A stretch of DNA of 64,000 nucleotides. It comes from Sabulicella rubraurantiaca. GTDB taxonomy: Bacteria; Pseudomonadota; Alphaproteobacteria; Acetobacterales; Acetobacteraceae. Location: NCBI RefSeq assembly GCF_017355885.1, contig NZ_JAFEUU010000001.1, forward strand, positions 682,001 through 746,000. Reading direction: 5' to 3'. Of this stretch, positions 1-64,000 are shown piece by piece (within the stretch, counting starts at the first letter, position 1; each line of letters opens with the position of its first letter). The translations under genes and the position numbers were made by a program. The notes beneath the pieces are model-generated. The model did no database searches. It worked only from the letters and a program-made list of their open reading frames with translations, and was not told the DNA's origin.

Positions 1-876
1 AACGCCATGATGTTCGAGGACGGGCTGTTCCTCGACCTGCCCGAGGGCCGCGACGCCGGCACGATCGAGGTGCTGAACATCGCCGCCCATGCCGAGCGGC
101 CCATCGCCTTCCACCCGCGCCACGTCATCCGCTTGGCGCCGGGGGCTCAGCTGACCCTGGTCGAGACGAGCACCGGCCCCGCCGGCGCCACCTATCTGCA
201 CAACCCCGTCTACGACATCCGGGTGGCGGAGGGGGCGACCTTCACCCATGTGCGCGTGCAGCGCGAGGGGCGCTCGGCCTTCCAGCTCAGCACCATCCGC
301 GCGCGCGTGGCGGCGGGCGGCACCTATGACAACTTCACCCTGAATGCCGGCGGGCGGCTCGTGCGGAACGAGATCCACGTCACGCTGGAGGGGCCGAAGG
401 CGGCGGCGCACATGAACGGCGCACAGCTTGTCGCGGATGGCCAGCACGCGGACACCACCACCTTCCTCGACCACGCGGCGCCGGACTGCCCCAGCCGCCA
501 GACGGTGAAGACCGTGCTGGCCGGGAAGTCGCGCGGGGTGTTCCAGGGCAAGATCCTGGTGCGGCAGGTGGCGCAGCGCACCGATGGCTACCAGATGAAC
601 CAGGCCCTGCTGCTGAGCGAGGAGGCGGAGATCGACGCCAAGCCGCAGCTGGAGATCTATGCCGACGACGTGAGGTGCTCGCACGGCGCGACAGTCGGCG
701 CTCTGGACCCGGAGCAGCTTTTCTACCTGCGCGCCCGCGGCATTCCGGCCGAGGAAGCGCGCGCCATCCTCGTCCAGGCCTTCCTGACCGAGGCGGTGGA
801 AGGCGTCACCGATCCCATCGCCCAGGCGGCGCTGGAGGAAGCGGTGTCCGGCTGGTGGGAGCGGGAGGCCGCCTGA
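1..876 (+). CDS. sufD: SufD, Fe-S cluster assembly scaffold subunit (5' end outside window)
   Basis: C-terminal part of SufD, the beta-helical partner of SufB in the SufBCD scaffold that builds Fe-S clusters in the cytoplasm. The frame is open to base 1, so the true start lies upstream; about 291 residues are seen, against roughly 400 or more for full SufD. The diagnostic end segment DDVRCSHGATVG followed by FYLRARGIP is present; it carries the conserved Cys and His of the SufB-SufD interface. The stop TGA (874-876) overlaps the sufS ATG (876), so the two are translationally coupled. Family call is firm; only the N-terminus is missing. Confidence 0.95.
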   Translation, partial: NAMMFEDGLFLDLPEGRDAGTIEVLNIAAHAERPIAFHPRHVIRLAPGAQLTLVETSTGPAGATYLHNPVYDIRVAEGATFTHVRVQREGRSAFQLSTIRARVAAGGTYDNFTLNAGGRLVRNEIHVTLEGPKAAAHMNGAQLVADGQHADTTTFLDHAAPDCPSRQTVKTVLAGKSRGVFQGKILVRQVAQRTDGYQMNQALLLSEEAEIDAKPQLEIYADDVRCSHGATVGALDPEQLFYLRARGIPAEEARAILVQAFLTEAVEGVTDPIAQAALEEAVSGWWEREAA

Positions 877-2120
877 TGGACCTCGCCCTCGCCCCGCTCG
901 ACGTGCAGCGCATCCGGCAGGATTTCCCCATCCTGTCGCAGACGGTCCGCGGCCGCCCGCTTGTCTTTCTGGACAGCGGCGCCTCCGCCCAGAAGCCACG
1001 CCAAGTGATGGACGCGATGCGCGACTGCATGGAGACGGCCTACGCGAACGTGCATCGCGGCGCCTATCACCTGAGCGAGGTGGCGACGGAGAACCACGAG
1101 GCTTCGCGCGAGGCGGCGCGGCGCTTCCTCAACGCGGCGCGGGTGGAGGAGATCATCCTCACCGGCGGCTCGACCTCGGCCATCAACCTCGTCGCTCATT
1201 CCTTCGGGCGCGGCGTGCTGAAGCCCGGCCAGCGCGTGCTGGTCTCGGAGATGGAGCATCACGCCAACCTCGTCCCCTGGCAGATCCTGCGGGATGAGGG
1301 GCGCGGAATCGGACTCGGCTTCATCCGCATCACCGATGCGGGGGAGCTGGACCTCGACTCCCTCCAGGCTGAATTGCGGAAGGGCGATGTCGGCCTCGTC
1401 GCCGTCACGCACATGTCCAATGTTCTGGGCACGGTGACGCCTGCCGGGGCCATCGCCCGCATGGCGCATGAGCACGGGGCGCGTGTGCTGTTCGACGGCT
1501 CGCAGGCCGCAGTGCACCGCGGTGTGGACGTGCAGGCGCTGGACGCTGATTTCTATACCTTCACCGTCCACAAGCTCTACGGCCCCACCGGCATCGGCGT
1601 GCTCTACGCGAAGCATGAACTGCTGGAGGCGATGCCGCCGTTCTTCGGCGGCGGCGACATGATCGAGACGGTGACGCTGGAGCGCTCGACCTGGGCCGCG
1701 CCCCCTGCCCGCTTCGAGGCCGGCACGCCGCCCATCATCGAGGCCGCCGGGATGAAGGCCGCCATCGAGTATGTCGAGGCCATCGGCATGGAAACGGTGG
1801 AAGCGCATGAGCGCTCCCTGGTCGAGCACGCGATGCGCGTGCTGCCACAGGTGGAGGGGTTAACCCTGGTCGGAAGCGCGCAGGATCGCGGCGGCGTCTT
1901 CTCCTTCTCGCTGGACGCCGCGCATCCGCACGATTTGTCCACCTTCCTGGACCGTCGCGGCATCTGCATCCGCGCCGGGCGCCATTGCGCCGAGCCGCTG
2001 CATGCGCGGCTCGGGCTGGAGACGGGCACGGCGCGGGCCAGCTTCGGCCTCTACACCACCCATGGCGAGATCGACGCCCTAGCTGAGGCGCTGCGCGAGG
2101 CGCGGCGATTCTTCGCGTGA
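876..2120 (+). CDS. sufS: SufS, group II cysteine desulfurase
   Basis: PLP-dependent cysteine desulfurase of 414 residues that takes sulfur from cysteine as a persulfide for Fe-S assembly. The PLP lysine is K233 in TVHKLYGP and the persulfide cysteine is C371 in RAGRHCAEPLH, the short active-site loop typical of SufS/CsdA rather than IscS. The ATG at 876 is chosen because it overlaps the sufD stop and starts directly before the conserved N-terminal helix; the open frame continues further upstream but only as a shadow of sufD. It ends overlapping sufU. No SufE is seen here, so SufU is the probable sulfur acceptor. Confidence 0.96.
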   Translation: MDLALAPLDVQRIRQDFPILSQTVRGRPLVFLDSGASAQKPRQVMDAMRDCMETAYANVHRGAYHLSEVATENHEASREAARRFLNAARVEEIILTGGSTSAINLVAHSFGRGVLKPGQRVLVSEMEHHANLVPWQILRDEGRGIGLGFIRITDAGELDLDSLQAELRKGDVGLVAVTHMSNVLGTVTPAGAIARMAHEHGARVLFDGSQAAVHRGVDVQALDADFYTFTVHKLYGPTGIGVLYAKHELLEAMPPFFGGGDMIETVTLERSTWAAPPARFEAGTPPIIEAAGMKAAIEYVEAIGMETVEAHERSLVEHAMRVLPQVEGLTLVGSAQDRGGVFSFSLDAAHPHDLSTFLDRRGICIRAGRHCAEPLHARLGLETGTARASFGLYTTHGEIDALAEALREARRFFA

Positions 2121-2560
2121 ACGACCTGCTGGAACTCTATCCGCCCGAGATCCGCGACCATGCGCGGCAGCCGCGCAACCGGCACCGGCTGGAATGCGTG
2201 GATGCCACGGCGCGGGGCGACAACCCGCTCTGCGGCGACCGGGTGGAGGTGTTCCTGCGGCTGAATGACGGACGGATTGCCGAGGCGTCCTTCATGGGGC
2301 GGGGCTGCGACGTGTCGCAAGCCAGCGCCTCCATGCTGACCGGCGCGGTGGGCGGGCTCGTCCCAGATGCTGCCCTCGACTTGTCGGAAAAGGTGCGGGA
2401 GATGGCGCGGAGCGGCGCCGTGCCGGATGACGAGCGGTTCGAGGCGCTGCGGAGCCTTGCGGGCGCCGCGAAGTTTCCCAGCCGCGTGAAGTGCGCCACC
2501 CTCGCTTGGGTGACGCTGGAGGCCGCGCTGCGAGGCGGCCAGGAGGCGAGCAGTGAGTGA
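2117..2560 (+). CDS. sufU: SufU-type sulfur acceptor / scaffold
   Basis: IscU-fold protein of 147 residues. Cysteines C39 (LCGD), C64 (GRGC) and C126 (KCA) with D41 form the zinc/sulfur-transfer site. The 18-20 residue spacer between the second and third conserved regions is present, and the IscU partner-binding motif LPPVK is absent, both SufU traits. SufU normally accepts persulfide sulfur from SufS. The GTG start overlaps the sufS TGA (2118-2120). It is followed by sufT with an 8-base overlap. Confidence 0.9.
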   Translation: MNDLLELYPPEIRDHARQPRNRHRLECVDATARGDNPLCGDRVEVFLRLNDGRIAEASFMGRGCDVSQASASMLTGAVGGLVPDAALDLSEKVREMARSGAVPDDERFEALRSLAGAAKFPSRVKCATLAWVTLEAALRGGQEASSE

Positions 2561-2903
2561 GACGCACGGGAGCTGGACACCCGAAGGGGAAGTGAACCCA
2601 GCGCTCCGCGAGGAAGCAGTGATCGGGGCGCTGAAGACCGTCTTCGACCCCGAAATCCCAGTGGATATCTACGAACTCGGCCTCGTCTACGCCATCGAGC
2701 TCGCCGACGATGGTGAGGTGAAGGTGGAGATGACGCTGACCACTCCTTCCTGCCCATCGGCGCAGGAATTGCCGACGATGGCGGAAGAGGCGGTGCGGCA
2801 GGTTCCCGGCGTGACGGGCTGCAGGGTCGAGGTCGTCTGGGACCCGCCCTGGGACCAGTCGCGCATGAGCGAGGACGCGCGCCTCGCCCTGAACATGTAT
2901 TGA
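2553..2903 (+). CDS. sufT: SufT-family (DUF59/MIP18) Fe-S maturation protein
   Basis: Small DUF59 protein of 116 residues encoded inside the suf operon. The family signature FDPEIPVDIYELGLVY and the conserved TTPSCPSAQELP with its single reactive cysteine are clear. SufT/PaaD-like proteins help mature Fe-S proteins in the cytoplasm. The GTG start at 2553 overlaps the end of sufU; no ATG lies near. The C-terminal WDPPWDQSRMSEDARLALNMY is typical of this family. Assignment as SufT rather than PaaD rests on the operon context. Confidence 0.88.
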   Translation: MSETHGSWTPEGEVNPALREEAVIGALKTVFDPEIPVDIYELGLVYAIELADDGEVKVEMTLTTPSCPSAQELPTMAEEAVRQVPGVTGCRVEVVWDPPWDQSRMSEDARLALNMY

Positions 2904-2920
2904 CGAGGAGGCTGGACGCG

Positions 2921-3289
2921 ATGGCCACCGCCGAAACCCCCACGAAGACCAGGCGCGAATTGCCGCCGCTGATGCGGCTCTCCGACGCCGCGGCCGAAAG
3001 GCTGCGCGCCCTCTACGGCAAGGCCGAAGCCGGCAAGCTGCTGCGGATCGGGGTCAAGACCAAAGGCTGCTCCGGCATGGCCTATGACCTCGATTTCGTG
3101 GACGCGCCCGGGCCGGGCGACGAGGTGGTGAAGGACAAGGGCCTCACCATCCTCGTGGACCGTAAGGCGTCGCTCTACCTGATCGGCACGATCATGGATT
3201 ACGAGGTGAAGGCGATGAGCGCGGGCTTCACCTTCGTGAACCCGAACGAGAGGGGCCGCTGCGGCTGCGGCGAGTCCTTCCACGTGTGA
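2921..3289 (+). CDS. sufA: SufA/ErpA-like A-type Fe-S carrier
   Basis: A-type carrier of 122 residues (HesB/IscA family) that receives clusters from SufBCD and passes them to apoproteins. The three ligand cysteines are C50 (KGCSGMAY), C114 and C116 (RCGCGESF). The ATG at 2921 is preferred over the TTG overlapping sufT at 2900 because GAGGAGG sits at 2905-2911, an ideal spacing. Last gene of the suf operon in this window; a palindrome follows before the convergent kinase gene. Confidence 0.93.
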   Translation: MATAETPTKTRRELPPLMRLSDAAAERLRALYGKAEAGKLLRIGVKTKGCSGMAYDLDFVDAPGPGDEVVKDKGLTILVDRKASLYLIGTIMDYEVKAMSAGFTFVNPNERGRCGCGESFHV

Positions 3290-3290
3290 C

Positions 3291-3317
3291 GGAGGGGCGG
3301 CGCGCTACGCCGCCTCC
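3291..3317. terminator. Palindrome between convergent sufA and kinase gene
   Basis: GGCGGCG (3296-3302), loop CGCTA, CGCCGCC (3308-3314), extendable by GGA/TCC outside. The kinase stop codon (3305-3307, minus strand) lies in the loop and the sufA stop ends at 3289. There is no T-tract, so action as a bidirectional terminator is inferred from position only. Confidence 0.4.
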
Positions 3318-5740
3318 TGCTCCTTTCGGCGCAACGCGCGGTCCAGCGCCGCCGAAAGTTCCTCCGGCTGATAGGGCTTTGGCAGGATCTCGACACCCTT
3401 GGGCGGCGACATCCGGGTGAGCTGCTCGCTATAGCCGGTGGTCAGCACTACCGGCAGGCCCGGCCAGGATTCCTGAACGATCCGGGCCAGCTCCATCCCA
3501 CCGATCCCGCCCGGCATCACGATGTCGGAGAACACGACATCCGGCGCCATGCCGGAGCGCAGCAGGGACAGCGCTTCCTCCGCGCTGCTTGCGTGGCTGG
3601 TGTTGTAGCCGCGCTCCTCCAGCAAGGACACGGCAAGCGTCCCGACCTCCATGTTGTCCTCGACCACGAGGATCGTCCCCCGCGCGGCGGATGCCGGCCC
3701 GGCCGTCACGGGCTTGGCATGGACCGCCTCGCCGAGGGCGCGCGGCAGGAGCAGGGAGACGGAAGTTCCCTCGCCCACCTCGCTGCGGATGGAAATATCG
3801 CCGCCCGATTGACGCACGAAGCCGAGGACCTGCGGCAGGCCGAGCCCCGTGCCGTAGCCCGCGGGCTTGGTGGTGAAGAAGGGCTCCAGCACGCGATCCA
3901 GCAGGTGCTGCGGGATGCCCTGCCCGGTGTCGCGCACGACGATGCACACATACTCGCCAGCCGGACGCTCGCCTTCCGCGTCCAGCGTCGCGTTGCGCGC
4001 CTCGATGATCACGACCCCGCCCTCCGGCATCGCGTCGCGCCCGTTCACGGCGAGGTTCAGGATCGCCACCTCCAGCTGCCCGGGATCCACTTTGGCGAGC
4101 CAGAGATCGGGCTCGATCGCGGTCCGAACCTCGATGCCCGAGCCGAGGGTGCGGTGCAGGAGTTCCGACATGCCGGAAAGCCGTTCCGCCACGTCCACCA
4201 CCTCGGGATGCAGCGCCTGCCGGCGCGCGAAGGCGAGGAGGCGCCCGGTGAGGTCCCGCGCGCTGCGTCCGGCCCGGATCATCCCGTCCAGGATCACGTC
4301 CCGCTTGGCCTCCGCAAGGCTTGGCTGGCGCAGCAGCGCGGCGCCGCTGGTCACGACCTGCAGGAGGTTGTTGAAGTCATGCGCGACCGCACCCGTGAGC
4401 TGGCCGAGCGCGGCGAGCTTCTCGGCCTGGCGCGCCTCCTCCTCCGCCCGGCGCCGCTGGCGGGCGACCTGAAGCAGGGCTGCGGTCCGCTCCTCGACCA
4501 GAATTTCCAGTTCCTGACGGTCGCGTTCCAGCACGGCCTGGGCCGCACGGGCCTGGGTGACGTCCTGGCATACCCCCACCAGCCGTGAGGGCGGGAGGTG
4601 AGCCGCCCGAAGCGCCATTACCCGCTCTTCGCCATCCTGCCGGCGCACGCGGCACTCAGCGACGAAATGTTCATCACCCTGCCTGGCCGCGCGCAAGGCA
4701 GCACGGAGCGGACCAAGATCCTCTGGATGGACGAAATCCTGCCAGCGCCGTGCCGCCGCCTCGCGTGAAGCGGGCGGGAGGCCCAGCAACGCGCCCATCA
4801 TCTCGTCCCAGTTGACCTGGGCGGTGGCGAAATTCACCTCCCAGGTGCCGAGACCGGCGGCTTCCAGCGCGATGCGGAGCCGCGTCTCGCCCACGCGCAG
4901 CGCTGCCTCGGCCGCCGCACGCTCGGCGCTGAGCAGGGCCGCGCGCGCCTCGCTCTCACGAAGTGCTACCGCGGCCTCACGCTGGGCCAGGGCGCTGAAG
5001 CGGCGGTCGAACAGCGCCGCGAGCAGCGCCAGGAAAAGGATCAGCCCCGTGGTGCCCGCGACACCGAGGGCCAGTGCGCCCTGATCCAGCCCGGTGATGG
5101 CACCAGGGCGATCCTGCCCCGCAGGCACGACCCAGGTCGCGGCTGCCATGGCGGTGTAGTGCATCCCCGCCACAGCCAGGCCCATCACCACCGCTGCCGC
5201 CACCTTCGGCGCCCGGGCCGTCTCGCGCAGGAAAAGCCAGAGCGCCACGGTCGCCGCCGCCACCGCCACCAGCAGCGACACCACGACTAGGGACGGGTCA
5301 TAGTGCAGCAGCGCGCCCGAGTGCATCGCCGCCATGCCAGTGTAGTGCATGGTCGCGATGCTGGTGCCGACAACGATCCCGGCACCGAACACCCAGCGCG
5401 GACGGCCGACGCCGCGCCGGACCAGGCTGAAGCCGAAGCCCGTCACGATGACCGGCAGCACGAAGGAGAACAGGGTCAGCCAAGGGTCGAAGGTGATGGG
5501 GACCGGCAGGGTGAAGGCCAGCATCGCTACGAAATGCATCGCCCAGATGCCGCCGCCCATGGCCACGGCCGCCGCTCCGGTCCAGAGCCGCACGCCCATT
5601 CCATGCGCCACGCGCACCCGGCCAGCGAGGTCCAGCGCCGTGTAGGAGGCCAGGATGGCGATCCCCACTGACAAGGCCACAAGGGCCGGGTCATGGTGTC
5701 CGCCGAGGATCTCGCCGAATTCGTGCAGCTTCCCGTGCAA
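3305..5740 (-). CDS. MHYT-PAS hybrid sensor histidine kinase with receiver domain
   Basis: Membrane hybrid kinase of 811 residues. The N-terminal 240 residues form an MHYT sensor with repeated M-H-Y/F-T/V motifs (AMHFVAM, TMHYTGMAAMH, GMHYTAMA), thought to bind copper and sense oxygen, CO or NO. Next come a PAS/PAC domain (about 285-410), a helical linker, HisKA with AHDFNNLLQ (phospho-His), HATPase with N and G boxes (NGRDAMPEGG, DTGQGIP, GTGLGLP) and a C-terminal receiver (about 690-805) with FSDIVMPGG as the phospho-Asp site. The start is TTG, directly before conserved HDPALVALSVGIAILASYTALDL, with an in-frame stop three codons upstream. No partner regulator is adjacent; output is unknown. 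Confidence 0.9.
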   Translation of the reverse strand: MHGKLHEFGEILGGHHDPALVALSVGIAILASYTALDLAGRVRVAHGMGVRLWTGAAAVAMGGGIWAMHFVAMLAFTLPVPITFDPWLTLFSFVLPVIVTGFGFSLVRRGVGRPRWVFGAGIVVGTSIATMHYTGMAAMHSGALLHYDPSLVVVSLLVAVAAATVALWLFLRETARAPKVAAAVVMGLAVAGMHYTAMAAATWVVPAGQDRPGAITGLDQGALALGVAGTTGLILFLALLAALFDRRFSALAQREAAVALRESEARAALLSAERAAAEAALRVGETRLRIALEAAGLGTWEVNFATAQVNWDEMMGALLGLPPASREAAARRWQDFVHPEDLGPLRAALRAARQGDEHFVAECRVRRQDGEERVMALRAAHLPPSRLVGVCQDVTQARAAQAVLERDRQELEILVEERTAALLQVARQRRRAEEEARQAEKLAALGQLTGAVAHDFNNLLQVVTSGAALLRQPSLAEAKRDVILDGMIRAGRSARDLTGRLLAFARRQALHPEVVDVAERLSGMSELLHRTLGSGIEVRTAIEPDLWLAKVDPGQLEVAILNLAVNGRDAMPEGGVVIIEARNATLDAEGERPAGEYVCIVVRDTGQGIPQHLLDRVLEPFFTTKPAGYGTGLGLPQVLGFVRQSGGDISIRSEVGEGTSVSLLLPRALGEAVHAKPVTAGPASAARGTILVVEDNMEVGTLAVSLLEERGYNTSHASSAEEALSLLRSGMAPDVVFSDIVMPGGIGGMELARIVQESWPGLPVVLTTGYSEQLTRMSPPKGVEILPKPYQPEELSAALDRALRRKEQEAA

Positions 5741-5891
5741 TGGTCTTCAGGGCCTTGATTGCACTTTCAGCATAGCCGCGCCGCAGGGTTGTTACGAGGG
5801 GATGAATCGAGGGAGGGGGACCGCTTCACGGGGGCGGATGCCCGTCCTAACCTCCCGCGCTGCGAAACGGACACACGGGAGAACGCCCATC

Positions 5892-6800
5892 ATGATGCTT
5901 GAAGGCAAGGTCGCGATCGTCACCGGCTCGGGCGGCGGCATTGGGCGTGAGATTGCGCTCGCCATGGCGGAGGCCGGGGCCAAGGTCGTCATCAACGACA
6001 TCGGCGCCTCGCTCAGCGGCGAGGGGCAGGACGCCACGCCGGCGCAGCAGACGAAGGCCATCATCGAGCAGAAGGGTGGCCAAGCGGCGATCAACACCGA
6101 CAGCGTCTCCGAGTGGGACAACGCGAAGAAGATCGTCCAGTGCGCCCTCGACAATTTCGGCCGCGTGGACATCGTAGTGAACAACGCGGGCATCCTGCGC
6201 GACCAGATCTTCCACCGCATGACGCCGGAAGAGTGGCTGGCCGTCATCAATGTCCACCTCAACGGCTCCTTCTTCGTCAGCCGCGCGGCGGCGGAGCATT
6301 TCCGCAAGCAGGAAAGCGGCTCATTCGTCCACATCACCTCCACCTCGGGGCTGATCGGCAATTTCGGGCAGGCGAACTACTCCGCGGCGAAGCTGGGCAT
6401 CGTGGCGCTGTCCAAGTCCATCGCGCTGGACATGAAGCGCTACAACGTCCGCTCCAACTGCCTCGCGCCCTTCGCCTGGAGCCGCATGACCAGCAGCATT
6501 CCCGCCGAGACGCCTGAGCAGAAGGCGCGGGTCGAGCGGCTGATGCGGATGGGCCCAGAGAAGAACGCGCCGCTCGCCGTCTTCCTCGCCTCCGATGCGG
6601 CGAAGGAAGTCTCCGGCCAGATCTTCGCGCCGCGCATGCATGAGCTGTTCCTGTTCTCGCAGAACCGGCCGGTCCGCTCGGTCCATAGCGAGTCGGGCTG
6701 GACGCCGGAGAAGATCGCCGAGATCGCGCTGCCGGCCTTCCGCTCCGGCTTCGTGCCCCTGGAGCGTTCGGGCGACGTCTTCTCCTGGGATCCGGTCTGA
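5892..6800 (+). CDS. SDR-family 3-hydroxyacyl-CoA dehydrogenase-like oxidoreductase
   Basis: Short-chain dehydrogenase of 302 residues. TGSGGGIG is the NAD(P) glycine motif, NNAG the structural motif, and S150-Y163-K167 the catalytic set. The insertion after the second strand (GASLSGEGQDATP) and the C-terminal extension resemble the (3R)-hydroxyacyl-CoA dehydrogenase domain of bacterial and peroxisomal multifunctional enzymes. The ATG at 5892 has GGGAG at 5877-5881. It starts a run with acyl-CoA dehydrogenase and acyl-CoA synthetase (5-base gap), so oxidation of a beta-hydroxyacyl-CoA is likely. The substrate is not readable. Confidence 0.85.
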   Translation: MMLEGKVAIVTGSGGGIGREIALAMAEAGAKVVINDIGASLSGEGQDATPAQQTKAIIEQKGGQAAINTDSVSEWDNAKKIVQCALDNFGRVDIVVNNAGILRDQIFHRMTPEEWLAVINVHLNGSFFVSRAAAEHFRKQESGSFVHITSTSGLIGNFGQANYSAAKLGIVALSKSIALDMKRYNVRSNCLAPFAWSRMTSSIPAETPEQKARVERLMRMGPEKNAPLAVFLASDAAKEVSGQIFAPRMHELFLFSQNRPVRSVHSESGWTPEKIAEIALPAFRSGFVPLERSGDVFSWDPV

Positions 6801-6804
6801 CCCC

Positions 6805-7956
6805 ATGGATTTCCGCCTGACGGAAGAGCAGGCCGCCTTCGCGGAGGTGGTGCGCGGCTTCGCCGAGCGCCACCTGCGGGAGGGGGCGGTGGAGCGTGCC
6901 CATACGGTCGGCTATCCATGGGGCGTCGCCAAGCTCATGGCGCAGCAGGGCCTGTTCGGCATCATGCTTCCCGAGGAGGATGGCGGCCAGGGCGGCACGG
7001 TGATGGATGCGGTGCTGGCGATGGAGCAGATCGCCGCGGTCTGCCCTCGCTCCGCTGACGTGCTCCAGGCGGGAAATTTTGGGGCCTTCCGCACCCTCGC
7101 CGAGTATGCGAGCCCCTACCAGAAGGAACGCTTTTTCAGGCCGCTGCTGAACGGGGAGGCGGTGGCCGCGGTGGGCATGAGCGAGCCCGAGGCCGGCTCC
7201 GCACTCACGGACCTGACCACACGCTGCACCCCGGATGGCGATGGCTTCCGCCTGAACGGACAGAAGGTCTTCACCACCAACAGCGCCGAGGCGAATGTCT
7301 TCGTCGTGTATTGCCGCTTCGGACCCGGCGTGGGCGGCATCGGCTCGGTGCTGGTGGAGCGCGGGCAGGAAGGCTTCCGCCTCGGCCAGCCCTCTCTCTA
7401 CATGAACGACGAGGAGTGGTGCGCCCTCTACTTCGAGGATGTCTACATCCCGAAGGAGATGGTGCTTCTCGGCCCCGGCGGGTTCAAGAAGCAGATCGGC
7501 GGCTTCAACGTGGAGCGGCTGGGCAACACCACCCGTGCCCTGGCGCTCGGCGAATACTGCTTTGCCCAAGCGCGGGAGCACGCGATGCAGCGCTCGCAAT
7601 TCGGGCGCAAGCTTATGGAGTTCCAGGGGCTCCAGTGGAAGTTCGCGGAGATGCGCGTGGCGCTGGATTCCGCGCGCCTCCTGCTCTACCGCGCCGCAGT
7701 CAATGCCGGACGCGGGCTGCCTGACGCGCAGGAAGTGGCGCTGGCCAAGTATGCCTGCAACCAGGCGGGCTGGCTCGCTTCCAACGAGTCCCTGCAGGTC
7801 ATGGGTGGCATGGGCTACTCGAAGGATCTGCTGATCGAATACTGCGTGCGGCGGACGCGCGGCTGGATGATTGCCGGCGGGTCGCTGGAGATGATGCGAA
7901 ACCGCATTGCCGAAGGGGTGTTCGGCCAGTCCTTCTCGCAGCGCCCCCCGAAATGA
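6805..7956 (+). CDS. Acyl-CoA dehydrogenase, FAD-dependent
   Basis: Acyl-CoA dehydrogenase of 383 residues with the usual N-terminal helical, middle beta (VGMSEPEAGSALTDLTT, FVVYC) and C-terminal helical domains. The MCAD-type catalytic Glu position is replaced (MIAGGSLEMMR, G358), but an acidic residue occurs at E237 in VERLGN, the place used by isovaleryl-CoA dehydrogenase. So it is probably active, with the base on the alternative helix. Placement between the SDR and an acyl-CoA synthetase suggests catabolism of an activated, possibly branched or cyclic, acid. The stop overlaps the next start by four bases. Confidence 0.92.
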   Translation: MDFRLTEEQAAFAEVVRGFAERHLREGAVERAHTVGYPWGVAKLMAQQGLFGIMLPEEDGGQGGTVMDAVLAMEQIAAVCPRSADVLQAGNFGAFRTLAEYASPYQKERFFRPLLNGEAVAAVGMSEPEAGSALTDLTTRCTPDGDGFRLNGQKVFTTNSAEANVFVVYCRFGPGVGGIGSVLVERGQEGFRLGQPSLYMNDEEWCALYFEDVYIPKEMVLLGPGGFKKQIGGFNVERLGNTTRALALGEYCFAQAREHAMQRSQFGRKLMEFQGLQWKFAEMRVALDSARLLLYRAAVNAGRGLPDAQEVALAKYACNQAGWLASNESLQVMGGMGYSKDLLIEYCVRRTRGWMIAGGSLEMMRNRIAEGVFGQSFSQRPPK

Positions 7957-9956
7957 GAGAGTTGCTGGCGCCACGCAGCATCGCCCTGATCGGCGCTTCG
8001 GCCGACGCGTCGCGGCTGACGGCGCGACCCCAGCGCTATCTGCGCCGCCACGGCTTCGGCGGGACGCTGCACCTCGTTCATCCCCGCGCCAACGAGATCG
8101 GCGGCGAGGCGACGCGTCCCGAAATCCCGGATGGCGTGGATTTCGCCTACATTCTGCTCGGCACCGAGCATGTGGAGGCGCAGGTCGCGGAGGCGGCGCG
8201 CAAGGGCGCGAAGCTCTGCTGCATACTGGCCGACGGCTTCGCCGAGGCGGGGCCGGAGGGCGAGGAGCGTCAGCGCCGCGTGGTGGAAGCAGCGCGGGTG
8301 GGCGGGATGCGCGTCCTTGGCCCCAACTCCATGGGGATGGTGAACCTGCAGGACCACATCGCCTGCACGGTGAACGCGGCGCTGGAGGCGGAGAGCCTGC
8401 TGGCCGGGCGCGTCGCGCTGGTTTCGCAATCAGGCTCCATGATGGGCGCCATCCTGTCGCGCGGTGCGGCCCGTGGCCTGGGCTTCTCGCACCTGATCGG
8501 TACGGGGAACGAAGCCGATTTGTCGGCGGGCGACATCGCCGGGATGCTGGTGGACGACCCCGGCGTGGACGCTGTGATGCTGTTCCTGGAGGCGATCCGC
8601 GCGCCGGAGGCCTATGCGGCGGCGGCGGCGAAGGCGCATCGCCACGGCAAGCCGATCATCGCCTTCAAGCTCGGCCGCTCCGAGTACGGGGCGGAGTTGG
8701 CGGCCTCGCACACCGGCGCCCTGGCCGGCAGCGATGCCTCGGTGGATGCCTTCTTCCGCGCCCATGGCATACTCCGCGCGACGACGCTGGAAGGCTTCCT
8801 GGAGCTTCCCTCCCTCGCCATCGGCCAGCGCGCCATGGCGCGGCCAGCCGCGGTGTCGGTGCTGACCACCACAGGCGGGGGCGGCGCCATGGCAGTGGAT
8901 GCGCTGGGCGTCGCGGGGGTCGAGGCACGCGCGCCCGACACGGTAGCCGCCGAGGCGCTTTCGGCGGTGGGGATGCGCGCTGGGGCGCGCCTGCTCGACA
9001 TGACCTTGGCCGGAACCAAGCCGGACCGCATTCAGGCCGCGATCCAGGCGCTGGACCAGGACAAGGAAACCGCGGTGATCGTGCCGGTGATCGGCTCCTC
9101 CGCGCAGTTCCGCCCCGCCGACGCGGTGGCGGGCATCGTCGCGGCCCGTCCGCGCAAGCCGATCGCCGCCTTCCTGGTGCCGCAGGCCGATGCGTCCCTG
9201 CACCTGCTCGCCCAAGCCGGCATCGCAGGGTTCCGCACGCCCGAATCCCTGGCAGATGCGTTGCGTGCCTTCCTGTCCTGGCGTCCGCCACGGCCGGTCG
9301 TGGCAGACGCCCCTGCCCTCTCGCTACCCGCGGAGCCAGACGAGGCCGAGGCGCGGGAGGCGCTGGCCGCACTCGGCCTCGCGAGCGCGTGGTCGCGCTT
9401 CGACGAGGAGCCACCGCCCGGCCTGCGCTACCCCGTTGCGCTGAAGATCCTGTCGCCCGATCTCGCCCACAAGACCGAGATCGGCGGGGTCGCGCTCGGC
9501 GTCCGGGACGAAGCGGCGCTGCGTCGGGAAATGGAGGCGATGCGCGAACGCGTCCGATCGGCCGCGCCCCAGGCACGGCTGCGCGGCTTCCTGGCGCAGC
9601 CGATGGTGCGTCCGCTGGCGGAGGCGATTCTCGGCTACCGGCGCAGCCCCGAGGTAGGGCCGATCGTGATGCTCGGCGCAGGCGGCGTCCTGGCGGAGTT
9701 GCACCGCGACGTGTCGCTCCGCCTCGCCCCGGTGGATGAGGAATCAGCCCGCGAGATGATCGCGGAGGTGCGCGCCTTGCACGTGGTGCAGGGCTTCCGC
9801 AACCTGCCACGCGGGGACATGGATGCCCTGGCCCGCGCCATCGTCGCCATCTCGCGCCTCGCCCTTGCGCCCGAGATCGCCGAAGCCGAGGTGAATCCCC
9901 TGATGATCCATGAGAGCGGCCTGACCGTCGCCGATGCCTGGGTGGTACGCCGATGA
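7953..9956 (+). CDS. NDP-forming acyl-CoA synthetase (acetate--CoA ligase family)
   Basis: Single-chain NDP-forming acyl-CoA synthetase of 667 residues. Order: CoA-binding Rossmann domain (about 1-130, APRSIALIGAS), succinyl-CoA-ligase-like domain (140-290) with phosphohistidine H253 in ASHTGALAGS, a linker CoA-ligase domain, and an ATP-grasp domain (about 445-667, PVALKILSPDLAHKTEIGGV). It makes acyl-CoA from acid, ATP and CoA in the cytoplasm. ATG overlaps the dehydrogenase stop (ATGA). Substrate unknown; the neighbours suggest it supplies the acyl-CoA for the pathway. Confidence 0.9.
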   Translation: MRELLAPRSIALIGASADASRLTARPQRYLRRHGFGGTLHLVHPRANEIGGEATRPEIPDGVDFAYILLGTEHVEAQVAEAARKGAKLCCILADGFAEAGPEGEERQRRVVEAARVGGMRVLGPNSMGMVNLQDHIACTVNAALEAESLLAGRVALVSQSGSMMGAILSRGAARGLGFSHLIGTGNEADLSAGDIAGMLVDDPGVDAVMLFLEAIRAPEAYAAAAAKAHRHGKPIIAFKLGRSEYGAELAASHTGALAGSDASVDAFFRAHGILRATTLEGFLELPSLAIGQRAMARPAAVSVLTTTGGGGAMAVDALGVAGVEARAPDTVAAEALSAVGMRAGARLLDMTLAGTKPDRIQAAIQALDQDKETAVIVPVIGSSAQFRPADAVAGIVAARPRKPIAAFLVPQADASLHLLAQAGIAGFRTPESLADALRAFLSWRPPRPVVADAPALSLPAEPDEAEAREALAALGLASAWSRFDEEPPPGLRYPVALKILSPDLAHKTEIGGVALGVRDEAALRREMEAMRERVRSAAPQARLRGFLAQPMVRPLAEAILGYRRSPEVGPIVMLGAGGVLAELHRDVSLRLAPVDEESAREMIAEVRALHVVQGFRNLPRGDMDALARAIVAISRLALAPEIAEAEVNPLMIHESGLTVADAWVVRR

Positions 9957-10759
9957 AGCACCTCCTCGCCGCACGTTACGGACAATTGCCCTTCGCGCCG
10001 CCCGAAGGTGATGCGCCGGAGGGACTTCGCCTCATCCTCGACCGCCGCGTGACGCGTCGCTTCTCCGCGAGCGAGGTCGAGGACGGTGTGCTGAACCTCG
10101 TGCTGGCCGGGGCGCAATCCGCCCCGTCCAAGAGCGACCTCCAGCAATACAGCATCCTCGTGCTGCGCGACGCGACGAAGCGGCGCCGCATTGCAGAGGC
10201 GATCGGCTCCATGCCCTGGATCGTCGATGCGCCGGTCTTCCTGCTCTTCTGCGCCGACCTTCGCCGCAACCGCGCCATCGGCGAGCGCGTCGGGCGGCCG
10301 AACCGCAACGACAATCTGGACAGCTTCCTGAACGGCACGGTGGACACGGCTCTCGCCTTGGGCTTCGCGGTGATGGCCGCCGAGGCGCTGGGCCTCGGCA
10401 GCTGCCCGGTCAGCTACGTTCGGAACCACCTGGACCTGATGCGGGAACTCGCTGCGCTGCCTGATGGCGTCTTTCCTGTCGCCGGGCTGGCGCTCGGCTG
10501 GCCGGAGACACGGAACGAGGTCTCGGCACGGCTGCCGCCAGAGGTCGTCGTCCACCGGGAGGCCTATTCCGACGCCTCCCCTGAGCCTATCGCCGTCTAC
10601 GACGCCGCGCGGCCGCGTGCCAAGCCACGCTACCCGAATGTTCACGGTCCTGCGCCGGAGGGCTGCACCTGGAGCGAGAACGTGGCGCGGCAGTTATCCG
10701 TGCCGGAACGAGCGGAGTTTCGTGCCTGGCTGGAGGCCCATGGCTTCACCCTGCGCTGA
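9953..10759 (+). CDS. Nitroreductase-family NAD(P)H:FMN oxidoreductase
   Basis: FMN-dependent nitroreductase fold, 268 residues, closest in shape to NfsA-type enzymes: RRVTRRF near the N-terminus binds the flavin phosphate, QSAPSKSDLQQYS follows, then the long helical centre and GLALGWPE. It reduces nitro, quinone or other electron-poor groups with NAD(P)H. ATG overlaps the preceding stop by four bases, so it belongs to the acyl-CoA operon. Its role there is unknown; the C-terminal 70 residues (from about SPEPIAVYD) are a subfamily extension. Confidence 0.85.
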   Translation: MKHLLAARYGQLPFAPPEGDAPEGLRLILDRRVTRRFSASEVEDGVLNLVLAGAQSAPSKSDLQQYSILVLRDATKRRRIAEAIGSMPWIVDAPVFLLFCADLRRNRAIGERVGRPNRNDNLDSFLNGTVDTALALGFAVMAAEALGLGSCPVSYVRNHLDLMRELAALPDGVFPVAGLALGWPETRNEVSARLPPEVVVHREAYSDASPEPIAVYDAARPRAKPRYPNVHGPAPEGCTWSENVARQLSVPERAEFRAWLEAHGFTLR

Positions 10760-11366
10760 TCGACGCCGCGTCCGTCCGCGCGACGCGGCGAGCCTGCTTC
10801 TCTACCGGGAATCCCGCACGCGTGGGGTCGAGTTGCTGATGGGCCGCCGCCATCGCGACCTGCGCTTCATGCCCGGGATGCTGGTCTTCCCCGGTGGGCG
10901 GGTGGACCGGGCGGATTACCGCGCGCCCGTCGCGGCGGCGCTTCGGGGCGACACCGTCGCGCAACTGGGATTTTCCGCGCGGCCCTCCCTCGCCAAGGCG
11001 CTGGGCGTCTGCGCGGCGCGCGAATTGGAGGAGGAAACCGGGCTGCGCCTCGGCGGAAAGGCACCCGATCTATCGGGGCTGGCCTACCTGACCCGCGCCA
11101 TCACGCCGGCGACCTTCCCCATCCGCTTCCACGCGCGCTTCCTCCTCGCCCCGGCCGAGATGGCTCAAGGCGAGATGCGCGGATCTGGCGAGCTGGAGGA
11201 ACTCCGCTTCTTCACCCCCGACGAATTCGCCAACGCGCCGCATGCGCGGATCACGGCGATGATCGTGGAAGAGTTCCTGCGTTGGCGGCGCGATCCGGCG
11301 CGGCCGCTCATCCGCATCACCGGCAAGGATTCGCGCCATCCGGAGCGTCTACGCCAGCGCCCATAG
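10740..11366 (+). CDS. Nudix hydrolase, NUDT19/CoA-diphosphatase-like
   Basis: Nudix hydrolase of 208 residues. The Nudix box is split: the Gly-rich part FPGGRVDRAD (residues 50-59) and the metal-binding AARELEEETGL (92-102) lie about 40 residues apart instead of the usual 14, as in NUDT19/RP2-type peroxisomal CoA diphosphatases, which cleave CoA and acyl-CoA to phosphopantetheines and 3',5'-ADP. The chosen ATG (10740) lies inside the end of the nitroreductase gene; the longer open frame upstream is a shadow. It would fit a CoA-ester operon. Its 3' end overlaps the convergent hydrolase by 18 bases. Confidence 0.85.
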   Translation: MASPCADRRRVRPRDAASLLLYRESRTRGVELLMGRRHRDLRFMPGMLVFPGGRVDRADYRAPVAAALRGDTVAQLGFSARPSLAKALGVCAARELEEETGLRLGGKAPDLSGLAYLTRAITPATFPIRFHARFLLAPAEMAQGEMRGSGELEELRFFTPDEFANAPHARITAMIVEEFLRWRRDPARPLIRITGKDSRHPERLRQRP

Positions 11367-12230
11367 CCCGTCGCGGTGGGTGGCGGCGCCCTCCTCTTCC
11401 AGCATGAGGAGTTGCGCGAGCATCGAGCGCCCCGCCGCCTTGATCAGCCGCGGGTCCATCGGGCCATAGACCGGGCCGACCAGCGCCTCGAGCGGTGCCG
11501 GTCCATGCTCGCGTAGCGCGGCGAGGATGCGCTGCTCCCGTCGCCGCCGGTGCACGGACAGCGCGTCCAGGAAGGGCATCGGGTCGGGCAGGTGCGGGCC
11601 GTGGCCGGGCAAATAGAGGCGGTCCTCCCCCTCGCGCAGCCGAAGGCGGCCGAGGCTGTCCATGTAGGCGCGCATGGAACCATCGGGTGGCGAGACGACG
11701 CTGGTGGACCAGGACATGACGTGGTCGGCACTGAACAACACGCCGCTGCCCTCCAGCGCGAAGCACAGGTGGTTTCCGCAGTGGCCGGGCGTGAACAGCG
11801 CGCGAAGCCGCCAATCCGCGCCATCCACCATCGCCTCATCCGCCAGGGCGATGTCGGGCACAAATTCGTGGTCGCCACCCTCCTGCCCTGCCTCGGGTGG
11901 CGTGGCGTGCGGGCCATACCCGAGCGTCGGCGCGCCGGTCAGTGCGGCAAGGCGCCGAGCCCCAGGCGAATGGTCCCGATGCGTGTGGGAAACGAGGATG
12001 TGCGTGATGCGCTCGCCCGAGGTCGCCGCCATGATGGCCTGGAGGTGCCGCTCATCCTCCGGCCCGGGGTCGATCACCGCGACGGATCCGCCCCCGCCGA
12101 CGAGGTAGGTGTTGGTCCCACGGAAGGTGAAGGCCGAGGGGTTGTCGCACAGGATGCGGCGGATGCCCGGCGCCACCTGCTCCGCCTCGCCGGGCGGGAG
12201 TGAATCATCGCGCAGGAAGGGAACATTCAT
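11349..12230 (-). CDS. Metallo-beta-lactamase-fold hydrolase, LACTB2/glyoxalase II-like
   Basis: MBL-fold hydrolase of 293 residues. The metal motif HTHRDH is at 82-87, followed by GHCGNH, SADHVM and LPGHGP as the further ligands. The C-terminal winged-helix-like tail (ALREHGPAPLEALVGPVYG...) is found in LACTB2-type proteins, which include endoribonucleases and thioester hydrolases. ATG at 12230 overlaps the stop of the upstream DMT gene (12227-12229). The much longer open frame past this ATG is a shadow of the DMT gene. Substrate unknown. Confidence 0.88.
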   Translation of the reverse strand: MNVPFLRDDSLPPGEAEQVAPGIRRILCDNPSAFTFRGTNTYLVGGGGSVAVIDPGPEDERHLQAIMAATSGERITHILVSHTHRDHSPGARRLAALTGAPTLGYGPHATPPEAGQEGGDHEFVPDIALADEAMVDGADWRLRALFTPGHCGNHLCFALEGSGVLFSADHVMSWSTSVVSPPDGSMRAYMDSLGRLRLREGEDRLYLPGHGPHLPDPMPFLDALSVHRRRREQRILAALREHGPAPLEALVGPVYGPMDPRLIKAAGRSMLAQLLMLEEEGAATHRDGLWALA

Positions 12231-13120
12231 CGCCGGATTTTCCGCACCATCTCTCGGTGCATGATGTAGAGACCTGCCGCGACGATCAACGTGGCGCCGA
12301 CCAGCGTCCAGAGCGTCGGCTGGTCGCCGAAGACGAGCAGGCCTAACAGGATGGACCACAGAATGCCGCTGTAGGAGAAGGCGCCCAGCGCCGAAACCTG
12401 CGCGCTGGCATAGGCCTCGGTCAGCAGCACCTGCGCCACGCCGCCGATGATCCCGGTGGCGAGTAGCAGGAGCCAGCCCTCCATCGAGGGATTCACCCAG
12501 ACGAAGGGCATGGCGAGGCCGGTGAACCCGGTCATCAGCAGCGATTGCCAGAGAACGATGGTGCCCGAACGCTCGGTGGAGGAAAGGGACCGGACCAGCA
12601 GCGTCGTCGCGGCGGAGAAGACGCCATGCGCAACCGCCGCCGCCATGCCCATTGCCGCTGCCCGCGTGACCTCGCCCCCGAAGGCGCCCTTGCCCAGCGC
12701 GATGACCATGATGCCGAGGAACCCGCCTGCCACCGCGCCGAAGCGGTGCACCCCCACCTTCTCGCCCAGGAACGGGATGGCCAGCAGCGTGACGAAGACC
12801 GGCGTGGTGTAGGTGAGCGCGGTCTGCTCCGCGAGCGGCAGGACTGAAAGCGCGAAGAAGGAGCACGCCATGGCCGTGGTGCCGGTCGCAGCCCGCAGCA
12901 CGTGCTGCCAGGGCCGCTTGGTGCGGAGCGTCGCGCCGTCGCGCGTGCGGAGCACGATCAGCAACACGACCGGCACGGCAAGGGCAGAGCGGAAGAACAT
13001 GACCTGGAGGAAGTGAAGCTCCTCCGAGGCCAGTTTCACGAAGACGTTCATCGCGGCAAAGAGAGCGGTCGCGGCCAGCATGCAGGCCGCGCCCCGCCGC
13101 ATGTCATGACGCAGCGGCAC
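12227..13120 (-). CDS. DMT-family permease with EamA domains (1)
   Basis: Integral membrane protein of 297 residues with about ten hydrophobic helices forming two EamA repeats (ATALFAAMNVFVKLA and GVFSAATTLLVRSLS regions). Drug/metabolite transporters of this type export small metabolites such as amino acids. It starts at GTG 13120 with a GGAAAGG site; an ATG six codons in (13102) is the alternative. It follows a second, distinct EamA permease head to tail (17-base overlap), suggesting a duplicated or heteromeric pair. Confidence 0.87.
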   Translation of the reverse strand: MPLRHDMRRGAACMLAATALFAAMNVFVKLASEELHFLQVMFFRSALAVPVVLLIVLRTRDGATLRTKRPWQHVLRAATGTTAMACSFFALSVLPLAEQTALTYTTPVFVTLLAIPFLGEKVGVHRFGAVAGGFLGIMVIALGKGAFGGEVTRAAAMGMAAAVAHGVFSAATTLLVRSLSSTERSGTIVLWQSLLMTGFTGLAMPFVWVNPSMEGWLLLLATGIIGGVAQVLLTEAYASAQVSALGAFSYSGILWSILLGLLVFGDQPTLWTLVGATLIVAAGLYIMHREMVRKIRR

Positions 13121-14042
13121 GTCTCGCCCTTTCCTCGGCGCGGCGCACCCGTTCCCGGTGCAGGTTGTAGATGCCGGCTCCGACCACGATCCCAGCGCCG
13201 GTCAGCGTCGTCCAGGCCGGCACCTCGCCGAATATCATGAAGCCGAGGGCGAGGCCCCAGAGCAGCGGCGTGTACTCCAGCGGCGCCAGCGCGGCGATGT
13301 TCGCCAAGGCGAAGCCGCGCGCGAAGAGCAGGTGCGCCACCGCATTGGACACGCCGAAGAACACCAGCAGCGCCACCATCCAGGCCGAGGGGAAGAGGTC
13401 CGGACCATCCGCATCCGGCCAGAACATGCTGAAGGGCAAAACCGCCAGGCCGAAGGGGACGTGAGTCAGCATCAGCCAGAAAGCGATGGTCTGCGGTGTG
13501 TCGGTGCTGGCCAGGGTGCGGGTCCAGATCCGGCTCACTGCCATTCCGCACACCCCGACCAGCAGCAGCGCCGCCTCCCAGCGCCAGAGATCGCCGCCGG
13601 GCTGGAGCATGAACAGCACGCCGCAGAACCCCACGGCGCAGGAGGTCCAGCGCCGCCAGCCCACCTTCTCGCCCAGCATGGGGATGGCGAGCAGCGTCAT
13701 CAGCAGAGGCGCTGCCGCGGCCACCGCGTAGCTGTCGGCGAGGCCGAGGCCCGACATCCAGACATAGTACCAGAGCACCGAGACGGTGCAGTGCAGGGAG
13801 GAGCGGGCGAGGACTAGCGTCCCGCGCCGCGGCCAAAGCCCCCTTCCGCGCGCCATGATCGCGACGGCGAGCGACCCCACCAACCCGCGCCACAGCATCG
13901 CCCCCGCCACCCCGATCTCGGGCAGCAGGAACTTCACCGCGGCGTCGGCGAAGGAGATGACGGCATAGCCGGTCGCGGCATAGGCGAGGCCGCGCACCGC
14001 CGCCTCGCCGGAGGTGGCGCGGCCGGTCAGGGGTTCAGCCAA
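13104..14042 (-). CDS. DMT-family permease with EamA domains (2)
   Basis: Second EamA-type permease, about 312 residues, ten predicted helices (YAVISFADAAVKFLLP to TLTGAGIVVGAGIYNLHRERV). The start is uncertain: TTG at 14042 overlaps the stop of the upstream hydratase and is preceded by GAGG, while GTG at 13997 would give 297 residues. The open frame further upstream is a shadow. It shares the EYTP..WGLALGFMIFGE pattern of the repeat-2 half with its neighbour but is clearly diverged. Transported compound unknown. Confidence 0.85.
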   Translation of the reverse strand: MAEPLTGRATSGEAAVRGLAYAATGYAVISFADAAVKFLLPEIGVAGAMLWRGLVGSLAVAIMARGRGLWPRRGTLVLARSSLHCTVSVLWYYVWMSGLGLADSYAVAAAAPLLMTLLAIPMLGEKVGWRRWTSCAVGFCGVLFMLQPGGDLWRWEAALLLVGVCGMAVSRIWTRTLASTDTPQTIAFWLMLTHVPFGLAVLPFSMFWPDADGPDLFPSAWMVALLVFFGVSNAVAHLLFARGFALANIAALAPLEYTPLLWGLALGFMIFGEVPAWTTLTGAGIVVGAGIYNLHRERVRRAEERARRAAAS

Positions 14043-14859
14043 GCACGGCCTCGGCCGCCATGCAGGTCGCGCCCGATGCGTCGCGGGTCTCAGCCCGCGC
14101 GGCCTCCCCCTCGATGCGTGCCAGCACGTCCAGGCGGTTGCCGGCAAAGGCCGGGCGAGCGCCGCGGAAGGCGAAGCGCAGCAGGCGCATGCCGGGCGCC
14201 GCGTCCAGCATGGCCTGCGCCATGAGCGTCGCCTGCAGCGGTCCATGGACAACGAGGCCGGGGTAACCCTCCTCGCCCGTCACGTAGGGGAAGTCGTAAT
14301 GGATGCGGTGGCCATTGCCGGTCAGGGCCGAGTACCGGAACAGCATCAGCGCGTCGGGCACCAGGCTCCGCGTGGTGGTGGCACCGAAGTCCGGTGCGGC
14401 TGGGGCGGGCTTCACCGCCGCGCCCTCGGCGCCGCGATACACGATGTCGTGCTCCTCGCGCAGCACCGGGCCGCGCGGCCCCTCGATCTCGTGCGCCACC
14501 GTCACGAAGACCAGCCGGCCGGAACCGCCCGCCTTTTCCTTCACGGAAAGGATAGTGGAGCGGCGCGTCACGCGGTCCTCGGCGCGCAGGGCGCTGGGTC
14601 CGAATTCCAGCCTTCCGCCCGCCCACATGCGGCGCGGCAGGTCATGCACGGGCGGCAGGAAGCCGCCGCGCTTGGGATGGCCGTCGGGGCCGATGCCGTC
14701 CGGGCGGCGCCAATCCTGGAACAGCATCCAGTGCCAGAGCGGCGGGACATCGCCCTCCGGCGTCGGGAGATCCAGCGTGGCCGCCAGCCCGGCGACGAGG
14801 CGCGGATCCAGCCGGTCCTCGGCCGTCTCGCTCCGTCCCACATAGGTGGCGTGGTCCAT
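14035..14859 (-). CDS. FAS1-like dehydratase / mesaconyl-C4-CoA hydratase-like protein
   Basis: MaoC/hot-dog double-domain hydratase of 274 residues. The start GRSETAEDRLDPRLVAGLAATLD and the C-terminal FPYVTGEEGYPGLVVHGPLQATLM match the FAS1-like dehydratase group that includes mesaconyl-C4-CoA and 3-methylfumaryl-CoA hydratases. Such enzymes hydrate enoyl-CoAs in C5 dicarboxylate routes. ATG 14859 is chosen because the conserved segment follows directly; upstream the frame is a shadow of the divergent methyltransferase. Exact substrate is inferred only from family. Confidence 0.82.
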   Translation of the reverse strand: MDHATYVGRSETAEDRLDPRLVAGLAATLDLPTPEGDVPPLWHWMLFQDWRRPDGIGPDGHPKRGGFLPPVHDLPRRMWAGGRLEFGPSALRAEDRVTRRSTILSVKEKAGGSGRLVFVTVAHEIEGPRGPVLREEHDIVYRGAEGAAVKPAPAAPDFGATTTRSLVPDALMLFRYSALTGNGHRIHYDFPYVTGEEGYPGLVVHGPLQATLMAQAMLDAAPGMRLLRFAFRGARPAFAGNRLDVLARIEGEAARAETRDASGATCMAAEAVLG

Positions 14860-14941
14860 GGCTGCACATCCCCTGGTTGCTGGCGCCGGCATCCTTGTCA
14901 CAGGACGGCATGGCAGCAAGGTGGCGGGGCGCCGCCCTGCC

Positions 14942-15727
14942 ATGCGGCCGTCATTTCCTGGACTTGCCACCGCCCGATTCACGGGCGACACGCCCCTTGT
15001 GGAGCAGGCCGAATACGCACTGATGGATGCGGTCGAGGATCGCATGTGGTGGTACCGCGCCCTGCACCGGCGTGCGGAGGCGCTGCTGCGCCCCCTTCCG
15101 GATGGCGGGAGCGTGCTGGATGCGGGCTGCGGCACGGGTGGCTTCCTGCGCCGCCTGCGTTCCGCACGGCCGGGGCTGCGGCTGTTCGGCTTGGAATATG
15201 CCGAGGCCGCGGCGTGCCGCGCGCGGGAGAAGACCGGCGCCGCGATCGCGTCCGGCACCGTCAACGCCCTGCCCTTTCCCGATGGCTGCTTCGATGCCGT
15301 CGCCAGCTTCGACGTGCTATCGCACCGCGCCGTCGAGCCAAGCGAGGCGCTGGCAGAGTTCCGGCGGGTGCTGCGTCCCGGCGGAATGCTGGCACTGAAC
15401 CTTCCGGCTCATGAATGGCTGCGCTCGGCCCATGATGCACGGGTGCACAATGCCCGCCGCTTCAGCCAAGCCGGCGCGCGGGCGATGCTTGAAGCGGCCG
15501 GGTTCGGCACAGTGCGGGCGCGGCACTGGAACTCGCTCCTGCTGCCGCTGATGCTGCTGCAGCGTCGGGTCCTGGCTCGGCGCGACGACGCCGCCTCCGA
15601 CGTCACGGAATATCCGCCCTGGCTGGACCGGGCGCTCTTCGCCGCCACTGAGGCCGAATGGGGGCTGGCCCGCGCCGGGCTGCCTTTCCCGGCTGGCGGT
15701 TCCCTCCTCCTCACCGCCACGCGCTGA
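14942..15727 (+). CDS. Class I SAM-dependent methyltransferase
   Basis: Methyltransferase of about 261 residues with the SAM motif SVLDAGCGTGGFL, post-motif FGLEYAEAA, PFPDGCFDAVASFDVLSH and RVLRPGGMLALNLP. A C-terminal segment with LLLPLMLLQRRV is hydrophobic, as in methyltransferases acting on lipid-linked sugars. The start is uncertain (ATG 14942; GTG 14999 would begin just before VEQAEYALMDAVEDRMWWYRAL). It lies 8 bases before a membrane glycosyltransferase, so it may modify the same envelope lipid. Confidence 0.82.
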   Translation: MRPSFPGLATARFTGDTPLVEQAEYALMDAVEDRMWWYRALHRRAEALLRPLPDGGSVLDAGCGTGGFLRRLRSARPGLRLFGLEYAEAAACRAREKTGAAIASGTVNALPFPDGCFDAVASFDVLSHRAVEPSEALAEFRRVLRPGGMLALNLPAHEWLRSAHDARVHNARRFSQAGARAMLEAAGFGTVRARHWNSLLLPLMLLQRRVLARRDDAASDVTEYPPWLDRALFAATEAEWGLARAGLPFPAGGSLLLTATR

Positions 15728-15735
15728 GAGCCCCC

Positions 15736-16686
15736 ATGAACGACACCCATCCCGTCGGCCTTTCGGTCGTCATCCCGGTTTATCGCGGCGCCACGACGAT
15801 CGGCCGCCTGGTCGCCGCCCTGTCCGAGCTTCGCCCTGAAGGCGGCATCGAGATCGTGCTGGTCAATGACGGCAGCCCGGACAATTCCGGCGAGGTCTGC
15901 CGCCAGCTGGTGCGTGAGGCGAAGGTGCCCATCACCTTCGTCGAGCATGCGCGTAACTTCGGCGAGCACAACGCCGTGATGACCGGCTTCCGCCACGCGC
16001 GCGGCGCCTACGTCATCAACATGGATGACGATCTCCAGAACCCGCCGGAGGAGGTGGTGCGCCTCTACGACCACGCACGGCTGGGCGGCTGGGACGTGGT
16101 CTACACCCGCTACGCGGTGAAGGAGCACGAGGGCTGGCGGAACCTCGGCAGCCGCTTCGCCAACAAGGTGGCGGACTTGCTGCTGGACAAGCCGAAGGGG
16201 CTCTACCTCTCCTCCTTCCGCTGCTGTTCCGCCCTCGTGGTGCGTGAGGTGACGAAATATTCGGGCCCCTATCCCTATATCGACGGGCTGATCATGCAAG
16301 TGACGCAGCGCATCACCACGTTGGAGGTGGCGCACTACCCGCGCGTCGAGGGCCAGTCCAACTACACGCTCCGTCGCCTCGTCCGGCTCTGGCTGAACCT
16401 CGCCACGAATTTTTCGCTCCTGCCACTACGCCTCGCCATCATCGCGGGGGTGGCGATGGGCGTGCTGGGCTTCCTCGTTGCGATCTTCGTGCTGGTGGAA
16501 GCGCTGTTCGGAGAGACGCCATCCGGCTGGGCCTCCTCCATGATGATCACGCTGCTGGTTTCGGGCGTGCAGTTCCTGATCCTGGGCGTGCTGGGCGAGT
16601 ATGTGGGCCGGGCCTTCCTCTCGGCGAACGGGAAGCCGCAGGGCGTGGTGCGCGAGGTGAAGCACGGCGGGGAGGAGCACCCGTGA
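15736..16686 (+). CDS. Membrane glycosyltransferase family 2, DPM1/ArnC-like
   Basis: GT2 enzyme of 316 residues: SVVIPVYRG at the N-terminus, LVNDGSPDNS for nucleotide binding, NMDDDLQNP as the DxD metal motif, then two C-terminal membrane helices (IIAGVAMGVLGFLVAIFVLV and MMITLLVSGVQFLILGVLGEYVGR). This form moves a sugar from a nucleotide onto polyprenyl phosphate at the inner membrane. It overlaps the following small membrane gene by four bases; together they look like ArnC plus an ArnE/F-type flippase part, though no other arn gene is here. Confidence 0.9.
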   Translation: MNDTHPVGLSVVIPVYRGATTIGRLVAALSELRPEGGIEIVLVNDGSPDNSGEVCRQLVREAKVPITFVEHARNFGEHNAVMTGFRHARGAYVINMDDDLQNPPEEVVRLYDHARLGGWDVVYTRYAVKEHEGWRNLGSRFANKVADLLLDKPKGLYLSSFRCCSALVVREVTKYSGPYPYIDGLIMQVTQRITTLEVAHYPRVEGQSNYTLRRLVRLWLNLATNFSLLPLRLAIIAGVAMGVLGFLVAIFVLVEALFGETPSGWASSMMITLLVSGVQFLILGVLGEYVGRAFLSANGKPQGVVREVKHGGEEHP

Positions 16687-17018
16687 ACATCCATTGGGCG
16701 GCGCTGATCGCCGCCATCTGCTCCTCCATGGTCGGTCAGGTGCTGCTGAAGACGGGGGCTGGCGCTGCGGGCGGCTTCATCGCGCAGATCTTCCGCCCGA
16801 CGACGCTATTTGGCCTCTGCCTTTATGGCGGCAGCGCCTTCCTCTACATCTTCGCGCTGCGCCGCATTCCGATGAGCGTCGCCCTGCCCTGCACCGCCGC
16901 CAGCTACGCCATCATCGCGCTGGTCGGCTGGTGGTTCTTCGGCGAGGCGATGGGGATGCAGAAGGTCGCGGCCATCCTCTTCATCGTGACCGGGGTGGCG
17001 CTGCTCGCCACGGCGTGA
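16683..17018 (+). CDS. Small four-helix EamA/SMR-type membrane protein
   Basis: Protein of 111 residues with four hydrophobic helices and the SMR-like features QVLLKTGA in helix 1 and ALPCTAASYAIIALVGWWFFGE in helix 3-4. Its position directly after a polyprenyl-phosphate glycosyltransferase (GTG start in GTGA overlap) resembles ArnE-type flippase subunits rather than multidrug EmrE. It probably helps move a lipid-linked sugar across the inner membrane. The 3' third is overlapped on the other strand by the serine hydrolase reading frame. Confidence 0.85.
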   Translation: MNIHWAALIAAICSSMVGQVLLKTGAGAAGGFIAQIFRPTTLFGLCLYGGSAFLYIFALRRIPMSVALPCTAASYAIIALVGWWFFGEAMGMQKVAAILFIVTGVALLATA

Positions 17019-18047
17019 AGGGGCCCAGGCCCCCTCACGCACCCGCTGCATGAACCCGTCCAGCGCCGCGCCGTCCAGCCAGCGCGAGACGCTGACGATG
17101 TCGCCCTCCGGCTCCATCCAGGTCGTGTTGCCGCCGGCACCGGAGAAGCATGCGGCGCCCTCGCTGGCCGAGGGCCACTTGGTGCGGCCGGTGTTCAGCC
17201 AGAACAGGAAGCCATAGTGCGGGTTCAGCGCGCATGGGGTGCGGCACTGGCGCAGCCAGTCCTCGGCAATGAGGCGCTTTCCACGCCACTCGCCCCCGGC
17301 CTGGGCCAGCAGCCCGACCAGCGCCTGATCCTCGGCGCTGATCACGGCGCCGCCGCCCCAGTGCCCACCGCCGGAGACGCTCTCGATCTGCTTCCCGTCG
17401 ACATCGACCATCGAGGTGGAATAGCCGCGCCAGGTCCAGCCATCGGAGGCGCCAATCGGGCGCATGATGCGCTCGGCGAAGACCTCCGGCAGCGGGCGGC
17501 GGAACAGCAGCAGGAGGCCCAGCGCCAGCGCATTCACGCGGACGTCGTTGTATTCCCAGTACTGGCCCGGCGGCTGCAGCTTCCGGGTGGAGCGCTTCAC
17601 CCCCTGGCCTTCAACGCCCAGGTTGCGGCCGCGGTCGATCAGGTCGCTCTTGCCCCAGAGCGTCCCTTCCCATTCGGAGGTGTTGGTAAGCAGGTGCCGC
17701 CAGGTCACGGCACCGTTCTGTTCCCCTTCGAAGGCGGGATGCGCAGCGCGGCGGCGGACTTCCTCATCGAGGTCCGGCAGCAGCCCATCCATCCAGGCAA
17801 GGCCGGCCAGCAGGGCGAGGTAGGACTTCGCCACGCTGAAGGTCATGTCGGCGCGCTGTGTGTCGCCCCATTCGGCCACGCGCTTCCCGCCCTTGAAGAT
17901 CACCCCCGCCGGGCCGCCGCGCGCCTGCACCGGGCCGATCACCGCATTGTCGGGAGGCGGCTCGAAGAACCCCGAATCCAGATGCGCGCGGATGTCGCGC
18001 GGCCAGGGCGTCTCGTGCGAGAGCGCCCAATCCACCGCCGCCTTCAA
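16806..18047 (-). CDS. Serine hydrolase (class C beta-lactamase family), C-terminus possibly frameshifted
   Basis: Beta-lactamase-related serine hydrolase of 413 residues as read. The nucleophile motif is S71-VAK74 and the second motif tyrosine is Y166 in WEYNDVR; GGGHWGGGAVIS and GAGGNTTWMEPEGDIVSVSRWLD are the later conserved blocks. Normal family sequence ends near FMQRVREG (about residue 337); the last 71 residues are only the antisense of the small membrane gene and look like shadow sequence. A TGA lies one frame off at 17037-17035, inside a palindrome, so one base may have been lost. The ATG overlaps the minE stop. No signal peptide is seen. Substrate unknown. Confidence 0.8.
   Translation of the reverse strand: MKAAVDWALSHETPWPRDIRAHLDSGFFEPPPDNAVIGPVQARGGPAGVIFKGGKRVAEWGDTQRADMTFSVAKSYLALLAGLAWMDGLLPDLDEEVRRRAAHPAFEGEQNGAVTWRHLLTNTSEWEGTLWGKSDLIDRGRNLGVEGQGVKRSTRKLQPPGQYWEYNDVRVNALALGLLLLFRRPLPEVFAERIMRPIGASDGWTWRGYSTSMVDVDGKQIESVSGGGHWGGGAVISAEDQALVGLLAQAGGEWRGKRLIAEDWLRQCRTPCALNPHYGFLFWLNTGRTKWPSASEGAACFSGAGGNTTWMEPEGDIVSVSRWLDGAALDGFMQRVREGAWAPSRRGEQRHPGHDEEDGRDLLHPHRLAEEPPADQRDDGVAGGGAGQGDAHRNAAQREDVEEGAAAIKAEAK
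17013..17040. terminator. Palindrome at convergent gene ends (EamA-type / serine hydrolase)
   Basis: GCGTGA-A-GGGGCC, two bases, GGCCCC-C-TCACGC: a near-perfect inverted repeat with one A/C mismatch. The plus-strand TGA (17016-17018) ends the small membrane gene; the mirrored TGA on the minus strand (17037-17035) would end the hydrolase if read one frame over. No T-tract. Confidence 0.45.
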
Positions 18048-18327
18048 TGCGCCTGCGCCTTTGGGCCCGGGAGCTCTATGTCGATGGCCAGTGTGGAGAA
18101 ATCGCCGCCCCGCTCGAGGTTCACCTGCACCTTGCCCGGGTCGATCGCGACGTAGCGCGCCACGACCTGCACCAGCTCCTGCTGAAGCTTGGGAAGGAAG
18201 TCGTCGCGGCCGCGCGACACGCGCTCATGGCTGATGATGACCTGAAGCCGGTCCTTTGCAGCCGCTGCCGTGCCGGGGGCCTGCTGTGCCTCCTCGCGCT
18301 TCTGGGCCCTGAAGAAATTCAGCCAGT

Positions 18328-18331
<4 letters not shown>
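18044..18331 (-). CDS. minE: MinE, cell-division topological specificity factor
   Basis: MinE of 95 residues, the activator of MinD ATPase that drives pole-to-pole oscillation. The N-terminal MNWLNFFRAQKR is the membrane/MinD-contact helix, followed by AKDRLQVIISHER, the MinD-binding strand, and the C-terminal dimer region (FLPKLQQELVQVVARYV, VQVNLERGGDFSTLAIDIELP). Length is normal. Its ATG overlaps the minD stop (18328-18331), and its own stop overlaps the serine hydrolase start. Confidence 0.96.
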
Positions 18332-19152
<821 letters not shown>

Positions 19153-19182
19153 GTGTTCACCTCACCTCGCGTTCCGATTGCT

Positions 19183-19938
19183 TCAGCCCAGTGGCTCGAA
19201 GCGCAATTGCTCGCCCTCCAGCCGCACCGCTACGGTGCGGCCGATGGAGGCGTTCTGGAGCCCCTCGCGCACCGCGTAGAACCCCGCGATGGCGACCAGT
19301 TCCGGGTCGAAATTCTGCACGAAGATGCGCGCCTCCGGATCTTCGTTCGCGCCGGCCACCGCGCGGCCACGCAGCGTGCCGTAGATGTGGATGTGCCCAT
19401 CCGCCAGCACCTCGGCGCCCGCGTTGACGGTGCCCATCACGATCAGGTCGGCACCCTGGGCGTAGATCCGCTGCCCAGCGCGTACATTCTGCTCCACAAG
19501 CAAGGTGCGGGCAGCGGCGGGGCGGGGCGCTTCCTCGGGGGGCGGCGCGATGGCAACGGGAGGCGCGGCGACTGGAGAAGGCGCCTCGACCTCCGTTTCC
19601 TTCTGCCCGGTGGGGCGCAAGGTCGGCAGCCCGGCCCCGGCGGCGGCGGCGCGCAGGGTCTGCGGACCTCCGACAACGCCGATGGGCAGGATCTCCAGCT
19701 TGCGGAGGCCCGCGACCAGCGCCGCAAAATCCACTTCCTGGCCGTCCAGATCGTCGAGTCCGATGGCGATGGGTGCGAAGCGCAGGAAGCCCGGAGCGCG
19801 GCGGAACTGGTCGCCCAGCGCGGGGAGCACCTCCTCTGGCCGAGCCGAGAGCAGCCGCAGCGTCAGCAAGCTGTAGTTGCTCGCGCGCAGCCGGAAGGCT
19901 TCCGAAGGGGGGGCGGCAGGCCGCGCGTCGGCGGTCAT
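19183..19938 (-). CDS. minC: MinC, FtsZ-ring inhibitor
   Basis: MinC of 251 residues with an N-terminal FtsZ-binding domain (FRLRASNYSLLTLRLL) and a C-terminal right-handed beta-helix that binds MinD (VEQNVRAGQRIYAQGADLIVMGTVNAGAEVLADGHIHIYGTLRGRAVAG cluster; motifs RAGQ, GxVNxGAEVxADG, IHIYGxLRGRA). A Pro/Ala-rich linker joins them. First gene of the min operon; the promoter must lie in the 168-base divergent gap to the 2-hydroxyacid dehydrogenase gene. Confidence 0.95.
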   Translation of the reverse strand: MTADARPAAPPSEAFRLRASNYSLLTLRLLSARPEEVLPALGDQFRRAPGFLRFAPIAIGLDDLDGQEVDFAALVAGLRKLEILPIGVVGGPQTLRAAAAGAGLPTLRPTGQKETEVEAPSPVAAPPVAIAPPPEEAPRPAAARTLLVEQNVRAGQRIYAQGADLIVMGTVNAGAEVLADGHIHIYGTLRGRAVAGANEDPEARIFVQNFDPELVAIAGFYAVREGLQNASIGRTVAVRLEGEQLRFEPLG

Positions 19939-20106
19939 GGGCGGTGGGGCATCCTCAAGCGTTCAGGCAACCCGTCACATAGCGGGGTGCGCGCCCCCGG
20001 CGAAGCCCCCAATCGTTCCTGCCGATCCGGAAAACCACGGAGGCGGGCATTGACGCCGCCCGGATTCCGGGCTGCCACATTCCCCAACACCACGGGAGGG
20101 TTCCTC

Positions 20107-21066
20107 ATGCCGCAGATCAAGCGCCTCGCCATCCTCGATGATTACCAAAACGTCACGCTCCAGCTCGGTCCCTGGGACCGGCTGCCGCATGTCGAGAAGA
20201 CCGTGTTCCGGGACACGATGGCCGACCAGGACGCGCTGGTGGAGAGGCTGCGCCCCTTCGACGCCATCCTGGCGATGCGCGAGCGCACTCCCTTCCCCGC
20301 TAAGCTGATCGAGCGCCTGCCCAATCTGCGCCTGCTGATCACCACCGGCGAGCGCAACCGCGGCATAGACGCGGCCGCCTGTGTTGCGCGAGGTGTCACC
20401 TTCTCCGGCACGCCCAGCTTCGGCGCGCCGACGGTAGACCTGACCTGGGGCCTTATCCTCGCCCTGGCGCGCCGCATCCCGGAGCAGGCGGCCGCGATGC
20501 GCGCAGGGCGCTGGCAGACCGCCATCGGAACCGGGCTGGAAGGAAAAACGCTGGGCCTGCTCGGCTTCGGCAAGCTCGGGCGGCGCGTCGCCGCCGTGGG
20601 CAAGGCGCTGGGCATGGATTGCATCGCCTGGAGCCAGAACCTGACCGACGAGGCGGCCGCGCAGGGCGGTGCACGGCGCGTGGAGAAGGAAGCGCTGTTC
20701 CGCGAGGCTGACGTCCTCTCCATCCACTACATCCTGTCCGAGCGGTCGCGCGGCCTCGTCGGTGCGGCGGAGCTGGCGGCGATGAAGCCCTCCGCCCTGC
20801 TGGTGAACACCTCCCGCGGACCGATCGTAGATCAGGCGGCGCTGATCGCCGCGCTGAAGGAAGGCCGGATCGCGGGGGCGGGCATCGATGTCTATGACAT
20901 CGAGCCGGTTCCTGCCGACCACCCGCTACTTTCGGCTCCGAACGCCGTGCTGACCCCGCATCTGGGCTACTGCACGGAGGACAACTACCGCGCCTATTTC
21001 CAGGGTGCGGTGGAGGCCATCGAAGCCTTCGAGAAAGGCCAGCCCATCCGCGTCATCACGGGCTGA
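20107..21066 (+). CDS. D-2-hydroxyacid dehydrogenase family NAD-dependent oxidoreductase
   Basis: Rossmann-fold 2-hydroxyacid dehydrogenase of 319 residues. Seen: GLLGFGKLGRRVA for NAD binding, LVNTSRGPIVD, the catalytic Arg/Glu/His set (R near SERSRG, E in YDIEP, H in TPHLGY). The ATG at 20107 has GGGAGG at 20094-20099; the open frame extending 1.7 kb upstream is a shadow of the min operon. Substrate is not predictable; phosphoglycerate, glyoxylate and other 2-oxoacids are possible. It is monocistronic, closed by a strong hairpin. Confidence 0.9.
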   Translation: MPQIKRLAILDDYQNVTLQLGPWDRLPHVEKTVFRDTMADQDALVERLRPFDAILAMRERTPFPAKLIERLPNLRLLITTGERNRGIDAAACVARGVTFSGTPSFGAPTVDLTWGLILALARRIPEQAAAMRAGRWQTAIGTGLEGKTLGLLGFGKLGRRVAAVGKALGMDCIAWSQNLTDEAAAQGGARRVEKEALFREADVLSIHYILSERSRGLVGAAELAAMKPSALLVNTSRGPIVDQAALIAALKEGRIAGAGIDVYDIEPVPADHPLLSAPNAVLTPHLGYCTEDNYRAYFQGAVEAIEAFEKGQPIRVITG

Positions 21067-21077
21067 TTGCATATTCT

Positions 21078-21117
21078 CTGGGCGGCTCTGCGCCGATTTT
21101 GGGCAGAAGCCGCCCAG
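21078..21117 (+). terminator. Strong hairpin after the 2-hydroxyacid dehydrogenase gene
   Basis: CTGGGCGGCT (21078-21087) pairs with AGCCGCCCAG (21108-21117), and inner CTGC (21088-21091) with GCAG (21103-21106), leaving one bulged A and an 11-base loop. It lies 12 bases after the stop. There is no T-run, so it is a terminator or RNA-stabilising hairpin by position. Confidence 0.55.
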
Positions 21118-21200
21118 GCCGACGCAAAATTCAGCAAGGCAGCGTTGCCGTATCCGGGTGCGAAACGGCATCACCCTCTGATCAAGAGGGAGATCGCGCC

Positions 21201-22151
21201 ATGAGCCTCGTCCGCCGCCAGTTGCTTGCCGCCACAGCCGGGGTGTTTGCGGCGCCCGCCCTCGTAGCCGCGCAGGGCACGCGTGTCCGCATGGGGGCGC
21301 TGCGCCTGATCCACTCCATCACGCCCTTCTTCTACGAGCGCTTCATGCCCGAGGGCATGACCGTGGAAGTGATCCCCTTCGAGAGCCCGACCGAGGGCAA
21401 GAACGCCGTCGTCACCCGCTCCGTCGATTTCGGCGCCTTCGGAGTCGCCGCTGGCATCCTAGGCGCCGCGGCGCGGGAGCCGGTGGTGGTCATCGGCTCC
21501 TGCTGCGACAAGGGCATGGCGATCGTCGCACGCAAGGATGGCCCGGTGAACACCCTCACCGACGTGCGCGGTCGCCGCGTCGGCATCTGGCCCGGCTCGA
21601 CGCAGGAGGTCTTCATCCGCGAAAGGCTGCGGATGGAGGGGATGAACATCCGCGACATCCAGAGCATCCGCGTTTCCTTCAGCGAGATGCATGCCGCCCT
21701 CGCCCGCGGCGATATCGACGCCTATGTGGGCGCGGAGCCGGGTCCCGGCATCAGCGTCACCTCCGGCATCGGCAAGATCGTCGAGTTTCCGTACTCCACG
21801 GCCATGGGCACGCTGAACATGATCTTCGCGGCCCATCACGAGACGACGCAGCGCAATCCGCAGCTTTGCGCCGCCATGATGCGCGTCCATCGCCGCGCCA
21901 GCGAGTACGCCAGCCTGAACCGCGCCGCCGCGATCGAGATGGCGGTGCAGCGCCTCGGCATGAACCGTGGGGCGCTGGAAGTCTCAATCGAGAACGTGGA
22001 GCTGAACTGGCGCATGACGCCCGCGATGATCGAGCGTTCGCGCACCTACGCGCAGCACATGCAGGAACTGCAGCAGATCCGCCAGCAGCCGGATTTCAAC
22101 GTGTTCTTCAACACGCGCTTCTCCGACGACGAAGCCCGGACCGCGGCCTGA
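21201..22151 (+). CDS. ABC transporter substrate-binding protein, NitT/TauT family
   Basis: Periplasmic receptor of 316 residues with a signal peptide (MSLVRRQLLAATAGVFAAPALVAAQG; two arginines but not a full Tat motif). NMT1/THI5-like features include VIPFESPTEGKNAVVTRSVDFGAFG and the later GRRVGIWPGSTQEVF. GAGGGAG precedes the ATG at 21201. It is followed by permease and ATPase genes in one operon. The ligand may be a small nitrogenous or sulfonated compound; the downstream enzymes favour nitrogen compounds. Confidence 0.9.
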   Translation: MSLVRRQLLAATAGVFAAPALVAAQGTRVRMGALRLIHSITPFFYERFMPEGMTVEVIPFESPTEGKNAVVTRSVDFGAFGVAAGILGAAAREPVVVIGSCCDKGMAIVARKDGPVNTLTDVRGRRVGIWPGSTQEVFIRERLRMEGMNIRDIQSIRVSFSEMHAALARGDIDAYVGAEPGPGISVTSGIGKIVEFPYSTAMGTLNMIFAAHHETTQRNPQLCAAMMRVHRRASEYASLNRAAAIEMAVQRLGMNRGALEVSIENVELNWRMTPAMIERSRTYAQHMQELQQIRQQPDFNVFFNTRFSDDEARTAA

Positions 22152-22936
22152 TGATTTCCGGGCGCGGACGGGCGATCGGCCTTTCCCTGGCCGCGCCGCT
22201 GCTTTTCCTGGCCTTCTGGCACCTCTCGACGGCAGGCCAGCCCTTCAGCCTGATCCCGCCGCCGCTGGAGGTCGGGCGCCAGCTCTGGGACCTCACCTTT
22301 GGTGGGGTCTGGGATGACTTGTACTCGGCGACGCTGCTGGAGCACGCGCTGGCGAGCGTGGGCCGCGTCTATGGCGGGTTCCTGCTTGCAGCCGCGCTGG
22401 CGCTGCCACTCGGAATGCTGATCGGGCGCGTGGCGCTGGTGCGCTCGCTGCTCGACCCCACGCTGCAACTGCTGCGGCCCATCCCGGTCACGGCCTGGCT
22501 GCCGCTGGCGATGATCGTCTTCGGCATCGGGCCGCGTTCGGCCTTCTTCCTCGTCTTCCTGGGTGCCTTCTACCCCATCCTCGTCAACACGGTCTTCGGC
22601 GTCCGCAGCGTGGAGGGGCGGCTCTTCGAGGCCGCTGCCATGCTCGGCGTCTCGCCCTCGGCCGTGTTCTGGAAGGTGGTGCTGCCCGCCGCGCTGCCCT
22701 CCATCTTCACTGGGCTCCGCCTCGGCCTCGGCTTCGCCTGGGTGGTGATCGTGGTCGGCGAAATGACGGGCGTGCAGACCGGCCTCGGCGCCATCATCAT
22801 GGAGGCGCGTCAGTTGTCGCGCACCGAGATCGTCATCAGCGGGATGGTGGTGATCGGGTTGCTCGGCTTCCTGTCCGATGCGCTCGTGCAGGCGCTTGGG
22901 CGCCGCCTCCTGCGCTGGAGTCCGCAACATGGCTGA
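22151..22936 (+). CDS. ABC transporter permease, NitT/TauT (SsuC/TauC) family
   Basis: Permease of 261 residues with about six membrane helices and the EAA loop EAAAMLGVSPSAVFWKVVLPAALPSIFTGLRLGLG that contacts the ATPase. ATG overlaps the receptor stop by one base. The open frame upstream of this ATG is a shadow of the receptor gene. Forms the import channel with the ATPase next to it. Confidence 0.92.
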   Translation: MISGRGRAIGLSLAAPLLFLAFWHLSTAGQPFSLIPPPLEVGRQLWDLTFGGVWDDLYSATLLEHALASVGRVYGGFLLAAALALPLGMLIGRVALVRSLLDPTLQLLRPIPVTAWLPLAMIVFGIGPRSAFFLVFLGAFYPILVNTVFGVRSVEGRLFEAAAMLGVSPSAVFWKVVLPAALPSIFTGLRLGLGFAWVVIVVGEMTGVQTGLGAIIMEARQLSRTEIVISGMVVIGLLGFLSDALVQALGRRLLRWSPQHG

Positions 22937-23708
22937 TGGCATGATGACCCAAGCGGCGCTGAACATCCTGGACATCAGCGGTGTCACCAAGTGCTTCTCC
23001 TTCAACGGGGAACCGATCCTCGCGCTGGAGGGTGCGAACCTCGCCGTCCGCAAGGGCGAGTTCGTCTGCCTCATCGGCCCCTCGGGTTGCGGCAAGTCCA
23101 CGCTGCTGCGGATGATCGCGGGGTTCGAGACACCCTCCGAAGGCCGGCTATCCATGTGGGGCGCGCCCGTTTCCGGTCCGGGGCCGGATCGTGGCATGGT
23201 GTTCCAGGACTACGGGCTGTTCCCCTGGCTTTCCGTCGCCCGCAACGTGGGCTTCGGCCCCGCCGCACGCGGCCGCCCGCGCGCGGAGGTCGAGGCGACC
23301 ATCAAGCGCTTCGTGGACATGGTCGGGCTGACGCGCTTCGCCGATGCCTATCCGCACCAGCTTTCCGGCGGCATGAAGCAGCGCGTCGCCATTGCCCGCG
23401 TCCTCGCCAACGAGGCGGAGGTGGTGCTCATGGACGAGCCCTTCGGTGCGTTGGACGCCATGACGCGCGAAAACCTCCAGCGCGAACTCCTGGAGATCTG
23501 GGAACGGACCCGCCTCACCGTGCTCTTCGTCACCCATGCGATCGAGGAGGCGATCCTCCTCGCCGACCGGATCGTTGTGATGTCGCCCGGACCAGGCCGG
23601 ATCGTGGCGGATGAGCTGGTCTCGCTGCCCCGGCCGCGCGATCCGACCGACCCCGAGTTCAACGCGCTGCGCCGCCGCTTCTCGGCGCTGTTGGGAAGCC
23701 ATCACTGA
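22929..23708 (+). CDS. ABC transporter ATP-binding protein, TauB/SsuB-like
   Basis: ATPase of 259 residues: Walker A GPSGCGKST, Q-loop MVFQDYGLFPW, signature LSGGMKQR, Walker B VVLMDEPFGALD, switch His in THAIEEA. Overlaps the permease by 8 bases, and the next gene (23709) begins at the base after its stop, so importer and enzymes are one transcription unit. Confidence 0.93.
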   Translation: MADGMMTQAALNILDISGVTKCFSFNGEPILALEGANLAVRKGEFVCLIGPSGCGKSTLLRMIAGFETPSEGRLSMWGAPVSGPGPDRGMVFQDYGLFPWLSVARNVGFGPAARGRPRAEVEATIKRFVDMVGLTRFADAYPHQLSGGMKQRVAIARVLANEAEVVLMDEPFGALDAMTRENLQRELLEIWERTRLTVLFVTHAIEEAILLADRIVVMSPGPGRIVADELVSLPRPRDPTDPEFNALRRRFSALLGSHH

Positions 23709-24575
23709 ATGCAACCTGAGTCACGGCTGGATTACGCAGCCCCGCGCGACCGCGCGCCGCGGCCGGGCCCTGGCGGCGCCCGCGTCCTCGTCTTCTTTGT
23801 CGTCAACGTGGAGGAATGGGGCATTGACCGCCCCATGCCGCGTCAGGTTCTCAGCGCCCCGACCGCCGCTGCCGTCCTGCCCGACCTCCCCAACTGGGCC
23901 TGGCACGAATACGGCATGCGCGTGGGCTTCTGGCGCATCCTCCGGGCCTGCGAGGCCCTGGGCATACGCCCCACCCTCTCGGTCAATGGCCGCGTCTGCG
24001 AGGCCTATCCCCGCATCGTCGAGGCGGCGCATGCCGCCGGATGGGAATTCATGGGCCACGGCTTCCGCCAGGTCCCGATACATCTGGTGGAGGACCAGCA
24101 CGCCATGGTCCGCGACACGGTCGCAGCCATCGCGCGCGTGACCGGCGCGCCGCCGGTCGGATGGCTCGGCCCCGGGCTGACCCAGACCTTGGAAACGACG
24201 GATATCCTGGCCGCGCACGGCATCCGCTACTGCGCCGACTGGGTGGTGGATGACGTGCCGGTGCCCATCCAGACCGCCCATGGCCCGATCTGGTCCATGC
24301 CCTACAGCGTCGAGCTGAACGACATCCCGATGATCATGATCCAGCATCACCGGGCGGAAGAACTGCAGGAACGCAGCCTCGCCCAGCTGGACCGATTGCT
24401 GGAGGAATCGGAGGAGGAGGGCTGCAAGGTCATGGGCCTTGCCGTCCACCCCTATATCTCGGGCGTGCCGCACCGGATCGGCGTGCTGGAACGGACGCTG
24501 GAAATGATTGCCGCGCGGCCGGACGTGGTGTTCGCTCAGGGCCGCGAGATCCTGAAATGGTGGGAAGCGGCATGA
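23709..24575 (+). CDS. Polysaccharide deacetylase-fold hydrolase, PuuE-like
   Basis: NodB-fold protein of 288 residues. VNVEEWG in place of the usual metal Asp pair, the Trp/His-rich NWAWHEYGMRVGFWRI, EFMGHGFRQ and WLGPGLTQT match the branch containing PuuE-type metal-independent allantoinase and cyclic-imide hydrolases rather than peptidoglycan deacetylases. It probably opens a cyclic amide or ureide. The ATG lies immediately after the ABC ATPase stop; an ATGA overlap joins it to the next hydrolase. Confidence 0.85.
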   Translation: MQPESRLDYAAPRDRAPRPGPGGARVLVFFVVNVEEWGIDRPMPRQVLSAPTAAAVLPDLPNWAWHEYGMRVGFWRILRACEALGIRPTLSVNGRVCEAYPRIVEAAHAAGWEFMGHGFRQVPIHLVEDQHAMVRDTVAAIARVTGAPPVGWLGPGLTQTLETTDILAAHGIRYCADWVVDDVPVPIQTAHGPIWSMPYSVELNDIPMIMIQHHRAEELQERSLAQLDRLLEESEEEGCKVMGLAVHPYISGVPHRIGVLERTLEMIAARPDVVFAQGREILKWWEAA

Positions 24576-25393
24576 TCTGCGAATGGGCGAAGATGACGCG
24601 GCGGGACCGCGACGCGGCCTACAACAACACCGAGGCCGTGCCGGACAGCGCCTCCCTGATCAACGAGCGCGCCACCGCCTCCGCCGCCTTCCGCCTGCAG
24701 GGGATCCACGCGCTCAACCTCGCCTATGGCGAGACCGACCGCGAGCAATGGGACATCTATTGCGGCCCGGATGAGTCGGCACCGACCCTGGCCTTCATCC
24801 ATGGCGGCTACTGGCAGCGCAACCGGCGGGAGGACTTCGCCATCCTGGCCGAGGGGGCGCTGGCGATGGGGTGGAACGTCGCCATGTGCGGCTACACCCT
24901 CGCGCCCGAGGCGACGATGGAGCGGATCTGCTGGCAGATCCACGCCGCGCTGGACTGGCTGGCGGCGAATGGCGAGGAGCACGGCGCCGGGGGGCCAATC
25001 CTTCTGTCCGGCTGGTCGGCGGGCGGGCACCTCGCGGCGCTGGGGGCGGAGCATCCGGCCGTCGCGGCGGCGCTGTGCATCTCTGGCATCTACGAGCTGG
25101 GGCCGATCCGCGACACCTACCTGAACACGGCGCTGAAGCTGACGGACGAGGAGATCACGGAATTGTCGCCCCTGCGCCGCCCCGTGGTGCCGAAGCCCAT
25201 CGCCGTGGCCTATGGCGCGGCCGAATTACCGGCGCTTTGCCAGCAATCCCGACACTTCCACGGCTACCGCGCCGAGGCGCAGGCGCCCGGCCCACTCCTG
25301 CCCATCGCGGGAGCGGATCACTTCCGCGTGCTGGAAGCGCTGCGCCAGCCGGGCGGCGCCCTGCTGCGCGCCGCCGCCGAGTTGCTGCGTTGA
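24572..25393 (+). CDS. Alpha/beta hydrolase, KynB/arylformamidase-like
   Basis: Alpha/beta hydrolase of 273 residues. HGGYW is the oxyanion motif, GWSAGG the nucleophile elbow, with the acid and His near AYGAAELP and ADHFRVLE. The N-terminal RRDRDAAYNNTEAVPDS is typical of N-formylkynurenine-formamidase-like proteins found in amide catabolic clusters. It likely cleaves an N-acyl or carbamoyl intermediate here. The start overlaps the preceding stop and the TTG of the next gene overlaps its TGA. Confidence 0.85.
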   Translation: MICEWAKMTRRDRDAAYNNTEAVPDSASLINERATASAAFRLQGIHALNLAYGETDREQWDIYCGPDESAPTLAFIHGGYWQRNRREDFAILAEGALAMGWNVAMCGYTLAPEATMERICWQIHAALDWLAANGEEHGAGGPILLSGWSAGGHLAALGAEHPAVAAALCISGIYELGPIRDTYLNTALKLTDEEITELSPLRRPVVPKPIAVAYGAAELPALCQQSRHFHGYRAEAQAPGPLLPIAGADHFRVLEALRQPGGALLRAAAELLR

Positions 25394-27075
25394 CCATCGC
25401 GGAGATCCGCGCGCGCCTCGCCGCCGGGGTGACGCCACGCGACATCGCGCGCGACACGCTGGCGCGCATCGCCGCCTGGAACGATCCGGCGCTCTTCATC
25501 ACCCTGCGCGACGAGGGTGCGCTCCTGGAGGAAGCCGGCCGCCTGCCCCCTGGCCCGCTGCATGGCGTGCCCTTTGTGGTGAAGGACAACATCGACGTCG
25601 CGGGGCTGCCGACCACCGCCGCCTGCCCGGACTTCGCCCATGTGGCGGAGGCGGATGCCCCCGCCGTCGCACGGCTGCGTGCGACAGGGGCGCTTCTGCT
25701 GGGCAAGGTCAATCTGGACCAGTTCGCCACAGGGTTGAACGGTACGCGCTCGCCCTATGGCACGCCGCGCAACGCGCGCGACGCCGCTCTGATCCCTGGT
25801 GGCTCCTCCTCCGGTTCGGCCAGCGCGGTGGCGGCAGGGATCGCTGCCTTCTCCCTCGGCACGGACACGGCCGGGTCCGGCCGGGTTCCGGCCATGGCGC
25901 AGGGGATCGTCGGGCTGAAGCCCTCGCTGGGCCTCGTGCCCACGCGCGGGGTCGTGCCAGCCTGCCGCTCGCTCGATTGCGTCTCGGTCTTCGCTCATTC
26001 CGTCGCCGAGGCCGCCGAGGTGCTGGGAGTGATCGCGGGACCGGATGACACAGAGCCCTATTCCCGCCCGCTTCCCGCCTCCTGGCGCGCCGCTGCACCT
26101 TGCCCGCCTCGCTTCCGCCTGGCAGTGCCACAGGAGGCGCAACTGGTCTTCGACGAGGGCGCGGAGGACTTCGCTGCCGTGGCCACCCGCGCAAAGGAGC
26201 TGGGCGCGGAGATCCTCCGCGTGGACATCGCGCCCCTCCTCGACGTCGCGCGTCGTCTTTACGACGGCGCCTGGGTCGCCGAGCGGACGGCGGCGCTGCG
26301 GGGCTGGGTGACGGAGCGCCCCACCTCACTGCATCCGGTCACGCGCGCCATCCTTGAAGGCGGCCTCGGTCGCCTCGCCGTGGATGCCTTCGACGACTTC
26401 CACGCAGCTGCCGAGGCACGTTTGCTCGCCCGGCGGCTCTTCGAGGGCGCCGACGCGCTCCTGCTGCCCACGGCGCCCGGCATCCCGACGGTAGAGGCGA
26501 TGCTGGCCGACCCGGTGGGCGCGAACTCGCGCCTCGGCACCTACACGAACTTCGTGAACCTCTGCGACCTGTCGGCCATCGCCATCCCCGCCGGGGCGGG
26601 CGTCACCCTGGTTGGTTCCGCCTTCGCCGAGGGGCGGATCTGCGGGATCGCCGCAAGCCTGCTGGATGAGGCCCTGCCTGTTCCGGAAGCGGCGCCAGGC
26701 GAGGCGGCGCTGTTCTGCATCGGCGCACATATGTCCGGCCTGCCGCTGAATGGGCAAGTGACCGCGCTGGGCGGCCGCTTCCTGCGGGAGGCTCGCACGA
26801 CCCCCGAATACCGCCTTTTCGACCTCGGCGGCCGTCCCGGAATGCTGCGCGACCCGGACGGCGAGGCCATCACAGGCGAGATCTGGGCGTTGCCGCAGGC
26901 CGCGATCGGCCCCTTGCTGGCTGCGGTGCCGCCGCCCCTCGGCTTCGGCACGGTGCGGCTGGCGGATGGCTCCAATGTGCTCGGCTTCTTGGCCGAGGCG
27001 GAAGGGGTGCAAGGCGCGCCGGAAATCACCTCCTTCGGCGGCTGGCGCGCCTTCCTGGCGAAACGCGCGGCTTAA
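25390..27075 (+). CDS. atzF: Allophanate hydrolase (AtzF-like amidase)
   Basis: Amidase-signature enzyme of 561 residues. Catalytic triad by spacing: K65 (VVKDNID), S139 (GGSSSGSA) and S163 (DTAGSGRVPA). The C-terminal domain from about residue 440 (EAALFCIGAHMSGLPLNGQV..GSNVLGFLAEAEGV) is the AtzF/DUF1 carboxy-domain of allophanate hydrolase, which handles the product N-carboxyurea derivative to CO2 and ammonia. The start is TTG 25390, overlapping the previous TGA; the longer frame upstream is a shadow. No urea carboxylase gene is adjacent, so allophanate may come from a ring-cleavage route. Confidence 0.9.
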   Translation: MTIAEIRARLAAGVTPRDIARDTLARIAAWNDPALFITLRDEGALLEEAGRLPPGPLHGVPFVVKDNIDVAGLPTTAACPDFAHVAEADAPAVARLRATGALLLGKVNLDQFATGLNGTRSPYGTPRNARDAALIPGGSSSGSASAVAAGIAAFSLGTDTAGSGRVPAMAQGIVGLKPSLGLVPTRGVVPACRSLDCVSVFAHSVAEAAEVLGVIAGPDDTEPYSRPLPASWRAAAPCPPRFRLAVPQEAQLVFDEGAEDFAAVATRAKELGAEILRVDIAPLLDVARRLYDGAWVAERTAALRGWVTERPTSLHPVTRAILEGGLGRLAVDAFDDFHAAAEARLLARRLFEGADALLLPTAPGIPTVEAMLADPVGANSRLGTYTNFVNLCDLSAIAIPAGAGVTLVGSAFAEGRICGIAASLLDEALPVPEAAPGEAALFCIGAHMSGLPLNGQVTALGGRFLREARTTPEYRLFDLGGRPGMLRDPDGEAITGEIWALPQAAIGPLLAAVPPPLGFGTVRLADGSNVLGFLAEAEGVQGAPEITSFGGWRAFLAKRAA

Positions 27076-27116
27076 GCCCCCTTGCCTCCGTGCCGCCGCT
27101 TGGCTGCACTTGCGGA

Positions 27117-28496
27117 ATGGAAACGCTCGCCGCCCTGCTCGACCAAACCGGCCTCGACCGGCGCCTTGCTTACCAAGCGCGGCTGACCGGGGAGGACCCG
27201 GTCCTCCCCTCCTCCTTTCACATCGGCGAGGCAGCGCAGTCCACGATCGCCGCTGTCGCTCTCGCCGCCGCGGCCATCCACGCGGCACGGGGAGGTCCGG
27301 CCCAGGGCGTTTTGGTGGAGATGCGCCACGCGGCGCTCGAATTTCGCTCGGAACGGCATCTGCGCGAGAATGGCGCCGCCCCGCCCGATCCGTGGGATGC
27401 CATCGCGGGCGCTTACCCGACGCGGGACGGGCGCGTGGTCCGGCTGCACACGAACTTCCCGCATCACCGCGACGGCATCCTGCGCCTGCTCGGCTGCGAG
27501 GCATCGCGCGATTCTGTCGCGGAAGCACTGCGCGGCCGCGACGCCATCCCCTTCGAGGAGGAGGCGACTGCAGCAGGACTTTGTGTGGCCGCCATGCGCG
27601 ACTTCGAGGAATGGGACGCGCACGGGCAGTGCAAGGCGCTGACCGCCGTGCCACTGGTGGAGATCACGCGCATCGGTGACGCGCCGCCCGTGCCCCTTCC
27701 ACCCTTGGCCGCGCGCCCGCTGGAGGGAATGCGCGTGCTGGAGCTGACGCGCGTCATTGCCGGGCCAGTCGCGGGCCGCGCCCTGGCGGCGCACGGCGCG
27801 CAGGTGCTGCAGGTCACCGCGCCACACCTGCCCGCGGTGGATACGCTGGTGAAGGATACGGGTCGCGGGAAGCGCTGCACCGCACTGGATTTGCGCGAAG
27901 CCTCGGCTCGGGACAGGCTGCGGACCCTGGTGCAGGGGGCCGACGCCTTCCTGCAATCCTACCGGCCCGGCGGGCTGTCCGGCCTTGGCTTCCCCGCGCC
28001 AGCCCTAGCGGCGCTGCGGCCCGGGATCGTGGTCGCAGAGCTATCCGCCTATGGCTGGGACGGCCCCTGGGCGGGGAAGCGCGGCTTCGACAGCTTGGTG
28101 CAGACAGCGACCGGCTTCAACGTCGCAGAGGCCGAGGCGGCAGGCGTCGCTCCGCCGCGCGTCCTGCCGTGCCAGCCCCTCGATCATGCATCGGGCTATC
28201 TGCTGGCGCTGGGCGTCCTGGCCGCCTGGATGCGCCGTGCGCGAGAGGGCGGGTCCTGGCGCGTGCGCGTGGCGCTGGCCCGCACCGGGCTGTGGCTCCG
28301 TGGGCTGGGCCGGGTGGCGGATGGGTTCCGCGTCCCCGATCCACGTCAGGAGGAGATCGCCGACCTCCTCGCGGTGGAGCAGGGCGCTTGGGGCGCCATG
28401 ACTCATCTGCGCCACGCGGCCCAGATGGATGCGACCCCACCCTTCTGGGCGTTGCCCGCCGCGCCGCTGGGCAGCAGCGCGGCGGAATGGGCCTAG
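27117..28496 (+). CDS. CaiB/BaiF-type CoA-transferase (class III), divergent
   Basis: Class III CoA-transferase of 459 residues. The standard block is internal: RPLEGMRVLELTRVIAGPVAGRALAAHGAQVLQV begins near residue 200, preceded by about 200 residues that look like a second, degenerate CaiB half, and LKYD-like features are weak (DTGRGKRCTALDLRE). The usual catalytic Asp region reads GFDSLVQTATG, which keeps D. The ATG at 27117 is used; a GTG at 27090 is possible. It ends 59 bases before the convergent amidase, with a hairpin between. Confidence 0.8.
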   Translation: METLAALLDQTGLDRRLAYQARLTGEDPVLPSSFHIGEAAQSTIAAVALAAAAIHAARGGPAQGVLVEMRHAALEFRSERHLRENGAAPPDPWDAIAGAYPTRDGRVVRLHTNFPHHRDGILRLLGCEASRDSVAEALRGRDAIPFEEEATAAGLCVAAMRDFEEWDAHGQCKALTAVPLVEITRIGDAPPVPLPPLAARPLEGMRVLELTRVIAGPVAGRALAAHGAQVLQVTAPHLPAVDTLVKDTGRGKRCTALDLREASARDRLRTLVQGADAFLQSYRPGGLSGLGFPAPALAALRPGIVVAELSAYGWDGPWAGKRGFDSLVQTATGFNVAEAEAAGVAPPRVLPCQPLDHASGYLLALGVLAAWMRRAREGGSWRVRVALARTGLWLRGLGRVADGFRVPDPRQEEIADLLAVEQGAWGAMTHLRHAAQMDATPPFWALPAAPLGSSAAEWA

Positions 28497-28510
28497 GCTG
28501 TTGTCTGGAC

Positions 28511-28554
28511 GCATTTTCCGAGCCGCCCAGCGATTCCGCTGGGCTTGAAAATGC
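28511..28554. terminator. Nested inverted repeat between convergent genes
   Basis: GCATTTTC (28511-28518) pairs with GAAAATGC (28547-28554) around a core GCCCAGCG (28525-28532), loop ATTC, CGCTGGGC (28537-28544). A/T-rich outer arms give a T-run on each strand, fitting a bidirectional terminator. The neighbouring stops lie just outside it (28496 and 28556). A REP-like repeat unit is the alternative. Confidence 0.6.
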
Positions 28555-28555
28555 T

Positions 28556-29770
28556 TTAGCCGGGAGAAACGTTGGAGCGCAGGAAGTCCTCCGCCGCACG
28601 GGCGAGGATGCGCACGTTCAGCGCCAGATCCTCTTCCTTCGTGTCCTCGGCCCAGTGGTGGCTGATGCCGCCGATGGAGGGGGCGAAGAGCATCGCCGCC
28701 GGCATGATGCGCGCCATGTACTGCGCGTCGTGCCCGGCGCCGCTCGGCATGCGCATCCAACCGCCGGGCGCCTCCGCTTCCGCTGCGCGATCCAGCGCGG
28801 ACATCATCGCCTCATGGCAGGGCGACGGGATGCTGCGCGACATCACCTGAAGCTCCGCCGTGCAGCGCTCGCGCCGGTTGGATTCCTGCACGATGGCGCG
28901 CAGCGTGCGCTCCATCCGCTCCAGCGTCTCCATGTCGATGTCGCGGAACTGGAACAGCACCTCGGCCGAGCCGGGGATGATGCTCGGCGCACCGGGTTCC
29001 AGTGCGATGCGGCCGCAGGTCCAGGTCGAACGCTCGCCACAGACCATCGGGAATTCCTGGTCGATGCGGGAGAGGAGGCGCACGGCGGCGAGGCCAGCAT
29101 CCTTGCGCTCGGCCATGGTAGTGCCGCCCGCATGGTCCTGCATGCCGGTGATGAGGATGCGGAACTGCCAGATGGCGACGATGCCAGTCACGACGCCCGC
29201 GCGCAGACCGCGCGACTCAAGCTGCGTGCCCTGCTCGATGTGAAGCTCGAAGAAACCCTTGTAGCGCGACGGATCGAGGCGCAGCCGCTCGCGCCCTTCC
29301 AGCCCTGCCTCGCGCAGCGCGTCACGCAGGGGCTTGCCGTGGTAGCGATTGCTGAGGCGGTCGATCTCCGCGTCTTCCAGCAGGCCCGTGGCGCTGCGGC
29401 TGCCGATGAAGCTGCCATAGTGGCCTTCCTCGTCCGCGAAGGCGATCACGTCCACCGGCAGGCCTGACCGCGCGAGAGCGACACCAGACATGACACCCAG
29501 CGCCCCGTCCAGCCAGCCCGCCTGGTTCTGCGTCTCGATATGCGAGCCGACGAGGAGGTGCGGCCCCGGCCCCTTGTGGCGCCCGAACACGTTGCCGATG
29601 CCGTCGATGGAGGCCTCCAGCCCGCACTCCTCCAGCCGCGCGACGAGCCAATGGCGGCTTTCCATGTCCTCGGGCGAGAAGGTAGGGCGGTGGACGCCGG
29701 TCTTGAACTGGCCGATGAGCCGAAGCTCATTGAGATCCTTCAGGAATCGTTCCGTATCCACCTGCACCAT
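28556..29770 (-). CDS. M20-family Zn-dependent amidase (hydantoinase/carbamoylase type)
   Basis: Peptidase M20 family amidohydrolase of 404 residues. Features: GSHIETQNQAGWLDGALGV, FADEEGHYG, HIEQGTQLES and SGAGHDAQYMA, the metal ligands of N-carbamoyl-amino-acid amidases and allantoate/ureidoglycolate hydrolases. The usual HxD at the first metal site is HxE here (GSHIET), a mild variation. ATG 29770 is used; the 124-residue upstream extension is a shadow. It faces the AtzF operon and is divergent from RidA, so it may belong to the same nitrogen-compound pathway. Confidence 0.87.
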   Translation of the reverse strand: MVQVDTERFLKDLNELRLIGQFKTGVHRPTFSPEDMESRHWLVARLEECGLEASIDGIGNVFGRHKGPGPHLLVGSHIETQNQAGWLDGALGVMSGVALARSGLPVDVIAFADEEGHYGSFIGSRSATGLLEDAEIDRLSNRYHGKPLRDALREAGLEGRERLRLDPSRYKGFFELHIEQGTQLESRGLRAGVVTGIVAIWQFRILITGMQDHAGGTTMAERKDAGLAAVRLLSRIDQEFPMVCGERSTWTCGRIALEPGAPSIIPGSAEVLFQFRDIDMETLERMERTLRAIVQESNRRERCTAELQVMSRSIPSPCHEAMMSALDRAAEAEAPGGWMRMPSGAGHDAQYMARIMPAAMLFAPSIGGISHHWAEDTKEEDLALNVRILARAAEDFLRSNVSPG

Positions 29771-29839
29771 GTCTTCGCCCCGGGATGTTCGACGCGTGCA
29801 GGATAGGCCAAGTTTGCGCCGCACCAAAAGGAGGCGAGC

Positions 29840-30229
29840 ATGGTCGAGATCACCCGTTACGCGACGCCGAAGGGCGGCCGCCCCTTCCCGCCCTTCTCTA
29901 TGGCGGTGCGCCATGGCGACACGCTCTATGTCTCGGGCCTGGGACCGCTGGACACGCAAGGCAACATCGCGCGCGACGACTTCGCCGCCCAGTTCAAGCA
30001 AGTCATCGAGAACTTGCATTCCATCCTGGCCGAGGCCGGGACGGACACCAGCCGCGTCCTCAAGACCAGCGTGCTGCTGGTACGCGCGTCGGATGTGGAG
30101 GAGATGAACCGGCTCTACCGCGCTGCATTCCCCGCCACGCACCTCCCGGCGCGAACGACAAGCGTCGTCTCCGCGCTGCCCGTTCCCGAGTTCCTTCTGG
30201 AGATCGAGGCGATCGTGGCCGTCGGCTGA
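29840..30229 (+). CDS. RidA-family protein
   Basis: RidA/YjgF/RutC-fold protein of 129 residues. Core: YVSGLGPLDTQGN, VLKTSVLLVRASDVEEMN, PARTTSVVSALPVPEFLLEIEAIV; the Arg in PARTTS and the Glu near the end are the ligand-contact residues of imine deaminases. AGGAGG precedes the ATG. These proteins hydrolyse reactive enamine/imine intermediates, or aid pyrimidine-ring catabolism (RutC). It stands alone on this strand and ends in a palindrome shared with the convergent SDR gene. Confidence 0.88.
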   Translation: MVEITRYATPKGGRPFPPFSMAVRHGDTLYVSGLGPLDTQGNIARDDFAAQFKQVIENLHSILAEAGTDTSRVLKTSVLLVRASDVEEMNRLYRAAFPATHLPARTTSVVSALPVPEFLLEIEAIVAVG

Positions 30230-30246
30230 GCCTCAAAGGCTCAGCC
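30224..30246. terminator. Perfect palindrome containing both convergent stop codons (RidA / SDR)
   Basis: GGCTGAGCCT (30224-30233), loop CAA, AGGCTCAGCC (30237-30246): ten perfect base pairs. The RidA TGA (30227-30229) and the SDR TGA (minus strand, 30235-30233) both lie in it. No T-run; bidirectional terminator by position. Confidence 0.55.
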
Positions 30247-30994
30247 CGCCATCCACCACCAGCGTCTGCCCCGTCACCATGGCCGCGCCCGCGAGCAGGT
30301 AGACGATCGCGTCCGCGATGTCCTCCGGCTCGCAACGGCGCTTGAGCACCGCCTTCTCGATGCTCATGGAACGTTCCTCGTTGGTCCAATCCACCTGCCA
30401 GGTGGAGTTCACGGCGCCGGGAGCCACGGCGTTCACCCGCACCTCCGGCCCTAGCCCGCGCGCGAGGTTGCGGGTGAGCGAGATCACACCCGCCTTGCTG
30501 GCGCCATAGGCCGGCGAGGAACCGGGGAAGTTCAAGCCGGCAATGGAGGCGGTGCTGACCATGGCGCCGCCCGCGGCGCGCAAATGCGGCGCGGCGGCCT
30601 TCGCGCAGCGGAACACGCCGAGAAGGTTCACCTCCAGCACATTGCGCCACAACTCCTCGGTCATCCGGTCCAGCTCATGCGGAGCGATGCTGGTACGGGT
30701 TCCCGGCGTTCCGGCGTTGCAGACAAGGTAGTCCAGCCGGCCCATCGCGGATGCCGCCGCCTCCACCATCGTCGCGCATCCCTCGGGGTCGGCGACGTTG
30801 CCCGGGGCAGAGATGACATCCATACCCTCCGCGCGCAGCGCCTCGACCTGCTCCGGCCCGCGCGCGTCATCGGCCAGGTGATTAATCGCCACCTTGCAGC
30901 CGGACTTGCCGAGGATCCGCACGGTGGCGAGGCCGATGCCGGAGGCGCCGCCGGTGACGAGGGCGGCCTTGCCGCGGAGATCGTAGCTGATCAT
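30233..30994 (-). CDS. SDR-family oxidoreductase
   Basis: Classical SDR of 253 residues: GGASGIG for NAD(P), CNAG, and the catalytic S/Y/K in VSTASIAGLNFPGSSPAYGASKAG. It overlaps the 3-hydroxyacyl-CoA dehydrogenase stop by four bases and is the last gene of the TRAP-Hyu operon. It probably reduces or oxidises a hydroxyacyl or keto intermediate. Substrate unknown. Confidence 0.87.
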   Translation of the reverse strand: MISYDLRGKAALVTGGASGIGLATVRILGKSGCKVAINHLADDARGPEQVEALRAEGMDVISAPGNVADPEGCATMVEAAASAMGRLDYLVCNAGTPGTRTSIAPHELDRMTEELWRNVLEVNLLGVFRCAKAAAPHLRAAGGAMVSTASIAGLNFPGSSPAYGASKAGVISLTRNLARGLGPEVRVNAVAPGAVNSTWQVDWTNEERSMSIEKAVLKRRCEPEDIADAIVYLLAGAAMVTGQTLVVDGGLSL

Positions 30995-31938
30995 TTCCGG
31001 AATCCCGCCATGGTGCCGATCTCCCTGAGCGACTTCTTCAGCGCGATGAGCTTGCGGTCCCGTTCCTCGAACAGCTTGGCCGGCTCGTCGCCCCAGTCGT
31101 AGTAGCCGCGTCCGGACATCACGCCGGTCGCGCCCTTGGCGATCAGCGCGTCCATGGATGGGCTGCTCTCGAAGGACGCCGGCGGCGTGTACATCTTGTT
31201 GCGGAAGGTGTGCTGCAGCAGCGGCAGGCCGGTGAAGTCGGCCTTGGCCATGACGCCGACGATGGGCATACGCAGCGCGATGCCGTGCACCACGGCGGCA
31301 TCCACCATCTGCGCGTCGGCATAGCCATTATCGATCAGCCACTGCACCTCATTCTGCACCGCCGCCTGGATGCGGTTGGCGATGTAGCCGGGGATGAAGC
31401 GCTTCATCACCACGGGAACCTGCCCCATGGCATCCAGCGCCACCTGCACCGCCTCCAGCCGCCCCGGCTCCAGCTCCTCGCTCGGCACGAGGTCGACGAG
31501 GTCCACCAGATAGGGCGGCGTGTACCAATGCGCGATCATCGCCCGCTTCAGCAGCGAGGGCGGCATGAGCGGGAAGACATCGAGATAGGAGGTGTTGCTG
31601 GCCAGGGTCGCATTGAGCGGCGCCAGCTTCTCCAGCTCCGCATAGAGGGTGCGCTTGGCTTCCGGGTTCTCGACGATGGCCTCGATGACGAGCTCCACGC
31701 CCTCCACCGTCTCCTCCAGGGTGGAATGGCGCGTGACGGTCTGCGCCAGCATGGCGGCGTCGAAGCCCTTGTTCTCCCCGTGCTCGGTCAGGGTGGCGAT
31801 GGCCTTCTCCATCAGACCTTGCGCTCGTTCCAACGTCTCGGCGCTGGAATCGGTCAGGCGGACCGTGTGCCCGCCCATGGCCCAGACCAGGGCGATGGCA
31901 TGGCCCATCAACCCCGCGCCGATCACCGCGACCCGCAT
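30991..31938 (-). CDS. 3-hydroxyacyl-CoA dehydrogenase (NAD-binding, two-domain)
   Basis: Stand-alone 3-hydroxyacyl-CoA dehydrogenase family protein of 315 residues. Rossmann motif GAGLMGHAIALVWA, the EAIVENPEAKRTLY loop, NTSYLDVFPL, and the catalytic His in IAHWYTPPYLVDLVDLVPS with Glu nearby; then PVVMKRFIPGYIANRIQAA of the helical domain. The ATG at 31938 is chosen over a GTG one codon upstream because GGGAGG is better spaced. It follows MaoC by about 50 bases. Together they could hydrate and oxidise an enoyl-CoA, or act on a 3-hydroxy acid. Confidence 0.9.
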   Translation of the reverse strand: MRVAVIGAGLMGHAIALVWAMGGHTVRLTDSSAETLERAQGLMEKAIATLTEHGENKGFDAAMLAQTVTRHSTLEETVEGVELVIEAIVENPEAKRTLYAELEKLAPLNATLASNTSYLDVFPLMPPSLLKRAMIAHWYTPPYLVDLVDLVPSEELEPGRLEAVQVALDAMGQVPVVMKRFIPGYIANRIQAAVQNEVQWLIDNGYADAQMVDAAVVHGIALRMPIVGVMAKADFTGLPLLQHTFRNKMYTPPASFESSPSMDALIAKGATGVMSGRGYYDWGDEPAKLFEERDRKLIALKKSLREIGTMAGFRK

Positions 31939-31990
31939 CACATCCTCCCTTTGCTGTCGCCCGGAAGGCTGCGGCGCGCCCGCGCCGTGG

Positions 31991-32467
31991 TCAACCGGCC
32001 GGGCGCTTGCGGAGCAGGTAGCGCTGCCGCCCCTCCATCACCAGCTCGCCCTTCTGGTTGTGGACGGTGGAGCGGAGCCCCAGCACACCGGTCGACCGGT
32101 TGGGCGAAAGCTCATCCACCGTCAGCGCGGCATAGAGCGTGTCGCCAACGAAGACGGGGTGAAGGAAGCGGGAGGATTGCTCCAGGAACCCCTTGAGGCT
32201 GTCCTCGATCAGGAAGGGCAGCATTCCGGCCCCGGCAGCGGTCTGGATCAGCACCTGATAGCCATGCGCCAGCATGTGCGGCATGCCGCGCGCCCGGCAG
32301 AACTCGACGTCGTAATGCACCGGATGGTTGTCGCCGGACGCGGCCTGGAAGGCGAGGAACACCGCCTCCGTCATGGTGCGGCTTGGCAGGCGGAACACCT
32401 CCCCCAGCGCGAAATCCTCGAACCAACGCTGCGGGGCGAGGCGATGCTCTCTAGGGTCGAAGCTCAT
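31991..32467 (-). CDS. MaoC-family (R)-hydratase-like protein
   Basis: Hot-dog fold MaoC protein of 158 residues with the hydratase motif SGDNHPVHYD (catalytic Asp and His) and LAHGYQVLIQTAAGAG. It should hydrate an enoyl-CoA reversibly. It overlaps the HyuB stop by four bases. Confidence 0.88.
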   Translation of the reverse strand: MSFDPREHRLAPQRWFEDFALGEVFRLPSRTMTEAVFLAFQAASGDNHPVHYDVEFCRARGMPHMLAHGYQVLIQTAAGAGMLPFLIEDSLKGFLEQSSRFLHPVFVGDTLYAALTVDELSPNRSTGVLGLRSTVHNQKGELVMEGRQRYLLRKRPAG

Positions 32468-34086
32468 GCGTATCCCAGTCTCTCGTCACGGGAACGGGAA
32501 GCAGCATCGCGCTGCGCCGGGTCGCCGAACCCGCCCCCGCCGGAGGTGGCGAGGCGGATGACGTCCCCGGCGCGCAGCTCGAGGTTGTCGGACTTGGGCG
32601 GCACGGCGATCGTGTCGCCATCCCGGTCCAGTTCCAGCATCCCAGGCGCCGCCGACTGCCCCCCTGCGAGACCGTAGGGCGCATGGACGAAGCGGTCCAT
32701 GTTGGCGGTGAACAGGCAACGCGGTGCATCCACCCGCCATTCGCGCACCAAACCCAGCCCGCCGCGGCGCTCGCCCGCTCCGCCGCTGCCAGGGCGCAGT
32801 TCGTAGCGCGTGACGGTGAGCGGCATCTGAGCCTCGATCATCTCGATCGGGATGTTGCTGTTGTTGTGCATGCCCGAGGAGAAGGCGTTCACGCCGTCCT
32901 TGGCGGGGTGGGCGCCGCTGCCGCCGATCTCGATCTCCACCAGAACCTCGCGCCCCCCATCGGCGGCGACGGTCTGGAAGGTGGTGACGTAGCTATTGCC
33001 GTAATAGGCGGCCGGAATTCGGTCTGGTACCGCCTGGTGTAGCGCGCCGTTCATGGCGTTCAGCAGCCGGTGCGTGGCGGCGATCCGATGCGCCACCGCT
33101 GCCGGGGCGCGGGCGTTGACCACGCTGCCTTCGGGCGCTTCCACCTTGATGGGGCGGTAGCACCCGGCACTCATGTGCAGCCCCGGTTCAGCGCAGCACA
33201 TCAGGGCGAACATCACGGCCGCGGTGGAACTGGCGAGGGTGGCATTGACCGGCCCGAGCGCCTGCGGCGAGCAGCCCGACAGGTTCACCCGCGCCTCGTC
33301 CCCCGCAATGGTCATTTGGACATGGAGGCGGATGGGCTTGCCCACCTCCACCCCATCATCGTCCAGGAAGTCCTCAAACTCGTAGATGCCGTCGGGCATG
33401 GCGGCGATCGCGGCGCGCATTCCCGCCTCGCTCATGTCGAGGATGCGGCCCCCGGCCTCGATCATTGCCGGCGCACCGAAGCGCGCGGCCAAACGGCGGA
33501 TTGCGGCGGCGCCCACGTCCAACGAAGCCAATTGCGATGAAAGGTCGCCCAGAAGCAGGTCGGGCTTGCGGATGTTCTGGCGAATCATCGCCCAGACCCC
33601 GTCATTCCTCACGCCGCCCGCGATGATCTTCAGCGGCGGGATGCGAAGCCCTTCCTGGAAGATCTCGGTTGCCGTGGCGGCGTAGGAGCCCGCGGCCAGC
33701 CCGCCGACGTCGATGTGGTGGCAGAGCGTCCCGGCGAAGGCGATTCGCGTCCCCTCATGGAACACCGCCTTGAAGGCGAGGATGTCAGGCAGGTGCTGAC
33801 CGCCGCAATACGGGTCATTAGTGATGACCACGTCATCGGGTCCCCATTCCTCCGGCGGGATGAAGCGCGCCAGGATCTCCCGCAAGGCGTGGCTCATGGA
33901 ATTGAGGTGCGAGGGGATGCGCGCCGATTGCGCGAGGTTCCAGCCCTCTGCGTCGAAGACGGCGGTGGAGTAGTCCAGCAACTCCCGCACGATGGTGGAG
34001 CGGCTAGTGCGCCAAACCGTCACGTCCATCTCCGCCGCCGCGGCGGTCAGGGCATTGCGGATGACCTCGATCTCGATCGCGTTCAT
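32464..34086 (-). CDS. hyuB: Hydantoinase B / oxoprolinase-family subunit
   Basis: HyuB family protein of 540 residues: WRTSRSTIVRELLDYSTAVFD, DVVITNDPYCGGQHLPDI, HHIDVGGLAAGSYAATATEIFQEGLRIPPLKI and RPGSGGAGERRGGLGLVREW are family blocks. With HyuA it forms an ATP-dependent hydantoin/5-oxoproline-type ring hydrolase or acetone-carboxylase-like enzyme. Its start overlaps the HyuA stop by one base. Substrate cannot be told from sequence. Confidence 0.9.
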   Translation of the reverse strand: MNAIEIEVIRNALTAAAAEMDVTVWRTSRSTIVRELLDYSTAVFDAEGWNLAQSARIPSHLNSMSHALREILARFIPPEEWGPDDVVITNDPYCGGQHLPDILAFKAVFHEGTRIAFAGTLCHHIDVGGLAAGSYAATATEIFQEGLRIPPLKIIAGGVRNDGVWAMIRQNIRKPDLLLGDLSSQLASLDVGAAAIRRLAARFGAPAMIEAGGRILDMSEAGMRAAIAAMPDGIYEFEDFLDDDGVEVGKPIRLHVQMTIAGDEARVNLSGCSPQALGPVNATLASSTAAVMFALMCCAEPGLHMSAGCYRPIKVEAPEGSVVNARAPAAVAHRIAATHRLLNAMNGALHQAVPDRIPAAYYGNSYVTTFQTVAADGGREVLVEIEIGGSGAHPAKDGVNAFSSGMHNNSNIPIEMIEAQMPLTVTRYELRPGSGGAGERRGGLGLVREWRVDAPRCLFTANMDRFVHAPYGLAGGQSAAPGMLELDRDGDTIAVPPKSDNLELRAGDVIRLATSGGGGFGDPAQRDAASRSRDERLGYA

Positions 34087-36113
34087 CAGGGTGTCCTCCG
34101 CGCGATCACCGCGCCTTCGGGGTCGAGGGTGGCGGTCCAGCCGGGGGCGATCCAGTGGGTGGCAAAGGCTTCCTCGATGATGGCGGGACCCTTTACCGCC
34201 ACCCCCTCCGCCAGAGCCTCACGCAGATGGACCGGCACCTCGCGCCAGTCGCCGCCTGTCCAAAGGCGCCGCGTGCCGGGGGCGGAAGCGCCGGGCGGGG
34301 TGTCGCGGCTTTCCTCCGGCTTGGGCAGGCGCCCGATGGCGCTGGCGCGCAGCGTCACAAGTTCGACGCGCTCGCTCTCATCGGCATAGGAGAAGCGGGC
34401 GCGATGCGTCTCGTGGAAGCGGGCGAGGAGCGGCGCGAGGGCGGGTGCCTCGGGCCAGGGGATCAGCAACTCGAAGGCTTGGCCGCGATAGCGGAGATCG
34501 GCGGCGATCTCCACGGCGCGCTGGTCTGGCTGGATGGCGTCGGCATCCAGCCGCGCCTGCGCGTCGACATGCAGCGCTGCCAGCGTCTCCTCGATCGCGG
34601 GGAGTGACGCTTCCTCCAGCGGCAGCAGGCGCGAGCGGGCGATGTCCTGCACGAGGTCGGCGAACATGATGCCGTAGGCGGAAAGCGTGCCCGGCTCGCG
34701 CGGGAACACCACCTCGGTCATGCCGAGCTCGTCGGCGACTTCGCAGGCATGGAGGCCGCCCGCGCCGCCGAAGGAGAGAAGCGCGAAGTCGCGCGGGTCC
34801 AACCCCTTCTCGAACAGGGAAAGGCGGACCGCGGCGGCAAGCTGTGTGTTGGTCACGCGCAGCACGCCTTCGGCAGCGGCTTCTGTGGAAAGGCCGAGCT
34901 TACCGCCGACGCGGGCCGCCATGACTTCGCGCGCGGCGTCCAGTTCCAGCCGCATCGCGCCGCCCAGGAAGAAATCGGGATCGAAGCGGCCCAGCACGGC
35001 ATTGGCGTCGGAAACGGTGGGTTCGGTTCCGCCGCGCCCGTAGCAGACCGGGCCGGGCCGGGCGCCGGCGCTGCGCGGTCCCACACTGAGTCGCCCGCCC
35101 GCATCCACAGCCGCGATGGAGCCGCCCCCTGAGCCGATCGTCCGCATCTCGACCATCGGCAGTCGAACCGGCAGCCGGTCCACCTCGCCCTGGGTGACGA
35201 GGCCGATCCGGTGGTCCTGCACGACCGAAACGTCAAAGGAGGTGCCGCCCATATCCACGGCGACGAGGTTCGGCCGGGCAAGGCGGCGCGAGAGCCGCTC
35301 CGCCGCCATCGCGCCGCCGGACGGGCCGGAAAGCAGCAGCCGCGCGGGCTGTTCCGCCGCCCGGTCCAGGCTGCACATGCCGCCATTGCTCTGCACCAGG
35401 AAAAGGCGCGGGGCGAAGCCGCCCTCGCCCAGCCGGGCCTTCAGCCGGTTCAGGTAGTTCTGCACCACCGGCATCAGCACCGCATTCAGCACGGTGGTGG
35501 AAAGGCGCTCATACTCCCGGATCTCGGGCGAGACCTCGGAGGAGAGGCTGACCGGCACGCTTAGTAGCGCCGCGCGCACCGCCTCGGCCAGGGCTTCCTC
35601 GTGCGCCGGATTGGCATAGGCGTGCAGCAGGCCGATCGCCACCGCCTCGGGCTCCAGCGCCCGCAGTCGCTCCATCAGGCCGTCCAGGCCGGAGAGCGGG
35701 ATCTCCACGCTGCCATCGGCGCGCAGACGTTCCGTGACGCCGAGGCGCCTGTCGCGCTCGATCAAGCAAGGAAATGGATCGGGGTCGAGGCGGTAAAGCT
35801 CGCGCCGGACGTGGCGGGTGATCTCCAGCACGTCCTCGAAACCCGCCGTCGTCAGCAGAACGCCACGCGCCAGCTTGCGCTCCAGCACCGCGTTGGTCGC
35901 GATGGTGGTGCCGTGAAGCAGCATCCCCACCTCGGAAAGCGAGAAGCCGAAGCGCGACGCCGCCTCCCGCACCCCGGTCATCAACCCTTCCGAGGGATCG
36001 GCCGGTGTGGTCGGGGTCTTGTGCGCCTGGACGCGTCCGTTGCGCGCATCAAGGATCTGCAGGTCGGTGAAGGTGCCGCCGATATCCACGGCGATGCGGA
36101 CGGGTTGGTTCAA
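34086..36113 (-). CDS. hyuA: Hydantoinase A / oxoprolinase-family ATPase subunit
   Basis: HyuA family protein of 675 residues with the actin-like ATP motif VDIGGTFTDLQ at the start, LLHGTTIATNAVLER, VDMGGTSFDVSVV, RTIGSGGGSIAAVDAGG and SFGGAGGLHACEVADELGM. Phosphorylates the substrate amide or carbonyl before hydrolysis by HyuB. It lies 18 bases after the TRAP large permease, so uptake and first step of catabolism are co-expressed. Confidence 0.92.
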   Translation of the reverse strand: MNQPVRIAVDIGGTFTDLQILDARNGRVQAHKTPTTPADPSEGLMTGVREAASRFGFSLSEVGMLLHGTTIATNAVLERKLARGVLLTTAGFEDVLEITRHVRRELYRLDPDPFPCLIERDRRLGVTERLRADGSVEIPLSGLDGLMERLRALEPEAVAIGLLHAYANPAHEEALAEAVRAALLSVPVSLSSEVSPEIREYERLSTTVLNAVLMPVVQNYLNRLKARLGEGGFAPRLFLVQSNGGMCSLDRAAEQPARLLLSGPSGGAMAAERLSRRLARPNLVAVDMGGTSFDVSVVQDHRIGLVTQGEVDRLPVRLPMVEMRTIGSGGGSIAAVDAGGRLSVGPRSAGARPGPVCYGRGGTEPTVSDANAVLGRFDPDFFLGGAMRLELDAAREVMAARVGGKLGLSTEAAAEGVLRVTNTQLAAAVRLSLFEKGLDPRDFALLSFGGAGGLHACEVADELGMTEVVFPREPGTLSAYGIMFADLVQDIARSRLLPLEEASLPAIEETLAALHVDAQARLDADAIQPDQRAVEIAADLRYRGQAFELLIPWPEAPALAPLLARFHETHRARFSYADESERVELVTLRASAIGRLPKPEESRDTPPGASAPGTRRLWTGGDWREVPVHLREALAEGVAVKGPAIIEEAFATHWIAPGWTATLDPEGAVIARRTP

Positions 36114-36131
36114 TTCCGGCTCCGGCGCTGC

Positions 36132-37496
36132 TCAGCCCAACACCCCTGGCAGCCAGAGCGCGATCCCGGGAAAGACCAGCAGCAGCAGCACGGCCAGGAG
36201 ATAGGCGAGGAGAAAGGGCATCACGCCCAGGAAGACATCGGTGATGGGTCCAGGCTTCGGGCGCATCCCCTGCAACACGTACATCACGGTTCCGTCAGGC
36301 GGCGAGATCTGCGCGATCTCGACCAGCATGGTGATGATGACGCCGAACCAGATCGGGTCGTAGCCCAGCGCCACCACCACCGGAAAGATGACGGGCGTAG
36401 TGGTGATGATCATGGAGAAGCCCTCCATGAAGGTGCCGAGGGCGAAGTACAGCCCGATGATGCACAGCATGACCGCCCAGGGCGGCAGCGGCATCTCGGC
36501 GATCATCGCGGCCAGGGCCTGCGGCACGTTGATCGTGGTCAGGATGTAGTTGAGCAGGAAGGCGCCGAACAGGATCAGCCCCAGCAGCGCGGTGTTGCGC
36601 GCCGTTGCCTCCGCGCTCTCGTTCAGCAGGCGGAAGGACAGGCGGCGCTCGATGGCAGCGAAGAGCATGGCGCCCGTGACGCCCAGCGCCGCAGCCTCGG
36701 TGGGGGTGGCCCAGCCGGCATAGATGCTGCCCAGCACCAGCAGAATCAGCAGCACCGTGGGCAGGAGATTCCACAGAGCCCGCAGCTTGAGCGCCAGCGG
36801 CACAGGAGGAGGCTTCTCCAGCGGGTTCCGCAGGCCGTGCAGGAAGATCAGCAGCAGGAACAAGCCGGTCACCAGCAGGGAGGGCAGAAGCGCCGCGATG
36901 TAGAGGGCGCCGACGCTGGTCTCGGTGATCAGCCCATAGATGATGAAGGTGATGCCCGGCGGAATCAGGTTGCCGAGCGCGCCGCCCGCCGCCAGCGACC
37001 CGAGCACCCAGCGCTGGTTGTATTGCGTGTCCTGGAAATAGGGCAGCGCCACGCTGCCCATGGTCGCCGCCGTAGCGACGGAGGAGCCGCTGATGGCGCT
37101 GAACACGGCGCAGGAAACGATGTTGGTGTGCAGCACCCCGCCGGGCAGCCGGTTCAGCCAGAGGTTCAGCGCGCTGTAGAGGCGCCCCGAAAGCCCGGAG
37201 CGAAGCAGGATCTCGCCCATCAGCAGGAAGAGCGGCACCGCCACGAGAACGTAGTTGGAGGACGGTCCCCACAACGTCTGTCCGGCGAACATCCACCAGG
37301 GTCGGTCGCTGAACAGGAAGCCGACAAGGAAGGCCAGCACGCCTAGCACGGCGGCGATATGAACCCCCGCCCCGAAGAATACGATGAAGATGCCGACCAG
37401 CATCAGAATCTCGGCCAGCGGCAGGGCCGAGGTGCCGGATGCGGCGGCGAACAGCAATGCGCCGAGAAGCCCCAGCAGAAAGACGATTGCGATCAT
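36132..37496 (-). CDS. TRAP transporter large permease (DctM type)
   Basis: DctM family permease of 454 residues, about 12 hydrophobic helices, with SGSSVATAATMGSVALP and LGNLIPPGITFIIYGLITETSVG as the conserved substrate-site helices. It imports organic acids with Na+ or H+ symport. Overlaps dctQ-like gene (start 37496, stop 37493) in the order P-Q-M. Confidence 0.93.
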   Translation of the reverse strand: MIAIVFLLGLLGALLFAAASGTSALPLAEILMLVGIFIVFFGAGVHIAAVLGVLAFLVGFLFSDRPWWMFAGQTLWGPSSNYVLVAVPLFLLMGEILLRSGLSGRLYSALNLWLNRLPGGVLHTNIVSCAVFSAISGSSVATAATMGSVALPYFQDTQYNQRWVLGSLAAGGALGNLIPPGITFIIYGLITETSVGALYIAALLPSLLVTGLFLLLIFLHGLRNPLEKPPPVPLALKLRALWNLLPTVLLILLVLGSIYAGWATPTEAAALGVTGAMLFAAIERRLSFRLLNESAEATARNTALLGLILFGAFLLNYILTTINVPQALAAMIAEMPLPPWAVMLCIIGLYFALGTFMEGFSMIITTTPVIFPVVVALGYDPIWFGVIITMLVEIAQISPPDGTVMYVLQGMRPKPGPITDVFLGVMPFLLAYLLAVLLLLVFPGIALWLPGVLG

Positions 37497-38089
37497 CCGC
37501 CGCGCGCCATCCGGACGGCTTCCAGCGCCTCTTCCGTCTCATCCTGCAAGGAGCGGGACCCCAGCATCCGGTCCAGCTCCCCCGGCTGCCCGGCGAGCAA
37601 TGCCAGCAGCGACTCAAGCAGCAGCACGGCACACATCAGCACGAAGGCGGCGATGCCCACGCCCCAGATCCCCTGCGGCCAGATCAGCGGAATGCGAAGG
37701 GCCGAGTTGTCATGCGCGTCGAACAATGCGCTCTCCTCCCAAAGCGACCAGGCGGCCCAGGCGCAGAACAGGGCGAAGCCCATCAGCAGCAAGAGGGAGA
37801 GAAGGTGCAGCGGCGCGCGGACCCGCACCGGCAGCTGGTTCAGCAGCACGTCCACCCGGATATGCGCCCGCCGCGCCAGGGTGTGCGCCAAGGCCCAGGC
37901 AATGCCGCAGGCCAGCATGTAGCCCGTCACCTCCACCGTCGCGGCGCTGGAAACGCCGAAGACGTTGCGACCGATGATGTCGCCCGTGACGAAGATGGCG
38001 CAGAGCACGTAGTTCCATCCGGCGAGGTAGGCCATCAGGGCGGCCAGCGCCGCCACGGCGCGGCGAAGACCCGTGGCGGCGCGCAGCAC
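37493..38089 (-). CDS. TRAP transporter small permease (DctQ type)
   Basis: DctQ family protein of 198 residues with four hydrophobic helices (AGWNYVLCAIFVTGDIIGRNVFG, LSLLLLMGFALFCAWAAWSLW). C-terminal tail is charged. It lies three bases after the receptor gene and overlaps the large permease. Confidence 0.9.
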   Translation of the reverse strand: MLRAATGLRRAVAALAALMAYLAGWNYVLCAIFVTGDIIGRNVFGVSSAATVEVTGYMLACGIAWALAHTLARRAHIRVDVLLNQLPVRVRAPLHLLSLLLLMGFALFCAWAAWSLWEESALFDAHDNSALRIPLIWPQGIWGVGIAAFVLMCAVLLLESLLALLAGQPGELDRMLGSRSLQDETEEALEAVRMARGG

Positions 38090-38092
38090 CCC

Positions 38093-39160
38093 TCAGCCCC
38101 CGAAGCGGATGCCGTTCAGGGGCGCGACCACCTGGTTGTAGACCTCGCCGCAGCGAGCGCCGCAGCGGCGTACCCAGCCGGGCAGCACCACCTGCTCGAA
38201 GATGCGGCGCGTCTCGGCGCGGTCGGCCTCGGTGGCCTTCACCTCGGTCATCGGACGGGTGGCGAGCTGGTGGATCTTGCATGCCTCGCGGTTGCCGATG
38301 TTGCAGTCGATGCCGTCGCGAGTCGCTTCGGCGCCCAGCGCCCATTGCCGGTCGCTGACCTCGCGGAAGGTGCGCTCGATCAGTTCGCGCACGGCAGGCT
38401 CCTGACGGTTCAGCCAGGACACGTTCACGATGTAGGCGGCGACCGCCCAGCTCACCGGCAGGTCGGAGATGTGGGTCGAAACCTCGGGCCAGCGCGCGGC
38501 GGCGCCGGAGCCGCTGCCGGTGATGGCGCAGTCCACCACGCCACGCTCCAGCGCCGAATACACCTCGGGGAAGCCGATGGAGGTGGGCTGCGCTCCCAGC
38601 GCGTTGAAGAAATCCACCAGCGAGTTGCCGAAGGTGCGGATGCGGCGCCCGCGCAGATCGGCGAGGCTGGTGAAGGGCTGCCGGCAGAACACCACCTGCG
38701 CCGGGAAGGGATAAGTGGCGATGATGCGCGTGCCGAAGCGCTCCATGTCTCGGTTCGCCACCGGCACCATTGCGTCTGCGATTCGCCGCGCCAGGTTGAT
38801 GTCGGGGGCAAGGCCCGAAAGGTCGATGCCGTCCAGGATCGGCACGTCGCCCGAGAGGGTGGTCAGCGTCCCCGCGCCGATCTCCGCCTGGCCCGAGCGG
38901 ACGAGGCGCACGATCTCGGTCCCACTCAGATTGCGCTCGGCATGTGTGGCCAGCGTGACCTCGATGCGGCCATTGCTGGCTGCCCGCAGCCCGTCGCGGA
39001 TCAGCGGCTGATCCACCCGCGTGTATTGCGGCTGGGTCGGCAATGGCTGGGTGATCGCCGTGACGGCGATGCGCGGGCCGGGCGGAATGGGCGCCTGGGC
39101 AAAGGCGGGCAGCGCCAGTGAAGCGAGCAACGCGCCCCCGAGAAGCATCGAACGGAACAT
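38093..39160 (-). CDS. TRAP transporter substrate-binding protein (DctP type)
   Basis: Periplasmic receptor of 355 residues with signal peptide MFRSMLLGGALLASLALPAFAQ, then the DctP block GRIEVTLA, LVRSGQAEIGAG, FTSLADLRGRRIRTFGNSLVDFFNALGAQPTSIGFPEVYSALERGVVDC. The Arg in GRRIRTFGN contacts a carboxylate ligand in this family. GAGGAGG precedes ATG 39160; longer open frame is a shadow. First gene of the nine-kilobase minus-strand operon; four cysteines near the C-terminus (CNIGNREAC, CGARC) may form disulfides. Confidence 0.92.
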   Translation of the reverse strand: MFRSMLLGGALLASLALPAFAQAPIPPGPRIAVTAITQPLPTQPQYTRVDQPLIRDGLRAASNGRIEVTLATHAERNLSGTEIVRLVRSGQAEIGAGTLTTLSGDVPILDGIDLSGLAPDINLARRIADAMVPVANRDMERFGTRIIATYPFPAQVVFCRQPFTSLADLRGRRIRTFGNSLVDFFNALGAQPTSIGFPEVYSALERGVVDCAITGSGSGAAARWPEVSTHISDLPVSWAVAAYIVNVSWLNRQEPAVRELIERTFREVSDRQWALGAEATRDGIDCNIGNREACKIHQLATRPMTEVKATEADRAETRRIFEQVVLPGWVRRCGARCGEVYNQVVAPLNGIRFGG

Positions 39161-39254
39161 GCAGCCTCCTCTTCGGTCTTGATGCCGAGGATGGGAGGCA
39201 GCATGGCACGGATGGGCGGCGCCGCCAGAGGGGGCGTTTCGCCGCTTGTGCCGG

Positions 39255-40193
39255 TCAGCGCCGCCCTGCCCAGGGGTTGGGCTGCGCCCAGGGGCTTCTT
39301 GCCTGCGGCCTGGGCGGCGGCGGGCGGAAGGAGGGCTGGGAGGGTGGCAGCGCGCCGCCGTCACGCATCGCCATGAGTCGCGCGACCCGCTCCTCCGTCG
39401 GTGGGTGGGTGCTGAACAGGCTGTCCATGCGAAGCCCGGCCAGCGGGTTCACGATGAACATGTGCGCGGTCGCGGGATTGGCCTCCGCGCGCTCGTTCAC
39501 CATGCCGTGCTTGTAGCTCTCCAGCTTGTTCAGGGCGCTGGCGAGCCAGGCAGGGTCGCCGCAGATGCGCGCTCCCTCCGCATCCGCCTCGTATTCGCGG
39601 GACCGGCTGATGGCGGTCTGCACCAGCATCGCCGCGATGGGCGCAAGGATCATCGCCAAGAGGCCGAAGAGCGGGTTCACCCGCCGCTCGCCGCCGCGGC
39701 CCATCAGGAAGCCGAACTGCGCGATCCAGCCAATGGCGCCGGCGATGGTCGCGGTCACAGCCATGATCAGCGTATCGCGGTGCTTGATGTGGGCCAGCTC
39801 GTGCGCGACGACCCCAGCGACCTCCCGCTCATCCATCATGTCCAGGAGGCCACTGTTCACCGCCACCGCCCCCTTCTCGGGGGAGCGGCCGGTGGCGAAG
39901 GCGTTGGGCTGGTTCTCGTGAATGACGTAGAGGGCGGGCATGGGAATGCCGGCACGCTGCGCCAGCCCCTGCACCATGGAGTGAAGCTGCGGCGCCTCGG
40001 CCGGGCCGACCGGCTGGGCATTGTGCATCCGCAGCACCATGGCGTCGCTGCCCCACCAGGCGAAGAGGTTCATCGCGCCGGCCACCGCCAGAGCGACGAG
40101 TGCACCCTGCTGGCCGCCCAAGGCCCAGCCGACGCCCATGAAGAGCGCGGTCAGCGCCGCAAGCAGCACCATGGTGCGGAAATAGCCACGCAT
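39255..40193 (-). CDS. htpX: HtpX, membrane zinc metalloprotease (M48)
   Basis: HtpX-like protease of 312 residues for inner-membrane quality control. HELAHIKH (H131, E132, H135) is the zinc site, with E in [12 protein letters not shown] as the third ligand; two N-terminal and two central membrane helices. Start ATG 40193 is preferred to the GTG at 40202 because AGGAGG directly abuts the GTG but is nine bases from the ATG. Proline-rich C-terminal tail. Divergent from the SDHAF4-like gene. Confidence 0.93.
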
Positions 40194-40284
40194 CCCGTCC
40201 ACCCTCCTGTGTCAGCCTCCCAACGAGATAGGGAGGCCCGGGCTGCGATACAGCGCCCTTCCCTTCGGAGGCAGGCCGCGCCAC

Positions 40285-40482
40285 ATGGCAGGGATGGACC
40301 AGGATCAGGACCCGAAGCCGCCCTACCCCTCCGGCAAGCCGCGCAGCGCGCCGCCGCTGACGAAGCTGAACCGGCCGCAGCGCCCTTTCTCCGACCCGAA
40401 GGTGGAGGAGGATGGGCCGAGCGGGCCGGAGCCGACCCGCTACAATGATTGGGAGCGGAAAGGCCGCGTCAGCGACTTCTGA
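40285..40482 (+). CDS. SDHAF4-like protein (DUF1674)
   Basis: Small protein of 65 residues ending in GPEPTRYNDWERKGRVSDF, the signature of DUF1674, the family of succinate dehydrogenase assembly factor 4, which binds flavinylated SdhA before holoenzyme assembly. The N-terminal half is Pro/Lys-rich and low complexity. Typical of alphaproteobacteria and mitochondria. Its TGA lies in a palindrome shared with ychF. Confidence 0.88.
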   Translation: MAGMDQDQDPKPPYPSGKPRSAPPLTKLNRPQRPFSDPKVEEDGPSGPEPTRYNDWERKGRVSDF

Positions 40483-40496
40483 CCCGCCGGGTCAGA
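40478..40496. terminator. Perfect palindrome containing both convergent stop codons (SDHAF4-like / ychF)
   Basis: TCTGACCC (40478-40485), loop GCC, GGGTCAGA (40489-40496). The plus-strand TGA (40480-40482) and the ychF TGA (minus, 40494-40492) are mirror images inside the stem. No T-run. Confidence 0.55.
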
Positions 40497-41586
40497 CGTT
40501 GAAGCGGAACAGCATCACGTCCCCGTCCTTCACGACATAGGACTTGCCCTCGACGCGCATCTTGCCGGCTTCCTTGGCGCCCTGCTCGCCGTTCAGCGCG
40601 ACGTAGTCGTCATAGGCGATCGTCTCGGCGGCGATGAAGCCGCGCTCGAAATCGCCATGGATGACGCCGGCGGCCTGGGGCGCGGTCATGCCGCGGGTGA
40701 TCGTCCAGGCCCGCGTTTCCTTTGGCCCGACCGTGAAATAGGTGATGAGGCCGAGCAGGTCGTGCCCGGCGCGGATCACGCGGTCCAGGCCGGAATCGGA
40801 CAGGCCGAGCCCCTCCAGAAACTCCTTGCGATCGCCCTCGTCCATCTGAGCGATCTCGGCCTCGATGGCCGCGCTGACGACGACGGCCTTCGCGTTGTTC
40901 GCCTTGGCGAACTCCATGACCTTGGCGCTGTGGGCGTTGCCGTCCGCTGCGTTCCCTTCCTCCACGTTGCAGACGTAGAGGACAGGCTTGGTGGTCATGA
41001 GGCCGAGGCGCGAGGCGGCCGTCTCCTCGCCCTTCGGCACGGCGGTTCGCGCGGCGCGGCCTTCCTGCAGCGCGGGGATCAGCGCCTCGATCAGGGAAAG
41101 CTGCTGCGCCGCCTCCTTGTCATTGCCGCGCGCCTTCTTCTGCAGGGCGGGCACGCGCTTCTCCAAAGAGTCGAGATCGGCAAGCATCAACTCGGTCTCG
41201 ATGATCTCCATGTCGCGCAGCGGGTCCACGCTGCCCTCGACGTGGGTGACGTCGCCATCCTCGAAGCAGCGCAGCACGTGGACGATGGCGTCCACCTCAC
41301 GGATGTTGCCGAGGAACTGGTTGCCCAGTCCCTCCCCCTTCGAGGCGCCGCGCACGAGGCCGGCGATGTCCACGAATTCCAGGCTGGTGGGCACGATCTT
41401 CTGCGACTTGCCGATGCGCGACAGCACCTCGAGGCGCGGGTCGGGCACGGCGACGCGGCCCACATTGGGCTCGATGGTGCAGAAGGGGTAGTTGGCGGCC
41501 TGCGCTGCGACGGTCTGCGTCAGCGCATTGAATAGGGTGGACTTGCCGACATTCGGCAGGCCCACGATTCCGCAATTGAAACCCAT
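40492..41586 (-). CDS. ychF: YchF, redox-regulated OBG-family ATPase
   Basis: YchF of 364 residues. G1 [34 protein letters not shown], and NVEE in place of NKxD (CNVEEGN), the reason this family uses ATP. The C-terminal TGS-like domain ends in [15 protein letters not shown]-type sequence ([16 protein letters not shown]). It binds the ribosome and is linked to stress response. Overlaps an Ala-rich gene by one base and is in the pth operon, the common bacterial arrangement. Confidence 0.96.
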
Positions 41587-42044
41587 TAACCTTGTCCCTT
41601 CTCCAGCGCGCCCACCAGCTCCTGCACCCGAATGGCGGCGGCAATGCGTGCGGAGGCATCGTCGGTCGGCAAGGACAGGGCGGCGGCACGCAGCGCCGGG
41701 ACCAGCCCGGCGATGTTCATTCCCAGACGCTTCGCAGCCTCCGTGAGGCGGGCGGCGATGGAGGCCGCCTCGCCGCCCGGGCCAACGATCTCAGCGGCCT
41801 CCAGCAGAAGCGCGGCGCGGCTGGCCGCCTCGGCGGCGGCGAGCGAGACGGCGCGGGCGCGCCGCATGTCAGAAAGCGGCCCGGCATCGGTGGGTCCGGG
41901 CAGGCAGGCGCGCAGCCCGGCGGCCGCCTGCGCCTCGGTTGCCGCGAAGCCGCGCAGCGCCTGCGCCAGGGCGGCGGCGGCGTTGAGCAGGTCGCCCTCG
42001 CCGGGTCCGCCGAAATATTCCTCGATCACCAGGGGTTCGGTCAT
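41586..42044 (-). CDS. Uncharacterised alanine-rich helical protein
   Basis: Unrecognised protein of 152 residues, mostly predicted helix, very Ala/Glu-rich ([49 protein letters not shown]), with no signal peptide or membrane helix. One-base overlap with ychF and four-base overlap with pth show it is translated in this operon. Codon use is like its neighbours. It could be a small helical-bundle accessory protein; no function is assigned. Confidence 0.7.
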
Positions 42045-42607
42045 CGCACGGCCTCCGCGACACGGGTCATGAAATCCTCTGCGCGCCCTTCGGCCAGCAG
42101 CGGCGCGTGGTCCGCCAGCGCGTCCAGCAGCGGCCCGACCCAGGTCTCGTCCTTGGCAAAATTGCCGAGCACGTGCCCGGTAACGCGGTCCTTGTGGCCA
42201 GGATGACCGATGCCCAGTCGCACCCGGCCGAAATCCGCCGTGCCGAAGGCGCGCTGCATGTCGCGCAGCCCGTTATGCCCGGCCGTGCCGCCGCCCTGCT
42301 TCACCCGCACCTTGCCGGGGGCGAGGTCCAGCTCATCGTGCCAAGCGGTGACCTCGGCCGGTGGAATCTTGTGGAAGGCGCAGGCGGCCTGCACCGAATC
42401 ACCCGAGGCATTCATGTAGGTCTGCGGCTTGAGCAGGAGCAGGCGCTCCCGACCCAGCGTCACCTCGGTGACCTCGCCCTTGAATTTCTGCCGCCACGGG
42501 GGCGCCCCGTGGCGGCGGGCCATGGCGTCGATCGCCATGAAGCCGATGTTGTGACGCTGCCGCGCGTGCTCGGGGCCGGGATTACCCAGCCCGACCCAGA
42601 GTCGCAT
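42041..42607 (-). CDS. pth: Peptidyl-tRNA hydrolase
   Basis: Pth of 188 residues. GLGNPGPEHARQRHNIGF contains the catalytic H19; KPQTYMNASG and HDELDLAPGKVRVKQGGGTAGHNGL carry the acidic partner and substrate-binding residues. It recycles peptidyl-tRNA released from ribosomes. It is six bases after rplY, the usual rplY-pth-ychF order. Confidence 0.97.
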   Translation of the reverse strand: MRLWVGLGNPGPEHARQRHNIGFMAIDAMARRHGAPPWRQKFKGEVTEVTLGRERLLLLKPQTYMNASGDSVQAACAFHKIPPAEVTAWHDELDLAPGKVRVKQGGGTAGHNGLRDMQRAFGTADFGRVRLGIGHPGHKDRVTGHVLGNFAKDETWVGPLLDALADHAPLLAEGRAEDFMTRVAEAVR

Positions 42608-42613
42608 GGCGCG

Positions 42614-43288
42614 TTACTTCTTCTTCGCGGGCGCCTTGGCAGCGGCGCCAGCCTGCGGCGCCTTCTGCTTGGTCGCCTCGGGCGGCGGGGGAACGGCCAC
42701 CGGGCCCGTGTCCTCGTCCACCGTCGGCGGGGCGATGGTCGCCACCACGAAGTCGCGGCCGCTGATCACAGGACGGGCGCCGGCCTTGTCCTGCACCACG
42801 GACCAGCGCAGCGAATCACCGATCTTCGCCTCGGCGAGGTTGATCACGAAGCTCTCCGGCACCGCGTCCACGGCGGCGTGGACTTCGACCTCACGGCGGA
42901 CGACGTTCAGCACGCCGCCGGCCTTGATGCCCGGGCACTCTTCCTCGTTCAGGAAGGTGACGGGCACCTTCACGCGGATGCGCGCGCCGGGGGCGAGGCG
43001 CTGGAAATCGATATGGATGGGGCGGTCCGAGACGGGGTCGAACTGCACGTCGCGCATCAGGGTGCGGACGGTCGGGCCGTCGGTCACCGCCACCTCATAA
43101 AGGGAGGACTGCCAGCCACCCTTTTGCAGTTCCTTCATGATCACGCGCGGGTCGAGGGCGATCAGCGTCGCCTCCTCCTTCGCGCCATAGATCACGCCGG
43201 GGACAAGCCCCTCTCGCCGGGTCGCGCGCGCCGCCCCCTTACCGGCACGCCCGCGCGCCGCAGCCTCGATCCGAACGGTCTGGACCAT
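42614..43288 (-). CDS. rplY: 50S ribosomal protein L25 / general stress protein Ctc
   Basis: L25/Ctc of 224 residues. N-terminal 5S-rRNA-binding domain (RAGKGAARATRREGLVPGVIYG) and C-terminal TL5-type beta domain (VPVTFLNEEECPGIKAGGVLNVVRREVEV) are both present, ending in an Ala/Pro/Lys tail (AKAPAKKK). It binds 5S rRNA. First gene of the rplY-pth-unknown-ychF operon; its promoter should lie in the 131-base gap upstream. Confidence 0.95.
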   Translation of the reverse strand: MVQTVRIEAAARGRAGKGAARATRREGLVPGVIYGAKEEATLIALDPRVIMKELQKGGWQSSLYEVAVTDGPTVRTLMRDVQFDPVSDRPIHIDFQRLAPGARIRVKVPVTFLNEEECPGIKAGGVLNVVRREVEVHAAVDAVPESFVINLAEAKIGDSLRWSVVQDKAGARPVISGRDFVVATIAPPTVDEDTGPVAVPPPPEATKQKAPQAGAAAKAPAKKK

Positions 43289-43345
43289 GCTACATATTCC
43301 TCTTCGCGGTGTGTTGCTTCCGTGGGGGAATGCCCAAACGGAAAC

Positions 43346-43369
43346 AGGCGGCCTCCAGGGGTGCCGCCT
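43346..43369 (-). terminator. Hairpin after the exported-protein gene
   Basis: On the minus strand AGGCGGC (43369-43363), ten-base loop, GCCGCCT (43352-43346), followed by TGTTTCCGTTT. A seven-base stem with a weak T-rich tail, 50 bases past the stop of the exported protein gene and upstream of rplY. Confidence 0.45.
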
Positions 43370-43419
43370 CGCCGCGGGTTCTAGGCGGAACGGGGCGCGG
43401 GCGCAACCTCAGCCCCGCG

Positions 43420-44088
43420 TCAGATTGCGTGGCGGATCGGCGAATCGCCCGAGCGGGTGTTGGGCATGACCGGCTTCTGGGGCACGCCCGGCGTGAAGGG
43501 CTGGGTTGGCGGAGCTTGGCGCGGCGCATCGCCGAAGGGCTGGGTCGGGCCGCCGCGCGGCGCGTCTCCCGTCCCCTGGCGCACCGCATTCATGCACTCA
43601 ACCATCCGCCCCATGGCGGCGGCGGAACCGGTGAGGCTCACCACCCAGGGACCCTCGCTGCCCTCCGGGAACTCGAGGAACAGGCGCGTGCCATTGCGGA
43701 ACTGCACCTCGAAGCGCTCGATCCCGCCGGCGACCGTCCATTCCACGAAGTTGCGCTGTCCGACGGCGCCACCCGTGGTCCAGGGCGCGTTGTTGTCCAC
43801 CCGCAGGCTGAGGCGCAGCCGCGTGCCCTGCGGAATGGTCCAGCTCGACTTGAACGCCTGGAAGGTGACGTGCCGGTCCCCCGCGAAATGCTTGAGGTGC
43901 AGCGTGCGCCCCTCGGCCCCCACGACCCGGATGCCACAAAGCTGGCGCCCAGTCGGCGTCTGGGCGCGATACGCCGTCCAGGAGCCGTGGGTGGCGATAT
44001 CCGTGGACCAACCGCCTTGTTGAGAGAGCGCCGGGGTCGAGGCCAGGCCCAACCCCAGCGTAAGCACCACAAGTCGAAACGAACGCAT
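43420..44088 (-). CDS. Exported protein of unknown function
   Basis: Protein of 222 residues with signal peptide MRSFRLVVLTLGLGLASTPALSQ. The mature part has two conserved-looking cysteines (QLCGIRV, VECMNAV) that may form a disulfide, and a beta-rich centre (TLHLKHFAGDRHVTFQAF, TRLRLSLRVDNN). The last 50 residues are a low-complexity Pro/Gln/Thr tail with the repeat TQPF. It resembles IalB-type periplasmic proteins in size and layout but lacks a clear signature. ATG 44088 is chosen because the signal peptide starts there; it is 13 bases after the molybdenum enzyme gene. Confidence 0.75.
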   Translation of the reverse strand: MRSFRLVVLTLGLGLASTPALSQQGGWSTDIATHGSWTAYRAQTPTGRQLCGIRVVGAEGRTLHLKHFAGDRHVTFQAFKSSWTIPQGTRLRLSLRVDNNAPWTTGGAVGQRNFVEWTVAGGIERFEVQFRNGTRLFLEFPEGSEGPWVVSLTGSAAAMGRMVECMNAVRQGTGDAPRGGPTQPFGDAPRQAPPTQPFTPGVPQKPVMPNTRSGDSPIRHAI

Positions 44089-44101
44089 GCTGCCCCTTTC
44101 G

Positions 44102-46303
44102 TCAAACGCCCTGCGCGGCGGCGCGGAACTTTGCGGCGGTGAAGGGAATGCTCCGCATCCGCACGCCGGTCGCATCGAAGATCGCGTTACCGACCGCGCT
44201 CGGCACCACCGCCGCCGCCGGCTCGCCCGCGCCCCAGGGGCGCTCAGTCGGGCGGTCCACCAGATCCACCACGATCTCCGGAATCTCCGGGAAAGTGATG
44301 ACCTGATAGCTCGCCCAGTCGAGCGAGGTGACGGCCTTGCGGTCGAAGGTCATCTCCTCCTTGAAGGTGCGCGACAAGGTGTGGATCACGTTGCCCTCGA
44401 CCTGGGCGCGGACGCCGTCCGGGTTGATGATCTGGCCGCAATCGTGGCTGCACAGGAAGCGCGTCACCTTGATGGCGCCGGTGCGGCGGTTCACCTCCAC
44501 CTCCGCCACCGCCGCGACATAGGTGCGGACCAGCTCATACTTGCAGAAGGTGACGCCACGCCCGCGCAGCACCTCGCCCGAGCGGTCATTTTGCGGCGAG
44601 GGACGGGCCTGCCAGTTGGCAAGACGCCCCACGCGCTCCAGCACTTCGCGCCCGCGCGCTTCCTCGTGCGGGAGCAGCGACAGGCGCAGCTCCAGCGGAT
44701 CCTTGCCGGCGGCGGCGGCCATCTCGTCCAGGAAGCATTCGCTGGCATAGGTGTTCTGCATCCGCCCGGGCGTGCGGATCCAGGAGGGGCGGAAGGGCGT
44801 CGTTTCCAGCCGGTGGCAAGTGGTCTTCACCGCCGGGAAGCCATAGGGCTGGGCCAGGTTGTGGATGATGTTGCCCGGATGGATCTGGTTCTCGCGCGGA
44901 AGCCCGCCGAGTTCCGCCGCCACGAGGTCGACGTTGCCGCCGGCCCCCTTGGGGATCCAGGCTTCCGCCTCCCACCCCACGATGTTGCCCTGGGCGTCCA
45001 GCCCGCCACGCAGCTCTACGAGGTGGGGTGGCCCCTTGGGGTCCCAGCCATGCTCGTCATGACGCATCCACTGCACGCGCACCGGGCGACCGACCGCCTT
45101 GGCGAGAAGTGCCGCATCGGCCGCCGCATCCTCATGTCCGTTGCGGCCGTAGCAGCCGGCACCCTCCATGTAGATGCAGCGGACATTGTCCACCGGCTCG
45201 GCCAGCATCATCGCCAGCTGCTTGCGGAGATTGTGCGTCCCCTGGGAGGCGGACCAGGTGGTGAGGCGCCCATCCTTCCACTCCGCCACCGCGCAGGACG
45301 GCCCCATGGAGGCGTGAGAGTTGATGCCGAAATCATAGGTCGCGGAAAGCTGCCGCGTCGCGCCGCGCACCGCGCCCGGGGCGTCGCCGCGCTCGCTCGT
45401 CACCTGCACCTGGGCGACGGGGGTGGCCTTCACGTGCTCCCAGATGCGCGCCTGCTCGGGCAGGCCGTTCCAGTCGGACCAGCGCACGCGCAACTCCCGC
45501 GCCGCTTTGATCGCGGCCCATTCGCTTTCCGCGACCACGCCCACGAAGGCGCCCTGGTGGACGACGCGCACCACGCCCGGGATGTGCCGGATACTCGCCT
45601 CATCCACCGCCTCGGCCACCGCGCCCAGAGCGGGCGGCCGCACAGGGCGGCCATGCAGCATGCCGGGCAGCTTGAAGTCGTGCACGTATTCGAAGCGGCC
45701 GAACACCTTGTCCGGGATGTCCACGCGCGGCGCGGCGCGTCCGACGACGCGACGCTCCTCCGGCGACTTGATCGGCGCGCTGGTATCCACCGCCAGTTCC
45801 ATCCGCCCGGTGCCCACGAGTTCCGCCAGGCTGGCGCGGCCATTGGGGGCAATGACGACCCCCTCCTCCATCCTCAGCGACGCAGGCTGGGCGCTGAAGC
45901 GATCGCCCGCGCGGCGCAGGACCTCGCGCCGCAGCGTGGCGGCGGCGGCGCGAAGCTGCACGCCGGCGTTCTGGATGGAGAGCGAACCATAGGTCACCCC
46001 CTGGTCCGGCGTCAGCGCCGTGTCGCCCTCGACCACGCGGATGCGGCCGAGCGGAATGTCGAGTTCCTCCGCCACGATCTGCATGAAGCCGGTGCGGACA
46101 CCAGTGCCGAGATCCACTTTGCCGACATAGACGGTGACGCGCCCGTCGGATTCGAGCGCGAGGAAGGACTCCACACGGTCGGCGGCGACGGGCTTCTCCG
46201 CCCAGGCCAGGGCACCGCGTGGTGGGCCGCCGGCGACGAAGGCCACGAGAAGCGCACCGCCGGCCTTGAGCAGGGAGCGGCGGTCAGTGGTGATGCGGTC
46301 CAT
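44102..46303 (-). CDS. Molybdopterin-binding large subunit, xanthine dehydrogenase/isoquinoline oxidoreductase family
   Basis: Molybdenum hydroxylase large subunit of 733 residues, IorB-like. N-terminal DRRSLLKAGGALL is a twin-arginine signal, so the enzyme is probably periplasmic. DLGTGVRTGFMQIVAEELDIP, QGTHNLRK and GAGEPAAAVVPSAVGNAI are cofactor loops, the last carrying the catalytic Glu. It hydroxylates an aldehyde or N-heterocycle with water as oxygen source. The small 2Fe-2S subunit is 10 bases upstream; no FAD subunit is present, so electrons go elsewhere, perhaps to a cytochrome. Confidence 0.9.
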   Translation of the reverse strand: MDRITTDRRSLLKAGGALLVAFVAGGPPRGALAWAEKPVAADRVESFLALESDGRVTVYVGKVDLGTGVRTGFMQIVAEELDIPLGRIRVVEGDTALTPDQGVTYGSLSIQNAGVQLRAAAATLRREVLRRAGDRFSAQPASLRMEEGVVIAPNGRASLAELVGTGRMELAVDTSAPIKSPEERRVVGRAAPRVDIPDKVFGRFEYVHDFKLPGMLHGRPVRPPALGAVAEAVDEASIRHIPGVVRVVHQGAFVGVVAESEWAAIKAARELRVRWSDWNGLPEQARIWEHVKATPVAQVQVTSERGDAPGAVRGATRQLSATYDFGINSHASMGPSCAVAEWKDGRLTTWSASQGTHNLRKQLAMMLAEPVDNVRCIYMEGAGCYGRNGHEDAAADAALLAKAVGRPVRVQWMRHDEHGWDPKGPPHLVELRGGLDAQGNIVGWEAEAWIPKGAGGNVDLVAAELGGLPRENQIHPGNIIHNLAQPYGFPAVKTTCHRLETTPFRPSWIRTPGRMQNTYASECFLDEMAAAAGKDPLELRLSLLPHEEARGREVLERVGRLANWQARPSPQNDRSGEVLRGRGVTFCKYELVRTYVAAVAEVEVNRRTGAIKVTRFLCSHDCGQIINPDGVRAQVEGNVIHTLSRTFKEEMTFDRKAVTSLDWASYQVITFPEIPEIVVDLVDRPTERPWGAGEPAAAVVPSAVGNAIFDATGVRMRSIPFTAAKFRAAAQGV

Positions 46304-46313
46304 CGCTTCCTCC

Positions 46314-46778
46314 TCAGCCCTGCGCGGCGCGCAGCACGGCGGCGACGACGCGCGGATGCGTGCCGCAGCGGCAGATGTTGTTGGCCAGTGCCTCCTTCAC
46401 CTGATCGGCGCTGGGGCGCGGGTTGCGCTCCAGGAGGGCAGCGCTCTCCATGATCATGCCGTTGGTGCAGTAGCCGCACTGCACCGCCTGCTCCTGGATG
46501 AAGGCGGATTGCAGCTTGTGCGGGTTCTCGGGCGTGCCAAGGCCTTCCAGCGTCACCACACGCTTGCCGGCGGCGTCGGCCACCGGCATCACACAGGAGC
46601 GGATGGCGGCGCCATCCACATGCACGGTGCAGGCGCCGCACTGCGCAAGGCCGCACCCGAAATGCGGGCCGGTCAGGCCCATCTCGTTCCGCAGCGCATA
46701 GAGCAGCGGCATTTGCGGATCGTCCACAGCAATGGTGACTGCGCGGCCATTGACCGTCAGGGCAAGACTCTGACTCAT
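46314..46778 (-). CDS. 2Fe-2S small subunit of molybdenum hydroxylase (IorA/CoxS-like)
   Basis: Iron-sulfur subunit of 154 residues. The plant-type cluster ligands are C42, C47, C50, C62 and the second cluster C101, C104, C136, C138. It passes electrons from the molybdenum site to an acceptor. It has no signal of its own, so it would be exported folded with the Tat-tagged large subunit. GAGGAAG precedes ATG 46778; upstream open frame is a shadow. Confidence 0.93.
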   Translation of the reverse strand: MSQSLALTVNGRAVTIAVDDPQMPLLYALRNEMGLTGPHFGCGLAQCGACTVHVDGAAIRSCVMPVADAAGKRVVTLEGLGTPENPHKLQSAFIQEQAVQCGYCTNGMIMESAALLERNPRPSADQVKEALANNICRCGTHPRVVAAVLRAAQG

Positions 46779-46863
46779 CTGGACTTCCTCCGGAGACGCC
46801 GGTGCGGTGCCGGCGTGTTGGGAGGAAGCAAAGCCCAGCGCGGGTTTCCCCGCAACCTGATTG

Positions 46864-47754
46864 TCAGGCGGCTTGTCGCGCCGCCGGGACGCCGCGCACC
46901 CGCCCGCCCGGCAGCGCGCCGGGAATGGAGGCGGCAAGGTCCGCCGCATCGAGCAGCTTCGCCCAGTCCAGCCCGGTCTCCACCCCCATGCGGCGGAACA
47001 CCCAGGCCAGATCCTCCATCGCCGTGTTGCCGGTGGCGCCAGGCGCGTAAGGGCAGCCGCCGATGCCGCCCGAACCTGCATCGAAGACCCGGCATCCAGC
47101 CTCATAGGCGGCGAGGTTGTTCAGGACGCCCATGCCGTAGGTGTCATGGCCGTGGAAGGCGAAGCGGTTGCCCCAGGAGTTGATCGCGTGTTCGAAGACA
47201 CGCCGCACCTGGTCCGGGGCAGCATTGCCGGTCGTGTCGCAGATGCTGACTTCGATGTCCGGCGACAGCGCCTGCACGCGCTCCACCCAGTCCAGCGCAT
47301 CTTCCTCGGGCACCACGCCCTCGAAGGGGCAGTGGAAGGCGCAGGACAGGTTGAAGCGCACCTTCACGCCCGGCGGCACTTCGCGCAGCAGGGAGGAAAG
47401 CTCGGCGAAGCTGTCCATGCGCGAGCGGTTGAGGTTGGCGCGGTTGTGGCTCTCCGTCACGCTCATGAAGAAGCCCAGGCGATGCGCGCCCGCCTGCACC
47501 GCCGCATCGAAGCCGCGCCGGTTCGGCACCAGCACGGTGCATTCAAGGCCGGGCAACTCCCGCGCCGCCGCCAGCACCTCTCCCGTATCGGCCATCTGCG
47601 GGATCGCCTTGGGCGAGACGAAGGAGCCGACCTCCATGCGCCGGATGCCCGCCGCATGCAGCGCCCGGACCAGGGCGATCTTGGTCTCGGTCGGCACCCA
47701 TCCCTTGATGGGTTGCAGCCCGTCGCGAGGGGAAACCTCTGAAAGCTGGATCAT
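46864..47754 (-). CDS. HMG-CoA lyase-family protein
   Basis: HMGL/DRE-TIM family lyase of 296 residues. EVSPRDGLQ is the metal-substrate loop, FHGHDTYGMG carries the metal histidines, and GGIGGCPYAPGATGN holds the catalytic cysteine of HMG-CoA lyases. It cleaves a 3-hydroxy-3-methylacyl-CoA into acetyl-CoA plus a keto acid. It overlaps the CoA-transferase stop by four bases, so the transferase probably makes the CoA ester that it cleaves. Confidence 0.9.
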   Translation of the reverse strand: MIQLSEVSPRDGLQPIKGWVPTETKIALVRALHAAGIRRMEVGSFVSPKAIPQMADTGEVLAAARELPGLECTVLVPNRRGFDAAVQAGAHRLGFFMSVTESHNRANLNRSRMDSFAELSSLLREVPPGVKVRFNLSCAFHCPFEGVVPEEDALDWVERVQALSPDIEVSICDTTGNAAPDQVRRVFEHAINSWGNRFAFHGHDTYGMGVLNNLAAYEAGCRVFDAGSGGIGGCPYAPGATGNTAMEDLAWVFRRMGVETGLDWAKLLDAADLAASIPGALPGGRVRGVPAARQAA

Positions 47755-48920
47755 GGGCGGGGCTCCCCCAGAATGCCGTGGAACACGCGGTCATTGTCCG
47801 CCCCGGCCGCGCGGCCCGTCCAGCGGATCATCTCCTCAGGTCCGGCGCCATCCATGCGGAAGGGCGGCGCGGGGTGAAGCACCTCGCCGAGGAGCGGGTC
47901 CTGGACGCGGGCGACGAGGCGGCGTGCCTGGAAATGCGGGTCCTCGGCGCAATCCTTGATGTCGTAGAGGCGGGAACAGGGAACTTCCGCGCCCTCCAGC
48001 ATGTCCTGCGCCTCGGCTGCCGGGAGGGTGCGGGTCCAGGCGGCAATGGCAGCGTCGAGTTCTTCCACGTGGGCGCAGCGCCCCCCATTCGTCGCCATGC
48101 GAGGATCGTCGCGCAGGTCGGGGCGGCCGATCATCGTCATCAGGCGCCCGAAGATCAGATCGCTGTTGCCGGCGATGCACAGCCACTTCCCGTCGGCACA
48201 GGGATAGGTGTTGGTGGGCGCCGCCGTGGCGATGGCCGCGCCCTGAGGCTGGCGGACCCAGCCGAACAACCCGTGCTCGGTGAGCATTCCCTCCATCAGC
48301 GAAAAGACGGAGGAGACGAGGTCCAGGTCGAGCACGCGCCCCTTCTGGCCATTGCGGTCCCGTCCCCAGCAGGCGGACACCAGCGCCAGCGCCGCATACA
48401 TCCCTGCAAGGTCATCGCTGATCGAGACACCGCAGCGCGGCGGCGGATATTCATGCTGCCCCGGATTGGCGGTGAGGTGGCGCAGCCCGCCCATCGCCTC
48501 GCCGATTGCACCGAAGGCCGGCTTGTCGCGATACGGCCCGTCCTGCCCGTAGCCGGAGATGCGGGCGATCACGAGGCCGGGATTCTCCGACTGCAGATCC
48601 GCGGGCCCCAGTCCGATGCGCTCCAGGTAGCCAGGGCGGAAATTCTCCACCACCGCGTCGGCACGGGCGCAGAGCGCCTTCACCCGCCGCTTCCCTTCGT
48701 CGCTCTTGAGATCGAGCGTGACGGACAGCTTGTTGCGCCCATGGACGGAGAACCATACCGAATGCCCGTCCTTCTGAGCGCCCCAGCCGCGGAACGGATC
48801 ACCGCCGGGCGGCTCGACCTTGATGACCTCGGCGCCCAGGTCAGCGAGGAGACGGGTGCAGAAGGGCGCGGCGATGTAGTGACCCAGCTCGACGACCTTT
48901 AAACCTTCCAGCGGCAGCAA
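47751..48920 (-). CDS. CaiB/BaiF-type CoA-transferase (class III)
   Basis: Class III CoA-transferase of 389 residues: LPLEGLKVVELGHYIAAPFCTRLLADLGAEVIKVE, GRNKLSVTLDLKSDEG, ENFRPGYLERIGLG, and the Asp-bearing region near GVSISDDLAGMYAAL. The start is taken as TTG 48920, with GGGAGG nine bases before; the longer frame to ATG 49034 lacks a ribosome site and crosses the upstream regulatory gap. Coupled to the HMG-CoA lyase-like gene. Likely moves CoA from a donor thioester to a dicarboxylate. Confidence 0.87.
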   Translation of the reverse strand: MLPLEGLKVVELGHYIAAPFCTRLLADLGAEVIKVEPPGGDPFRGWGAQKDGHSVWFSVHGRNKLSVTLDLKSDEGKRRVKALCARADAVVENFRPGYLERIGLGPADLQSENPGLVIARISGYGQDGPYRDKPAFGAIGEAMGGLRHLTANPGQHEYPPPRCGVSISDDLAGMYAALALVSACWGRDRNGQKGRVLDLDLVSSVFSLMEGMLTEHGLFGWVRQPQGAAIATAAPTNTYPCADGKWLCIAGNSDLIFGRLMTMIGRPDLRDDPRMATNGGRCAHVEELDAAIAAWTRTLPAAEAQDMLEGAEVPCSRLYDIKDCAEDPHFQARRLVARVQDPLLGEVLHPAPPFRMDGAGPEEMIRWTGRAAGADNDRVFHGILGEPRP

Positions 48921-48973
48921 GGACCGGCTCCCTCCCGATACATGAACCTGCCTTGATAGCCTGCCCTGTGCGA

Positions 48974-48990
48974 ATGGAAACCCGTTCCAT
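48974..48990. promoter_or_regulatory. Inverted repeat, candidate operator upstream of the CoA-transferase gene
   Basis: ATGGAA, five bases, TTCCAT, a perfect 6-base inverted repeat about 55-70 bases before the TTG start. A weak minus-strand promoter (TTTCCA, 16 bases, TATCAA) overlaps it, which would suit a repressor. The regulator is not in this window. Confidence 0.35.
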
Positions 48991-49039
48991 GATTTTTCCA
49001 CAGCTTTCCGCAACCGACTCGGGTGAAACGGCATTGATG

Positions 49040-49171
49040 GGATGCACGGGAGCAGTCCCCCCCGACTCTCCCTTGTCTCTCCCGGATGTGCTCCTGTGAG
49101 CCGTCTTGGCTCCGGGTGACACCTAACTTAAGGGGGGTGGGCGCCCCCCCGTGCCCACCCCTCCTTTTTTT
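49040..49171 (+). ncRNA. Candidate leader or small RNA ending at an intrinsic terminator
   Basis: This stretch lies in the window's largest intergenic gap (48921-49228). It has a small hairpin GAGCC-GTCTT-GGCTC (49098-49112), C-rich anti-Shine-Dalgarno-like runs (CTCTCCC, TCTCTCCC), and ends in a strong terminator on the plus strand, though no plus-strand gene precedes it. The 5' end is arbitrary; no good promoter was found. Confidence 0.25.
49134..49171 (+). terminator. Intrinsic terminator with no upstream gene
   Basis: GGGGTGGGC (49134-49142), ten-base loop, GCCCACCCC (49153-49161), then TCC and seven T (49165-49171): a textbook Rho-independent terminator on the plus strand. A competing stem GGGGGG/CCCCCC within the same stretch could act as an antiterminator. 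It lies 58 bases before the hpnG-like ATG. Confidence 0.75.
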
Positions 49172-49228
49172 GTCCGGGCCTCGGGAGCACGCCTTCCGCC
49201 ATTCCAGCCATCCCATTATTCCGCGGCC

Positions 49229-49864
49229 ATGCCACCCCTCCTGCCCCCGGGCTGCCTCTTGGTCTGCGGGCTGCGTGCCGAGGCGGCGCTGCTTCCCAAT
49301 CTGAGGGCGATCCATGTCGGCGGCGACGCCGCGCGTCTGCGCGCGGCGCTGGAGCAAGAGGCGCCGAAAGCAGTCCTGTCCTTCGGGCTGGCCGGCGGGC
49401 TGGACCCGGCCCTGGCCCCGGGCACGCTTCTGATCGGGGCAGGCCTCTGGGGGGTTGGGCAAGCCGATGCAGGCTGGTCGCTGCGCTTGGCACAGGCAAC
49501 GGGTGCCCTCCCTGCCCTTCTGGCCGGCAGCGCCGAAGCCGTCGTCACGCGCGAAGCCAAGGCGACGCTGCATGCGGAAAGCGGCGCGGCGGCAGTGGAC
49601 ATGGAGTCCGCCATCGCTTTGCGCCACGCCATGCGCCACGGCATCCCTTTCGCTGCGCTGCGCGCAGTGGGCGATCCGGCAGACGCGGCGGTGCCCCCTT
49701 CGGCCCTGGCCGGGATGACGGCGGAGGGCGAAGTCGCGCCCGGACGGGTCCTGCTGTCGCTGCTGCGTCGCCCCGGCGACCTCCCACAACTCCTTCGCAT
49801 CGCCCGGCACAGCCGCTCGGCCATGGCGCGTCTGCGCCTTGCGGCGAGGGCGCTCACCGCGTAA
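49229..49864 (+). CDS. hpnG: HpnG-like hopanoid-associated nucleoside phosphorylase
   Basis: Phosphorylase-superfamily protein of 211 residues. LSFGLAGGLDPALAPG, AAAVDMESAIALRHA (ribose-contact Glu) and LRAVGDPADAAVPPSAL match HpnG, which cleaves adenosylhopane during hopanoid (ribosylhopane) formation; a general nucleosidase is possible. ATG 49229 is chosen; the upstream part of the frame runs through the terminator region. No other hpn gene is here, so linkage to hopanoids rests on sequence pattern. Confidence 0.7.
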   Translation: MPPLLPPGCLLVCGLRAEAALLPNLRAIHVGGDAARLRAALEQEAPKAVLSFGLAGGLDPALAPGTLLIGAGLWGVGQADAGWSLRLAQATGALPALLAGSAEAVVTREAKATLHAESGAAAVDMESAIALRHAMRHGIPFAALRAVGDPADAAVPPSALAGMTAEGEVAPGRVLLSLLRRPGDLPQLLRIARHSRSAMARLRLAARALTA

Positions 49865-49895
49865 CCAAATGGCACTACGCCAGGGGTTACACGCA

Positions 49896-50858
49896 ATGAA
49901 TCGCCGCCAGATCCTGTCCGCTCTGCCTGCCGCTGCCTTCGTCACACCTGCTTTCGCCCAGGAATGGCCGACCGGGCCGGTGCGCGGCATCGTTCCCTTT
50001 GCCGCGGGCAGCGCGACGGACACCGTGGCGCGGCTGTTCGGTGAGCGGATGCGCGACGTGCTGGGCCAGCCCGTCGTCATCGAAAACCGCGCCGGCGCAA
50101 ACGGGCTGATCGGCGCCGAGGCCGTCGCGCGCGCCACGCCGGACGGGCAGACCGTGCTGTTCGGCACCAACTCGACCAATGCCGCCGCCAATGCCCTTTT
50201 CCGCCGCGTGCCCTTCGACATGGAACGGGACTTCATCCCTGTCTCCACCCTCTGCTCGGTGCCACTGCTGGTCGCCGTGGCGGCCAATTCCCGGTACCGG
50301 ACCCTCCGCGAACTCCTGGACGCGGCGCGGGCGCGGCCGGATGCCGTCACCTTCGCCTCCGCCTCCGCCTCACAGCGCGTCGCTTCGGAAATGCTGGCCT
50401 CGATGGCTGGGGTGAAGATGCTTCACGTGCCCTATCGGTCCTCGCCCAATGCGGTGCAGGACCTGATCTCGGGCCGGGTGGACGTGTTCGTGGCCGATCA
50501 GGCGGTGATCCTGCCGGGCGTCCAGGGCGGGCAGCTGCGCCCGCTCGCAGTGACCACGCGCCAGCGCTCCGCGCAGTTGCCCGACGTGGCCCCGGTCGCG
50601 GAGCAAGGCCTGCCCGACTACGAGCTTTTCGCTTGGTTCGTGCTCTGCGTGCCGGCTGGCACCCCGGCTCGCGCCATCGAGCGGCTGAACGCCGCCGTGC
50701 GCCACGCCGCCGCCGACGCCACTCTGCGCGAGCGCCTGGGCAGTGGCTTCGGGATGCAGGTCCGCGCCTCCACCCCGGAGGAGGCTCGCGAATTCACCCG
50801 CGCCGAGACGGCGAAGTGGACCAACGCCATCCGCGCCGCCGGAATCGAGCCGGAGTAA
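49896..50858 (+). CDS. Bug-family tripartite tricarboxylate receptor (TctC-like)
   Basis: Periplasmic receptor of 320 residues, Bug type, with signal MNRRQILSALPAAAFVTPAFAQ (RR but no full Tat motif). Diagnostic: IVPFAAGSATDTVARLFGERM, VIENRAGANGLIGAEAVARATPDGQT, HVPYRSSPNAVQDLISGRVDVFVAD. Binds carboxylates or related metabolites. No TctA/TctB membrane genes are adjacent, so it is an orphan receptor as in many Bug-rich genomes. Confidence 0.92.
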   Translation: MNRRQILSALPAAAFVTPAFAQEWPTGPVRGIVPFAAGSATDTVARLFGERMRDVLGQPVVIENRAGANGLIGAEAVARATPDGQTVLFGTNSTNAAANALFRRVPFDMERDFIPVSTLCSVPLLVAVAANSRYRTLRELLDAARARPDAVTFASASASQRVASEMLASMAGVKMLHVPYRSSPNAVQDLISGRVDVFVADQAVILPGVQGGQLRPLAVTTRQRSAQLPDVAPVAEQGLPDYELFAWFVLCVPAGTPARAIERLNAAVRHAAADATLRERLGSGFGMQVRASTPEEAREFTRAETAKWTNAIRAAGIEPE

Positions 50859-50931
50859 GCCGACCTGGGGCGCTCATGACCCTTGCGGGAAGCCCTGTTC
50901 CGGCCCCACATGGTAAGCTGGAGCGCCCCTC

Positions 50932-51918
50932 ATGATTGACCCATTCGGCCGCAGCGTCACTTACCTCCGCGTCTCGGTCACCGACCGGTGCGACCTTCGC
51001 TGCGTCTACTGCATGGCCGAGGACATGACCTTCCTCCCCAAGAGCGAGGTCCTGTCCCTGGAGGAGCTGGACCGGCTCTGCGGTGCCTTCGTCTCGATGG
51101 GCGTCCGCAAGCTGCGCCTGACGGGCGGCGAGCCGCTGGTGCGCCGGAATGTGATGTCGCTGATCGACAGCCTCGGCGCGCGCATCGGGCATGGGCTGGA
51201 CGAGCTGACGCTCACCACCAACGGCACCCAGCTGGCAAAACACGCCGAGGGGCTGTTCCGCGCCGGCGTGCGGCGCGTCAACGTCTCGCTCGACACGCTG
51301 GACGCGGCCCGGTTCAAGGAGGCGACGCGCTGGGGCGACATCGCCAAGGTACTGGACGGGATCTACGCCGCGAAGGCGGCGGGGCTGCACGTCAAGATCA
51401 ATGCCGTCGCGCTCAAGGGCGTGAACGAGGACGAGTTCGACCGGATGCTCTCCTGGTGCGGCGAGCATGGCTTCGACCTGTGCCTGATCGAAACCATGCC
51501 GCTCGGCGAGATCACGGGCGACCGAGCCGACCAGTTCCTGCCGCTCTCCACGGTGAAGCGGCAACTGGCGCAGCGCTGGACGCTGAACCCGACATCCTTC
51601 ACCACGGGTGGCCCCGCCCGCTACTACGACGTGGCTGAGACCGGCACGCGGCTCGGCCTCATCACGCCGCTGACCCACAATTTCTGCGAGAGCTGCAATC
51701 GCGTCCGCCTGACCTGCACCGGCACGCTGTACATGTGCCTCGGCCAGGAGGACGCGGCCGACCTCCGCGCCCCGTTGCGCGACCCGGAACTGGGCGAGGA
51801 TGGGCTGAAGCAGGCCATCCGGGACGCCATCGCCCGCAAGCCTAAGGGACACGACTTCGTGATCGAACGCGCGCGTGACCCGGCCCTGGCCCGCCACATG
51901 AGCGTGACCGGCGGCTGA
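50932..51918 (+). CDS. moaA: MoaA, GTP 3',8-cyclase (radical SAM)
   Basis: MoaA of 328 residues starts molybdopterin synthesis. Radical-SAM cysteines C20, C24, C27 (CDLRCVYC), the second cluster site in [19 protein letters not shown], and the C-terminal GG (SVTGG) needed for activity are present. GGAG precedes ATG 50932. Its one-base overlap with a small membrane protein gene is noted. It would support the molybdenum hydroxylase encoded upstream. Confidence 0.97.
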
Positions 51919-52280
51919 TGCTGAACCAGCTTTCCGAACGGCTGACCCTGCCGGGCATGCCGGAATGGACGGGCCTCGCCCTGCTGGTGATTCTGCTGGG
52001 GCTGGGGCTCTGCCTCCTTTTCATGCCCTTCTCGGTCTTTGGGGTGAAGGGACGCCTCGATGCCATCGAGGCGCAGCTGGATGAGCTGCGCGCCGAGATC
52101 CGCGGCCTCGCGGTAAGGCTCTCCGAAGGGCGCTCAGTGCGGGAGTGGTCCGCCCCGGAGGAGACCATGCTCGACGCCGGACCATTGCGTCCAGAGGACC
52201 CGATCGCGCCGCGCGCCCATCCCACCCTGCCGCCACGCGGCCGGTCCGAGCCGCGTATCACCTGGCCGAAGCCACGCTGA
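51918..52280 (+). CDS. Small membrane-anchored protein of unknown function
   Basis: Protein of 120 residues with one strong hydrophobic helix (WTGLALLVILLGLGLCLLFMPFSVFG), a short coiled-coil (LDAIEAQLDELRAEIRGLAVRL) and a Pro-rich tail (HPTLPPRGRSEPRITWPKPR). No catalytic motif. Start ATG overlaps the moaA stop by one base. Function not recognised. Confidence 0.75.
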   Translation: MLNQLSERLTLPGMPEWTGLALLVILLGLGLCLLFMPFSVFGVKGRLDAIEAQLDELRAEIRGLAVRLSEGRSVREWSAPEETMLDAGPLRPEDPIAPRAHPTLPPRGRSEPRITWPKPR

Positions 52281-52332
52281 ACCGAAGCTTCCGGCTCTAG
52301 CCGGGCCTCCGGCGCTGTGGCTCAATCAGCCC

Positions 52333-53160
52333 ATGCGCGTCTCCGTGATCCAGATGAACCAGGGCAGCGACAAGGCGGCCAACCTCGCCCAGGCGCGGCG
52401 CCTCGTCGCCGCGGCGGTGGAGGCCGACCGGCCGCACATGGTGTCCCTGCCCGAGACCTGGACCAATCTGGGCGGCGGGCGCGACGCGCGCGTGGCCGCG
52501 GCCGAGACCTTGCCGGAACCGGGCGGCACCGGTGGCCCGGCCTATGAGGCGATGCGCGAGATGGCGCGCGGCGCCGGCATCTTTGTCCATGGCGGCAGCA
52601 TCGTGGAGCAGGGCGCGGAGAAGCTGCACAACACCACCCTCGTCTTCGACCCGGAGGGGCGCGAGGTGGCGCGCTACCGCAAGATCCACCTCTTCGACAT
52701 CACCGGGCCCGACGGCACCGGCTACCGCGAGAGTGCTCTCTATGGCGGCGGCTCGGAGATCGTGACCTTCGAGGCGGATGGCACGCGCTTCGGCTGCTCC
52801 ATCTGCTACGATATCCGCTTCCCGGAAATGTATCTCGCCCTGCGCCGCGCGGGGGCAGAGGCAATCTTCGTCCCGTCCAACTTCACCCTGATGACCGGCA
52901 AGGACCACTGGGAGGTGCTGCTGCGCGCCCGCGCCATCGAGGCACAATGCTGGTTCATCGCCGCCGCCTCCTGGGGCAGCTACGAGGAGCGCGGCGCGAT
53001 GCGACAGGTCTATGGCCACTCCCTGATCGCCGACCCGTGGGGCCACGTGGTCGCGCGCTGCTCGGACGGAACGGGATGGGCGACGGCGCGGCTGGACCGC
53101 GCCGTGACCGAACGGGTACGGCGCGACATGCCCGTGCTCGAGCACCGGAAGCTGGCCTGA
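52333..53160 (+). CDS. Carbon-nitrogen hydrolase, Nit1-like amidase
   Basis: Nitrilase-superfamily protein of 275 residues with catalytic triad E41, K117 and C158 ([22 protein letters not shown]). The pattern fits the Nit1/Nit2 branch, which includes deaminated-glutathione amidase and omega-amidase. The next gene begins three bases after its stop. Confidence 0.9.
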
Positions 53161-53162
53161 CC

Positions 53163-53921
53163 TTGGCCGCCATCGCCTTCCTGGCATCGCAGGGCGAGGC
53201 GGCACAGGCCGCGCGGGCCCGCCTCGCCGGTCTCTACGGCGACGCGCCGCCGGCCCAGGCGGATTTCGTGGTGGCGCTGGGCGGCGATGGCTTCATGCTG
53301 GAGGTGCAGCACCGTTTCCTGGGACGGAACACGCCAATCTACGGCATGAACCGGGGTTCGGTCGGCTTCCTGATGAACAGCTACCGGGAGGAGGATCTGC
53401 CGGCGCGCCTCGCGGTGGCGCTGGAAGCGACGCTGCACCCGCTGCGAATGCGCGCCCACACGGCGGACAAGACCCATGCAGCGCTGGCGATCAACGAGGT
53501 GTCGCTGCTGCGCGAAACCCGGCAGGCGGCCAAGCTGCGCATCATGGTCGATGGCAAGGAACGCCTCCCGGAACTGACCTGCGACGGCATCCTGCTCGCC
53601 ACCCCAGCCGGGTCCACCGCCTATAACCTCTCGGCCCACGGGCCGATCGTGCCGCTGGACGCGAACCTCCTGCCCCTCACCCCGATTTCCGCCTTCCGGC
53701 CGCGGCGCTGGCGCGGGGCGCTGCTGCCCTCGGAGGCGCGGGTGGAGATCGAGGTGCTGGAGGCGCAGAAGCGACCGGTCTCCGCGACCGCCGACTACAC
53801 GGAGGTGCGCGATGTCCGCCGGGTCGAGATCCGCGAGGATCGCAGCCTGTCCATGACCATGCTCTTCGACCCGGACCATTCCCTGTCCGAGCGTATCATC
53901 GCGGAGCAGTTCACGGTCTGA
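53163..53921 (+). CDS. nadK: NAD kinase
   Basis: NAD kinase of 252 residues: ALGGDGFML (GGDG phosphate motif), [25 protein letters not shown], and [23 protein letters not shown]. It phosphorylates NAD to NADP. The start is uncertain; TTG at 53163, three bases after the nitrilase stop, is the first good start, and the longer frame is a shadow. The 3' end overlaps wecB by 11 bases. Confidence 0.93.
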
Positions 53922-55026
53922 CGGCCATCGCCGGGAGCCGCGCCTCAACCGGCCGGGCTGACTCCAGCGCTGCCAGGATCCGCGGCGCGTCGCGCCCGTC
54001 CCCGAAGGCGAGGCTGGGGCGCGGCGGCTTCGGCGGGGCATCCAGCACGCGATGCGCAGCGGCGAGCAGCCCTGCCTCCCCCGTGCCGACGAGGAGCGTC
54101 GTGCCCGCATCCATCGCCTCAGGCCGGTCGGTTTCCTCGCGCGCCACTAATACGGGGACGCCGAGCGTCGCGGCCTCCTCCTGCACCCCGCCGCTGTCGG
54201 TGATGACCAGGGCAGCGCGGCACAGCAGGGCAACGAAGGCGCGGTAATTCTGTGGCGGCAGCAGCGTGACGCTGCGGCAGTCCGCCAGCGCCTCGGCCAG
54301 CGGCTTGGCCGCCAGCGGGTTGCGGTGTAGCGGCACCACCATCTGCACGTCCGGCCTCGAAGCGAGGCGCGCCATTGCTCGTGCGAGGCGTTGCAGCCCC
54401 GCCGCCTGGCTTTCCCGTCGGTGCGCGGTGACCAGGACGAGGCGCCGCGCCGGGTCCAGCGTGACGGGCGGGTCGGGCGCCTCCGAAGCCACGGCAAGCA
54501 GGGCATCCACCCCGGTATTGCCGGTGACGCGGATCGCGCCGCCCGGAACGCCCTCACGTAGCAGGTTCTGCCGCGCGGTTTCCGTCGGCGCGAGGTGCAG
54601 CCGGGCAAGGCGTCCGATCACGGCGCGGTTCGCCTCCTCCGGGAAGGGGGCGTCCAGATCGTGGGAGCGCAGCCCGCCCTCCACATGCGCCACCGGGATG
54701 CGCGCATGGAAGCCGGCCAGCGCGCCCGCCATGGCGGAGGTGGTGTCGCCCTGCACCAGCAGCCAGTCCGGCCGCTCTGCCACCAGCCAGGGATCGAGCC
54801 CTGCCATGACCCCCGCCGCCAGTGCCGAGAGCCCCTGTCCCGGCCGCATCAGCCCGAGGTCCAGGGTCGCCCGCAGCGCGAACCCCTCCAGCGCCTGATC
54901 CAGCATCTCCCGATGCTGACCAGTGGACAGGATGTCGCAGCGATGACCGGCCGCACGGGCCGCCTGGATCACCGGGAAGAGCTTGATCGCCTCCGGGCGA
55001 GTGCCGACGACGCAGGCGAGGTGCAA
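53911..55026 (-). CDS. wecB: UDP-N-acetylglucosamine 2-epimerase (non-hydrolysing)
   Basis: WecB-family epimerase of 371 residues: [14 protein letters not shown] at the start, [75 protein letters not shown]. It converts UDP-GlcNAc to UDP-ManNAc for envelope polysaccharides. TTG 55026 is chosen because the conserved N-terminus follows at once; the open frame upstream overlaps the zur gene. No other polysaccharide genes adjoin. Confidence 0.92.
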
Positions 55027-55111
55027 GCAGGATGGCTCCAGAAACTCACGCCAGGACTCAACCGGCGGTTGCTTCCGACTTTGGCAGTTCTTGTGAAATG
55101 CAACCAGGGAG

Positions 55112-55588
55112 TCAGGCGCAGCGTGCGCAGATTCCTTCCACCTCGACCGTCGCGCGGTTGGGGCGGAAGCCCAGCCGGTCCGCCGCTGCCGACAAGGCAT
55201 GGGCGACGTCGTGATCGGCGATCTCGGCCGTGACGCCGCAGCGCGTGCAGATCAGGAACTGGTGCGGGTGGTCGTGGCCGCAGCCATGGCCGCAAGGCGC
55301 CTCTTCCGGCCCGATGCAGGGCAGGAAGGCGTTCAGACGTTCCAACCGATGTATCAGCCCCTGCTCCAATAGGAAGTCCAGGGCACGATAGACGGTGGGC
55401 GGCGCGGCGGGGCCGCGTTCCTCCTTCAGGCGCTCCAGCAGCGTATAGGCACCGACAGGCTGTCCCGCTTCCAGCACGAGGCGAAGGACCTGGCGGCGAA
55501 GCGGGGTCAGCGTGGCCCCTTGGCTGGCGCAGCGCGCCTCGGCGGCGGCCAGGGCGGCGTGGAGTTCCGGCGTCTCTACGGCGGTCAT
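55112..55588 (-). CDS. zur: Zur, Fur-family zinc uptake regulator
   Basis: Fur-superfamily regulator of 158 residues with a winged-helix domain ([49 protein letters not shown]). Structural zinc cysteines C114, C117, C154, C157, and a His/Cys-rich segment [13 protein letters not shown] for the regulatory site, which marks Zur rather than Fur. It should repress zinc-starvation genes when zinc is ample. Divergent from hisI and the COG0523 GTPase, its probable targets. Confidence 0.9.
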
Positions 55589-55611
55589 GCGGCGGGTTAT
55601 ACTCCATTCCG
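55589..55611. promoter_or_regulatory. Overlapping divergent -10 elements between zur and hisI, candidate Zur site
   Basis: Only 23 bases separate the ATGs of zur and hisI. TATACT (plus, 55598-55603) lies 8 bases before the hisI ATG and TATAAC (minus, 55602-55597) 8 bases before the zur ATG. Both messages would start at or near their start codons (leaderless). GGTTATACTCC resembles half of an alphaproteobacterial Zur box (GTTATA). Site assignment is inference. Confidence 0.45.
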
Positions 55612-56031
55612 ATGAAGCCTGCCCTCCCCATTCCCGACCCGGCGCTTCGCATCGCCATCCTCCGCTCGGTGCGGTTCAACAGCATGGGTATCGTCCCCGC
55701 CATCGCGCAGCAGCACGACACGGGCGAGGTGCTGATGATGGCCTGGATGAACGACGCGGCGCTGGAGGAGACTCTGGAAACGGGACGGGCCTGCTATTTC
55801 AGCCGTTCGCGCAACAAGCTGTGGCGCAAGGGGGAAAGCTCGGGCCAGGTGCAGCGCGTCCTCGACCTCCGGATCGACTGCGACGGCGACACGGTGCTGC
55901 TGCTGGTGGACCAGCATGGCGTGGCCTGCCATACTGGCCGTCGCTCCTGCTTCTTCCTCGCGCCGCGTGACGGCGTGCTGACGGAGATCACGGCGCCGGA
56001 GGCCAGCCCCGAAAGCCTGTACGGCGCATGA
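55612..56031 (+). CDS. hisI: Phosphoribosyl-AMP cyclohydrolase, possible Zur-regulated paralogue
   Basis: HisI of 139 residues for the third step of histidine synthesis: [41 protein letters not shown], and zinc cysteines C90, C106, C113 ([15 protein letters not shown]). The zinc ligands are kept. Its place between zur and a COG0523 GTPase recalls HisI2 paralogues of Zur regulons, where a spare zinc enzyme is made or metallated under zinc limitation. Whether it is the only HisI cannot be told here. It overlaps the next gene by four bases. Confidence 0.93.
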
Positions 56032-56984
56032 CCCCCCGTCCCGTTACCCTCCTCACCGGCTTCCTCGGCGTGGGCAAGACCACGCTACTGAACCGGCTCC
56101 TGCCCGCCCTGCCGCGCACCGCTGTGCTGGTGAATGAGTTCGGCGAGATCGGCCTGGACCACCTCTTCGTCCAGACGGTGGCGGAGGATGTGGTGCTTCT
56201 CCAGGCCGGGTGCCTGTGCTGCACCATCCGCGGCGACCTGTCGCGCGCCCTGCGCGACCTCGCTGCCTCGGGGCGGCCCTTCGATCGCGTGGTGATCGAG
56301 ACAACGGGCCTCGCCGATCCCGGCCCGATCCTGCAGACGCTGATGTCCGATCCGCTGCTGCGCCGGGACTTCACGCTGGACGCCCTGGTGACGCTGGTGG
56401 ACGCCGCGCATGGCGTGGCGACGCTGGATGCGCAGGAGGAAGCGCGGCGGCAGGTTGCGGTGGCGGATCGGCTGGTGCTGACCAAGACCGACCTCGTGAC
56501 CGACACGGCGGCGCTGGAGGCGCGGCTGCGCGCCCTCAATCCGGTCGCTCCCATCCTCCGAAACGATGCGCCGGCCGAGGCGATCTTCGCGCCCGCCGGT
56601 CCGGGCCGCGACCTGCCCTGGTCGCCGGGTGATGTGCATCATCACCGACACCATCATCACGATCCGAACCGGCACGGCGCGGATATCCGCGCCCTTTGCC
56701 TGCGCTTCGACCAGCCGCTGCGATGGGAGGGCCTCGCCTCCTGGCTGGAGATGATGGCCATGACGCAGGGCGAGCGCATGTTGCGCCTCAAGGCCGTGCT
56801 GAACCTGGAAGGCGAGGAAGGACCGGTCGCGCTGCACGGGGTGCGGCACCTCTTCGACACGCCGCGCCGCCTTCCCGCCTGGCCGGACGGGGATGACCGC
56901 TCCTCGCGCCTCGTCCTCATCCTGCGCGGCCTCGACCCCGAGGTGGCGGAAGCGGGGCTGCGTGCCTTCCTGGAGGCGGCGTGA
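56028..56984 (+). CDS. COG0523 (CobW/ZNG1-like) GTPase metallochaperone
   Basis: G3E GTPase of 318 residues: Walker [10 protein letters not shown], metal motif C62-LCC65 ([10 protein letters not shown]), [10 protein letters not shown], and NKxD-like LTKTD. A histidine-rich insert [13 protein letters not shown] (204-216) and the C-terminal CobW_C domain suit zinc handling. Zur-linked COG0523 proteins deliver zinc to client enzymes during starvation. In an operon with hisI, so HisI is a likely client. Overlaps the following GNAT gene by four bases. Confidence 0.92.
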
Positions 56985-57568
56985 CGCTGCGCATCGAGAC
57001 GCTGCGTGGCGAGGCGCTGCTTCGCCACCTGCCCCGCCTCGGCCACCTGCGCGGCGCGGTGTTCCGCGAGTGGCCCTATCTCTATAAGGCCGAAGGTCGC
57101 TACGAGGCCAACTACCTACGCCAATACGCCGAGGGCGAGGGCGCGGCGGTGATTGTCGCGCTGGACGGGGATGAGGCCGTCGGCGCCTCCACCTGCCAGC
57201 CGATGCGCGAAGCCCACGCCCCCGTGCGCGAGGCCTTCGAGCGCGCGGGGCGCGACCCGGCAGAGCATTCCTATTTTGGCGAAAGCGTCCTGCTGCCCGA
57301 GTATCGCGGCCGGGGGATCGGCGTCGCCTTTTTCGCGCGGCGGGAGGAAGTGGCGCGAGAGGCGGGGCTGCGCTTCGCCACTTTCTGCGCCGTGGAGCGA
57401 GACGCAAGCGACCCACGGCGCCCGGCGGACTATGTGCCGCTGGACGAGTTCTGGAAGAAGCGCGGCTATACTCACCACCCGGACATCGCCTGCAGCTTCA
57501 ACTGGCGCGAAATCGGCGGCACGGCGGAGATCCCGCACCGCCTCTCCTTCTGGATCAAGTCACTGTGA
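56981..57568 (+). CDS. GNAT-family N-acetyltransferase
   Basis: GNAT protein of 195 residues, with acetyl-CoA motif A in [48 protein letters not shown] near the N-terminus is characteristic of a subgroup found beside or fused to nitrilases. GTG start overlaps the COG0523 stop; its own stop overlaps the next gene. Acceptor unknown. Confidence 0.88.
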
Positions 57569-58446
57569 CGCTGCGCCTCGCCACCTGTGCCTGGCCGGTC
57601 GAGCCGCTGCCCGACATCGCCGCCTATGCCGTCAAGCTGGAGCACTGGGCACGCCGCGCCCGCGACGCCGGGGCGGAGATGGTGGTCATGCCGGAATATG
57701 CCTGCGTGGAGCTGGGCGCCGCCCTGGCGGGCAACCGTGCGGCCGACGAGGCAACGGAACTTCGCGCCATGGTGCAGGCCGCGCCCGCCGTGCTTGAGGC
57801 GATGCGCGCGGCCGCCCGCGCTGCCGGCATCTGGCTCTGCCCCGGCAGCCTGCCGATGGAACTGCACGGGAAGGTCGTGAACCGCGCACCGCTGATCCGC
57901 CCCGACGGCACCATGGCCTTCCAGGACAAGCGCATGATGACGCGCTTCGAGTCCGAGCGCTGGATGATCGACGCTGGCGCGCCGCCACGCGTCTTTGACA
58001 CGCCCTGGGGAAGGATCGGGATCGCCATCTGCTACGATGCGGAGTTCCCCAAGCTGGTTCGCACCCAGGTCGAGGCAGGTGCGTGGCTCGTCCTCGTGCC
58101 CTCCTGCACCGACACCGCGCATGGATTCAGCCGCGTCCGCATCGGCGCGCGGGCACGCGCGATGGAGAACCAATGCTTCGTTGCCGTTGCGCCCACGGTC
58201 GGCGGCTTCGCCGCCTCGGCCGCGCTGGACGAGAACCACGGCGCGGCCGGCATCTTCGGTCCGGTGGACCGCGGCTTTCCCGCCGATGGCATCCTGGCTC
58301 AAGGGGCGATGGATGAGCCGGGCCTCATCCTTGCCGAACTCGACCCCGAGGCGCTGGAGCGGGTGCGTGTGGATGGCCAGGTGCGGAACCACCGCGACTG
58401 GCCGCGCGCGCCGGTGCCCCACCCCTCCCCGGCCGAATTCGCATGA
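57565..58446 (+). CDS. Carbon-nitrogen hydrolase partner of the GNAT protein
   Basis: Nitrilase-superfamily amidohydrolase of 293 residues with E44, K122 and C156 (MPEYACVE, FQDKRMMTRFE, AICYDAEFP). It is distinct from the Nit1-like protein at 52333. GTG start in the GNAT stop. GNAT plus nitrilase pairs occur in many bacteria and suggest successive acyl-transfer and amide cleavage on one compound. It overlaps the lpxB start by four bases. Confidence 0.88.
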   Translation: MTLRLATCAWPVEPLPDIAAYAVKLEHWARRARDAGAEMVVMPEYACVELGAALAGNRAADEATELRAMVQAAPAVLEAMRAAARAAGIWLCPGSLPMELHGKVVNRAPLIRPDGTMAFQDKRMMTRFESERWMIDAGAPPRVFDTPWGRIGIAICYDAEFPKLVRTQVEAGAWLVLVPSCTDTAHGFSRVRIGARARAMENQCFVAVAPTVGGFAASAALDENHGAAGIFGPVDRGFPADGILAQGAMDEPGLILAELDPEALERVRVDGQVRNHRDWPRAPVPHPSPAEFA

Positions 58447-59543
58447 GCCTCGTCTGGATCGCGGCGGGCGAGGCCTCGGGCGACATCCTCGCCGCACGCC
58501 TCGTCGCCGCTCTGCGGACGCGGGCTCCGGGGCTCCGATTTGCCGGGATCGGCGGGGAGCGCATGGCCGAGCAGGGCGTCGAAAGCCTGTTCCCCATCCG
58601 CGAGCTCGCGCTGATGGGGCTGGTGGAGGTGCTGCCGCAGCTTCGCAACCTCGCACACCGGATGAGCGAGGCGGAGGAGGCGCTGCGCCGCGACCGCCCT
58701 GCCCTGTTGGTGACGGTGGACAGCCCGGGCTTCACCCTGCGCCTCGCGCGGCGAGCCAAGGCCCTGGGCATCCCGGTCGTGCACTATGTGGCGCCGCAGG
58801 TCTGGGCCTGGCGGCCCGGGCGGGTGCGGAAGATGGTGGGCGTGGTGGACCGCATCCTCGCCCTCCTCCCCTTCGAGGCGCCCTTCTTCGAGCAATCCGG
58901 CATCCCGGTGGAATTTGTCGGACACCCGATCCTGGAAAGCGAAGCCGCGCATGGCGACGCTGCGCGCTTCCCGCTGGAAGGTCCAGGCCTGCTCGTCATG
59001 CCGGGCAGCCGGCGCGGCGAGTTGCGCCGCCACCTGCCGGTCTTCAGCTCTGCATTGCCGCCTAGCATCACGCCGGTCGTCGCCCTGGCCGGCACGGTGG
59101 AGGAGGAGGTGCGCGCCGAGACCACCGCCTGGGGCGCACGCTATGTCCGCACCCCTGCCGAGAAGTCGGACGCCATGGCCGCTTGTCATGCCGGGCTGAT
59201 CAAGTCCGGCACCTCCTCGCTGGAGGCGGCGGTGGCGGGGCTGCCGCATGTCGTCGCCTATCGCGTGAACCCGGTCACCGCCGCGATCGTCCGCCGCCTC
59301 ATGCGCGTGCGCCACGCCTCCCTCGTGAACCTCCTCGCCGAGGAGGAGGTGGTGCCCGAGTTCCTGCAGGAACGCTGCGAGCCGAACCTCCTGCGCGCCG
59401 CGCTCCTGCCACTGATCGAGGGCGGAGCCGAGGCAACACGGCAGCGCCGGGGCTTCCATCGCGCGCTGGAGAAGCTGACGCCACCAGGCGGTGGCACCCC
59501 CAGCGAGGCGGCTGCTGAGGCGGTTCTGCGCATGCTATCGTGA
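58443..59543 (+). CDS. lpxB: LpxB, lipid-A-disaccharide synthase
   Basis: LpxB of 366 residues (GT19): AGEASGDILAARLVAAL, GIGGERMAEQGVESLF, YVAPQVWAWRPGRV, LPGSRRGEL-type PGSRRGELRRHLPVF and KSGTSSLEAAVAGLPHVVAYRVNP. It makes the tetraacyldisaccharide of lipid A at the inner membrane. Unusually, it is not next to lpxD-fabZ-lpxA here but continues an operon from a nitrilase and overlaps an ABC exporter ATPase by four bases. Confidence 0.95.
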   Translation: MSLVWIAAGEASGDILAARLVAALRTRAPGLRFAGIGGERMAEQGVESLFPIRELALMGLVEVLPQLRNLAHRMSEAEEALRRDRPALLVTVDSPGFTLRLARRAKALGIPVVHYVAPQVWAWRPGRVRKMVGVVDRILALLPFEAPFFEQSGIPVEFVGHPILESEAAHGDAARFPLEGPGLLVMPGSRRGELRRHLPVFSSALPPSITPVVALAGTVEEEVRAETTAWGARYVRTPAEKSDAMAACHAGLIKSGTSSLEAAVAGLPHVVAYRVNPVTAAIVRRLMRVRHASLVNLLAEEEVVPEFLQERCEPNLLRAALLPLIEGGAEATRQRRGFHRALEKLTPPGGGTPSEAAAEAVLRMLS

Positions 59544-60244
59544 GCACCATGCTCGAGCTTCGCGGCATCACGAGACGCTTCCGCATCGGCCCGACCGAGC
59601 GAACCGTATTGCATGGCATAGACCTCGACCTCGCGGCGGGCGAGCTGGTCTCGATCATGGGTGGCTCCGGCTCCGGCAAGACCACCTTCATGAACATTCT
59701 CGGCCTGCTCGACCGGCCCAGCACCGGCACCTACTGCATACGCGGCGAGGACGTTTTGGCCGCCAAGGCGGATGCCCAGTCGCTGATGCGGAACCGCATG
59801 ATCGGCTTCGTGTTCCAGCAATTCTTCTTGATGCCCCGGCTCAATGCATGGCGGAACGTGGCGCTGCCGCTGATGTATCGCGGCACGCCGGAGGCGGAGG
59901 CGCGGCGGCGGTCGGAGGCGATGCTCCAGCGCGTCGGCCTCGGCCAGCATCTGAGCCACATGCCCAACATGCTTTCCGGCGGGCAGAAGCAGCGCGTCGC
60001 CATCGCACGCGCCCTGGTGACGGAGCCTGCCCTCATCCTCGCCGACGAGCCGACCGGGGCGCTGGACCCGACGGTGAGCCGCGAGATCATGGGGCTGTTC
60101 GAGGAGATGAACCGGGAGCTGGGCGTCCTGGTCGTCATCATCACCCATGACCCGGGCGTGGCCGCGCGCTGCCGGCGGCGCCTCACTCTCGTGCAGGGAC
60201 GCCTGCTGGAGGAGGATGACCTCGCGAAGGCACGGGCGGCATGA
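59540..60244 (+). CDS. ABC exporter ATP-binding protein, MacB/LolD-like
   Basis: ATPase of 234 residues: Walker A GGSGSGKTT, Q-loop VFQQFFLMPRLNA, signature LSGGQKQR, Walker B LILADEPTGALD, THD. The GTG start at 59540 overlaps lpxB; an ATG three codons on (59549) is possible. Serves the FtsX-type permease that follows. Confidence 0.92.
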   Translation: MSTMLELRGITRRFRIGPTERTVLHGIDLDLAAGELVSIMGGSGSGKTTFMNILGLLDRPSTGTYCIRGEDVLAAKADAQSLMRNRMIGFVFQQFFLMPRLNAWRNVALPLMYRGTPEAEARRRSEAMLQRVGLGQHLSHMPNMLSGGQKQRVAIARALVTEPALILADEPTGALDPTVSREIMGLFEEMNRELGVLVVIITHDPGVAARCRRRLTLVQGRLLEEDDLAKARAA

Positions 60245-61413
60245 TCCGCCAGACGCTGATCGAGGCCGCGGGCAACCTGCTCGCCGTGTGGCAGCGCTCG
60301 CTGCTGGCGTTGATCGGCATCGTCGTCGGGGCTGGGGCGGTGATCGCCATGCTCCATGCCGGAGCGATGGCGCGGGAGGAAACGATCCGCCAGTTCCGTC
60401 AGATGGGCACGGACACGATGGTGCTGCGCGCCGACAGCAACACCGGCATGGGCAATTTCCGCCTGGGCGACATCGAGGCCACGCCCGAGGCGGTGCCGCT
60501 GATCCGCGAGATCGCGCCCTTCATGATCGGCGGCGGGACGATCATCTCCGAAGGTCGCTCGCGCAACGCAGGCTTCCTCGGCGTCACGGCGGAATTCGCG
60601 CAGGTCGCCCGCCTGCCGATGGCAGAGGGCCGCTTCCTGTCCCCCTTCGACCGGTTCGAGTTGCTGGTGGTGGTCGGCCACGACCTCGCGCAGCAGCTTT
60701 CCTCGCCCTTCGCGCCGCTACGCGTCGGCAGCCAGATCCGCATCTCCCGCTACGTCTTCACCGTCGCCGGCATCCTGGAGCCGGCGATGATGAACCCCAT
60801 GCTGCCGGTGGACGTGAACACCACGCTGTTCCTTTCGCTGCCCAATGCGAGGCGGGTGATCGCCCTGCCCTCGCTCTCCATGGCAGTGGCGCGTTTGCAG
60901 CCGGATGCCGATCCGGAACTCGCCTCTCAGATGCTGCAGCAGCATCTTGGGCCGGGGCTGCGCGATGCGCGGTTGAACGTCCTGACAGCGCGGCAACTCA
61001 TCGCCGGCATGAACAGTCAGGTCCAGCTCGTTGCCATGCTGCTAGGCGCGGTGGGGTCCATCGCGCTGGTGCTGGGCGGAGTAGGCGTCATGAACATCAT
61101 GCTGATGTCGGTGGCGGAACGGCGGCGCGAGATCGGCATCCGCCTCGCCATCGGGGCACGCCGGCGGGATGTGCGGCGCCTATTCCTTGCCGAGGCATTG
61201 ATCTTGTCCCTGCTAGGCGCGGCGCTCGGGGTCGGGCTGGGATTCCTGGGCGGCATCGGCTTCGCCTGGATGTCGGGCTGGCAGGTCAGCTTCTCGCCCA
61301 TCGCGGCGCCGCTCGGCGCCGGCGTGTCCATTGCCGTGGGAGTCTTCTTCGGCTTCTACCCGGCCGTCATGGCCGCGCGGTTGGATCCGATCGAGGCGCT
61401 GCGGGCGGAGTGA
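60241..61413 (+). CDS. ABC exporter permease, MacB/FtsX type
   Basis: Permease of 390 residues with four membrane helices around a large periplasmic domain, and the FtsX/MacB core VAMLLGAVGSIALVLGGVGVMNIMLMSVAERRREIGIRLAIGARRRDV. This mechanotransmitter fold drives substrate through a MacA-type adaptor and TolC. Overlaps the ATPase by four bases; its 3' end overlaps a minus-strand lipoprotein gene by 47 bases. TolC and a PAS-HlyD adaptor follow. Confidence 0.92.
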   Translation: MIRQTLIEAAGNLLAVWQRSLLALIGIVVGAGAVIAMLHAGAMAREETIRQFRQMGTDTMVLRADSNTGMGNFRLGDIEATPEAVPLIREIAPFMIGGGTIISEGRSRNAGFLGVTAEFAQVARLPMAEGRFLSPFDRFELLVVVGHDLAQQLSSPFAPLRVGSQIRISRYVFTVAGILEPAMMNPMLPVDVNTTLFLSLPNARRVIALPSLSMAVARLQPDADPELASQMLQQHLGPGLRDARLNVLTARQLIAGMNSQVQLVAMLLGAVGSIALVLGGVGVMNIMLMSVAERRREIGIRLAIGARRRDVRRLFLAEALILSLLGAALGVGLGFLGGIGFAWMSGWQVSFSPIAAPLGAGVSIAVGVFFGFYPAVMAARLDPIEALRAE

Positions 61414-61639
61414 CCGCGCCCGGCTCCGCCACCCCGGGCAGGCGGACATGGCTGCGCGGGGCCGTTGCCGCCGGGTCCGGCAGGGCGATGGGCGGGTCGC
61501 CCATGCGCTGCATCACAGCGGGCATCGGGGCGAAAGCCCGCTCGACCGGCGTGTAGCTCGCGCCCCCGATGGGTTCCTGCAGCACGGAGGGCGGGGCGCA
61601 GGCGGCGAGGGCAAGCAGGGCCAGGGAGGCGGATCGCAT
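61367..61639 (-). CDS. Small putative lipoprotein
   Basis: Protein of 90 residues with a lipobox: MRSASLALLALAAC, cysteine 14, so lipidated after signal removal. The mature part is Pro/Ala-rich without known domains. GGAAAGG precedes the ATG. It is convergent with and overlaps the permease gene by 47 bases and sits between exporter genes on the opposite strand. Function unknown; reality of the gene is fairly likely because of the clean lipobox and start. Confidence 0.65.
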   Translation of the reverse strand: MRSASLALLALAACAPPSVLQEPIGGASYTPVERAFAPMPAVMQRMGDPPIALPDPAATAPRSHVRLPGVAEPGAVTPPAAPRSDPTARP

Positions 61640-61739
61640 CGCCCTTTCCTACCTGCGATGAACGGAGCCTGTCAGCGCCGTGGCAATACGCATTTGGGCT
61701 TGCTTGCGGCAGTCCTGTTCTTGGTGGGATAAGCTTTCC

Positions 61740-63227
61740 ATGACGGGGCGTGGTGCATGGGGGGCAGCAATGCTCGCAGGGATTGTCCTGTGGGCCGCGC
61801 CTGCACTCGCGCAGAGCAGCCCTCCCCGACCGAATGGCGCACGGGCAGCGGCTTCCCCGGCGCACCCGCGCGGAACCGTCCCGCTCACCCTGGCCGAGAC
61901 GGTGTTCCTGGCGCTCCGCCACAACCGTTCCATCCAGTCGCAATACATCCAGCGTGTCGCGGACCGCTTCAACCTGCGCGTGGCCGAGGCCACCTTCGCG
62001 CCCCGCTTCGGCATCGAGGGCAGCGTCAGCCATGGCCGCACCGCCGGCGTGACCGGAACGGTCACCACCCTCGGCCCGACGGTGAACCTCACCACCCCGA
62101 TCGGCACGCGCTTCACCTTCGGTTGGCTCGGCATGCAGAGCAACACGCGCGGGCAGAACCCGCTCGCCACCTCCCGTGCGACCTTCCAGGTGGTGCAGCC
62201 GCTGCTGGCCGGGGGCGGCATCGATGTCACCATGGCCCCGGTCCGCGTCGCCCGCATCCAGGAAGTCGGCAGCAAGCTCCAGCTCCGCTCCCTGGTCGCG
62301 GAGCAGGTGACGCAGACCATCCTCGCCTACCGCGCCCTGCTTCAAGCGCAAGAGCAGCTTCGCATTGCGGACGAATCGCTGCGCCGCGCGCGTGACCTCG
62401 CCCAGGTGAACCAGGCTCTGGTCGCGGCGGGCCGGCTGGCCCAGGTGGAGCTGATCCAGGCCGAGACCTCCATCGCGCAGCAAGAGCTTGGTCTCACCAC
62501 AGCGCAGAACCAGCACCAGCAGGCACGGCTGGCGCTGCTGACCCTGCTGGCGGTCAACCAGTCCTCGCCCATCTGGGCGGTGGAACGCCCAGCGGCTGAA
62601 TCGGCGCGCGTGGATGTGCGCCAGGCGCTCGAGGTCGCGACGGCCAACCAGCCCGAATACCTCCGCACGCTGCTCGGCGCGGAGGTGGCGCGCATCAATC
62701 TCGACGTCGCCCGCAACCAGCGCCTGTGGGAGGTGAACGTCGTTGCCGGCACGGGCTACAACGCCCAGCGCGCTGACCTCATTCGCGCGCTGGATGCGCT
62801 GGGCAGCGCCCGATCCGACTTCAATATCGGGCTCCAGCTCAACATCCCCATCGGGCAGATCGCGCGCGAGCAGCCGGAGGTGAACGCCAACGTCGCCATG
62901 CGCCAGACCCAGCTCGGCATCGAAGGGGCGCGCGACCGCCTGCGGCAGCAGGTGGAGGACACGGTCCGCAACATCGACACGCTGCGGCGCCAAGCGGAGC
63001 TGGCACGGCGTGCGCGGGAACTGGCCGCGCAGCAGCTGGAGCTGGAGCTGGTGAAGCTCCAGGCCGGGCGCTCCTCCAACTTCCAGGTCGTGTCCTTCCA
63101 GGGCTACCTGCAATCCGCCGAGAGCGCCGAGCTTTCGGCGGTGATCGCCTATGCAAACGTGCTCACGCAGCTGGACCAGATCCTCGGCACTACCCTCGAC
63201 ACCTGGCAGATCCGCGTGAATGACTGA
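61740..63227 (+). CDS. TolC-family outer-membrane efflux protein
   Basis: TolC-like protein of 495 residues with signal peptide (from ATG 61740, GAWGAAMLAGIVLWAAPALAQ). Two long alpha-helical repeats are visible (LAETVFLALRHNRSIQSQYI...; RARDLAQVNQALVAAGRLAQVELIQAETSIAQQEL; TVRNIDTLRRQAELARRARELAAQQLELELVKLQAGRSSNF). It forms the outer-membrane channel for the MacB-like transporter. A TTG/ATG further upstream would only lengthen the signal. Overlaps the next gene start. Confidence 0.92.
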   Translation: MTGRGAWGAAMLAGIVLWAAPALAQSSPPRPNGARAAASPAHPRGTVPLTLAETVFLALRHNRSIQSQYIQRVADRFNLRVAEATFAPRFGIEGSVSHGRTAGVTGTVTTLGPTVNLTTPIGTRFTFGWLGMQSNTRGQNPLATSRATFQVVQPLLAGGGIDVTMAPVRVARIQEVGSKLQLRSLVAEQVTQTILAYRALLQAQEQLRIADESLRRARDLAQVNQALVAAGRLAQVELIQAETSIAQQELGLTTAQNQHQQARLALLTLLAVNQSSPIWAVERPAAESARVDVRQALEVATANQPEYLRTLLGAEVARINLDVARNQRLWEVNVVAGTGYNAQRADLIRALDALGSARSDFNIGLQLNIPIGQIAREQPEVNANVAMRQTQLGIEGARDRLRQQVEDTVRNIDTLRRQAELARRARELAAQQLELELVKLQAGRSSNFQVVSFQGYLQSAESAELSAVIAYANVLTQLDQILGTTLDTWQIRVND

Positions 63228-64000
63228 GACCGCCGCGCTGGACTACGCCCACCTGCTGGATGCCGTGGCGGATGGGGTGCTGACGGTCGGGCCGGACAGC
63301 CGGATCATGACGCTCAACCCCGCTGGCGCTGCCATGCTGGGGGTGAAGCGCGAGGAAGCCCTCGGCCAGACGCTGGCCTTCGCCCTGGCCGAGCAGGAGG
63401 ATGCGGACGCTTTCCTCGACGCCGTGCTCTGCCCCTTGCAGCCGGAGGCGCCGCAGGGCCGGAGGGTCGTTTCCTTCGGGGACCGGCGGCTTTCCGTGGA
63501 AAGCCGGGTCTGGCGCCCGGAACACGGCCCCTTCGTTGGCCGCCCGGCGCTGACTACCGCCTTCTCCGACGTCACCGAAACAGAGCGCCTTCAGGCGGAG
63601 CTCGCGGAGCAGCACCGGCGCCTTCAGGACGCCTTCGTGGAACTTGAGCGCAAGGCGGAAGCGGAGCGTCGCTTCAGCCGCCGCGTAGGGCTGCTGCGGA
63701 CAGGCGCCATCGCTTCCGTGCTGGCCGCCGTACTGGGCGTTGCGGCCTGGACCTTCCTGTCCCCTGCCGCCGCGCCGGAGGAAATCGCCCTCACGGCGCC
63801 CGGCGGCGTTGTCACCATGGCGGCGCAGGCGCAGCCCGTTGCGCAGCGCATCGCGGTGGTGGGGGCGCTGGAGCCGGGTGCTAATGTGTCCGTCGTCGGG
63901 CCTTATGACGGCACGGTGCGGGAGCGCCTTTTCCGCTACGGCGGCAGCGTGGAGCGCGGCGAGGTCCTGCTCCGCATGGACCGCAACGAGCTGGAATCGC
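63220..64000 (+). CDS. PAS domain-HlyD/MacA membrane-fusion protein (3' end outside window)
   Basis: Fusion read to the window end, 260 residues so far. Residues 8-120 form a PAS domain (LLDAVADGVLTVGPDSRIMTLNPAGAAMLG, FSDVTETERLQAEL), 120-152 a charged coiled-coil, 160-181 one membrane helix (GAIASVLAAVLGVAAWTFL), and from about 205 a periplasmic adaptor start: VAQRIAVVGALEPGANVSVVGPYDGTVRERLFRYGGSVERGEVLLRMD, the HlyD/MacA biotinyl-lipoyl motif. The ATG (63220) overlaps the TolC stop. A cytosolic PAS on an exporter adaptor is unusual. The protein should bridge the ABC permease and TolC while its cytosolic part senses a ligand or redox state. Confidence 0.85.
   Translation, partial: MTETAALDYAHLLDAVADGVLTVGPDSRIMTLNPAGAAMLGVKREEALGQTLAFALAEQEDADAFLDAVLCPLQPEAPQGRRVVSFGDRRLSVESRVWRPEHGPFVGRPALTTAFSDVTETERLQAELAEQHRRLQDAFVELERKAEAERRFSRRVGLLRTGAIASVLAAVLGVAAWTFLSPAAAPEEIALTAPGGVVTMAAQAQPVAQRIAVVGALEPGANVSVVGPYDGTVRERLFRYGGSVERGEVLLRMDRNELES

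Follow-up and report, generated by a model that had tools for sequence, protein, structure and literature searches.

At the end of a 64,000-nucleotide stretch of DNA from Sabulicella rubraurantiaca (G000:C11:682001-746000, the whole stretch analysed, hereafter the window), an open frame appears to join a sensory domain to an exporter adaptor, which raises two questions: is such a protein real, and what would a sensor do in an exporter? The preliminary description, made from the window's letters, had placed a PAS domain, a coiled coil, one membrane helix and a HlyD/MacA adaptor in one polypeptide and had suggested that an intracellular signal could gate the pump.

A PAS domain and an exporter adaptor in one frame

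Followed past 64000 into the surrounding genome (stretch L003), the frame that opens at ATG 63220 encodes 584 residues without internal stop or frameshift, and its stop codon lies at L003:6973-6975, which is 64972-64974 in extended window numbering. An earlier start is impossible because an in-frame stop directly precedes the ATG. The stretch first noticed, 63220..64000, spans the PAS domain, the linker, the membrane helix and only about the first 60 adaptor residues. An artefact of the window's edge is excluded, as are a frameshift and two genes joined by a sequencing error (objections that the preliminary description had raised against itself), by the unbroken frame and by its presence, intact, in 12 of the 21 genus genomes, the window's own included.

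The PAS domain, membrane helix and adaptor of the proposed architecture were borne out by Pfam and hydropathy (Table 1). Three models found the N-terminal domain above their gathering cut-offs: PAS_4 at residues 13-122 (33.3, cut-off 23.1), PAS at 8-79 (30.7, cut-off 22.6) and PAS_8 at 9-66 (24.8, cut-off 21.8); PAS_9 fell below its own (21.6 vs 27). The C-terminal part is a HlyD/MFP adaptor by HlyD_3 at 412-482 (54.8, cut-off 22.2) and by HlyD_D23 (46.9, cut-off 30). It also passes NCBIfam TIGR01730 (107.3, cut-off 94.9), a model whose name says RND, yet the neighbouring genes encode ABC proteins. One 19-residue window, starting at residue 162, reaches a Kyte-Doolittle (KD) value of at least 1.6; since five K/R residues precede the helix and none follows it, the N-terminus should be inside and the PAS domain cytoplasmic. 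Across 11 proteins analysed in the same way, the top window was not the membrane helix in two (L031, L054), and a second window appeared in three others. An AlphaFold model of the Rubritepida flocculans orthologue, made from the single sequence without an alignment, had a mean pLDDT of 47. As the fusion is conserved, we conclude that PAS-HlyD is a real protein type, with its N-terminus inside by sequence.

Table 1. Positions of the exporter genes and of the parts of the sensor-adaptor (window numbering)
Feature	Position	Strand	Evidence
ABC ATPase; nearest NCBIfam model MacB, second LolD, neither reaching its cut-off	59540..60244	+	Pfam, NCBIfam
MacB-like permease (MacB_PCD + FtsX)	60241..61413	+	Pfam, NCBIfam
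TolC-family outer-membrane channel (OEP); GTG start at 61680 also possible	61740..63227	+	Pfam OEP
PAS-coiled coil-TM-HlyD sensor-adaptor gene, 584 aa	63220..64000, on to 64974 in extended window numbering	+	ORF, Pfam
PAS domain, residues 8-122	63241..63585	+	Pfam PAS_4, PAS and PAS_8 above gathering score; kept in orthologues
Coiled-coil-like linker, residues 123-157, motif LQ(D)A(F/Y)xxLE	63586..63690	+	Alignment
Single membrane helix, about residues 162-180, N-terminus predicted inside	63703..63759	+	Hydropathy and charge bias
Start of periplasmic HlyD/MacA-type adaptor, from about residue 200, remainder past the window	63817..64000	+	Pfam, NCBIfam, PDB matches

The adaptor belongs to a four-gene exporter cassette

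The preliminary description also saw a tripartite exporter, with a MacB-like ATPase/permease and TolC just upstream, and Pfam confirmed it, the ATPase and the permease being separate genes. The 3' end of tolC overlaps the start of the sensor-adaptor gene by 8 bases. At genus loci on sufficiently long contigs the order ATPase-permease-tolC-adaptor is retained. In loci of other genera, L056, L058 and L059 carry the ATPase and permease genes on the strand opposite to tolC or to the adaptor pair, and several more distant loci are arranged as tolC-adaptor-ATPase-permease; the four genes are adjacent in all 10 non-family loci examined.

How close is this pump to MacAB-TolC? In the PDB the adaptor part comes closest to putative MacA (4dk0, 4dk1), then to ZneB, then to E. 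coli MacA (9qgy, 5nik). As in MacAB-TolC, a MacB_PCD + FtsX permease and a TolC-family protein are encoded next to the adaptor; unlike in MacAB-TolC, ATPase and permease are separate proteins, and unlike in MacA, a PAS domain (or GAF-PAS) precedes the membrane helix. Because the adaptor does not reach the cut-off of the MacA equivalog NF008606 (27.4 against 342), we call it MacA-type and not MacA. Nor do ATPase and permease reach that of the MacB equivalog NF007826, whose match is split in two (227.9 and 154.8, against 966), and assignment to HlyD of type I secretion was likewise rejected (TIGR01843, 45.8 against 208.65). For TolC-docking adaptors the RLS tip motif is given as RxxxLxxxxxxS (PMC3391258). 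Here the aligned tip reads Q311-xxx-L315-xxxxxx-P322, so that L alone matches, and the full motif is present in none of 22 relatives (R in three, S in one). What the locus encodes is genuine and conserved, a variation on an established type of pump.

For the sensory half the likeness is to other proteins. With PAS or GAF-PAS in the cytoplasm and a coiled-coil-like linker after it, the protein resembles the S-helix-joined PAS/GAF sensor proteins (PMC1592074), but here the output is an exporter adaptor and not a kinase. The S-helix is characterised there by an ERT signature in its central heptad (PMC1592074), and ERT occurs in none of 22 linkers, so we do not assign the linker to that family. 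The PAS domain matches the model of the AtoS kinase (E 3.8e-9), far below that model's cut-off. Its PDB matches are weak, the best being FixL (E 0.015), and this comparison does not support a haem- or flavin-type PAS.

Where the preliminary description held that MacA-type adaptors normally have only a short cytoplasmic tail, it was too general: according to passages of a review, sizable cytoplasmic domains, whose structure is little known, are typical of the adaptors in ABC and MFS pumps (PMC8277102). The nearest printed precedent that we found is a GAF-HlyD-biotin_lipoyl protein of a different machine, the secondary SecA_DEAD loci of Planctomycetes and others, for which the authors propose a regulatory and sensory role (excerpts of PMC4452313). 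It too has a signalling domain and HlyD in one chain. The SecA_DEAD loci differ in encoding SecA_DEAD and peptidase M50 proteins; in those excerpts the authors identified no ABC transporter, and PAS is not mentioned for the GAF-HlyD proteins (PMC4452313). Among the papers listed by our search of a limited library, none showed an ABC tripartite pump with PAS or GAF fused to its adaptor, though domain-architecture databases may well list such proteins.

GAF-PAS is the usual form in the genus

Within the genus sample (21 genomes, the window's own included), 13 gave strong matches, 12 of them intact frames and one interrupted (G011), and seven gave weak matches only, to other adaptors. Named members of the sample are R. 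flocculans DSM 14296 (L017) and Roseococcus sp. MDT2-1-1 (L018). In the genome of the latter (G002), only ATPase and adaptor remnants survive, at two contig ends (L032:6845-8543 and L033:123-491), adjoining lpxB and a downstream aldolase gene.

In 10 of the 12 intact copies the adaptor frame begins at the end of tolC and carries about 130-180 extra N-terminal residues. A GAF model scored above its gathering cut-off of 22.4 in five of the seven extended copies that were scanned (L023, L024, L026, L028, L029) and below it in two (L020, 20.5; L021, 18.9); in L022, L025 and L027 the GAF region was assigned by alignment. R. flocculans, the copy in the window and the interrupted G011 frame have PAS alone, with no GAF. 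Judged from these matches and alignments, the usual genus form is GAF-PAS-linker-TM-adaptor, of which the window copy appears to be a reduced version.

In a tree of the adaptor part (34 rows, root not inferred, so that gain and loss of GAF are not separable by the tree), the GAF-PAS form is scattered through the family clade; the long branches of L080 and L082 join, with unsure placement. On the simplest reading, GAF would have been lost at least twice, in the lineage that leads to the window copy and, independently, in the group around R. flocculans.

Exchangeable sensors on one adaptor lineage

We then asked how far the fusion extends. A first family sample of 249 genomes, with many proteins that matched only in the GAF part left out of the counts, gave six relatives in other genera that match in the adaptor part: GAF-PAS in L054 and L056, PAS in L055, PAS with an incomplete 5' part in L057, a GAF-like stretch only (under the Pfam cut-off) in L059, and a short bare N-terminal tail in L058. 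In a larger family sample, matches at E 1e-60 or better occurred in 22 of 397 genomes and 10 of 102 genera. PAS, judged from translations for the newer matches, is present in 20 of the 22, counting one broken copy (G011) and two that are 5'-incomplete.

Beyond the family, the class sample was searched with a model of the membrane helix and adaptor part alone, which is blind to the sensor. At E 1e-30 it matched in six of 385 genomes. One is the window's own; the other five belong to other families, and by Pfam all five encode PAS-coiled coil-TM-HlyD. The phylum sample matched in 10 of 398: the window's own, one GAF-coiled coil-TM-HlyD protein from another class (G797), and eight sensorless proteins (four scanned with Pfam, the others seen as short N-termini). 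Closer sampling around individual matches gave, for the order of G443, four of 43 genomes, each matching across the PAS columns; for the order of G327, two of 11; and for the class of G797, two of 48, one being the GAF adaptor and one matching in the adaptor part only. Forty plasmid records matched, none covering 80% of the query; among the matches listed (25 of the 40), each starts at residue 177 or later, that is, in the adaptor half only.

PAS before HlyD, an architecture that the preliminary description proposed to seek across genomes, is therefore found in the genus, the family and the class, and the family and class samples exclude a chance or one-off fusion. Since relatives carry PAS, GAF-PAS, GAF or a bare tail, this is an exporter cassette with exchangeable cytoplasmic sensors. 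Cassettes without a sensor exist, so the pump in itself does not require one.

Constraint on the sensor domains and the linker

We compared dN/dS in seven hand-picked close pairs and over all 66 pairs (45 for GAF). In the close pairs the values were 0.038, 0.052, 0.056, 0.083, 0.048, 0.423 and 0.113 for PAS, 0.40, 0.47, 0.44, 0.73, 0.52, 0.19 and 0.74 for GAF in the same order, and 0.093-0.265 for HlyD. PAS is thus strongly constrained in six of the seven and relaxed in L026-L029 (0.423), which is the sole close pair in which GAF is held (0.19). Medians over all pairs were 0.33 for PAS, 0.38 for the linker, 0.33 for the membrane helix, 0.26 for HlyD and 0.52 for GAF; on this measure PAS is above HlyD.

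In the alignment, the linker motif LQxA(F/Y)xxxE occurs both in the PAS forms and in L080, the GAF form, and the aligned linker is absent from the GAF-like form L059 and from the sensorless relatives. The heptad pattern of the linker was modestly better than that of shuffled sequences (151 of 5000 shuffles with 22 rows, 36 of 5000 with 14 rows), a test in which the anchor motif itself fixes some positions.

What the sensor may do

A 2018 review describes the MacAB-TolC pump as a MacB dimer, a MacA hexamer and a TolC trimer, one of each (PMC5985334). It reports that MacA lacking its cytoplasmic region or its N-terminal membrane helix was impaired in stimulating the MacB ATPase in vitro and did not give macrolide resistance in vivo, and that this region could not be seen in the structures of that time (PMC5985334). 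Because these segments are reported to matter for ATPase stimulation, the fused sensor sits at a known control point, and gating by an intracellular signal is plausible.

We propose the following route. The adaptors would assemble as hexamers, as MacA does, with the coiled coil bringing their PAS domains together in pairs. PAS or GAF would bind a small molecule of the cytoplasm (or respond to a redox or energy cue), the coiled coil would change as a result, and this change, passed on through the membrane helix, would alter either the stimulation of the ATPase by the adaptor or the assembly of the pump. Export would then be switched directly by an intracellular signal, with no transcription factor. 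On balance we lean slightly towards this reading, in which the protein would be a MacAB-TolC-like (type VII ABC) exporter adaptor with a kinase-style cytoplasmic sensory module and export would be switched from inside the cell. Its extension to a class of sensor-gated tripartite exporters, with PAS, GAF and GAF-PAS swapped on and off one MacA-type adaptor lineage as a direct, one-protein control that bypasses gene regulation, seems to us evenly poised. Several results speak against gating: the weak PDB matches of the PAS domain, which pointed to no ligand or cofactor; the relaxed PAS in one of the seven close pairs and its median over all pairs, higher than that of HlyD; the sensorless cassettes; L059, which lacks the coiled-coil linker; and the modest heptad pattern of the linker.

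A rather unlikely alternative is that PAS and GAF sense nothing and serve as a ligand-free scaffold for dimerisation or docking, within the adaptor hexamer or between adaptor and ATPase. PAS and GAF domains often dimerise, PAS forms share the linker motif with L080, a GAF form, and the weak PDB matches of the PAS domain revealed no cofactor signature, all consistent with such a role. The scaffold poorly explains why the sensor fold (GAF, PAS or both) is exchanged on one adaptor lineage, and the same four-gene cassette encodes sensorless relatives, which also counts against it.

The signal might instead run inward: the periplasmic adaptor would sense cargo or TolC engagement and report through the membrane helix to PAS/GAF, which would recruit or control a separate partner. 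We regard this as quite improbable, as PAS and GAF act as inputs in the usual signalling proteins and no constant partner gene was present among 10 flanking proteins from seven loci (ORFs from a crude finder). In its favour, a GAF-GAF-GGDEF protein follows one GAF adaptor cassette (L080), and the 2018 review cites a suggestion that MacA signals the presence of substrate in the periplasm to the NBDs in the cytoplasm (PMC5985334).

A fusion that has no role and is neutral or in decay, to which the relaxed GAF (0.40-0.74 in six of seven close pairs), its loss at least twice on the simplest tree reading, the one genome with operon remnants only (G002) and the one pair with relaxed PAS would point, is already disfavoured and very improbable given strong constraint on PAS in the other six pairs and PAS-adaptor fusions in several families of the class.

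If the sensor-gated reading is true, this would be an exporter that a signal inside the cell switches at the level of the protein itself. The 2018 review poses as an open question how the N-terminus of MacA controls the MacB ATPase (PMC5985334). Here a sensory-type domain is fused exactly at the MacA-type control point and sensorless relatives provide natural controls, which makes the coupling route testable.

Other genes at the loci

An opposite-strand ORF of 90 aa (61367-61639, minus strand) lies between permease and tolC, lipoprotein-like by eye and with no Pfam match; it divides the exporter genes into two transcription units, and a counterpart at the same place in eight genus loci has 45-61% identity. 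Upstream, lpxB (58443-59543; Pfam LpxB, 305.6 bits) overlaps the start of the ATPase gene. This neighbourhood is retained in eight other genus loci and at the degraded G002 locus, and no lpxB match turned up in the retrieved loci of other genera. The pump might have a link to lipid A or LPS. In R. flocculans about 1.5 kb without cassette genes (L031:2422-3949) separates permease and tolC. Finally, the GAF-GAF-GGDEF protein of G797 is encoded directly after the GAF-type adaptor cassette (L080:10942-12852) and is a possible signalling partner of that adaptor.
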